A DNA stretch of 32,313 bases, taken from NCBI GenBank assembly GCA_947258975.1, contig CAMYKK010000059.1, forward strand, positions 1 to 32,313, read 5' to 3'. The number at the start of each line of letters is the position of its first letter. The stretch's first letter is position 1. Below are positions 1 to 32,313 of the stretch, in pieces. The position numbers and the translations under genes are program-made. The notes beneath the pieces are model-generated. The model had not been told where the DNA came from and searched no databases. It saw nothing but the letters and a program-made list of their open reading frames with translations. Source of the DNA: an uncultured Gammaproteobacteria bacterium. Its GTDB lineage: Bacteria > Pseudomonadota > Gammaproteobacteria > Arenicellales > JAANXG01.

Positions 1-1
1 C

Positions 2-409
2 GTGGGTTTCGGTGATAGTTCGTTGAACGTAGAGATCTTTGCCTACGGCGACACTCAGGACTGGAACCAATTCCTCGGCATCCAGGAGGACGTCTATCTA
101 CGCATCATGGACATCGTTAAGGAAGCTGGAACAGGCTTCGCTTTCCCGTCCCAGACGACTTACTTCAGGCGCGATACGGGCTTGAGCGAGGAGCGGTCGC
201 AAGCAGCCGAGACCGAAGTTGAGGCGTGGCGCTCTGGCGGTACCCTACCTTTTCCTGAGTTCGGACAGGACCACCGCGAACGCATGCGTAACACGTTGGC
301 TTTTCCACCGGAGGGCTCACCAGTAGCAGCTGCTGTGGCTGAAACGCCGACACGGCGATCCCGGCACGGATCAAAATCAAAGTGGTGGGGCAAAAAAAAC
401 AGCCAGTGA
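2..409 (+). CDS. Mechanosensitive ion channel (MscS family), C-terminal part
   Basis: The window opens inside this gene; the N-terminal membrane part lies upstream. The visible residues match the C-terminal cytoplasmic alpha/beta part of MscS-type channels of the longer YbdG/YnaI-like kind: a GFGDSSLNVEIFAY strand, a helix with TQDWNQFLGIQEDVYLRIMD, and the FAFPSQTTYF segment. The last 40 or so residues are a basic, low-complexity tail ending in KWWGKKNSQ. The family releases solutes across the inner membrane during osmotic downshock. The GTG at position 2 is only the first start-like codon in the window, not the true start. Confidence 0.85.
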   Translation: MGFGDSSLNVEIFAYGDTQDWNQFLGIQEDVYLRIMDIVKEAGTGFAFPSQTTYFRRDTGLSEERSQAAETEVEAWRSGGTLPFPEFGQDHRERMRNTLAFPPEGSPVAAAVAETPTRRSRHGSKSKWWGKKNSQ

Positions 410-594
410 CTTCGAATGTTCGTGAAGACGGGGCTCAACGACAGTAGTTGCGAACGAATGACCCAAAATGGGGGATCGCTACTCTATCAAAACCAACGCT
501 TCTTGATGAAGAACCAAAACTGTAGAATCACCAGCAATACGAGTATCAAGTCTTCATGGTTGTATGTCTTAGATGACACGGGGTTCATCCTGAA

Positions 595-616
595 AGCGTC
601 TATTCTAATAGACGCT
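595..616. repeat. Perfect inverted repeat (10-bp arms)
   Basis: AGCGTCTATT and AATAGACGCT are exact reverse complements separated by only CT. The hairpin lies between the MscS gene, which reads toward it, and the convergent minus-strand genes. No T-run follows on either strand, so it is at best a non-canonical terminator. Apart from this hairpin and a possible small reading frame at 634-768, positions 410-825 hold nothing I recognise. Confidence 0.5.
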
Positions 617-633
617 CCCGGCCGTTAGATTTT

Positions 634-768
634 CTACACCTCGGTCTGTTCTGCCATTTCCAAGGCATCATCAACTTCGATGCCTCGTGGCCGCATCCAG
701 GCTTTGCAGTACAAACTAACCAAGGCCGCTCTTGGCAAAGCGAGAATTAGGGGAATAACAGCGATCAA
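634..768 (-). CDS. Possible small membrane peptide (44 aa), tentative
   Basis: A short minus-strand frame with a TTG start encodes one hydrophobic helix (IAVIPLILALPRAALVSLYC) followed by a charged tail rich in Asp and Glu (GIEVDDALEMAEQTEV). It lies directly downstream of the DUF4336 gene and in the same frame, two stop codons after its end. Either it is a small separately translated membrane protein or it is the decayed end of a longer ancestral frame. There is no ATG and no clear ribosome binding site. I do not recognise the family. Confidence 0.2.
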   Translation of the reverse strand: MIAVIPLILALPRAALVSLYCKAWMRPRGIEVDDALEMAEQTEV

Positions 769-825
769 CCCGACACCGATGCGAGTCTGGCGATCTTGGT
801 CGGGCGACGACTACTGGTTTGTCCT

Positions 826-1509
826 TCAAATCCAGTTGAGGGCTTTAGCGATGATGGAGGTCGCCTCTGACTGTGCGCACTCGCCGTGTGCGATCACCAA
901 TCGGTCCGCCTTCCAGCCCAGCACATTATCTCGTGCAGCGCGGGCCGGTCCGCGTCGGAGGAAGGTTGCGCGCCACTCGCGCGGTGTGCTGCCATGTTCA
1001 CCAACCAGGCCGTCGAGCCGCATCAGCATCCCTTTCCAGCCCGACATGTTCGATTCGGGATGCCGCTGAATAAGGTCGCATACAATCGCGGTCCGGGACG
1101 CGCGGTGGAAGAACACAACCTCCTCCATCGCGAACGAGCCGCGGAAGATCACCTGGTCGATATCCGCCGCCCACCCAGGGTCAGGCTCATCGCCGAGTTC
1201 GGCAACAAAGCGCAATTCGGGCTTCTTCTGGGCGAGACCAGGCGGCGCATAGAGGCGTGCGTCGGGCCAATGTTCGGACCACTCGGACAAGAACAGATGA
1301 TGAATCTTGTTCGGCGAGAGGATGTACCGCACCGGTCCGATGGCCTCCACCGCGTTGGTCAGATCTTCCGTCAGTGCTATTGGCGACCACACCCACGAAT
1401 TGCCATCCGAGAGCCGCGCCACCACCATGCGAGTGGGGTACGGGAAGCCGAAAAACGAGACCGCTGGCCCGTCGGCTACATAAAGAGATGGTCCGAACGC
1501 TTCCAGCAT
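826..1509 (-). CDS. DUF4336 domain-containing protein
   Basis: A 227-residue protein that I recognise as DUF4336, a family with a metallo-beta-lactamase-like fold and unknown substrate. Visible family features are the N-terminal GPxxYxxDGPAVxxxGFPYPTRM region, the central RYILSPNKIHHLFLSEW segment, and the second half with VIFRGSFAMEEVVFFHRASRTAIVCDLIQ. The usual HxHxDH metal motif is not visible, and HHLFL is the nearest equivalent. The start is the ATG at 1507-1509. The gene stands alone and diverges from the peroxiredoxin gene. Its biochemical role is unknown. Confidence 0.8.
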   Translation of the reverse strand: MLEAFGPSLYVADGPAVSFFGFPYPTRMVVARLSDGNSWVWSPIALTEDLTNAVEAIGPVRYILSPNKIHHLFLSEWSEHWPDARLYAPPGLAQKKPELRFVAELGDEPDPGWAADIDQVIFRGSFAMEEVVFFHRASRTAIVCDLIQRHPESNMSGWKGMLMRLDGLVGEHGSTPREWRATFLRRGPARAARDNVLGWKADRLVIAHGECAQSEATSIIAKALNWI

Positions 1510-1557
1510 CGATACAGGATAGCATAGCGTCTTAGTAGCCGCAGCTGCGGCTGCTCT

Positions 1558-1632
1558 TCGCCGCTCAGAGACGAAGTGGAAATCGATGCGAATTGTTCCA
1601 GGGTGAAGAACTGCTTTGTCTCTGGACGACCC
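1558..1632. repeat. Copy 1 of a diverged direct repeat flanking the Prx/VOC pair
   Basis: About 75 bp that align with 3089-3166 in the same orientation. Identical blocks are GTCTCTGGACGACCC at the right end, TTCCAG and ATCGAT in the middle, and AGAGACGAAG versus AGAGAGGAAG to the left. A 2-base gap between the right block and the middle block breaks any shared reading frame, so this is nucleotide homology rather than conserved protein. This copy lies in the intergenic region between the DUF4336 and peroxiredoxin genes. Confidence 0.55.
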
Positions 1633-1769
1633 TTTCCCGTCTTTGGCATACGTCCTCCAAAGCCGACATTTGTCGCACGTTCCGATTTATTGAATGACGA
1701 TCGTGAGATCCGTATTTGATACAATGGTATTTGGAGACCGAATATTACGACTATCGGATTAGGACTGGC

Positions 1770-2372
1770 ATGAGTACAAATTATTTGGAACTGCCGAAAG
1801 ATCTGCCGCGCCCGTTTGACGATGACGCGGCGTCTCATTTACACGGGATGAATTTCCCCGGGTTCGCGCTTCCCGCCACCAACGGCGCGAACGTTGATGT
1901 GGCGGCCATGCCCGGCCGCGTGGTGATTTACATCTACCCGATGACTGGACGTCCAGGTGTTCCGTTGCCCGCCGGCTGGGACAACATCCCGGGCGCGCGC
2001 GGCTGTACGCCTCAGTCGTGCAGCTTTCGCGACCATTATTCCGAGCTGCAATCGCTGAATACTTCCGTATTTGGGTTGAGCACACAGGCCAGTGACCACC
2101 AGAAGGAGGCGCGCGATCGTTTACAGCTTTCTTTCGAGCTGCTGAGCGACAGCGGATTGCGTTTGAAGCAGGTGCTCGATCTGCCCACCTTTACCGTCGC
2201 CGGCAAAGAGCTGTACAAGCGCCTAACGCTTGTCGTCGAGAAGGGGCGCATCCAGAAGGTGTTCTATCCGGTCTTTCCGCCCGATCAGAGTGCCAACGAA
2301 GTACTTGCTTGGATACGGCGGAATACCCAAGTGGACGCTGCCGGAGACGCGCCCCAACCGGCGCACCCCTGA
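1770..2372 (+). CDS. Peroxiredoxin (PrxQ/AhpC-TSA-like)
   Basis: A 200-residue thioredoxin-fold peroxidase that would reduce peroxides in the cytoplasm; no signal peptide is present. After a strand with VVIYIYPMTGRPG comes GARGCTPQSCSFRDHY, with Cys79 and Cys84 in a TPQSC arrangement. In this subfamily the second Cys, following the TP, is expected to be the peroxidatic one and its neighbour a possible resolving Cys. FELLSD and the closing beta strand are also typical. The ATG at 1770 was chosen over an upstream in-frame start at 1716 because homology starts just after it. The VOC-family gene begins 22 bases downstream, so the two are probably co-transcribed. Confidence 0.85.
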   Translation: MSTNYLELPKDLPRPFDDDAASHLHGMNFPGFALPATNGANVDVAAMPGRVVIYIYPMTGRPGVPLPAGWDNIPGARGCTPQSCSFRDHYSELQSLNTSVFGLSTQASDHQKEARDRLQLSFELLSDSGLRLKQVLDLPTFTVAGKELYKRLTLVVEKGRIQKVFYPVFPPDQSANEVLAWIRRNTQVDAAGDAPQPAHP

Positions 2373-2394
2373 GCGCGACCCTGGGGGGCTTGGG

Positions 2395-3051
2395 GTGTCG
2401 CGCTGCGTCATTGATCACATCGTTGTCACCGCGCACTCTCTTGAGGGGGGTGCCGCGCTGGTGCGCGAGGCGCTTGGGGTCTCCCCCCAGGTTGGTGGGG
2501 AACACCCGCGTATGGGAACCCACAATCTCCTTGTGCGGCTCGGAGATACTTTGTTCTTGGAGGTCATCGCCCCCAACCCGGCTGCCCCGGCTCCATCCCG
2601 CCCGCGCTGGTTTGCACTCGACACCCTTCATCCGAACGCCGCCCCGTCCCTTGCGGCCTGGGTTGCGCGTACATCCGACATTCATGCTGTCGCTTCTGCG
2701 TCCCCTGAGGCATTGGGAAATATCGAGCCTATGACCCGAGGTACGCTCAGTTGGCTAATTACCATAACCCCTGATGGCTCGCTTCCGTTTGGCGGTATCG
2801 CGCCGGCCCTCATCGAGTGGCAAACTGATGAGCACCCTGCGGCGAAGCTTCAAGATCAGGGGTTGTCGCTCGCCGGCCTTGAACTGTTTCATCCCGAGCC
2901 AAAGCGAATATCTCGCCTGCTTCTGTCGTTGGGCATTGATGCCCCTCTGACCGTCTTGCCCATATCCAGTGGTTCACGCCCGCGATTGGTCGCGCACATC
3001 AACACACCGCTTGGCGTTCGTTTGCTTTCGGCAATCCAACTGAGACATTAA
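2395..3051 (+). CDS. VOC superfamily (glyoxalase-like domain) protein
   Basis: A 218-residue protein of the glyoxalase-like type (Glyoxalase_3 family). It opens with IDHIVVTAHSLEGGAALVREALGV, in which Asp-His is the usual first metal-ligand position of VOC proteins, and continues with GTHNLLVRLGDTLFLEVI, the second half of the first betaalphabetabetabeta module. A second module follows, with LAGLELFHPEP. The GTG at 2395, preceded by a GGGGGG-rich sequence, was chosen as start; an upstream in-frame start at 2230 would sit inside the peroxiredoxin gene. The substrate is unknown. Pairing with a peroxiredoxin suggests a detoxification role, which is inference. Confidence 0.75.
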   Translation: MSRCVIDHIVVTAHSLEGGAALVREALGVSPQVGGEHPRMGTHNLLVRLGDTLFLEVIAPNPAAPAPSRPRWFALDTLHPNAAPSLAAWVARTSDIHAVASASPEALGNIEPMTRGTLSWLITITPDGSLPFGGIAPALIEWQTDEHPAAKLQDQGLSLAGLELFHPEPKRISRLLLSLGIDAPLTVLPISSGSRPRLVAHINTPLGVRLLSAIQLRH

Positions 3052-3088
3052 TACGAAAGACCGCTTGCTAAATATTGATTGACCCTTT

Positions 3089-3166
3089 TTGGCCGGGGAG
3101 AGAGGAAGCAGATATCGATCCAAAAATTTCCAGAGCGAAAACACTTCTTTAGTCTCTGGACGACCC
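3089..3166. repeat. Copy 2 of the diverged direct repeat
   Basis: This copy aligns with 1558-1632 in the same orientation and ends in the identical 15-mer GTCTCTGGACGACCC. It begins about 40 bases after the VOC gene and abuts the DUF2283-like remnant. The two copies therefore bracket the peroxiredoxin and VOC genes. Confidence 0.55.
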
Positions 3167-3263
3167 ACGAAGGAGGAAACTTCGGATACAGACAAGGGTT
3201 CGCCTCACGGGTTACCGCGCCAGTCCTCGACACTACCAAGGTACAGGTTCTTCAACGTCTGCA

Positions 3264-3398
3264 TTCGGGGTTGTGCTGGATTACGAAAAAAATAGGCGTC
3301 TGGTCGATATCGATATTGCCAATACCAGTACCAAGGTCAACCTGGAAAAGCTTATTCTCAACAAACTACCCAGTGTCGTGGAAACAGCTGCTGCATGA
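3264..3398 (+). pseudogene. Remnant of a DUF2283-type protein (C-terminal end)
   Basis: The plus-strand frame with codons starting at 3264 reads FGVVLDYEKNRRLVDIDIAN followed by TSTKVNLEKLILNKLP and a TGA at 3396-3398. GVVLDYDxxGRLVGIDIxxAS is the recognisable core of the small DUF2283 family. The frame stays open upstream but contains no start codon and no match to the N-terminal half of the family. The repeat copy at 3089-3166 lies where that half should be. I read this as the surviving 3-prime end of a gene that was cut when the repeat region was rearranged. Confidence 0.5.
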
Positions 3399-3566
3399 AG
3401 TGCGCGTAGGTTCAATGCCGGAGAAGTGACGCTTCGTCTCACGCATCGTGTCGTCTTGGCGCCGCATCTTTTCTGGATGTCATAATAGTTTCTTTGGTTT
3501 CTGCCTGGATGCAATAATCAGCTTATTATCGCAACTGGCAGGGCTTAATCAGAGGTTCTCTAAGAC

Positions 3567-4106
3567 ATGAAATCGCTCGCAGATCAATTGTTGACAGCAG
3601 GTCTAACGGACAAGCAATCTGTTAAGAACGTGCGCAAACAAAAACAAAAGCAAAATAGGAAATCCAAGAAAGTACGAGGCGAAGACTCGGAAATCACCAA
3701 ACAGGTTGAGCAAGCGCGGCGCGATAAAGCAAGCCGAGATAAGGAGTTAAACCGTCTGCGGCAGTTGGAAGTAGAGAAGAATTCGCAACTCGCGCAAATT
3801 CAACAACTAATAGACACAAGCAAGATAGATAGAACAGAAGGTGAACTGGCCTATCATGTCAATGTCGACGGCAAAGTCAAAAGCATCAACGTCACCGGCG
3901 AACAGAAAAAACAATTAACCCGCAACCAGATCGCAATCGTATTCCGGGAAACAGGTAAACCGGAACTGGTGCCGCGAGTGGTTGCTGAAAAAATCGCACA
4001 ACGCGATGCGTCCTTTGTTGTTGAGAATGAAAATGAAGCATATGCTCAGTCGGCGGAAGACGACCCTTATGCGGACTATCAAATACCGGATGATTTGGTT
4101 TGGTAA
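3567..4106 (+). CDS. DUF2058 domain-containing protein (YaiL family)
   Basis: A 179-residue protein recognisable as DUF2058/YaiL, described as a nucleoprotein or polynucleotide-associated protein in gammaproteobacteria. It starts with MKSLADQLLTAGL, followed by a highly basic stretch (KNVRKQKQKQNRKSKK), a long charged coiled-coil region at about residues 45-85, and a globular C-terminal half with ELAYHVNVDGKVKSINVT. The acidic end (AEDDPYADYQIPDDLVW) is also typical. It is monocistronic, with about 140 bases of upstream sequence. Nucleic-acid binding is inferred from composition. Confidence 0.9.
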   Translation: MKSLADQLLTAGLTDKQSVKNVRKQKQKQNRKSKKVRGEDSEITKQVEQARRDKASRDKELNRLRQLEVEKNSQLAQIQQLIDTSKIDRTEGELAYHVNVDGKVKSINVTGEQKKQLTRNQIAIVFRETGKPELVPRVVAEKIAQRDASFVVENENEAYAQSAEDDPYADYQIPDDLVW

Positions 4107-4114
4107 TGCGCGTT

Positions 4115-4201
4115 GAATGCCGTATCTGGCGAATAGAGTCGAAGCCCCTTGGGGGCGCCACTTTATCCAGATCGGTGCCTATGCGGTGTGATCCGGCATT
4201 C
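4115..4201. repeat. Nested inverted repeats downstream of the DUF2058 gene
   Basis: GAATGCCG (4115-4122) pairs exactly with CGGCATTC (4194-4201). Inside it, ATCTGG (4124-4129) pairs with CCAGAT (4167-4172), and a small GC-rich hairpin GCCCC-TT-GGGGC lies near 4144-4155. The RNA could fold into a branched structure of about 87 nt in the 3-prime untranslated region of the DUF2058 gene. It may act in termination or stability; no T-run follows. Confidence 0.4.
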
Positions 4202-4316
4202 ATCTACGGGCGGGTTCTGTGCGACCCCGTCAATCAAGCTCGCCGTAAAACCCACGAGGGCTTCCAGGCCCAATGAAGCGATTTAGGACCGACCCTATCT
4301 TAGGTACGCGCGGCTC

Positions 4317-5246
4317 ATGCTTGCCACACTGAACGCCATCGCGCCGATCTTTCTTATTATTGTCATCGGCCACCTGCTGTACCGTAGAAAAATCGTCGGC
4401 GCGGAGGTGTGGTCCGCCATCGAGCACATTTGTTTCTATCTGCTATTCCCGTTTCTCATCATCCGTACCTTGAGCCGCGCCGACCTCGGCCGGGTACCGG
4501 TGCTTGACTTCGCGATGGTGATGGTTGTCGCGGTGCTCGGTATGGCGTTACTTCTGTTCGCCGCGCGGCTGTTACTGGCTCGTTACCACCGCCTGCCGGG
4601 CCCGACCTTCACGAGCCTTTTTCAAGGGGCGACGCGATTCCACGGTTTCATGGCTCTGGCTATAGTTGGCCCCCTATACGGCGATGCTGGCGTCACCCTT
4701 GCGGCTCTGGCCCTCGGTGTCATGGTCCCGATCATCAATGTGATGAACGTGACCGTCCTTACCATGTACGGTGACACGCAGCACCCGCCGGGAATAAAAA
4801 TGGTTCTTGCGCGGGTGGCGCAAAATCCGCTCATCCTGGCTTGTATCGCGGGACTGGTCCTGAATCTCACGGGAGTACCGGATTTCGCCTTCAACGCCAT
4901 TGAAATCATTGGCAGCGGGGGGCTCGGACTGGCGCTGCTGGCCGTGGGGGCAGGATTACGCCTGGATCATGTGACCGCCAACAAGACCCTGATTGTGCTG
5001 GGCGTGCTGATCCGTCTGCTCGGTATGCCGCTATGCGTATTATTGATGAGCGCGATTGTCGGACTGGAAGGCCTGGCCCGGACCGTGGCAGTTATCGCCG
5101 GTGCGGTGCCGACGGCTTCGACCGCCTACGTGATGGCGCGCAAGATGGGGGGGGACGCCCCGCTGATGGCGAACATCGTGACATTCCAGGTTGTAATTGC
5201 CGCATTTACGCTGCCTGTTTTCATCTACGTCGCGGAAAATACCTGA
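4317..5246 (+). CDS. AEC (auxin efflux carrier) family transporter
   Basis: A 309-residue integral membrane protein with about ten hydrophobic segments in two repeats of five, the usual size and layout of the Mem_trans/AEC family. The opening IAPIFLIIVIGHLLYRRKIV and the broken-helix signatures near GATRFHGFMALAIVGPLYG and AVPTASTAYVMARKMGGD match bacterial members such as malonate, malate or other organic-anion exporters. The second-repeat sequence LGLALLAVGAGLRL is also typical. The substrate cannot be told from sequence. The start is the ATG at 4317, although the ribosome binding site is weak. The gene is monocistronic. Confidence 0.9.
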   Translation: MLATLNAIAPIFLIIVIGHLLYRRKIVGAEVWSAIEHICFYLLFPFLIIRTLSRADLGRVPVLDFAMVMVVAVLGMALLLFAARLLLARYHRLPGPTFTSLFQGATRFHGFMALAIVGPLYGDAGVTLAALALGVMVPIINVMNVTVLTMYGDTQHPPGIKMVLARVAQNPLILACIAGLVLNLTGVPDFAFNAIEIIGSGGLGLALLAVGAGLRLDHVTANKTLIVLGVLIRLLGMPLCVLLMSAIVGLEGLARTVAVIAGAVPTASTAYVMARKMGGDAPLMANIVTFQVVIAAFTLPVFIYVAENT

Positions 5247-5833
5247 AATCGATGGCGCGGCGCGAATAATAGGGGACGTAATATCGCAAATAATCGGGCA
5301 GCGGCCACGATTCATAGAAAAGGTGCCAAATTGCAGGGGGCGTCGCGTCTAACTGGCGTCACACCCGTGAGACTGCGTGGGCGGGAACCGGAGGGTGAGG
5401 GGTTCGCAATTCCTGAGACGGCTTGACTCAAGAACACCAGCGAGTGTCCCAGTCCAGCGAAAGTTTGCTCACATTCTTGCACGGCAATTGGCCGCAACGA
5501 GCTGGCTTTTGTCCGCCATCTTCGCAGCGCCGAACCTGCAACTCGGGGACCTTGTCAGACATCTGGACACATAGAACGAGCCAGCGTGCAATCGCCACGA
5601 GCGAGTGCCGCCAACGCCGAGATATGTCGAAGCGCTTGGGCTACGCCGCGCGTCTCAATGCGACCATCGGCAGGTGCTTCCGACCCGAATAATTGCGCAC
5701 ATCTAGACGAATGCGAGCGCCACAGTGGCCCGCAACCGGTGCGTGCGGAGACGCGCACCGTGCGGTACGCCGGCCCACCGCCACCCACCAGCAAAACGGC
5801 CAGCACTCAAGACGCGCCGTCTACCGAAGGTGG
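5247..5833. other. Non-coding or unassigned stretch
   Basis: About 590 bases between the AEC gene and the glutathione peroxidase gene, which face each other. Several frames of 60-90 codons stay open here, but their products are rich in Arg, Ser, Pro and Cys without any recognisable family, as expected from chance frames in GC-rich DNA. I see no tRNA, clear terminator or transposase remnant. Confidence 0.4.
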
Positions 5834-6466
5834 CTAGAGCACCTTTTCAATACTTTCTATCAGGATGGGAGACTCTGGGGTGGTACTGCTTCCGAAGTGC
5901 TTGACCACTGCGCCAGAGGGACCTACCAGATACTTGTTGAAATTCCAGCGGGGCGCTTTTGATTGGCGGGCAAGCTCTTTGAATAACGGGTGAGCGTTCG
6001 CGCCTTTCACCGAGATTGGCGCCAACATTGTGAACGTTACGCCGTAATTGAGGAAACACACCTCGGCGGTTTTTGCTTCACCGTCAGCCTCCTGGCGAAA
6101 ATCATCCGAAGGGAATCCAACCACCACAAGGCCCCGGTCGTCGTATTTTTTGTGCAGCGCCTCGAGGCCCTTAAATTGCGGGGTGAACCCACAGAAGCTG
6201 GCGGTATTAATGATGAGCAGGGGCTTACCGGCATATTCGGTGCAAAGGTTAATCGTTTTTGATGAATGCAGCTTTCGAAACTCGTAGTCCAAGTATCCTG
6301 GACACTCGCTGACTTTAGCAGACGATGGCGCACTGCTCAGATCGGCAGCCGGATGCTGCGCAGACTGAGTGAGTTCGGTTTGCTCCGCGGCCCAGACAAT
6401 TGGCACTGTGAGTGCGGAATATAGAAACGCAGAAAATAAAATCGATGCACTTAATTTACCGTTCAT
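5834..6466 (-). CDS. Secreted glutathione peroxidase family protein
   Basis: A 210-residue thiol peroxidase of the glutathione peroxidase family. Residues 1-27 form a signal peptide (basic MNGK, hydrophobic core, cleavage near VWAAEQ), so it should act in the periplasm. The active site is NTASFCGFTPQF with Cys92, a cysteine rather than selenocysteine enzyme, and the downstream WNFNKYLV carries the conserved Trp and Asn. The family GFPxNQF segment reads GFPSDDF here, so the usual catalytic Gln is Asp. The ATG at 6466 was chosen because the longer frame to 6787 runs back into the SDR gene with no signal-peptide sense. It is the last gene of the operon beginning at 8373, about 50 bases after the SDR. 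Confidence 0.88.
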   Translation of the reverse strand: MNGKLSASILFSAFLYSALTVPIVWAAEQTELTQSAQHPAADLSSAPSSAKVSECPGYLDYEFRKLHSSKTINLCTEYAGKPLLIINTASFCGFTPQFKGLEALHKKYDDRGLVVVGFPSDDFRQEADGEAKTAEVCFLNYGVTFTMLAPISVKGANAHPLFKELARQSKAPRWNFNKYLVGPSGAVVKHFGSSTTPESPILIESIEKVL

Positions 6467-6516
6467 GTTCGAAATCCTAAAGCAAGTTTCGCCGCAAGTG
6501 GGCCGGGTCGGTGGGT

Positions 6517-7443
6517 TCAATGGGTTACGTACTGGAGCGATTCCTCGTCGAAGACAATGGGTGCCTCGATACCGAGGGCCTCGAAGACTGCCGTGGAATC
6601 GCAGGTGTTGCCCTGGATGAGCATGCTGAGTTGGTCGCGCGTGACGGGGAAGAACGCGAACCGGTCGAAGAACGTTGCCACTGTGTTCACGGCCCACACT
6701 GGCACCGGCACTACTGGTTTGCTGACACCCGCTGCGCCTGCGATGAAGCGGATGACTTCCCGCCAGTCCACGGTCCGCGGGCCACACAATGGAAAGATCT
6801 TGCCGCTGCTTTCGGGCATGGTCAACGCCTTGACCACGACGGTAGCCAGGTCGCGAACATGAATCGGCGACATCTGAAAACTGCCCGCATCCAGTGGCAA
6901 CAATCCTTCATAAAACAGCGGCGCCGGCAGCGGCGAGAGAATCACATCCTGGTAGAGCTGTTTCGCAAACTCGGTCTTTCCGCGGGGGTCGCCAAAGATC
7001 AATGACGGGCGAAACACGGTCCAGTCGAGACTGGTGCTGCGCAGTACCTCCTCCGCCATGTATTTGGTGCGCTGATACCCGGTTCCGTCTGACTTTACGC
7101 CGTTCGCGCTCATCAGCAGGAAACGCTTGACCCCATTAGTTTCCGCAATGTTCATGGCGCGCTTGGCGCCGTCGAAATGTAGCGCCTGAAAAGTGATTCC
7201 GTCCTGAGGAAATTCGCGAATGATGCCGATATTGTAGATCACCGCCTCGCTGTCTTTTACAGCATCGTGCACCGCGTCGGCGTCGTCTACGTCCCCAGGC
7301 ACCAGCCAACAGCGTTCGGGCTGTTCTACCTTGTTCTCGCTGCCCCGCCGCACCAGCAGTACGGGCTCGTGTCCGTGCTCAAGCAATTGCTCGACGATAT
7401 AGCTACCGACAAATCCGGTGCCACCAAGAATCGTGACCCTCAT
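6517..7443 (-). CDS. Atypical SDR, NDUFA9-like NAD(P)-binding protein
   Basis: A 308-residue Rossmann-fold protein of the atypical short-chain dehydrogenase group close to complex I subunit NDUFA9. The nucleotide-binding loop is GGTGFVGS at residues 7-14, an Asp-rich VPGDVDDADAV follows, and YQRTK gives a YxxxK pair. The C-terminal half (MSPIHVRDLATVVVKAL, FPLCGPRTVDWREVIRFIA) matches epimerase-like proteins with a ubiquinone- or lipid-linked substrate. The product is probably a cytoplasmic, membrane-facing oxidoreductase with unknown substrate. Its ATG overlaps the stop of the upstream SRPBCC gene (ATGA at 7440-7443), indicating translational coupling. Confidence 0.85.
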   Translation of the reverse strand: MRVTILGGTGFVGSYIVEQLLEHGHEPVLLVRRGSENKVEQPERCWLVPGDVDDADAVHDAVKDSEAVIYNIGIIREFPQDGITFQALHFDGAKRAMNIAETNGVKRFLLMSANGVKSDGTGYQRTKYMAEEVLRSTSLDWTVFRPSLIFGDPRGKTEFAKQLYQDVILSPLPAPLFYEGLLPLDAGSFQMSPIHVRDLATVVVKALTMPESSGKIFPLCGPRTVDWREVIRFIAGAAGVSKPVVPVPVWAVNTVATFFDRFAFFPVTRDQLSMLIQGNTCDSTAVFEALGIEAPIVFDEESLQYVTH

Positions 7444-7967
7444 GTTAAGACCCCGCTCGTTTGCATCTCGGGTTCAGGCGCATCGGTTGATGCTTGTCCG
7501 TTACCGGCACCGAACATCCTTGCGATAACGTCGCGGCGATAGTCGAAAATGTGTTCGAGATTCGGTTGTACATACATCCGGTGAAGCAGTTCTCCAGGAG
7601 CTTTCGGCAGGGGCAGCGGTAAGGCGTAACGTACAAGATCGTGGATGACCGTGGAGGTATGGCGGCGCTCAAACGTATGCGTATGATGCCAGAATGAATA
7701 CGGTCCCTTGATCTGCTCGTCCACGAAGCAAATCGGTGGTTCGTACTTGGTAATCATACTGCGCCAGCGTACCTCCACACCCAACAACTTGACCGTGTAG
7801 TCAATGATCCGTCCCTGCTCCATGGTCACTGGGCCCGGCGTCAGTACGTGGAATGCCAAGGATGGTGGGGTGATGAGCGCGAGATTCTCCGCCTTGGTAA
7901 AGAAAGGAAAGATTGTCTCCAGGGGCTTGGCAACGATTTGCTCGCGTTTCAGCATGTAAATACGCAT
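7440..7967 (-). CDS. SRPBCC family protein
   Basis: A 175-residue START/Bet v1-like (SRPBCC) protein with a hydrophobic ligand pocket. The opening LKREQIVAKPLETIFPFFTKAENLALITPP is the usual first strand plus helices, the middle has IDYTVKLLGVEVRWRSMITKYEP, and the end has LLHRMYVQPNLEHIFDYRRDVI. Close relatives commonly sit beside SDRs of the NDUFA9 type, as here. The last 20 or so residues, rich in Pro, Glu and Gln, look disordered. A lipid or hydrophobic ligand is likely for the family but unproven. It is coupled to the SDR by a 4-base overlap. Confidence 0.85.
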   Translation of the reverse strand: MRIYMLKREQIVAKPLETIFPFFTKAENLALITPPSLAFHVLTPGPVTMEQGRIIDYTVKLLGVEVRWRSMITKYEPPICFVDEQIKGPYSFWHHTHTFERRHTSTVIHDLVRYALPLPLPKAPGELLHRMYVQPNLEHIFDYRRDVIARMFGAGNGQASTDAPEPEMQTSGVLT

Positions 7968-7989
7968 GACGATCGCGGTCTACGAATAT

Positions 7990-8373
7990 TCATAATGACG
8001 ATGGGCACGAAGACTCTGTACAACGCCGCTTCAAGCGCCAGCGTGCGAAGGGCCTGTACAAGATGTCGAGTACAGGGAGGAACCGGGCGCGCCGCAACGC
8101 CCAAGCAAGCCAGCGATAGCGCGGCAGTTCCGCCCACATCGCCGCAAAGCCGTATGCTCCGGTGTGCCAGAATCCATCTCGGTCGAACACATGCAGGCGT
8201 GCCATCGAAGCGTTCTCGGTTACACCATATATGGCGAGTTCCTCACATTCGCGAGTGATGTCCAGCCAACGTATACGTGCCTCGCGATCGATGCGCCGAT
8301 AATGGTCGATCTCTCGCCGGCACAAGGGACACCCGCCATCGTAAAAAACGGTCGTTTGATTTGGCTGTATCAC
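7990..8373 (-). CDS. Thiol-disulfide oxidoreductase DCC family (DUF393)
   Basis: A 127-residue protein of the DCC family. The defining motif is YDGGCPLCRREI near the N-terminus (Cys15 and Cys18), a CxxC in a thioredoxin-like setting. The family motif HVFDRDGFWHTGAYGF and the closing LYRPFARWRLKRR are also present. The start is a GTG at 8371-8373, preceded by GGAG at proper spacing. It is the first gene of the operon running to 5834. Function in the family is not settled; thiol redox activity is inferred from the CxxC. Confidence 0.9.
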   Translation of the reverse strand: MIQPNQTTVFYDGGCPLCRREIDHYRRIDREARIRWLDITRECEELAIYGVTENASMARLHVFDRDGFWHTGAYGFAAMWAELPRYRWLAWALRRARFLPVLDILYRPFARWRLKRRCTESSCPSSL

Positions 8374-8420
8374 GCAGACACTCCGCTTAGGATCACCATG
8401 ATGTTCATAGATCGTTTGAA

Positions 8421-8437
8421 ATTATATTCAATATAAT
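8421..8437. promoter_or_regulatory. Perfect AT palindrome, candidate operator (site A)
   Basis: ATTATATT-C-AATATAAT is an exact 8-bp palindrome around one base. It lies 48-64 bases before the GTG of the DCC gene, the right place for an operator of the 8373-5834 operon. A near copy with the same left context (TTGAA) lies in the oxyR intergenic region at 22479-22495. Confidence 0.45.
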
Positions 8438-8733
8438 GTCAAGGTGGTGTGAAGACCAATGGTTAATGACGGGCTCGTTGGAGACGTCTCGTCTGGGTGT
8501 CACAACAGGTAATGCGGACGCACTCGGAGTTGGCCCTTGACTGCTGAGAATCACGCATGAGCCAGGTTGTTTGGTGTCGCGAGCATATCTCACAAGTGCA
8601 GTATGATCCATCCCATAGACGAAAAGGTTAATAGTTTCATTGATGGGCCGAGGCATTTTTAAACGAGCTGCGAACCCATTAACACTAAGTCGTACGAGTC
8701 CTCGGCGAGTGCGGAGAACTTACAGTTTGGTCG

Positions 8734-8907
8734 ATGTTGCGCAAACAATTGCGCCGAATGTTCAAGCACGGTTACCCGCATTGTTTGCTAGAATTCGGCG
8801 ATCTCTGGAATGCCATAACGGGAGAGGCGGAGAGAGTCGAACTCTTCATCATTCCCGTTCACCTTTTGAGCAATTGGAACCGTCAGCAAATGAGCAATTG
8901 GTTTTAA
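8734..8907 (+). CDS. Unrecognised small ORF (57 aa), tentative
   Basis: An ATG-started plus-strand frame with protein-like composition: a basic start (MLRKQLRRMFKHGYP), a middle with EFGDLWNAITGEAERVELFI and an end with HLLSNWNRQQMSNWF. The frame stays open another 16 codons upstream without a start. It could be the 3-prime end of a lost gene or a small protein. No family is recognised and no ribosome binding site is visible. The inverted repeat at 8817-8859 lies inside it. Confidence 0.2.
   Translation: MLRKQLRRMFKHGYPHCLLEFGDLWNAITGEAERVELFIIPVHLLSNWNRQQMSNWF
8817..8859 (-). other. tRNA-Ser 3-prime-end-like inverted repeat
   Basis: AACGGGA (8817-8823) pairs exactly with TCCCGTT (8853-8859). 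Read on the minus strand, the inside contains GAGTTCGACTC, which resembles a tRNA T-arm, followed by TCTCCGCC, which resembles the 3-prime end of tRNA-Ser. No anticodon arm, D-arm or full acceptor stem is present, so this is not a tRNA gene. It could be a leftover attachment-site fragment or chance. Confidence 0.25.
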
Positions 8908-9007
8908 GATTCCTGTTGCTCGATGATCATCTTCGTTCTTTTGTGTTTAGATCTATTACTGGGCTTTAGGTACTTGGTTGGTTAATTGCGGGTGATGATG
9001 AAATAGT

Positions 9008-9042
9008 AAACAGCGCGATGAGAATATTTCATCGCACTGTTT
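9008..9042 (-). terminator. Hairpin terminator of the fasciclin gene
   Basis: Arms 9008-9021 and 9029-9042 pair over 14 positions (AAACAGCGCGATGA with TCATCGCACTGTTT) with a single G-T wobble and a 7-base loop. On the minus strand the hairpin is followed by ACTATTTCATC, a short T-containing tail. It lies 30 bases after the stop of the fasciclin gene. Confidence 0.7.
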
Positions 9043-9071
9043 GTTTCAAAAGCAAAAAGCACTTTTGGCAA

Positions 9072-9587
9072 TTATGACGCCGGCATGATCACGGCATCGA
9101 TCACGTGAATGACGCCGTTACGGGTTACAATGTCGGTCTTGACTACTTTCGCGTTGTCGACGGTGACGCCATCTTTGCTACCGATGGTGATGTTTTGGCC
9201 TTGCACGCTCTTGGCCGTGTCGATGTTCATCACGTCCTTCGCCATCACTTTACCGGCGACCACGTGGTAAGTCAGGATATTGGCCAGGGCTTTTTTGTCC
9301 TTGAGCAACGCTGCCAGTTGATCCTTTGGGATCTTGGCGAACGCCTCATCGGTCGGGGCGAAGACCGTGAATGGTCCGTCACCCTTTAGAGTCTCAACCA
9401 GACCCGCGGCTTTGATTGCGGCGACAAGAGTACTAAAAGATCCTGCAGACACGGCAGCATCGACGATGTCCATCGACGTCTTGCTCATGGATTTCTCGGC
9501 GTGGTGTGCAGCGTTGACCAGCGAGACGCCCGATAATGAGACCACCGCGGCTAGGGTGACTAGACTTTTAGAGATAAAGTTTTTCAT
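9072..9587 (-). CDS. Secreted fasciclin (FAS1) domain protein
   Basis: A 171-residue protein with a signal peptide at residues 1-26 ([20 protein letters not shown], cleavage after VNAA) and a single FAS1 domain. The H1 box is [17 protein letters not shown] and the H2 box is [34 protein letters not shown] lies between. FAS1 proteins are exported adhesion or binding domains. Small single-domain versions are often induced with photo-oxidative stress genes, which suits this location. Start: ATG at 9585-9587, with TTAGGAGCAACAG as a good ribosome binding site. It is monocistronic, with a hairpin terminator at 9008-9042. Confidence 0.93.
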
Positions 9588-9737
9588 CTGTTGCTCCTAA
9601 GTGCGTTGTTGAATTTAAGAACACGCTAGTTTAGTCAGCCGTCGTGAACATAATGTCGATTTGCAGTGAAGAAGAGATGAAATTTATTATTTAGCGCCGA
9701 AAAGCAACCGCTCACATTCAAGAATTTTGAGCAACAT

Positions 9738-11057
9738 TCAGCCCAAACGAAGCGGAACAGATGTAAGAGACCCAACGGACGGATCTAACGATGGTGTTAT
9801 AGAATCACATCGGCAGTCAGGCTTGATAAACAATAACTGCGCGTCGCCGATGGCGCGCTCTAAAAAACCACCTTCGCAGTAGCATAGATAGAATTCCCAC
9901 ATGCGAACGAATGTATCCGAGTAACCTAACTCGCGCACACGGGGGATGTTGCGCCGGAAACGTTCAAGCCAGTGACGCAGGGTGGTTGCGTAGTGGGGAC
10001 CGATGTCCTCGAGGTGGAACAAGCGCATATCGCTGCAGCGGGTGGCGGCTAGCGTCATGGCCGATACCGAGGGTATGAAGCTGCCAGGAAAAATATATCT
10101 TTGGATAAAATCCACCGACCGTATAGCGGCTTGGTAACGTTGATCGGCAATGGTAATGGCCTGCAACAACACCAAGCCGCTGGGTTTGACGAGGTCACTA
10201 CATTTTTTGAAATAGGTATCCAGGTACTGGTGCCCAATCGCCTCGATCATCTCGATTGATACGAGTTTGTCGTAGATCCCGGTGAGGTCGCGATAATCTT
10301 TTAAAAGCACGGTAATAAGATCCGACAAACCAGCCTCGTCGATCTTGTTTTTGGCAAACACATACTGTTCTTTCGAGATCGTCGTAGTGGTCACCCTGCA
10401 TCCATAGTGTTTGGCGGCATGGATGGCAAAACTACCCCAACCAGTACCGATCTCCAGGACATGGTCTTCTGGTCCTAAGTCGAGTTTTTGGCAGATTCGA
10501 TCGAGTTTAGTTATCGAAGCCTCGTATAGGCTGGTATCTGGGCTTGGAAAGATTGCGCTGGAATACATCATGGTCTCGTCGAGAAACAGCTCGAAAAGTT
10601 GATTACCGAGATCGTAGTGTGCGGCGATATTACCCTTGCTACCGCCGCGTGTATTACGATGTAACCAATGAAACACCTTGTGTAAAGGCGCGGTAATCCG
10701 AGTTGCGCTGCTATCCATGCCATCTAGGACGTGACGGTTACGCAGCAATAGCTGCACCGCCGCGGTGAGATTGCTGCATTCAAAATGACCGGCCATATAG
10801 GCCTCACCGGCGCCAATGGTGCCGCCTAATGCGACTTGCTTATAAAACGACGGATGTTTAACGAAGATTGTTGCATGCATTCCGTCGTGCTCCAGAGAGC
10901 CAAACTGGTGAGCTTGTTCATGATCCTGGATCACCAAAGACCCATAAGACATGTCTCCCAAGCGGTTAATTACCGCACGCTTAGCCATGCGATCCAACAG
11001 ACCAACCTGCCGATCACGAGGAAAAATATTTTGCTTATTTGCGAGGATCGCTTTCAT
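9738..11057 (-). CDS. Cyclopropane-fatty-acyl-phospholipid synthase-like methyltransferase
   Basis: A 439-residue SAM-dependent methyltransferase of the Cfa/Mycolic acid synthase family that modifies double bonds of membrane-lipid acyl chains. The N-terminal domain (GSLVIQDHE, GGTIGAGEAYMAGHFEC) is the lipid-facing part. The catalytic domain has AAHYDLGNQLFELFLDETMMYS, the SAM motif VLEIGTGWGSFAIHAAKHYG, and VSIEMIEAIGHQYLDTYF. The end (MWEFYLCYCEGGFLERAIGD) matches the long-form enzymes found beside DUF1365 and FAD oxidoreductases. The product could be a cyclopropane, a methyl-branched acyl chain or a furan fatty acid precursor. It is the last gene of the eight-gene operon, 11 bases after DUF1365. 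Confidence 0.92.
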   Translation of the reverse strand: MKAILANKQNIFPRDRQVGLLDRMAKRAVINRLGDMSYGSLVIQDHEQAHQFGSLEHDGMHATIFVKHPSFYKQVALGGTIGAGEAYMAGHFECSNLTAAVQLLLRNRHVLDGMDSSATRITAPLHKVFHWLHRNTRGGSKGNIAAHYDLGNQLFELFLDETMMYSSAIFPSPDTSLYEASITKLDRICQKLDLGPEDHVLEIGTGWGSFAIHAAKHYGCRVTTTTISKEQYVFAKNKIDEAGLSDLITVLLKDYRDLTGIYDKLVSIEMIEAIGHQYLDTYFKKCSDLVKPSGLVLLQAITIADQRYQAAIRSVDFIQRYIFPGSFIPSVSAMTLAATRCSDMRLFHLEDIGPHYATTLRHWLERFRRNIPRVRELGYSDTFVRMWEFYLCYCEGGFLERAIGDAQLLFIKPDCRCDSITPSLDPSVGSLTSVPLRLG

Positions 11058-11068
11058 GGCACAATTCC

Positions 11069-11839
11069 TTATGGACGAGAACTAAGATTCAGTTTGTCGG
11101 GATGGTTATGGAGAGGAACGCGCTTTAACCATAGCCGCAGCGCTTGGTAATAAATGGTGCCAATGACCTTAATAGTGATAAATGGATACCGAATCAGAAC
11201 ACTTGCCAGGTGGGTACTCGAAATAGGGCGATGGCGCAGCGTCAAGGTGGCGTCAAAAATCTTACCCACGTCTGTGTAATTTTCCATATGCACGGAAAGA
11301 CTTTCATTTGGCTCCGAGAAGTGCCAGTCGTAATCGATTTCCATAGGCATAAATGGAGAAACATGAAATGATTTTTGCATTCTAAAACGCTTATGGCCAT
11401 GTCTGCCTAGGTCTTGGTCAACGCTCAGAACATAACAGTGTTGTTCGCCCCACGGCGTGTTGTTGACCTCCACTACGATAGTTTCGACGCGCTCGTCGGC
11501 ACTATCAAAACAATAATAAAAACTGACGGGGTTGAACCCATAGCCGAAGTAGCGCAATTGCGTAAGCAGTCGTATCGGCCCCTCCGGCCGGCGTCCAGTC
11601 TGATCGGTGACCAGGTCACGCACCGCGTCGCTCAGCGGGATCCGGGCATCTCCAAGATGATCGGAACGTTTAAACCACGCTGCGTTCGGGCGCTTCGCCG
11701 ACCACAGCCAGTACCGTTGAAATATGTGTGGCAGTTCGTCCAGGTCGAGATAGACCATGAACAATCGATACACAAACCGATGTTCTGCCGGGTTCTGCCG
11801 CCGGTGTCTAACTTGCCCGACGTAAAGGCAACTCTGCAT
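11069..11839 (-). CDS. DUF1365 domain-containing protein
   Basis: A 256-residue DUF1365 protein. Family features are the opening YVGQVRHRRQNPAEHRFVYR, the core LTQLRYFGYGFNPVSFYYCF, VVVEVNNTPWGEQHCYVL, and the KSFHVSPFMPMEIDYDWHFSEP block. The fold is unknown. Across bacteria it sits between an FAD amine-oxidase-type gene and a Cfa-like gene, exactly as here, which ties it to acyl-chain modification by association. Its start lies inside the 3-prime end of the FAD gene, a 32-base overlap, so translation is probably coupled. Confidence 0.92.
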   Translation of the reverse strand: MQSCLYVGQVRHRRQNPAEHRFVYRLFMVYLDLDELPHIFQRYWLWSAKRPNAAWFKRSDHLGDARIPLSDAVRDLVTDQTGRRPEGPIRLLTQLRYFGYGFNPVSFYYCFDSADERVETIVVEVNNTPWGEQHCYVLSVDQDLGRHGHKRFRMQKSFHVSPFMPMEIDYDWHFSEPNESLSVHMENYTDVGKIFDATLTLRHRPISSTHLASVLIRYPFITIKVIGTIYYQALRLWLKRVPLHNHPDKLNLSSRP

Positions 11840-13085
11840 CGTTCAAACTCTCATGAAAGTGTCGCAGCGCATTGAGGGCGCTAACCACGCCATCTTCGTG
11901 GAAACCGAAGCGCCAGTAGGCACCGCAATAATAAGTGCGCCGGGTGCCGTTGATCACCTGGTGTTGATCTTGGGCTGCGACACCGGCGCGGGTATGCATG
12001 GGGTGCGCATAACGCATACGTCTAATGACAAGCGCTGGGTCGATGTTGTCGGTGTTGTTGAGGGTGACACAGAAGGTCTCTGGTGCGTCAATACCTTGCA
12101 GGATGTTCATGTTGTAGGTCACCGACACCCGGGTTTGCTCATCATCCAACATGTGATAATTCCACGCCGCCCAGGCCCTGCGTTTACGCGGTAGTATCGA
12201 GGTGTCGGTATGTAATACCGCCTCATTCATCTGGTAGGGGATCGCGCCCAGCACTGCACGCTCCATTGGTGACGGGTCTGTCAACAGCCGCAATGCCTGA
12301 TCACTATGCGTAGCAATAAACACATAATCGAAATCAAGGGATGCCCCGCTGCTGGTCCTGACAATATTTCTATCGTTTAAGCGGTGCACCGCGACCACCG
12401 GTGTATTCAGTCGGATGCGGTCCCGAAATGGGGCGATCATTTTCTCCACGTAATTCCTCGAACCACCCTTGACGACATACCACTGTGGGCGATTATTGAC
12501 AGCAAGCATGCCGTGGTTATCGAAAAAGCGCACGAAGTACTGCACGGGAAAATCACGCATTTTCACTGGGTCGGTGGACCAAATCGCCGCGCCCATAGGC
12601 AGCAAATATTGGTTGATAAAGACCTGGCTGTATCGATGCTGTTTGAGATAATCACCCAAGGTGAGGGTGTCATCGTTGTCCAGTAATATGGCGCTTGCCT
12701 CGCGATTGAAACGCAATATATCGAGGAGCATCCTGTAAAAGCGGATTGACACCAGGTTCTTACGCTGAGCGAACAACGTATTTAATGTCGTACCGTTATA
12801 CTCCAAGCCGGTGCGCTCGCACTTGACGCTAAAGGTCATGTCGCTGGCCTGCTCAGCGACGCCTAACTCGCGCAGTAGTTTGATGAAATTGGGATAAGTT
12901 CGATGGTTGAAAACGATAAATCCGCTGTCAACCGTATAGTGGTTGCCTTGCAGCTCGATGTCGTGAGTATGGGTATGCCCACCGGCATAATCGTTGCTCT
13001 CGAAGACGGTAATGTCGTGCTCACGATATAAGGCCCGTGCGACGACGTTGCCTGCGATACCGGTACCGATGATGGCGATTTTCAT
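11808..13085 (-). CDS. FAD-dependent amine-oxidase-type oxidoreductase
   Basis: A 425-residue flavoprotein. The N-terminus IAIIGTGIAGNVVARAL is the dinucleotide-binding loop, followed by the acidic VFESNDYAGGHTHTHD, in which Glu would bind ribose and GGH marks this family. VDSGFIVFNHRTYPNFIKLL and the C-terminal YYCGAYWRFGFHEDGVVSAL, which contacts FAD, complete the signature. Relatives in DUF1365-Cfa operons act on membrane acyl chains; desaturation of a methylated chain toward furan fatty acids is one described role for this gene type. Here that remains inference. The start codon overlaps the lipocalin stop (ATGA at 13082-13085). Confidence 0.92.
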   Translation of the reverse strand: MKIAIIGTGIAGNVVARALYREHDITVFESNDYAGGHTHTHDIELQGNHYTVDSGFIVFNHRTYPNFIKLLRELGVAEQASDMTFSVKCERTGLEYNGTTLNTLFAQRKNLVSIRFYRMLLDILRFNREASAILLDNDDTLTLGDYLKQHRYSQVFINQYLLPMGAAIWSTDPVKMRDFPVQYFVRFFDNHGMLAVNNRPQWYVVKGGSRNYVEKMIAPFRDRIRLNTPVVAVHRLNDRNIVRTSSGASLDFDYVFIATHSDQALRLLTDPSPMERAVLGAIPYQMNEAVLHTDTSILPRKRRAWAAWNYHMLDDEQTRVSVTYNMNILQGIDAPETFCVTLNNTDNIDPALVIRRMRYAHPMHTRAGVAAQDQHQVINGTRRTYYCGAYWRFGFHEDGVVSALNALRHFHESLNDAELPLRRAS

Positions 13086-13657
13086 GGTAGCGCCACGGAC
13101 GCGTTCGTCGCAGTCGCGCGACGTCTGGCGGCGGTCTGTTGCGGCACTTTCCGCAGTTTGCTGGTGTCGTAGCCCGCCGCAGCAACCAGGTCGACCAACC
13201 GGTCGTATTCACTGTACGGAAGGCTTGGCCTGCGCGCCATGATCCAAACGTAATCGCGCCGCAGTCGTCCGATTATCGTGACCGAATAATCGGTTGTCAG
13301 GTACATCACCCGGTAGTCAGCCTTGAACGGCCAGATGAACTGCACTCCCCACACGGCGTTGCTCTTGCGATCTTTGATATATCCAGCGGAGTGGTAGCGT
13401 TTGAGTTTGCCGTTGAATCCACCGCTACGGAAGCTGAAGGTAGTTCCAACCGCACCGTTCTCTAACAACCGATAAGACTCTACTGCGTTGTAAGCATTTC
13501 GTTCTAAAAAGGTCGGTATTGCCGCGATGACATACCAATCCCCCATAAAGCGCGATAACTCCACGTTGTCGACGGTTGGCAGCGGCCGTTCGGGCAGGCT
13601 CTGGCAGCCGGCAAGCAGCAGGCTAATCAAAAGCGAAAGAGTGAGTCGGCGAGGCAT
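13082..13657 (-). CDS. Lipocalin family lipoprotein (Blc-like)
   Basis: A 191-residue outer-membrane-type lipocalin. The N-terminus is a lipoprotein signal ending LLISLLLAGCQS, with the lipidated Cys at about residue 17. Lipocalin motifs follow: FMGDWYVIAAIPTFLERNAYNAVESY (structurally conserved region 1, with GxW), FNGKLKRYHSAGYI, VWGVQFIWPFKADYRVMYLTTDYSVTIIGR, and DYVWIMARRPSLPYSEYDRL. Blc proteins bind fatty acids or lysophospholipids, which fits a lipid-modifying operon. The ATG at 13657 was chosen because only it gives the lipobox; the frame stays open to 13759 inside the upstream gene. The C-terminal 25 residues are an extra basic tail. Confidence 0.92.
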   Translation of the reverse strand: MPRRLTLSLLISLLLAGCQSLPERPLPTVDNVELSRFMGDWYVIAAIPTFLERNAYNAVESYRLLENGAVGTTFSFRSGGFNGKLKRYHSAGYIKDRKSNAVWGVQFIWPFKADYRVMYLTTDYSVTIIGRLRRDYVWIMARRPSLPYSEYDRLVDLVAAAGYDTSKLRKVPQQTAARRRATATNASVALP

Positions 13658-13673
13658 TGTCCAATGGCGTCTT

Positions 13674-14306
13674 TTAAAGGATACGGTAGCGCAGGCGTCC
13701 GCCGTTAGTCTGTGACTCCAATGCCAACCATTCGCGTTGCGTGGAATACCAAAGATCAATGATCAGGTCGCGCGCGGTGAGACGATAACGAAGCGCTGGC
13801 GTGCTTTTACCTTTTACTTCAACTTGATCTGTTCCGAGAACTTTGATCTTCACATTCAAGTGTTCACCGGTTTGGGCATTCAATAGCTTATCGGCGGTGA
13901 GAAACGACGGGTCCCAGTAGGCAAAGCTTTTCACGCAGCCTGCAATTTGGCTTTGCTGATTGCGCGACTCGACGATAAATTTCTCACCGCGCTGTTCCGC
14001 CTCGACTTGTAAAAATTCGCCATTATCGTCAGTGCGTGATGCGAGTCGTTGCAGGCACCCATTACTCCAAATTTCTTGATTTTCGTGTTGGTATCGATAG
14101 GCGGTGAAGAATAAAAACTTGACGTTAAACTGTGCATCGATGGCCACTACACGTTGATCGTCAGGACCATCGACCCGGAAATGATGATAGCCAATCTTGC
14201 TGTCATCCAGGTACACGGTGAACCGCCACTCCTGGGCACGTTCAGTACCTGCCCATGCTGGGCCTAGTAACAACGTCGCTAGAGCAACAAAAATTAACCT
14301 TTTCAT
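13674..14306 (-). CDS. DUF6134-like exported protein
   Basis: A 210-residue exported protein with a signal peptide (MKRLIFVALATLLLGPAWAG, cleavage after AWA). The mature part is beta-rich: WRFTVYLDDSKIGYHHFRVDG, FNVKFLFFTAYRYQHENQEIW, and CVKSFAYWDPSFLTADKLLNAQTG. This layout matches DUF6134, a periplasmic family found in the same lipid operons and of unknown function. A lipid-binding role is possible from context only. It is coupled to the DUF1295 gene by a 4-base ATGA overlap at 14303-14306, and the lipocalin starts 17 bases after its stop. Confidence 0.8.
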   Translation of the reverse strand: MKRLIFVALATLLLGPAWAGTERAQEWRFTVYLDDSKIGYHHFRVDGPDDQRVVAIDAQFNVKFLFFTAYRYQHENQEIWSNGCLQRLASRTDDNGEFLQVEAEQRGEKFIVESRNQQSQIAGCVKSFAYWDPSFLTADKLLNAQTGEHLNVKIKVLGTDQVEVKGKSTPALRYRLTARDLIIDLWYSTQREWLALESQTNGGRLRYRIL

Positions 14307-15145
14307 CGGGTGGCCTCCGAACGGGTCTTTGCCAGTGGTTTAGGTAGCCCGGGAATGAACGCGTTGGTGCGTTCGCGATACTGGCGGTACGCGGGCCGCC
14401 TTTCTTGAATATCCTTTTCGAGTAACGTGACGCCGGATACTCTGAGCAGCAAAAAGGTGATCAGAATTGGAGCGAATATCGTCCACCATGCGCCGGCGCC
14501 GACCGCGATCAGATAGAAGCCCCACCAGACACACGTTTCACCAAAGTAGTTTGGGTGACGGGTGTACCGCCATAGACCCCGGTCCATGACATTGCCACGA
14601 TTACTCGTATCGGACTTGAAGCGTGCGAGCTGCCAATCACCAACCGCCTGAAAGATCATCCCAACCAACCAAAGTCCGACGCCGGCAAAATCCCAAGGCC
14701 CTAGTATGCTCGATCCGCTGATGGCGGCCGCTAACGGCGTCGCAATCAACCAAGCGAGCACGGCTTGCAGGCCGAAGACGACGTACAGGCTTTTGTATTC
14801 AAAGTGCGGCTCGTTGTTGTGGCGTATCGCCTGGTAACGTGAATCCTCCGGCTTGCCCCAATTACGCCAGGTGATATATACGCTCAGGCGCAGCGACCAA
14901 ATCAGTAACAACACCAACACCAGTGACAGGCGCGTGCCAATGTCCGAGCACAGCACGACGTAGACAACTGCGGCCAACAAGAACATCAAAGACCATAAGC
15001 TATCGACGATGCTGACGTCGCGCTTGATCAGGCTGATCAACCAGGCGGCCACGGCAAACACGAATAGCGCGGCCAGTGCCCACAGCCATGCGACCCAATC
15101 AAACACAACCCACCTCGGGTATTTGCTTTGGGTAATGTGTGCCAT
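14303..15145 (-). CDS. DUF1295 / steroid 5-alpha-reductase-like membrane enzyme
   Basis: A 280-residue polytopic membrane protein with about six or seven helices. It carries the family signature at its C-terminal third: GLWRYTRHPNYFGETCVWWGFYL, the NADPH- and substrate-binding block of steroid 5-alpha-reductase and isoprenylcysteine-methyltransferase-like folds. SIVDSLWSLMFLLAAV near the N-terminus is also typical of DUF1295. Family members are believed to reduce double bonds of lipids using NAD(P)H. The location suggests an acyl or related lipid substrate, which is inference. The 3-prime end overlaps DUF6134 and the 5-prime end overlaps DUF2878. Confidence 0.92.
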   Translation of the reverse strand: MAHITQSKYPRWVVFDWVAWLWALAALFVFAVAAWLISLIKRDVSIVDSLWSLMFLLAAVVYVVLCSDIGTRLSLVLVLLLIWSLRLSVYITWRNWGKPEDSRYQAIRHNNEPHFEYKSLYVVFGLQAVLAWLIATPLAAAISGSSILGPWDFAGVGLWLVGMIFQAVGDWQLARFKSDTSNRGNVMDRGLWRYTRHPNYFGETCVWWGFYLIAVGAGAWWTIFAPILITFLLLRVSGVTLLEKDIQERRPAYRQYRERTNAFIPGLPKPLAKTRSEATR

Positions 15146-15644
15146 TCAAACGGTCCGCAACCAGCAGCAATAACGGCATGGCTATAGTCCATACAACGCC
15201 TACGGCGAACAGGGCTCTGACTGGATCCATCAACGTCACTGCCCCCAACTTCGCGCCAGCGTAATAGGCCAGCGGTCCGCCGACGGCGCCAAACACGACA
15301 GCGAGCAGCCAGCGGTCCTTCAACCAGCTCAGGGAGACGTTGAGTGTGGTAGCGAAAATCATCCACATCGCCACCATCCAGTGCGGTGCAGTGTCGGGCA
15401 TTAGAACTCCGGAAGTGAATTCAAGCCATCCCCCAAGTATCAGGATAGTATCGGCTATAAAGCCGAACACGGCGGCGAATGCAATCAACCAAGTTTGGAA
15501 GCGCGCCTGGGGTGCTAAATATAGATGGATCGCGACCACCGTTAAAGCAATAGCGGTGCCCGCCCAGGGCATCCCGCGCGCGCCGCCCACCACACACGCG
15601 AACCAACCAACCTGAAATGCAGCGATGTTAAGCCAGACGTTCAT
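15099..15644 (-). CDS. DUF2878 membrane protein
   Basis: A 181-residue integral membrane protein with about five hydrophobic helices, matching DUF2878. Visible landmarks are NIAAFQVGWFACVVGGARG, the intramembrane FGFIADTILILGGWLEF, PHWMVAMWMIFATTLNVSLSWL, and GAVGGPLAYYAGAKLGAV. The function is unknown; the gene type is found almost only in Cfa and FAD-oxidoreductase operons. Its last 47 bases overlap the DUF1295 gene and its start overlaps the upstream methyltransferase by 4 bases, so all these proteins are made from one coupled message. Confidence 0.9.
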   Translation of the reverse strand: MNVWLNIAAFQVGWFACVVGGARGMPWAGTAIALTVVAIHLYLAPQARFQTWLIAFAAVFGFIADTILILGGWLEFTSGVLMPDTAPHWMVAMWMIFATTLNVSLSWLKDRWLLAVVFGAVGGPLAYYAGAKLGAVTLMDPVRALFAVGVVWTIAMPLLLLVADRLNGTHYPKQIPEVGCV

Positions 15645-16690
15645 GTTCCGGGACGCTCAAATACGTAGTGACTGACCCACCACTGCTGACCGTCGTCGTA
15701 ACCAAACAATTCCGCGCAGGCCATGAAAAATATTCGCCAGCGCATCCACCACAATCCCGCGTGTTCGTGGCCGTAAGTCGACTCAAGGATCGGCCAGATC
15801 TTTTCGCGGTGGTTTTCCATATTGGCCAGCCAGGCGTTGGCGGTCTTTTGATAATGTATGCCATCCCAGCGCCAGCGGTTTATAAGATGAAGTCGCTGTT
15901 GGAACCACAGCGGCAGATCATCGCTGGGCATCATTCCGCCGCTGAAAAAATGCCGGCTCATCCAGTCGTTGGCCCCGTTGTCGACGAAAGCGTAGGGCAC
16001 CGCGCGATGACAGAATATATGCATAAAGAATTTACCGCCGGGGGCCAACCAGGCGTAAATACAGTCGAACAGCAAACGCCAGTTACGGATGTGTTCGAAC
16101 ATTTCCACTGAGACAACGCGATCAAAACGTTGGTCCGTTTGGAATTGATTCATATCGCAAGTAATCACGTCAATATTATTCAAACCTCGCCGCTGAGCCT
16201 GGCTGCTTATGAATTCGCGTTGCGACACAGAATTGGAGACCGCGGTGATGTGACTGGTGGGGTAGTGTTGTGCCATCCATAAGGTCAGTGACCCCCAACC
16301 GCAGCCAAGTTCGAGGATCGATTGACCGTCGAGGATCCGCGCACGCTGACAGGTGGCTTCCAGTGCGAGCGCCTCTGCCTGGGAGAGATCGTTCACGCCG
16401 AGGTGCCACAAGCAGCTGCTGTACTTGCGATGTGGACCCAGCACGTAGGCAAAAAACTCCGCAGGCACTTCGTAATGCTGCTCGTTTGCCGTATCCGGTA
16501 CCAAGGCAATCGGCGCGCCATCCATCGCGGCGATGAAGCGGCTATTCAGGCTTGCCATCGCCTCGCAGTTGTCTGCGCAAATTTCCTTCAGGCGTGCTCG
16601 AACCAGCCGCCGGATACCAGTGCGAATGAATGCGTCGGGCAATCGACCTTGTTCAGTCCAATCCAGAGCGAGTCGAGCGGCGGTGTTCAT
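15641..16690 (-). CDS. Second Cfa-like class I SAM methyltransferase
   Basis: A 349-residue methyltransferase of the cyclopropane-synthase superfamily, clearly distinct from the one at 9738-11057. It lacks the long lipid-binding N-terminal domain and has QHYEVPAEFFAYVLGPHRKYSSC in place of the usual HYDxGNxFYxLFLD block. The SAM site is SILELGCGWGSLTLWMAQHYP, and VVSVEMFEHIRNW and FCHRAVPYAF follow. It is the first gene of the operon, with GGGGA 8-12 bases before the ATG at 16690. The long tryptophan-rich C-terminus suggests membrane contact. The substrate is unknown; acyl chains of phospholipids are likely by family. Confidence 0.9.
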   Translation of the reverse strand: MNTAARLALDWTEQGRLPDAFIRTGIRRLVRARLKEICADNCEAMASLNSRFIAAMDGAPIALVPDTANEQHYEVPAEFFAYVLGPHRKYSSCLWHLGVNDLSQAEALALEATCQRARILDGQSILELGCGWGSLTLWMAQHYPTSHITAVSNSVSQREFISSQAQRRGLNNIDVITCDMNQFQTDQRFDRVVSVEMFEHIRNWRLLFDCIYAWLAPGGKFFMHIFCHRAVPYAFVDNGANDWMSRHFFSGGMMPSDDLPLWFQQRLHLINRWRWDGIHYQKTANAWLANMENHREKIWPILESTYGHEHAGLWWMRWRIFFMACAELFGYDDGQQWWVSHYVFERPGT

Positions 16691-17084
16691 CTCATAGTCC
16701 CCATTCGGTTCGATAGCTCATAAGCTTCGGTATGTCTCAACGCGCATGGTACGTGTCACGGTGTCGTCAGAATGTGAAGAGTCTCGCGTGAGATCGCGGC
16801 AGTAAACCCCACTTGTGTAATTGTTATTGCTACAGATCGGCGGAGTAACCATTGATTTTTTATAATGAACGGTTGCTCGGGCTGATAGGGTATCGCTGAT
16901 GAACACATTACTGGTGGCCGGTTCGCCTCGGAAGGTGGGTGCCCGGTCCGTTCAACGGCATCCCAATTGCGCACGGATGTTTGGTCGCCGAGTGTGGGTT
17001 GGTTGTGTCCGGCTATAGACCGCGTTGCGGCAGGTGTTCGACCGCTTAAATTCGAGTTCAGTGGGCGCGAAACTCGGGTAAGAG
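16691..17084. other. Upstream region of the eight-gene operon
   Basis: About 390 bases between the operon start and the end of the broken sensor kinase, expected to hold the operon promoter. On the minus strand an AT-rich block (ATTATAAAAAATC near 16853-16866) could be part of a -10 region, but no convincing -35 partner is seen. A 110-codon frame that overlaps the kinase stop (16756-17088) has no family resemblance and is taken as chance. Confidence 0.35.
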
Positions 17085-18403
17085 TCAAACGGCATGTGCC
17101 ATGTGTTCGCTATGAGCGGTGGGAAACGTTACCGTGACCCGGGTCCCGAACTCGGGTTGACGTTCGATATGCACAGGCCAGTTGAACCGTTCTGAAAGTC
17201 GGCGGACGATTGTGAGGCCGACTCCGGAACTGCCGCGGCGCTGAGAATGGCCTTGGTGAAACGGTTTGAATACGCGTTCGACTTTCTGCTTGGGTATGCC
17301 GATGCTGCTGTCTTCGATCCGCACGAAGCCGTCGCCGATATGCACCGTGACACGGCCTGCGTCGGTGTAGGAAAACGCATTGCGTATTAGGTTGCCGATC
17401 AGGACCGATGGCACTTTCTCGGAGGTATCAACGATCAGTCGGACATCCCCCGTGGATCGAACGTCGATGGGCTTTCCCGCAAGTAGTACTGACGCTCGCT
17501 CAATCTCCTCCTTCACGAGTTCGTTGACGCATACCGGTTTCCGGGACAGCCCCTGCTCGGACTCCCGCGCTAATAGCAGAAACGCCCCCACCAGTTCTTC
17601 CATGTCGATCGCGGAACGCTTGATCCGTTCCACGGAATTTTTCATCGGGGTGTTTGGTTCTTGCTTGCTCAGTAGCATGTTTGCGGTAATCTTGATGACC
17701 GTTAGTGGGGTGCGCAACTCATGACTGGCATCACGGGTGAATGTGCGCTCCCTATCAAAGAATTCACGAATTCATTGATGCGCTGCGCAAAGTGGTGCAA
17801 TGCATCCGCCAACGCTAACACCTCTTGGTTCGGTTCATCCTGGAAAGCACTAGAATCGAATGCAGCTGCATCAGGATGCTCCAAATCGAGCATGTGTACC
17901 GACCGCGCCAATTTGATGACGGGCGAAACGGCCCGTCGGAATTGCCGATAAGCGATCCAGGCCCCGAGGTACAGCATCACCAGCACGCCGGCGAGCGGTA
18001 CCAGACCAAAGTAGAACGCGGGTTCGTTGACGTTTTCACCATCGAACACCAACACAAGGCGCTGGCCGGCGTTGTCCGTAACATAAACGACGGTATAGTC
18101 TGTTGTCGAGGTCTGGTCGTGAAAGCCTGGCCCCAGTCCGCGAACTTCGGGAGGGATTCCTTCACCGCCTGCGATCTGGCCGAGGTAGCCGGTGAGATTG
18201 AGTGTGTCCGGCGCCGGGAATTACTTTTGCTCGTCGTGCATGCGCCAGAAGTAGGCCGCTTCGTCCAGCAGGGCCTGTTTTACCAAAACTTCTTCCAGCA
18301 CCAAACCGGCTAAATATACGCCCAAGACCGCCACCACGCTGATCAGGCCAGCTTGAAGGAGGAAAGCCTTGCCTAGCTTACGGCGTAGCCCGGTCTCAGC
18401 CAT
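17085..18403 (-). pseudogene. Sensor histidine kinase, disrupted by a stop codon and an 8-bp duplication
   Basis: Joined frames spell a complete membrane kinase of about 436 residues: an N-terminal membrane helix (LLQAGLISVVAVLGVYLAGL), a short periplasmic part, a second helix (FGLVPLAGVLVMLYLGAWIA), HAMP-like linker, dimerisation box with DASHELRTPLTVIK, N-box NLIRNAFSYTDAG, and G-boxes GIPKQKVERVF and SSGVGLTIV. Lesion 1 is an in-frame TAA at 18221-18223, after which the same frame continues FPAPDTLNLTGYLG. Lesion 2 is a tandem 8-bp duplication (GAATTCAC/GAATTCAT, 17760-17775). Deleting one unit restores RINEFFDRERTFTRDASHEL. The start overlaps the regulator gene by 8 bases. As written, the product cannot be functional. 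Confidence 0.88.
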
Positions 18404-19094
18404 TCAATTCAGCGATGCGGTATCCTGCACCTTGGACTGTATGTAGGAGCGGTTTACTGAAGGGTCGATCAATTTGTTTACGCAGGTTGTAGAGGTGACT
18501 GCGCAAGGTATCGCTATCCGGGAGGATATCGCCCCAAATCTCGCGTTCCACTTCTTGGCGACTTACGACCCTTGGCGAGGACCGCATCAATATGGCCAGA
18601 ATCTTGAGTCCAATCGGTGACAGCTTGATGTCTTTGCCCGCCCTTTGAACACGTAGGGTGCCGGTATCCAGCACCAGGTCACTGACGGACAGGATCTCAG
18701 GACTTACTTGACCCCGTTTTCGGCGTATCAACGCTTTAACCCTGGCCTCCAACTCCGCCATATCGAACGGTTTGACCAGGTAGTCGTCGGCACCGACGTC
18801 GAAGCCCGCAATTTTATCGTCCAGCGTATCCCGGGCAGTCAACATTAGCAGAGGCGTCGCGCGACGGCCCTCATTGCGGAGTTTTTCGCAAAGTTTCAAG
18901 CCGTCCATACCGGGCAACATGAGGTCTAAGATGATGACATCGTACTCATTAGTGACCGCTAAGTGGAGCCCGGTGACGCCATCGGGCGCATAGTCCAAAA
19001 CGTAGTTGCGGTGCTCGAAATAGGCGTAGACCATTTCCGCTATGTCTTGGTGATCTTCGACCAGCAGCAACGCGCCGGATTGTTCTGATGTCAT
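18396..19094 (-). CDS. OmpR/PhoB-type response regulator
   Basis: A 232-residue DNA-binding response regulator. The receiver has acidic Glu13 and Asp14, phosphoacceptor Asp57 in ILDLMLPGMDG, Thr86 in MLTARD and Lys108 in VKPFD. The C-terminal winged helix (about 135-230) includes LSPIGLKILAILMRSSPRVVSRQEVE, IWGDILPDSDTLRSHLYNLRKQID and the TVQGAGYRI wing. All key residues are present, so the protein looks functional although its partner kinase, encoded just downstream with an 8-base overlap, is broken. It may now be phosphorylated by another kinase or by acetyl phosphate. Confidence 0.95.
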   Translation of the reverse strand: MTSEQSGALLLVEDHQDIAEMVYAYFEHRNYVLDYAPDGVTGLHLAVTNEYDVIILDLMLPGMDGLKLCEKLRNEGRRATPLLMLTARDTLDDKIAGFDVGADDYLVKPFDMAELEARVKALIRRKRGQVSPEILSVSDLVLDTGTLRVQRAGKDIKLSPIGLKILAILMRSSPRVVSRQEVEREIWGDILPDSDTLRSHLYNLRKQIDRPFSKPLLHTVQGAGYRIAELNG

Positions 19095-19183
19095 GTTAAC
19101 TCTTGTTTAATTTGCATTGCACGGTAAATTAGAAATTGTGAAAACAGCGTGAAAGCGATGCTCCCAATAATTGGCCGGATATT

Positions 19184-19966
19184 TTACAACGTAGCCACTT
19201 TTTTTTCCGCAACCATCATATAATTCACGGCGTGTATCCGGGAGAGACTGAAACTTTTTGTGACCGGATTGATGCGCACGCCCGTTTGGTCAATGACGCT
19301 GAAACCGTTATTTAGGAACAATTTTCCTATTTCCCGGGGCCGCCTGAAGTTTTTCCATTGATGTGTGCCCTTGGGCAGCCAGCGTAAAATGTATTCGGCA
19401 CCGATAATCGCAAAAAGGAACGACATGATTGTGCGGTTTATTGTCGCAACTACCATTAAGCCCCCTGGGCGCACCAGACTCGCGCACGAACGCATGAAAT
19501 CGGACAGGTTCGCGACGTGTTCGACGACTTCCATGTTGAGCACTACGTCGTAGCGTGTGCTCTGGCCAGCCAGGGATTCGACGGTAATGAGCTGGTAGTC
19601 AATGTTTAAGTACTCGTGCTCCGCGTGGAGCTGCGCGATGCAAATATTCTTCTCGACCACATCGACGCCACACACCTGGGCGCCGAGCTTGGTCATAGAC
19701 TCACTCAGTATGCCTCCACCACATCCGATGTCGAGAACGCGTAGACCTGTGAGGGGTGCCTCGTCGATTGGATTACGAGCGTAACGTTGGCTGAGTATCT
19801 CCCGTAAGTATTCGACCCGGAAACGGTTCAGCCGATGTAAAGGCCAAAATGGGCCTGTCTCGTCCCACCAAAGATCGGCGAGTTTTGTGTAGTAGGAAAC
19901 TTCTTTCGGGTCAAGTCTCGGACGATATCGTTTTTTTTCATCACTTATGACTTGCTTGTGTTTCAA
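19184..19966 (-). CDS. ubiG: Ubiquinone biosynthesis O-methyltransferase
   Basis: A 260-residue SAM methyltransferase matching UbiG, which carries out both O-methylations in ubiquinone synthesis. Features are SYYTKLADLWWDETGPFWPLHRLN at the N-terminus, SAM motif VLDIGCGGGILSESMTKLGA, acidic loop VCGVDVVEKNI, DVVLNMEVVEHVANLSDFM, and the C-terminal LRWLPKGTHQWKNFRRPREI that inserts at the membrane. The start is a TTG at 19964-19966, as there is no ATG in frame and the ribosome binding site is weak, so a slightly different start is possible. It is separated from the regulator gene by about 90 bases. Confidence 0.9.
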   Translation of the reverse strand: MKHKQVISDEKKRYRPRLDPKEVSYYTKLADLWWDETGPFWPLHRLNRFRVEYLREILSQRYARNPIDEAPLTGLRVLDIGCGGGILSESMTKLGAQVCGVDVVEKNICIAQLHAEHEYLNIDYQLITVESLAGQSTRYDVVLNMEVVEHVANLSDFMRSCASLVRPGGLMVVATINRTIMSFLFAIIGAEYILRWLPKGTHQWKNFRRPREIGKLFLNNGFSVIDQTGVRINPVTKSFSLSRIHAVNYMMVAEKKVATL

Positions 19967-20240
19967 TATGTGCGAGTGTATTGACTGATGTGTTCGTCTT
20001 GTACATCCAAGGTTCTTATAGCCCAGATAAATTGATGAACCAAGTGATCCAACTGCCTCTTTTGAATCATAAACAAGCGACTGATATGAGCTTGTCGAAT
20101 CGGGCGCATAAACTACGCAACGCTCGGGTTCAGTGTCGCTCTGGCCTTGGCCTAATGCCTAGATTATGAGTATGCGTTGCGCTCAACTTCTAACCGGTAT
20201 GGTGCAACATGAAATCTGGAAGCCTTTATTCCCAATCATC

Positions 20241-21023
20241 TCACTCATCGTTACTGTCAAGCATGTGGTAAAGGGCGCGGGGGTTTGGGATGGTAATATT
20301 TCGTCCATTGGCCACCGCTAAACCCTCACGTTCTAGTTCGGTGATAGCCCGCGCCACGGATTCTGGTCGCGCAGAAAGTAGTGATGCAATCTGACGGCGC
20401 ATGAGTGGCAGCTGTACGCACACGGCGCCTCCTCTACTGGTGATCCCGTATTGCTTTTCCATCATCCGAAGAAAATGGATCAAGCGCAGTTTGATTGGCA
20501 GGTGTTGTTCGCGCATGACCAGACCGTTTCGCGACCCCCTGTCACGTGCCAGTTTTCGAAATAGCATGCGGGAGAAGAGTGGGTATGTATCAGTGAGACG
20601 AATGATGGGTGTCTTTGGGAAGAAGCAGATATTGCAAACAGTCAACGCCTCCGCGGTTGTGACGTGGGGCTCATCCGCGAACAGGCTTCTGTATCCCATG
20701 AGATCTCCGGGTCCCACCAATCGCAATGCCTTATCTGATCGGATTGCATCCTTGTAATTCAACAGCACCAATCCGCTACGTACACAATACAGGCCTGAAG
20801 AGGCGACCCCTTCAGAGAAAATCTTGTCACCCCGATCAAAGTTACGAACGCCCATGGAACGCTCCAGCAGTGCCTTGTCCGCTGTGCGGAAGGGGACATC
20901 TCGCATGCAAGATTGAATACCACAATCAACGTGGGCGCATTTCGGTACCAACTGCGTACGCCAGTTTTTTTCGGATTTTTCAGCGCCAGCACAGATAGCG
21001 CCGCTATCGTCGTTATGAAACAT
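20241..21023 (-). CDS. Crp/Fnr family regulator, FNR-like with N-terminal Cys cluster
   Basis: A 260-residue regulator with an N-terminal Cys-rich segment, cyclic-nucleotide-like beta barrel, long dimer helix and HTH. Cysteines 29, 34 and 39 (CAHVDCGIQSC) plus Cys130 in LTVCNI, aligned with FNR Cys122, suggest an iron-sulfur oxygen sensor, though the spacing CX4CX4C differs from FNR. The cAMP-binding signature of CRP is absent: GDLMGYRSLF replaces the GE...RSA-type loop. The recognition helix reads ARPESVARAI, keeping the FNR Glu and Arg. Start: ATG at 21021-21023. It probably senses oxygen or redox state and is unlikely to sense cAMP. Confidence 0.88.
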   Translation of the reverse strand: MFHNDDSGAICAGAEKSEKNWRTQLVPKCAHVDCGIQSCMRDVPFRTADKALLERSMGVRNFDRGDKIFSEGVASSGLYCVRSGLVLLNYKDAIRSDKALRLVGPGDLMGYRSLFADEPHVTTAEALTVCNICFFPKTPIIRLTDTYPLFSRMLFRKLARDRGSRNGLVMREQHLPIKLRLIHFLRMMEKQYGITSRGGAVCVQLPLMRRQIASLLSARPESVARAITELEREGLAVANGRNITIPNPRALYHMLDSNDE

Positions 21024-21370
21024 TAGGTACCAAGCAATGAGATCTTGCTGAATTAATATTTAACCAGAGTACCAAACCGGTGTGAGTATTGTGTGAACAT
21101 TTCATTGACATGATGTAAGTATTATGGGTAACCACAGCAGTCGCCAGGCTCGTGCGGATAGGGGTGCATAATCGTTAATGGTGTCCCTGCGCCGGGTTGG
21201 TCTTATCAATGAAAGAACCGCAACACAAAATGCCCTTACACTTAGGGTACGACGAAGGTCTTCATCAATGAGTCGTCGCTTTTAGAATGGAAGGTTGATT
21301 AAATAGCAAGAGCCGTATAGGCGCGGAGCGACTACGCTTTCATCACTCCACGCCGTTAGGGCCGACGAGT
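21024..21370. other. Intergenic region upstream of the FNR-like gene
   Basis: About 350 bases, with the FNR-like gene start on one side and the end of the Prx5-Grx gene on the other. TTGACATGATGTAA near 21105 is a poor match to a FNR box. AT-rich sequence close to the FNR-like start (near 21048-21064) may hold its promoter. The hairpin at 21320-21354 is listed separately. No gene is seen. Confidence 0.4.
21320..21354 (-). terminator. Hairpin after the Prx5-Grx gene
   Basis: GGCGCGGAGCGA (21320-21331) and TCACTCCACGCC (21343-21354) pair over 12 positions with two G-T wobbles and an 11-base loop. It begins 17 bases after the stop of the minus-strand peroxiredoxin-glutaredoxin gene. There is no strong T-run, so termination is likely but not certain. 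Confidence 0.5.
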
Positions 21371-22114
21371 TTAAGCGGCCTCGCGCTGTTTCAGCCACAC
21401 TGCCAGCGACTCAGAATCTCCGATGTGTTCCCCGCTTATAAAGATTTGCGGAACAGTCACTTCACCAGCGACAGCGCGTAGACTTCGCTCTGTGTAGTCG
21501 TTATTGAGAACAAGCTCCTCGAATTCGATGCCGGCGTCGTGCAGAATGCCTTTAGCGCGGGCACAGTATGAGCAACCGCTGCGCGTAAAGACGGTGACAT
21601 CCAGTGGCTTGGCCGCATTGGGCGCGACATATTCGAGCATGGTATCGGCATCGGAGATTTCGAAAGGATCACCCTGCTTGTCGGGTTCGATAAACATTTT
21701 TTCGATGACCCCGTCTCGCACTAGCATGGAATAACGCCAGGAACGTTCGCCGAAGCCCAGGTCATTCTTTGAAACCAACATACCCATTCCACGGCTGAAA
21801 TCGCCGTTACCGTCGGGCAAGAACGTAATGTTCTGGGCCTTCTGCTCGGTGCGCCATTTGTTCATGACGAACGCGTCGTTGACCGATATGCAGACGATCT
21901 CATCTATGCCATTGGCCCTGAACATCGGGGCCAATTGATTGTAACGCGGCACATGTGTCGATGAGCAGGTAGGTGTGAATGCGCCGGGAAGCGCGAATAC
22001 AATAACAGTCTTGCCCTTGAAGACGTCATCCGTGCTCACTCCGATCCATTCGTGATCGCGACGCGCGCGGAAGACAACATTGGGCACCTTTTGCCCTTCT
22101 CTGCTTTCAATCAT
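21371..22114 (-). CDS. Peroxiredoxin 5-glutaredoxin hybrid peroxidase
   Basis: A 247-residue fusion protein that reduces hydrogen and organic peroxides with glutathione. Residues 1-165 are a Prx5 domain with the peroxidatic Cys50 in [16 protein letters not shown]. Residues 170-247 are a glutaredoxin domain with CSYC (Cys181, Cys184), [18 protein letters not shown] and the glutathione-binding TVP motif. The fused Grx recycles the Prx. Length and order match the hybrid Prx5 of Haemophilus and Chromatium. The start has a strong ribosome binding site (TTAGGAG). It lies near the divergent oxyR, a frequent pairing, and is probably OxyR-activated; the DUF2061 gene between them reads the same way. 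Confidence 0.95.
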
Positions 22115-22176
22115 GATTTACTCCTAATTTTCCAGTTAATTGGTGTAGAACTCCAAACGTGTTGGGTTCGGTTTAG

Positions 22177-22191
22177 CCCGGGATACCCGGG
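22177..22191. repeat. Short perfect hairpin between DUF2061 and Prx5-Grx
   Basis: CCCGGG-ATA-CCCGGG is a perfect 6-bp hairpin in the 95-base gap between the two minus-strand genes. It could attenuate read-through or separate their expression. No T-run follows on the minus strand. Confidence 0.4.
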
Positions 22192-22209
22192 ACGTCAGAT
22201 GGCTTGTTT

Positions 22210-22410
22210 CTATGTTGACACGTACATGCGTGTACTGTGAGGGTGCTGCGAACGGGCCCATGCCTTTTCATGGAGGTGATAGGTGACGGTATTGATGGCG
22301 GGTTCGACCAAGGCGATGGCGCCGCCCACGATCACGCTACCGCTGAGCACATAGCCAACAGTGAACGCGACGGTGAAGTGCACGATGGCGAAACTGAGTG
22401 TCTTGGTCAT
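22210..22410 (-). CDS. DUF2061 small membrane protein
   Basis: A 66-residue protein matching DUF2061: MTKTLSFAIVHFTVAFTVGY, VLSGSVIVGGAIALVEPAIN and TVTYHLHEKAW. Two membrane helices are joined by a short loop, with the conserved EPxxNTxxYxxHEKxW end, then a family-external tail. GGAG precedes the ATG at 22410 (revcomp of GCTCCGG). The function is unknown. The position between oxyR and the hybrid peroxidase suggests co-expression with the peroxide response. Confidence 0.9.
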   Translation of the reverse strand: MTKTLSFAIVHFTVAFTVGYVLSGSVIVGGAIALVEPAINTVTYHLHEKAWARSQHPHSTRMYVST

Positions 22411-22478
22411 GATGTTTGCTCCGGATAAATTAGTTATGACCGTCTAGTCTTTCTGTTTATTTATCATAAGTAAATTGA

Positions 22479-22495
22479 ATTATATTTAATATATT
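22479..22495. promoter_or_regulatory. AT palindrome in the oxyR-DUF2061 intergenic region (site B)
   Basis: ATTATATT-T-AATATATT differs from the palindrome at 8421-8437 at the centre and in one arm base, and also follows TTGA. It lies in the 123-base divergent region, 68-84 bases from the DUF2061 start and 39-55 from the oxyR start. ATAG-type quarter sites appear just to the right (near 22496-22510), so OxyR binding here is possible. The region is very AT-rich, which weakens the match. Confidence 0.35.
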
Positions 22496-22533
22496 GATAG
22501 TATTTATAGAACATTGAGCTCGCGCCAAGCCCG

Positions 22534-23454
22534 GTGGATTATCTTCCTACAATCAAGCAGTTACGCTATTTCACGGCCCTAGAGGAGCACGAGCACTTCG
22601 GCCGTGCCGCCGAGGCGTGCTTCGTTTCGCAATCCGCGTTTTCGGTCGCCATTCGTGAGTTGGAGTCGGTGCTGGACATCCAGCTCGTCGACCGTACCCG
22701 TAAGCAAGTGACCATCACCGCGATTGGTAGTGACATCGCCACGCAGGCACGCTTGGTACTACGCGATGCGCAATCCCTGGTTGAAATGGCCCGGCACGAG
22801 CGCGAACCGTTGGCGGGGCGTCTCGCTTTAGGCGTGATTCCCACCATCGCTCCCTTCTTGCTACCGCGCTTCATGCCCGCGCTCCACGAGGCGTATCCGC
22901 GCCTGCAGCTTTATCTGCGCGAAGACATGACGGCAGTTTTGCTTGACACACTACTTGGCGGTGAGCTGGATTTAGTGCTGATGGCACTGCCCTACGATAT
23001 GCGCCACGTTGAGGTTATGCCACTATTACGCGATCCATTCCGCCTCGCCTACCGCAAGGGTACCAAGCGGATCGATCCCAAGCATTACAGCTTCAACCGG
23101 CTGCAACGCGACAGTATCTTGTTACTCAAAGACGGCCATTGCTTGCGCGATCATGCGTTGGCCGCCTGTAAGCTTCGTCAGCAAGAGAAGCTCAGTCGCT
23201 TCTCAGCCAATAGCCTCCTGACACTCGTACAGATGGTCGATTCCGATCTCGGTATTTCTTATCTTCCCGCCATGGCTGAAGGATCAGCACTGTTGGCGAA
23301 TACCAGGGTATGTACCCAACCGTTAGATAAGAATGCTTACCGTGACATTGGGCTGGTATGGCGACGTGGCACGGGCCGCACAGAGGAGTTTCGTGCGCTC
23401 GGTGCAATGATTCAAAAGCATAAGCCCAAGTCGGTAGCCAGCATCATTAAGTAA
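22534..23454 (+). CDS. oxyR: OxyR, LysR-type peroxide-sensing regulator
   Basis: A 306-residue LysR-type regulator. The N-terminal winged helix reads IKQLRYFTALEEHEHFGRAAEACFVSQSAFS. The regulatory domain holds the redox pair Cys203 and Cys212 in GHCLRDHALAAC, the CX8C arrangement that forms a disulfide with hydrogen peroxide in OxyR (Cys199 and Cys208 in E. coli). The downstream FSANSLLTLVQMVDSDLGISYLPA is likewise OxyR-specific. The start is a GTG at 22534. It is divergent from DUF2061 and the Prx5-Grx hybrid, the expected targets. It should activate peroxide defence genes in this island. Confidence 0.95.
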   Translation: MDYLPTIKQLRYFTALEEHEHFGRAAEACFVSQSAFSVAIRELESVLDIQLVDRTRKQVTITAIGSDIATQARLVLRDAQSLVEMARHEREPLAGRLALGVIPTIAPFLLPRFMPALHEAYPRLQLYLREDMTAVLLDTLLGGELDLVLMALPYDMRHVEVMPLLRDPFRLAYRKGTKRIDPKHYSFNRLQRDSILLLKDGHCLRDHALAACKLRQQEKLSRFSANSLLTLVQMVDSDLGISYLPAMAEGSALLANTRVCTQPLDKNAYRDIGLVWRRGTGRTEEFRALGAMIQKHKPKSVASIIK

Positions 23455-23554
23455 ATTATTGTTTTCCAAGTTGGTTATGCTGAAATCAACAGTGCATTGT
23501 ACGGAAGAGGAGAACGCGCATTCTTTATTGCAAGGTAATTCTATAGGATGAGGC

Positions 23555-23569
23555 GACTGCGGCGCAGTC
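23555..23569. promoter_or_regulatory. Perfect 15-bp palindrome upstream of the photoactivated cyclase
   Basis: GACTGCG-G-CGCAGTC is an exact palindrome with 7-bp arms. It lies 50 bases before the cyclase ATG and about 100 bases after the oxyR stop. It could be an operator for the cyclase gene or the hairpin of an oxyR terminator, but no T-run follows. Confidence 0.4.
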
Positions 23570-23619
23570 CACAAGGCCGATGATTTTCTGGTCGCCGACT
23601 CCGGTAGAGCATAACTATT

Positions 23620-24663
23620 ATGAAACGAATTTATTATGTAAGTCGATTTTCCGATACGCTTCGGCCTGAGGACTTGGAAAAAATCTTTGACATTTCGGCG
23701 AGGAACAATCCTCAGAACCAAATAACCGGGTTCCTAGTTTGCCTTGGCAACACCTTTTTCCAGGTTCTAGAAGGTCCCGACAAAATGGTGGATCGCCTAT
23801 TTTTTAAGGTGATCGTGAACGATACGCGCCACAAAGAAGTGCTATGCCTGAAATCGGAGTCGGGGATGACAACTCGATTGTTTCCAGACTGGCATATGAA
23901 AGTTTTCGATTTGAACGCAGGGGGTGAGACATTGCCGTTCGCTTTCAGTCAGATGTTAACTGCGTTGCTCGAATCGCAGTATGTCATCGCTCAGTACACT
24001 CAGCCCAGTGTTTTTCATATGCTGGAGAAGGGGGTTAATCCCACTTTGGTCTCGCCGTGCAAGAAGATAGCCACTGTATTTTTCAGCGACATTATTGGTT
24101 TCTCCCTGTTCTCTCAATGGCTGACTCCCGGAGAATTGATCGAGGTAGTCAATTCCCATATCGAAATGTGTACACAAGTGATCAGCCAACATGGGGGTGA
24201 GGTAACCAAGCTTACCGGCGACGGATTACTCGCTTATTTTTCGCAAAAGCAATCCGACGCCGCAATCGCGGCAAGTCTTGATTTACTGCAAGAAATGAAG
24301 CTTCGGCGCGAAAAGGCATCCGGCAAAAGTCCACTGCGTTATCTGTATGGAGGGGTCGGACTGGCTCATGGAACCGTGTATGAAGGGAATATTGGCTTTG
24401 CCCTCAAACGCGATTTCACCATCCTGGGCAATACAGTGAATCTTGCCTCAAGACTGGAATCCTATACCCGGCAACTTGAGGTCCGCCTCATTATGAACCA
24501 GGAAAGTGTGACTAGCGCCAAACGTCAATGGAAATTCATTTCCTTGGGCAAACACCGCTTGAAAGGTCAATCTAGTGCATCGGAGATATTCAGCATTCAA
24601 GAATTGGGTCGCCTGAATGTAAGAGAAATTTATCGTGTGATCGAAGAGGAGTTTTCGAGGTAG
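23620..24663 (+). CDS. Photoactivated adenylyl cyclase (BLUF + class III cyclase, bPAC type)
   Basis: A 347-residue soluble blue-light receptor that makes cAMP. Residues 1-100 are a BLUF flavin domain: Tyr6 (MKRIYYVS), Asn30, Gln48 (TFFQVLEG), Trp91 and Met93 (RLFPDWHMK). Residues 101-145 form the linker helix. Residues 150-345 are a class III cyclase with metal-binding Asp157 (FFSDIIGF) and Asp201 (LTGDGLL), adenine-selecting Lys197 and Thr267, and Asn274 and Arg278 for catalysis. The Lys, Thr and both Asp are at the same numbers as in Beggiatoa bPAC, and the length is nearly equal (350), so it is of the adenylyl rather than guanylyl type. A DUF1840 gene and a photolyase follow on the same strand. 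Confidence 0.95.
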   Translation: MKRIYYVSRFSDTLRPEDLEKIFDISARNNPQNQITGFLVCLGNTFFQVLEGPDKMVDRLFFKVIVNDTRHKEVLCLKSESGMTTRLFPDWHMKVFDLNAGGETLPFAFSQMLTALLESQYVIAQYTQPSVFHMLEKGVNPTLVSPCKKIATVFFSDIIGFSLFSQWLTPGELIEVVNSHIEMCTQVISQHGGEVTKLTGDGLLAYFSQKQSDAAIAASLDLLQEMKLRREKASGKSPLRYLYGGVGLAHGTVYEGNIGFALKRDFTILGNTVNLASRLESYTRQLEVRLIMNQESVTSAKRQWKFISLGKHRLKGQSSASEIFSIQELGRLNVREIYRVIEEEFSR

Positions 24664-24725
24664 ATAGTGACTGATCGAAATATCTCCATAAACGTATTAC
24701 GTTAGAGGAAGCCGAGGCGTTTTCT

Positions 24726-25040
24726 ATGCTAGTCACTTTCGAAACGCAAGTATTTGCCAACATCACCATGTTTGGCGATGTCGCAGTCACCCTCCTCAAA
24801 CTCATGGGCCACAGCGGTACGGTCCCGAGCGCGATAAAGGCCGAGGATATACCCGCGGCACTGGAGCGCCTGGAAAAAGCCATCGCGGCCGAAAAAGCAG
24901 CGACTGCTGCACAAACATTCCGTCCAAATGTGGATGAAGAAGATGAAAACGCCGTCAGTCTACCGCATTGCGCCGTCCCGTTAATCCAGTTGTTGGAGGC
25001 GGCGGCCGAGGCCGACTGCGATGTGATCTGGTATAGCTGA
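24726..25040 (+). CDS. DUF1840 domain-containing protein
   Basis: A 104-residue protein matching DUF1840. The start MLVTFETQVFANITMFGDVA and the following LLKLMGHSGTVPSAIKAEDIPAALERL are family hallmarks. A variable linker precedes the conserved end VSLPHCAVPLIQLLEAAAEA with DVIW. The function is unknown. It begins 62 bases after the cyclase stop and may be co-transcribed with it. No light- or cAMP-related role is known for the family. Confidence 0.9.
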   Translation: MLVTFETQVFANITMFGDVAVTLLKLMGHSGTVPSAIKAEDIPAALERLEKAIAAEKAATAAQTFRPNVDEEDENAVSLPHCAVPLIQLLEAAAEADCDVIWYS

Positions 25041-25104
25041 TAATGTTGTCTACCTCCTTAAAGAAAAAAACGCGTAAATGACTTATGCTAGTTGTTCGGT
25101 GGCA

Positions 25105-25130
25105 GTGACGAGAGACCGCATGGTCGTCAC
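25105..25130. repeat. Inverted repeat between DUF1840 and the photolyase
   Basis: GTGACGA (25105-25111) and TCGTCAC (25124-25130) are exact reverse complements, separated by 12 bases that contain a further CC-GCAT-GG. It may be a terminator for the DUF1840 message or an operator for the photolyase. The photolyase start lies 160 bases further on. Confidence 0.4.
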
Positions 25131-25291
25131 AATATTGTTGAATGAAATACAAACCTAAAGAGAAACGGTTTCAGTAAAGAAAGCGTCCAAAGATGCGTCG
25201 TATGTTGGCATGGTTGGCGTTCTGAACACGATGGTGATGGAGAACACGGACGGCTTTGTGACCAAGGGTCAAACTTGGTGACGATATTACC

Positions 25292-26830
25292 ATGAGCATA
25301 TTGCGGCTGATACTCGGTGACCAGCTGAGTCATGATATCTCGTCCCTTCGGGACTCTGATCCGGATCATGACATCGTCCTCTTGTGTGAGGTTTACGAAG
25401 AAGCGACTTACGTTAAGCATCACAAAAAGAAAATCGCCTTTCTGTTTTCGGCAATGCGGCATTTTGCGACAGAGCTGAGAGAAAAGCGTCATCGCGTTGA
25501 TTACATCCAACTCGACGACGAGAAAAACACCGGTTCATTTACGAGTGAGGTCGAGCGTGCAATCAAAAGGCACGATCCAAAGAAAATCGTGGTGACCTTT
25601 CCTGGTGAATACCGCCTTCTTAAAGCTATCCAAGGCTGGGCAGAACTATTCGAATTCGAAGTTGAGATTCGGCCGGATGACAGGTTCCTCTGTTCACCAG
25701 AGGAGTTCAACACGTGGGCCGAAGGCCGCAAGCAGTTGCGCATGGAGTTCTTCTACCGCGAAATGCGTAAGCGACACGATATTCTTATGGGTAACGGCGA
25801 ACCCGAAGGTGGGCAGTGGAATTATGATGTCGAGAACCGCAAACCGCCCAAAGATGGGCTCAAAATACCGCAACCCTACAAATCAAAGCTAGATGCCGTG
25901 ACGCGCGAGGTCTTAGATCTTGTGGCCGAAAAGTTCGGCAATCATTTTGGTGATCTGGAGCCGTTTTATTTTGCGGTAACACGTGACCAGGCGCTGTATG
26001 CGCTGCAGAAATTCATCGACGAGCGTCTGACGCATTTTGGGGATTATCAGGACGCGATGATGGAGGGCGAGCCCTGGATGTATCACTCGCATTTGAGTTT
26101 TTACCTCAATTGCGGACTTCTCAATCCCCTAGAGACCGCCCGCAAGGCCGAGCGGGCGTATCATGAGGGACGCGCACCGCTCAATGCCGTGGAGGGATTT
26201 ATTCGGCAGATCATCGGCTGGCGGGAATACGTGCGCGGAATTTACTGGTTGAAAATGCCGCGGTATGCAGACGAGAATTTTCTGGACGCCGAGCGCAAGC
26301 TGCCGCGGCTGTATTGGAATGGCGAGACAAAAATGAATTGCCTGCGTCAGTGCGTTAAGGAAACCAAGGAAAACGCGTATGCCCACCATATACAGCGGCT
26401 CATGGTGTTGGGAAATTTTGCCCTATTGACCGGTGTTGATCCAAAACAGGCGAGTGAATGGTATCTGAGCGTCTATGCAGATGCGTTTGAGTGGGTCGAG
26501 ATGCCGAATGTCACGGGCATGATCCTGTTCGCTGACGGCGGCTTGTTGGGGAGTAAGCCCTACGCAGGAGGGGGGAACCATATCAACAAAATGTCGACGT
26601 ATTGTGGCAACTGTGATTACAGCGTGTCTAAAAAGATTGGCGCCAATGCCTGTCCGTTCAATTACCTGTATTGGGATTTTCTCATCCGTCACAAAGAGAG
26701 GCTTGGCAACAATCCGCGTCTCTCCCTGGCATACAGATCCCTATCCAAGAGAGGGGATGAAAAACTCGAGGCGATCCGTGGCGATGCACGGTATTTTCTC
26801 AGGGCCTTGGAGAGGGGGGAACAAGTCTAA
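25292..26830 (+). CDS. Iron-sulfur bacterial cryptochrome/photolyase (PhrB/CryB-like)
   Basis: A 512-residue flavoprotein of the iron-sulfur cryptochrome and photolyase group (FeS-BCP), which repairs UV photoproducts, mainly (6-4) type in its best-studied member, using blue light. The N-terminal Rossmann domain (LRLILGDQLSHDISSL) binds the antenna cofactor; the helical C-terminal domain binds FAD. Four cysteines at 350, 438, 441 and 454 (MNCLRQC, TYCGNC, NACPF) are the [4Fe-4S] ligands, numbered as in Agrobacterium PhrB. His365-His366 (AYAHHIQRL) is the repair-active pair. Residues such as GFIRQIIGWREYVRG are typical. It lies downstream of the light-driven cyclase; a light-inducible promoter is likely but not visible. 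Confidence 0.95.
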   Translation: MSILRLILGDQLSHDISSLRDSDPDHDIVLLCEVYEEATYVKHHKKKIAFLFSAMRHFATELREKRHRVDYIQLDDEKNTGSFTSEVERAIKRHDPKKIVVTFPGEYRLLKAIQGWAELFEFEVEIRPDDRFLCSPEEFNTWAEGRKQLRMEFFYREMRKRHDILMGNGEPEGGQWNYDVENRKPPKDGLKIPQPYKSKLDAVTREVLDLVAEKFGNHFGDLEPFYFAVTRDQALYALQKFIDERLTHFGDYQDAMMEGEPWMYHSHLSFYLNCGLLNPLETARKAERAYHEGRAPLNAVEGFIRQIIGWREYVRGIYWLKMPRYADENFLDAERKLPRLYWNGETKMNCLRQCVKETKENAYAHHIQRLMVLGNFALLTGVDPKQASEWYLSVYADAFEWVEMPNVTGMILFADGGLLGSKPYAGGGNHINKMSTYCGNCDYSVSKKIGANACPFNYLYWDFLIRHKERLGNNPRLSLAYRSLSKRGDEKLEAIRGDARYFLRALERGEQV

Positions 26831-26984
26831 GCTTGACGAGATTTCGGCTGTGGATTCGAGACGTGCGTCCGCGTGCTGGATGAAGATATCAATCGACGCA
26901 GCAGCGTAGTTGCCTGACGCGCTACCTGTTCAGCTTTTTACTTTGGTTTCAAAGCGCGCCAATCTTGCCGCGTTCGTTTGTCGA

Positions 26985-28320
26985 TCAGGCACGCACCGAA
27001 TCTTTAGCTAAATCGGATACCTCAGGCATGCTCCATGCGTATACCGCTGCTACCAAAGACAGCACCCCAAGCAATAAAATCAGCTCGGCTGTCCCCACAA
27101 GATCGGCAAAGATGCCAACCAGACCTACTAGTAACATTGCGACACCGATTACCGTGTTGCCCACGGCTACCATTGCAGCACGGTTATGCTCTGAACCCAG
27201 GTCCACCAAATAAATTTTGCGACCAAGCCGTACCCCACTGTGCGCGATATTGAGCACTAAAAAGATCCCCGCGTGGGAAAAGCCATGCGCCAGAGCCGGC
27301 GACTCTGCCATAAACCAGGTCACGATGCCGAGCAATCCAGCAATCGTGGCTCCATATACAATCACCAAGCGACTCGAGCGGTCGCCCATCCAGCCCCAAA
27401 TTGGCGCACTGACACTGCCCGCGACTGCCCCGGCGATAATCAACATTCCGAGTCCAGCCATCTCGCTATGCATACGCGATTGCGCCAATAAGACATAAAA
27501 GGGTGCGGCTACCGCAACGCTCAACAACCAAATTCGGGCGATGACGTAGCTGCGGAAAATCGGGTCCGTCTTCAAAATCGACAGACTATGTACCGCTTCA
27601 TGGATCGCATTACCGCCATCTGAAGTCGCACCGGGCGCTTCTCGGATGATGGAAAACAAGCCCATCGCTGGCAACCAGATCAATGCCGCCAGTACTATAA
27701 GCCCGACAGCAGCGCTCGACCCTTCGATACCGTCGGCAAAAAACTCTACGTACAGACCGATGGCGAGCGTCACCAACCCCGCCCCGCCGGAGGCCAATCC
27801 CATCAGTCGACCTCGGCGACTTTTCGATACCGTTTTTCCCAGTACGTCTTTGGCGGACACTGAGCACAACCCTCTCGCCAGACTGAAGAGGATCAGTGCT
27901 CCAACAATTGCCCCGCCGGCGATGGCGCCATCGAAACTGATCCCCACCATGGCGATTGTCAAAAGTGCGATTGCCGAAAGACCTGCGCCACCAACCCAAA
28001 CCCACTTGCGCAATGCCAGTCGACGAATGTAAGCCGCGACTAAAAGCTGCGGCAGCAACACGCCCGCTTCGCGAATAGGCACTAAAAATCCTGTAAAAGC
28101 CGCAGGCGTCCCCAACGATGCAAGTAGCCACGGAAACAAGCTTAGCGCTAGCAAGCTCATCTGCGATCTTGCTCAACAGATTGGCACCTAGATAGGTAAA
28201 GAAACTATGGGGTTGATCGTCACACGCTGATTCCGGGATGTCCTTACAAACTCGTGCATCTTCATCTCCAGTGATCAGGTCATAAAGGCTTTCAATTCGA
28301 TTCTTGTGATACAAGTACAA
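26985..28320 (-). pseudogene. MFS transporter, frameshifted near the N-terminus
   Basis: The C-terminal frame (26985-28160) encodes about ten membrane helices of an MFS permease, including ARGLCSVSAKDVLGKTVSKS and GWMGDRSSRLVIVYG. Its internal ATG at 28160 is not the true start. A different frame upstream (28320 to about 28138) carries the family N-terminus: YDLITGDEDARVCKDIPESA, FFTYLGANLLSKIADELASA. The two join at about 28138, where KLV should run into PWLLASLGTPAAFTGFLVPI; loss of two bases or gain of one (GTTT before CCG) would explain the break. The upstream start is a TTG at 28318-28320. This may be a real inactivation or a base-call error. Confidence 0.75.
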
Positions 28321-28824
28321 AGTGTAGTGCGAATAAATTGCGTGTTAGGGATTGATTGGTAACAAAAACGATCTTCGAGAGCTTTGATACCTCGATCATT
28401 CTTTTCTTGCAAGCCAAAATCGCGTCGCACGAGCCAATCTAAACCATTTTACAAGGGCGCGGGGCACTCGGCTTCCCGAGTTTCAAGGACAGCTCATTGG
28501 CTAGCCGTTCTTCATTCCAACTCATATTGTTCATGGCGATCTGGTCAATCCCTGATATGATTTCTACGGGTAACTGGCACCGGCCTGGACGAGACATATA
28601 GCGCTAAAAACCTCTAGGCGGTGCTTTGCTGTTGGGCCACACGATAAATTTCGCATAGTGAAACCCGCCAGAATATGAATGCCTGCGATGCCGTCAGACG
28701 GGAAACCCCCTTTGTAGAAGACCCCGCCAAAGCTTCCTGAACGGCCAATGGATGCCAAAAAATGGATGTCAAGGAAACACCTGGCCCCTGCACTGCTAGA
28801 TCGTTACACGATACCGGTCAGAGG

Positions 28825-28852
28825 TTGAAAACCGATTTAAGTGACCTTACAT
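28825..28852 (+). promoter_or_regulatory. Candidate sigma-32 heat-shock promoter
   Basis: TTGAAA (28825-28830) and CCTTACAT (28845-28852) are spaced 14 bases apart. They resemble the heat-shock sigma consensus, TTGAAA then CCCCATNT at 11-16 bases, with 5 of 8 bases matching in the second box. They lie about 50 bases before the first small heat-shock gene. This is a sequence match, not proof. Confidence 0.45.
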
Positions 28853-28874
28853 ACGGTTTGCCAACATCAAATTA

Positions 28875-28895
28875 ATCTCGGTTTCAATAGGAGAT
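28875..28895 (+). promoter_or_regulatory. Possible ribosome-site-masking hairpin before hsp20
   Basis: ATCTC (28875-28879) can pair with GAGAT (28891-28895), which overlaps the AGGAGA ribosome binding site of the first hsp20 gene. Such short, weak stems are known as RNA thermometers in small heat-shock gene leaders. Five base pairs is marginal, so the call is tentative. Confidence 0.3.
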
Positions 28896-28902
28896 CTATG
28901 CA

Positions 28903-29328
28903 ATGGTTTACCGAATTATTGATCCCTTTAATGCGCTTCGAGATCTTCAGCAAGCGCTTGGCTCCACCCACTTGAATGACTGGTTTGCACGAAGCACCAC
29001 CAGTACGGGTAGTTTTCCTGCAATAAACGTTTTTTCCAAGGGCGATGACTGCGTCATCATCGCGGAGCTACCCGGCATCAACAAGAGCGATATTGACGTC
29101 AATGTGAAGGGTAATCAGATTACAATCAGTGGTAAGAAAGACATTTCTTATGACGATAATGTCAGTGTCCATCGTCGTGAGCGAGATTCAGGCAATTTCA
29201 ACAGGTCGCTGACTATCCCGATCGAGGTCGATGCTGATGGCGTCAAGGCGGAGTATCAGGACGGCGTACTCGCCGTGTTCTTACCTAGGGCTGAAGCTGA
29301 CAAGCCTCGCTCCGTCACGATTAATTAA
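28903..29328 (+). CDS. Small heat-shock protein, Hsp20/alpha-crystallin family
   Basis: A 141-residue holdase chaperone that binds unfolding proteins without ATP. An N-terminal arm (RIIDPFNALRDLQQAL) is followed by the alpha-crystallin domain, residues about 43-133: CVIIAELPGINKSDIDVNVK, NQITISGKK, ERDSGNFNRSLTIPIEVD, and the AEYQDGVLAVFLPRAE motif. The start is the second of two close ATGs; the first at 28898 is out of frame. TAGGAG is the ribosome binding site. The second hsp20 follows after 16 bases, so the pair is one operon. Confidence 0.95.
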   Translation: MVYRIIDPFNALRDLQQALGSTHLNDWFARSTTSTGSFPAINVFSKGDDCVIIAELPGINKSDIDVNVKGNQITISGKKDISYDDNVSVHRRERDSGNFNRSLTIPIEVDADGVKAEYQDGVLAVFLPRAEADKPRSVTIN

Positions 29329-29344
29329 TACTTGGGAGGTTGCC

Positions 29345-29743
29345 ATGACACCGCAAGAATTAAAGGTTCAAGAAAAGAAAGAACATCCTCAAGAGGAGGC
29401 CGAAAAAACGGAAGTCGGTCGATTCTATATTCCACAGACCGACATTCACGAGTCTTCAGATAGTTTAACTGTCACCATGGATATGCCAGGTGTTCGGAAG
29501 GACAACGTGAATGTACATTTAGAAAAGAATGTACTAACGATCACGGGCAACATTGACTTTTCAAACTACGAGAACTTGACACCAATCTATACAGAATACA
29601 ACGTCGGCAATTATACGCGCAGTTTTAGCCTCTCAAGTGAGATAAACAAAGAAGGTATCTCGGCCAAGATGGCAGATGGTGTGTTGGCGTTGCATCTACC
29701 AAAAGTCAAAGAGGCAGCGCCAACGAAGATTGAAGTCCGATAG
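29345..29743 (+). CDS. Second small heat-shock protein, Hsp20 family
   Basis: A 132-residue paralogue of its neighbour. The alpha-crystallin domain begins FYIPQTDIHESSDSLTVTMD and includes MDMPGVRKDNVNVHLEKNVL, TEYNVGNYTRSFSLSSEINK, and AKMADGVLALHLPKVKEA. The N-terminal arm is short and highly charged (many Lys, Glu). The ATG at 29345 with GGGAGG eight bases ahead was chosen over an upstream in-frame start at 29231 inside the previous gene. Paired divergent Hsp20s often form mixed oligomers, which is possible here. Confidence 0.95.
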   Translation: MTPQELKVQEKKEHPQEEAEKTEVGRFYIPQTDIHESSDSLTVTMDMPGVRKDNVNVHLEKNVLTITGNIDFSNYENLTPIYTEYNVGNYTRSFSLSSEINKEGISAKMADGVLALHLPKVKEAAPTKIEVR

Positions 29744-29772
29744 TGGAAAAACCGATAAATGCACACATGTTA

Positions 29773-29794
29773 GCGGGGTGCCTCGGCGCCCCGC
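29773..29794 (+). terminator. GC-rich hairpin after the hsp20 pair
   Basis: GCGGGGTGCC (29773-29782) and GGCGCCCCGC (29785-29794) pair over 10 positions with one G-T wobble. It starts 30 bases after the second hsp20 stop and is likely to end that transcript, although no T-run follows. Confidence 0.5.
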
Positions 29795-30110
29795 CGCGTC
29801 TATTGAAGCCGCCAAAGATGTAGCATAAGTGCGAACGATGGCTTCTGGCGTATTCTAATTCCAGGAAGTCTATTAAGGGTGGCTAAAATCCTCTAGTTTT
29901 GGAGTTCCGGTGATAGCCGAACCAATCAATTGGTTGTCAAGTCTTCTAATTTCATTGAACTTGTCTTGTTCTTCCCGGACCCTTTGAAGAAATAGTGAAA
30001 GACCGTGCAGGACATGATGGAAACCAACAATTCGTATCGGATCCCACTTCCCAAGTTATGGCCTCAACACGTCCGGGGCGCGATGTTGCACGTCGTGGCG
30101 CTCGCCCGGC
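29795..30110. other. Unassigned stretch before the CorC-like gene
   Basis: About 315 bases with no recognisable gene. The region directly before 30111 should hold the membrane (DUF21) half of the CorC-like gene but does not. The frame of that gene stays open back to about 30013 with unrelated sequence. Confidence 0.4.
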
Positions 30111-30155
30111 GCGATACTTCGCCTGTTTAACGTCGAAGAGATCACCCACGCCGAC

Positions 30156-30968
30156 GTGCTCTCGGATGCCGAGCTGCGCTGTTTGATCAGCACTTCGCAG
30201 GAACATGGCAAGCTCCGCGACAACAAGGCGCAGATGCTATCGAACCTGTTCGCCTTCGATGAGCGTACGGTCCAACGGGTGATGATCCCGCGGGTTGACG
30301 CGGTGATGCTCGACCTGGCGCTACCGTCGGAAGCGAACATGCGCACGGTGCGCGAAAGCGGCCACTCGCGCTTTCCGGTATTGGACAGCACAGCCGACAA
30401 CCCCATCATCGGCGTGCTGCTCGCGAAGGACCTCTACGCCGCCGTGATTGACGGCGACCAGCCCTGGGAACGGCTCCGCGATTACTGCCGAAAGCCGCTC
30501 ATCGTGCCCGAGACCCTGCGCATCGGCACCCTGTTCGAGACGATGCGCGCGGAGCGCGCGCACATGGCTCTGGTGGTTGACGAGTATGGAGACATCGTCG
30601 GCGTGGCGACATTGGAGGACCTGCTCGAAGAGATCGTCGGCGACATTGCCGATGAGACCGACGAGCCCGAATCCAAGTACCCGATCCGGGCTGTCGGCGA
30701 GCAAGGCTGGCAGGCCCACGGCCTGGCCTCGCTGGCGGACGTAGAGCGCCTGACCGGCCTCGCCGTGCCCGACACGCTGGATGCCAACACCCTCTCCGGG
30801 CTGTTTATCCAACGTCTCGGCCGTATGCCGAGCGCCGGCGACGTAGTCCAGGAGGGCGATTTCCGGCTGGAGGTGAGGAGTATGAAAGACAATCACGTGG
30901 AGGACGTGGCGCTTGCGCTCAAGCCGCCGGAGGAGGACGCAGATCCGGACGGGTCTGCAAAAGAATAG
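30156..30968 (+). CDS. CBS-domain CorC/HlyC-family protein lacking the DUF21 half
   Basis: A 270-residue cytosolic part of a CNNM/CorC/TlyC-type transporter-associated protein. Two CBS domains span roughly 35-155 (VMIPRVDAVMLDLALPSE, SRFPVLDSTADNPIIGVLLAKD, MALVVDEYGDIVGVATLEDL) and the CorC_HlyC domain follows (IRAVGEQGWQAHGLASLADV). Family members with this sequence carry a preceding DUF21 membrane domain. Homology reaches upstream only to about 30111 (AILRLFNVEEITHADVLSDA) and then stops without a start. The GTG at 30156 could still make a soluble CBS protein. Either the gene is 5-prime-truncated or it is a CorC-like soluble form. Magnesium or cobalt efflux is the family role. Confidence 0.75.
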   Translation: MLSDAELRCLISTSQEHGKLRDNKAQMLSNLFAFDERTVQRVMIPRVDAVMLDLALPSEANMRTVRESGHSRFPVLDSTADNPIIGVLLAKDLYAAVIDGDQPWERLRDYCRKPLIVPETLRIGTLFETMRAERAHMALVVDEYGDIVGVATLEDLLEEIVGDIADETDEPESKYPIRAVGEQGWQAHGLASLADVERLTGLAVPDTLDANTLSGLFIQRLGRMPSAGDVVQEGDFRLEVRSMKDNHVEDVALALKPPEEDADPDGSAKE

Positions 30969-31299
30969 CGGGAAATGTAAGCTGGTGGTGGGCGGTAATG
31001 GCAACGCGGCCAGGAATGACAAAAGCGCTCACTCGCCAAGCCGGCTCCTCGAGTTGGCGGTGTCGGAGCGCGAGAATGACTTACGGCGTCGGATTCCGGT
31101 CGCTATGCGGTCTTTGGATTCATCGGCGTGCCCGAATCCAAGCATCCTGCGCTATTCCGAAAAACCAGGCGCGCGCTCCGGGCGATGTGCCTTCGGCTCG
31201 CGTCGGTGCCGTGAGGAGTATGATCACGCCGGTCGAATGCGCGCTGGCCGCTGCGAATAATATCGGCCGGAAGTAATCGGTGTCACTGCAATCTGACGG
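30969..31299. other. Unassigned stretch between CorC-like and BrkB genes
   Basis: About 330 GC-rich bases. Several frames stay open but none shows a family pattern. No clear terminator is visible after the CorC-like gene. Confidence 0.35.
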
Positions 31300-32313
31300 A
31301 TGAGTCGCGTGTTGAACAAATTCTACGAATGGCTATGGGTCCCTGGGTCCGGCGATACAGCGCGGGTGAGCTTGATACGCCGTGTTCTGCGCCTGCTATA
31401 CATGGTCGGCCGGGACGTCGTTCAGGGCACCCTGACGCTACGCGCCATGAGCCTGGTGTACACCACCTTATTGTCCACCGTGCCGCTGCTCGCATTCAGC
31501 TTTTCCGTATTGAAGGGTTTCGGTGTCCACAACCAGTTGGAACCCCTGCTCTTGAAAATGATGGCGCCGCTCGGGGACAAGGGCGAGCAACTGACGCGGC
31601 AGATCATCGGCTTCGTCGACAACCTGCAGGTCGGTGTACTCGGAGCCTTGGGACTGGGCCTGCTCATCTATACCGTGATCTCGTTACTGCAGAAGATAGA
31701 GTCATCGCTCAATCACATCTGGCGAGTCAGCACCCGGCGCAGCTTCGTCCAACGGTTCAGCGAATATCTGAGCGTTGTATTGGTCGGCCCGGTACTCGTG
31801 TTCACGGCTATGGGCGTCACCGGGTCCGCTATGCACACAGATTGGGTGGAGCGCATCGCCGCTGTCGAGCCCATGCGTACGATGGTGGCCATGGCAGGGA
31901 CGCTGGTACCGTATCTGCTGATTATTGGTGCGTTCACCTTTGTGTATGCGTTCGTGCCACACACCAAGGTTCGCTTGCGCTCGGCCCTGATCGGCGCGGC
32001 GGTGGCCGGTGCGTTGTGGGAAACAGCCGGCTGGGGATTTGCCTCGTTCATTGCTAACTCGACCAAGTACACGGCGATTTATTCGGGTTTTGCAATCGTC
32101 ATCCTGGCAATGATCTGGATCTACCTGGCCTGGCTGATCCTCCTCATCGGCGCCAGCATCGCGTTCTATCATCAGCACCCGCAATATCACTTGCGCCGCC
32201 CTGACCAGCTGCGACTGAGTATCGCGGAAATCGAACGCCTGGCGGTGCTGGTGATGATCACGATCGGGCGGCGTTACGCGGCGGGGCGAACGCCGTGGTC
32301 CGCGCGCCAACTG
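31300..32313 (+). CDS. YihY/virulence factor BrkB family membrane protein, partial
   Basis: The frame starts at ATG 31300 and stays open to the window end (338 codons seen). It encodes the YihY/BrkB family, once wrongly called ribonuclease BN. Features are the opening amphipathic part (LRLLYMVGRDVVQGTLTLRA), the hallmark MSLVYTTLLSTVPLLAFSFS, then TVISLLQKIESSLNHIWRVS, FTFVYAFVPHTKVRLRSALI, and NSTKYTAIYSGFAIVILAMI with six hydrophobic helices. After the helices a cytoplasmic tail begins (HLRRPDQLRLSIAEIERLAV). Function is uncertain; it is an inner-membrane protein. The ribosome binding site is weak. Confidence 0.9.
   Translation, partial: MSRVLNKFYEWLWVPGSGDTARVSLIRRVLRLLYMVGRDVVQGTLTLRAMSLVYTTLLSTVPLLAFSFSVLKGFGVHNQLEPLLLKMMAPLGDKGEQLTRQIIGFVDNLQVGVLGALGLGLLIYTVISLLQKIESSLNHIWRVSTRRSFVQRFSEYLSVVLVGPVLVFTAMGVTGSAMHTDWVERIAAVEPMRTMVAMAGTLVPYLLIIGAFTFVYAFVPHTKVRLRSALIGAAVAGALWETAGWGFASFIANSTKYTAIYSGFAIVILAMIWIYLAWLILLIGASIAFYHQHPQYHLRRPDQLRLSIAEIERLAVLVMITIGRRYAAGRTPWSARQL

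Follow-up and report, generated by a model that had tools for sequence, protein, structure and literature searches.

A predicted blue-light-activated adenylyl cyclase, of short type like bPAC and OaPAC, in an uncultured gammaproteobacterium

The PAC gene and its surroundings

The stretch of DNA analysed here, referred to as the window, comprises 32,313 nucleotides of an uncultured gammaproteobacterium (contig CAMYKK010000059.1). On its forward strand, at 23620-24663, lies an open reading frame for a putative photoactivated adenylyl cyclase (PAC) of 347 amino acids, which is free of internal stops, and the opposite strand of the same interval, read in a single frame, contains several. Just upstream and on the same strand is a gene for an OxyR-like LysR regulator (22534-23454), for which the best NCBIfam match is OxyR at 215 bits, under the 329-bit cut-off, and divergent from it is a gene recognised by Pfam as a peroxiredoxin-glutaredoxin fusion (21371-22114, reverse strand). 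A Crp/Fnr-family regulator is encoded at 20241-21023 on the reverse strand. Downstream of the PAC gene there is a DUF1840 gene, followed by a deoxyribodipyrimidine photolyase-related gene (DPRP; 25292-26830, forward strand; Pfam) that begins 0.6 kb from the PAC gene. Within the window there is no tRNA and no Rfam match at the gathering score.

Related PAC genes are present in two congeners, G001 and G003, among which this neighbourhood is only partly conserved. The order peroxiredoxin fusion, regulator, PAC is kept in G001, with the regulator 83% and the fusion 78% identical to those of the window, and is not kept in G003, where the regulator pair does not occur within the 20 kb taken around the PAC gene and where an SDR gene ends directly before it. 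The DPRP gene lies on contigs other than that of the PAC in both congeners; the link between PAC and photolyase is therefore weak, and DPRP was rejected as a functional partner. In G003 the SDR-PAC pair is directly preceded by a broken photolyase start with stops inside (L028, 7994-8284, forward strand), 33 residues of which match PF00875 at E = 0.0011 and 19.4 bits against a cut-off of 26.6, and which is only suggestive as evidence of a PAC-photolyase link. An FtsH-like protease gene is found downstream of the PAC gene and convergent with it in G003 (L028, 10203-12131, reverse strand) and in G001 (L029, 13919-15838, forward strand), and is not found beside the window PAC.

Other parts of the window deserve brief mention. 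Between 6517 and 16690, on the reverse strand, is a run of genes for NAD-epimerase-like, fasciclin, two cyclopropane-fatty-acid synthase-like, DUF1365, amine oxidase, lipocalin, DUF6134, DUF1295 and DUF2878 proteins, which we take to resemble the light- or singlet-oxygen-induced clusters of other proteobacteria. One study (PMC4336711) partly supports this resemblance. At 28903-29743 on the forward strand, near the photolyase-related gene and an MFS gene, there are two overlapping tandem ORFs of the HSP20 type.

Domains, residue register and predicted fold

The protein is made up of a BLUF domain (residues 1-98), an alpha3/linker segment (99-147), a class III adenylyl cyclase domain (148-327) and a short C-terminal tail, as delimited from Pfam, alignment and model. 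Pfam assigns residues 1-94 to BLUF (1.9e-24) and residues 151-319 to Guanylate_cyc (1e-17), both above the gathering score. A phmmer search of the PDB returned OaPAC (5.3e-91, residues 1-327) and bPAC (1.6e-84, residues 1-331), values that over about 330 residues exclude chance as the source of the match; below these came a cyclase fragment of bPAC, followed, at about 1e-17, by further class III cyclases.

Residues were compared in an alignment of 14 rows, consisting of the window PAC, its two congeners (the three together are called the clade), nine PACs from a gammaproteobacterial family designated f34, OaPAC of Oscillatoria acuminata and bPAC of Beggiatoa. The last 11 rows are the "other PACs" of this comparison, ten of them covering residue 271; LiPAC, TpPAC, euPAC and NgPAC lie outside it, and statements that the clade is unlike other PACs are limited to those 11 rows. 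The residues of the BLUF flavin pocket, namely the flavin-proximal Tyr6 (codon 23635-23637), Asn30, the switch glutamine Gln48 (23761-23763), Trp91 and Met93, are in register with their counterparts. The same applies to the class III cyclase residues, that is, the metal-binding Asp157 (24088-24090) and Asp201 (24220-24222), the transition-state pair Asn274 and Arg278 (24439-24453), and the adenine-selecting Lys197, which opens the Lys197-Leu198-Thr199 stretch (24208-24216), and Thr267 (24418-24420), all of these codons being on the forward strand.

An earlier, sequence-only reading had named these same residues, had assigned the protein to the bPAC-type fusions of BLUF and class III cyclase, and had remarked that its length is close to that of bPAC and that the metal- and adenine-selecting residues carry the same numbers. 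All of this was borne out, the family being supported by Pfam, phmmer and the alignment, and the residues being confirmed by their superposition on bPAC and OaPAC in the alignment which that reading had itself proposed. The equal numbering arises because two offsets cancel: bPAC has one additional N-terminal residue (model residue 1 is bPAC residue 2), and the window PAC has one additional residue, Asn67 (23818-23820, forward strand), where BLUF helix 2 ends. The further statement that all key residues are conserved holds for those that were named, yet it overlooked the replacement of Phe198, a dark-activity residue of bPAC, by Leu beside Lys197.

An AlphaFold model of the monomer, made from a 12-row alignment, has a mean pLDDT of 85.6, and its best structural matches are the solved PACs (4yus, Foldseek E 5.2e-44), with a VIA Z of 32.4 over 342 residues. 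The cyclase domain alone superposes on that of bPAC (5mbg) with an rmsd of 1.4 over 192 residues; for the whole chain the rmsd against the crystal forms is 12-13, as the interdomain angle differs in the monomer model. As predicted, therefore, the chain has the overall fold of OaPAC and bPAC, with an interdomain angle that the monomer model does not reproduce. Confidence is lowest over residues 101-140 (block means 64-72), which contain alpha3, a helix that is present in the monomer model and diverged in sequence.

The best explanation, to which we assign a probability of roughly 0.85, is that the product of the gene is an adenylyl cyclase switched on by blue light, soluble and homodimeric, and belonging with the short PACs bPAC and OaPAC. 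By analogy with its family, the protein would be expected to bind flavin, to dimerise, to be activated by light and to produce cAMP that evokes a downstream response. In such a scheme the flavin would be held in the BLUF domain, and blue light would rearrange the Tyr6-Gln48-flavin hydrogen bonds along with Trp91 and Met93; the alpha3 helices would pass the signal to the pair of cyclase domains, at whose dimer interface ATP would be converted to cAMP with Asp157 and Asp201 holding the metals, Lys197 and Thr267 recognising adenine, and Asn274 and Arg278 stabilising the transition state.

A guanylyl or dual-specificity blue-light cyclase would be the reading suggested by the neighbours of the base-selecting pair, which are unlike those of bPAC (Leu198, and Phe266 in the clade where Tyr or His occurs elsewhere). 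It is nevertheless very unlikely, as all three clade members retain Lys197 and Thr267, with no guanine-selecting residues in their place, and also Asp265, as in bPAC and OaPAC. Substitutions described as converting bPAC into a guanylyl cyclase are missing from the window PAC.

A diverged clade and its residues

The window PAC is 75-77% identical to its two congeners, 45% to OaPAC (PDB 4yus), 40% to bPAC (PDB 5m27) and 36-43% to the f34 PACs, OaPAC and bPAC being 58% identical to each other; by identity it is nearer to OaPAC than to bPAC. The BLUF domain is 44% identical to that of OaPAC and 45% to that of bPAC, and the cyclase domain 50% and 43%, respectively. Apart from the C-terminal tail, the linker/alpha3 segment is the most diverged part, at 31% and 24%, against 51% between OaPAC and bPAC, and nothing in these identities by part points to a domain swap. 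In a maximum-likelihood tree, another of the checks that the sequence-only reading had proposed, the three congeners form one group with 100/100 support, set on a branch 1.85 changes per column long, outside the group of OaPAC, bPAC and the f34 PACs, with the root placed by midpoint only. Nei-Gojobori dN/dS values among the three genes are 0.08-0.13, rough figures because dS, at 1.2-1.8, is close to saturation, and they indicate purifying selection on the PAC gene across the congeners.

The distribution of such genes is narrow. Within the 13 genomes of its own family a PAC was found in three, all in the genus of the window (three of six genomes there), and these three PACs are the only matches of the BLUF model in the family. 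The three genus members in which no PAC was found are 74, 86 and 90% complete, so absence from them is uncertain. In none of the 87 further genomes of the order (100 searched, including the family) was one found. Draws from the class and the phylum, with up to five candidates scored per genome, gave four of 369 genomes (the window's own and three of f34) and one of 398 (its own). A search of 57 genomes among relatives of one f34 genome, G044, found nine PACs including that of G044, all within the 36 f34 genomes, and a scan of genome contigs with a single-protein query found one PAC, on the congener contig CALZGZ010000060.1 of an uncultured gammaproteobacterium. One f34 PAC (G765) is 64% identical to bPAC, and f34 is therefore probably a Beggiatoa-like family. 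The view that natural relatives are few was thus right in that PACs are rare in the searched samples, yet 11 relatives beyond the window PAC were found.

A mobile origin was considered and rejected. No relative covering the BLUF domain was found in plasmids or in phages, each of which gave two records matching the cyclase part only, and none of 12 candidate stretches in viral contigs qualified in a single-protein scan that detects close relatives only. In each of the three genomes the gene has a lower G+C content than the DNA around it (46.8 against 53.4, 52.2 against 55.6, and 53.1 against 56.9), a weak hint of acquisition by an ancestor.

The clade is marked by 26 alignment columns in which it is fixed for a residue absent from the other rows, those rows being at least 80% uniform. 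Position 198 is Leu, Ile and Ile in the clade and Phe (ten) or Tyr (one) in the other PACs, so that the aromatic residue found there in 11 of 11, which is not a defining feature of a PAC, is missing. The extra residue at position 67 occurs in three of three clade members and none of the 11 others, and Asn271 (codon 24430-24432, forward strand) in three of three, against Asp in all ten others that reach the position. Thr199 stands where Ile or Met is found elsewhere, and in alpha3 Met112 and Ala124 replace a Leu and a Glu that are each present in 11 of 11 others. The known systems share domain order and the named photocycle and catalytic residues with the window PAC and differ around the active site, where residues 198, 199, 202 and 271 are unlike those of both bPAC (Phe198, Ile199 and Asp271 at three of these positions) and OaPAC (Phe197 and Asp270 for 198 and 271), the latter also having a longer C-terminal tail. 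The nine f34 PACs, likewise BLUF-cyclase fusions, one of which ends at a contig end, have Phe or Tyr at 198 in nine of nine and Asp at 271 in all eight that reach it.

Which of these changes matters most can be approached from work on the model enzymes. In dark-state bPAC the Lys197 side chain contacts the carbonyl oxygens of Phe198* and His266, and the F198Y substitution lowers dark turnover to about 4% and light activity to 18% (PMC8522238, excerpts). OaPAC Asp270, the counterpart of residue 271, is among five residues around an active-site calcium that the authors regard as not physiological (PMC11533990, excerpts). No passage on Phe197 or Asp270 was found in PMC10837130, and none on Leu111 or Phe197 in PMC10448171. 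In eight non-PAC class III cyclases in which the motif could be matched, position 271 is D, N, A or S, and one of these cyclases, from the genome that carries the window, has GN there. Asn271 therefore looks benign and is probably not the change that tells most. The sequence-only reading was correct that GN replaces GD at 271; of the two sites that it thought could alter dark activity or kinetics, the linker is indeed strongly diverged, and Asn271 is taken as tolerated. We take residue 198 to be the more meaningful change. Five of the non-PAC cyclases could be read at the position following Lys in the K..GD motif, and of these four have Tyr or Phe and one (L021) has Thr; the lack of an aromatic residue at 198 is therefore new among the compared PACs, but not within the wider class III cyclases.

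Since F198Y cuts the dark activity of bPAC, the clade amounts to an experiment by nature on a switch that engineers have altered. Dark activity and kinetics would probably be tuned, in either direction, by Leu or Ile at 198 together with Thr199 and the added residue 67. The short tail, which aligns poorly, offers only a hint: removal of nine or more C-terminal residues raises the photoactivity of OaPAC 30-60 fold at one light intensity, and the OaPAC tail grafted on bPAC is without effect (PMC6937261, excerpts).

The same changes at 198, 199 and 271, with the diverged alpha3, could instead mean that light gating has been lost or greatly weakened, or that the enzyme is nearly inactive. There is precedent for a silent natural PAC in LiPAC, whose activity in oocytes is below 0.0005/min in the dark and in the light (PMC8522238, excerpts), and the linker of the window PAC retains 24-31% identity to bPAC and OaPAC. 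Against this, the photocycle and catalytic residues are intact, selection has been purifying over three genomes, and hydrophobic residues are kept where OaPAC has Leu111 (Met in the window PAC) and bPAC has Leu123 (Ile in the window PAC), which makes this reading quite unlikely.

The special feature of this PAC clade is that it varies naturally at a residue which serves as a switch in engineering. One comparative paper covers only bPAC, EuPAC, mPAC, LiPAC and TpPAC as natural soluble PACs (PMC8522238). In the literature, searched for the diversity of PACs, for PACs together with photolyases, for BLUF cyclases of gammaproteobacteria and for residue 198, mostly through titles and abstracts with few subscription journals, no title or abstract describing the clade was listed. 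Both bPAC and OaPAC serve as optogenetic light switches, and the dark activity of bPAC limits its use; a clade 34-45% identical to the compared PACs, with a non-aromatic residue 198 fixed, shows which change the switch may withstand in natural enzymes, and the window PAC is a ready enzyme for testing it.

cAMP readout and the stress-response context

The role of light-made cAMP becomes a question in a genome that contains 15 class III cyclase matches, which seems many for one genome, and 16 cNMP-binding matches. Contig C49 carries four of the cyclase matches, and one of the four has an internal stop. Given these other cyclases, light-made cAMP would join a pool that they also feed, and both a local action and CRP-mediated transcription are possible. 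At least three full-length CRP-like proteins of the genome (L039, L040, L041) carry a GExSLLDG..RS cassette, which we take to be a mark of cAMP binding, and are candidate cAMP receptors; such CRP-type regulators elsewhere in the genome would read the cAMP made by the PAC. The Crp/Fnr protein of the window was rejected in this role, since its cassette, on the same assumed meaning, lacks Arg-Ser and its N-terminus is cysteine-rich. Two look-alikes of it (L049, L051) occur in the same genome. Light-driven cAMP synthesis of another design is found in Leptospira kobayashii, where motility is reported to be controlled by LprA, also a bacterial class III adenylyl cyclase, with a sensor domain that is neither BLUF nor LOV, unlike the BLUF domain here (PMC9043183, excerpts).

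Motif scans reached the level of chance or fell below it. For CRP sites (TGTGA-N6-TCACA, at most two mismatches) the window has 10 matches where 13.2 would be expected, and a sigma-70 scan of 22000-26000 gave one match against 4.2 expected, on the other strand. A promoter pattern of the RpoE2/ChrR type, taken from PMC4336711 and scored at 10 or more of 12, has 10 matches in the window against a mean of 6.8 and a maximum of 10 in 20 mononucleotide shuffles; one, at 24672 (10 of 12), precedes DUF1840 and DPRP, the window total being at chance level, and none lies in the gap before the PAC gene. The genome, 96% complete, has no match to a ChrR-type cupin (cupin_7). With neither a cognate promoter before the gene nor ChrR in the genome, membership of an RpoE-ChrR regulon was rejected and the regulatory link is unproven.

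These results bear on the suggestion that the PAC is the sensor of a photo-oxidative stress island, in which light-made cAMP and the OxyR-like regulator would switch on the nearby photolyase-related and cfa-type genes, a proposal that adds to the best explanation and does not oppose it. It gains from the presence within the window of the regulator, the peroxiredoxin fusion, DPRP and the cfa, DUF1365, amine oxidase, lipocalin, DUF1295 and DUF2878 cluster, and from the position of the SDR-PAC pair of G003 after a broken photolyase start. Predicted RpoE2 targets of Shewanella include cfa, photolyase, a photolyase-related gene and SDR (PMC4336711, excerpts), and in Vibrio cholerae a cfa-type gene and photolyase-family operons rise under blue light (PMC5241685, excerpts). 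On the other side are the separate contigs of DPRP in both congeners, the lack of the regulator pair around the G003 PAC, the Crp/Fnr protein without a cAMP cassette, the want of a ChrR match and the scan results, and the island is therefore unlikely. A broader conjecture, possible if on the improbable side, is that the lineage has been re-tuned through Leu/Ile198, Thr199, Asn271 and the longer BLUF helix-2 loop, by a route other than F198Y, to a light/dark ratio or photocycle beyond the range of bPAC and OaPAC, and that in this genus the enzyme feeds a blue-light signal via cAMP into an oxidative-stress response, the OxyR-like/peroxiredoxin locus being common to two species.

Neighbours of the f34 PACs were sampled as nine proteins from eight of the nine loci (L038 omitted, some neighbours only), among which no family is common to most loci. 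Two-component sensor or sigma-54 response-regulator genes adjoin the PAC in three of these eight (L030, L032, L033). In G003, about 4.5 kb from the PAC gene (L028, 14608-17376, reverse strand), a 922-aa ORF combines two cyclic-nucleotide-binding stretches with a class V aminotransferase domain, and this fusion could be a cAMP-responsive enzyme.
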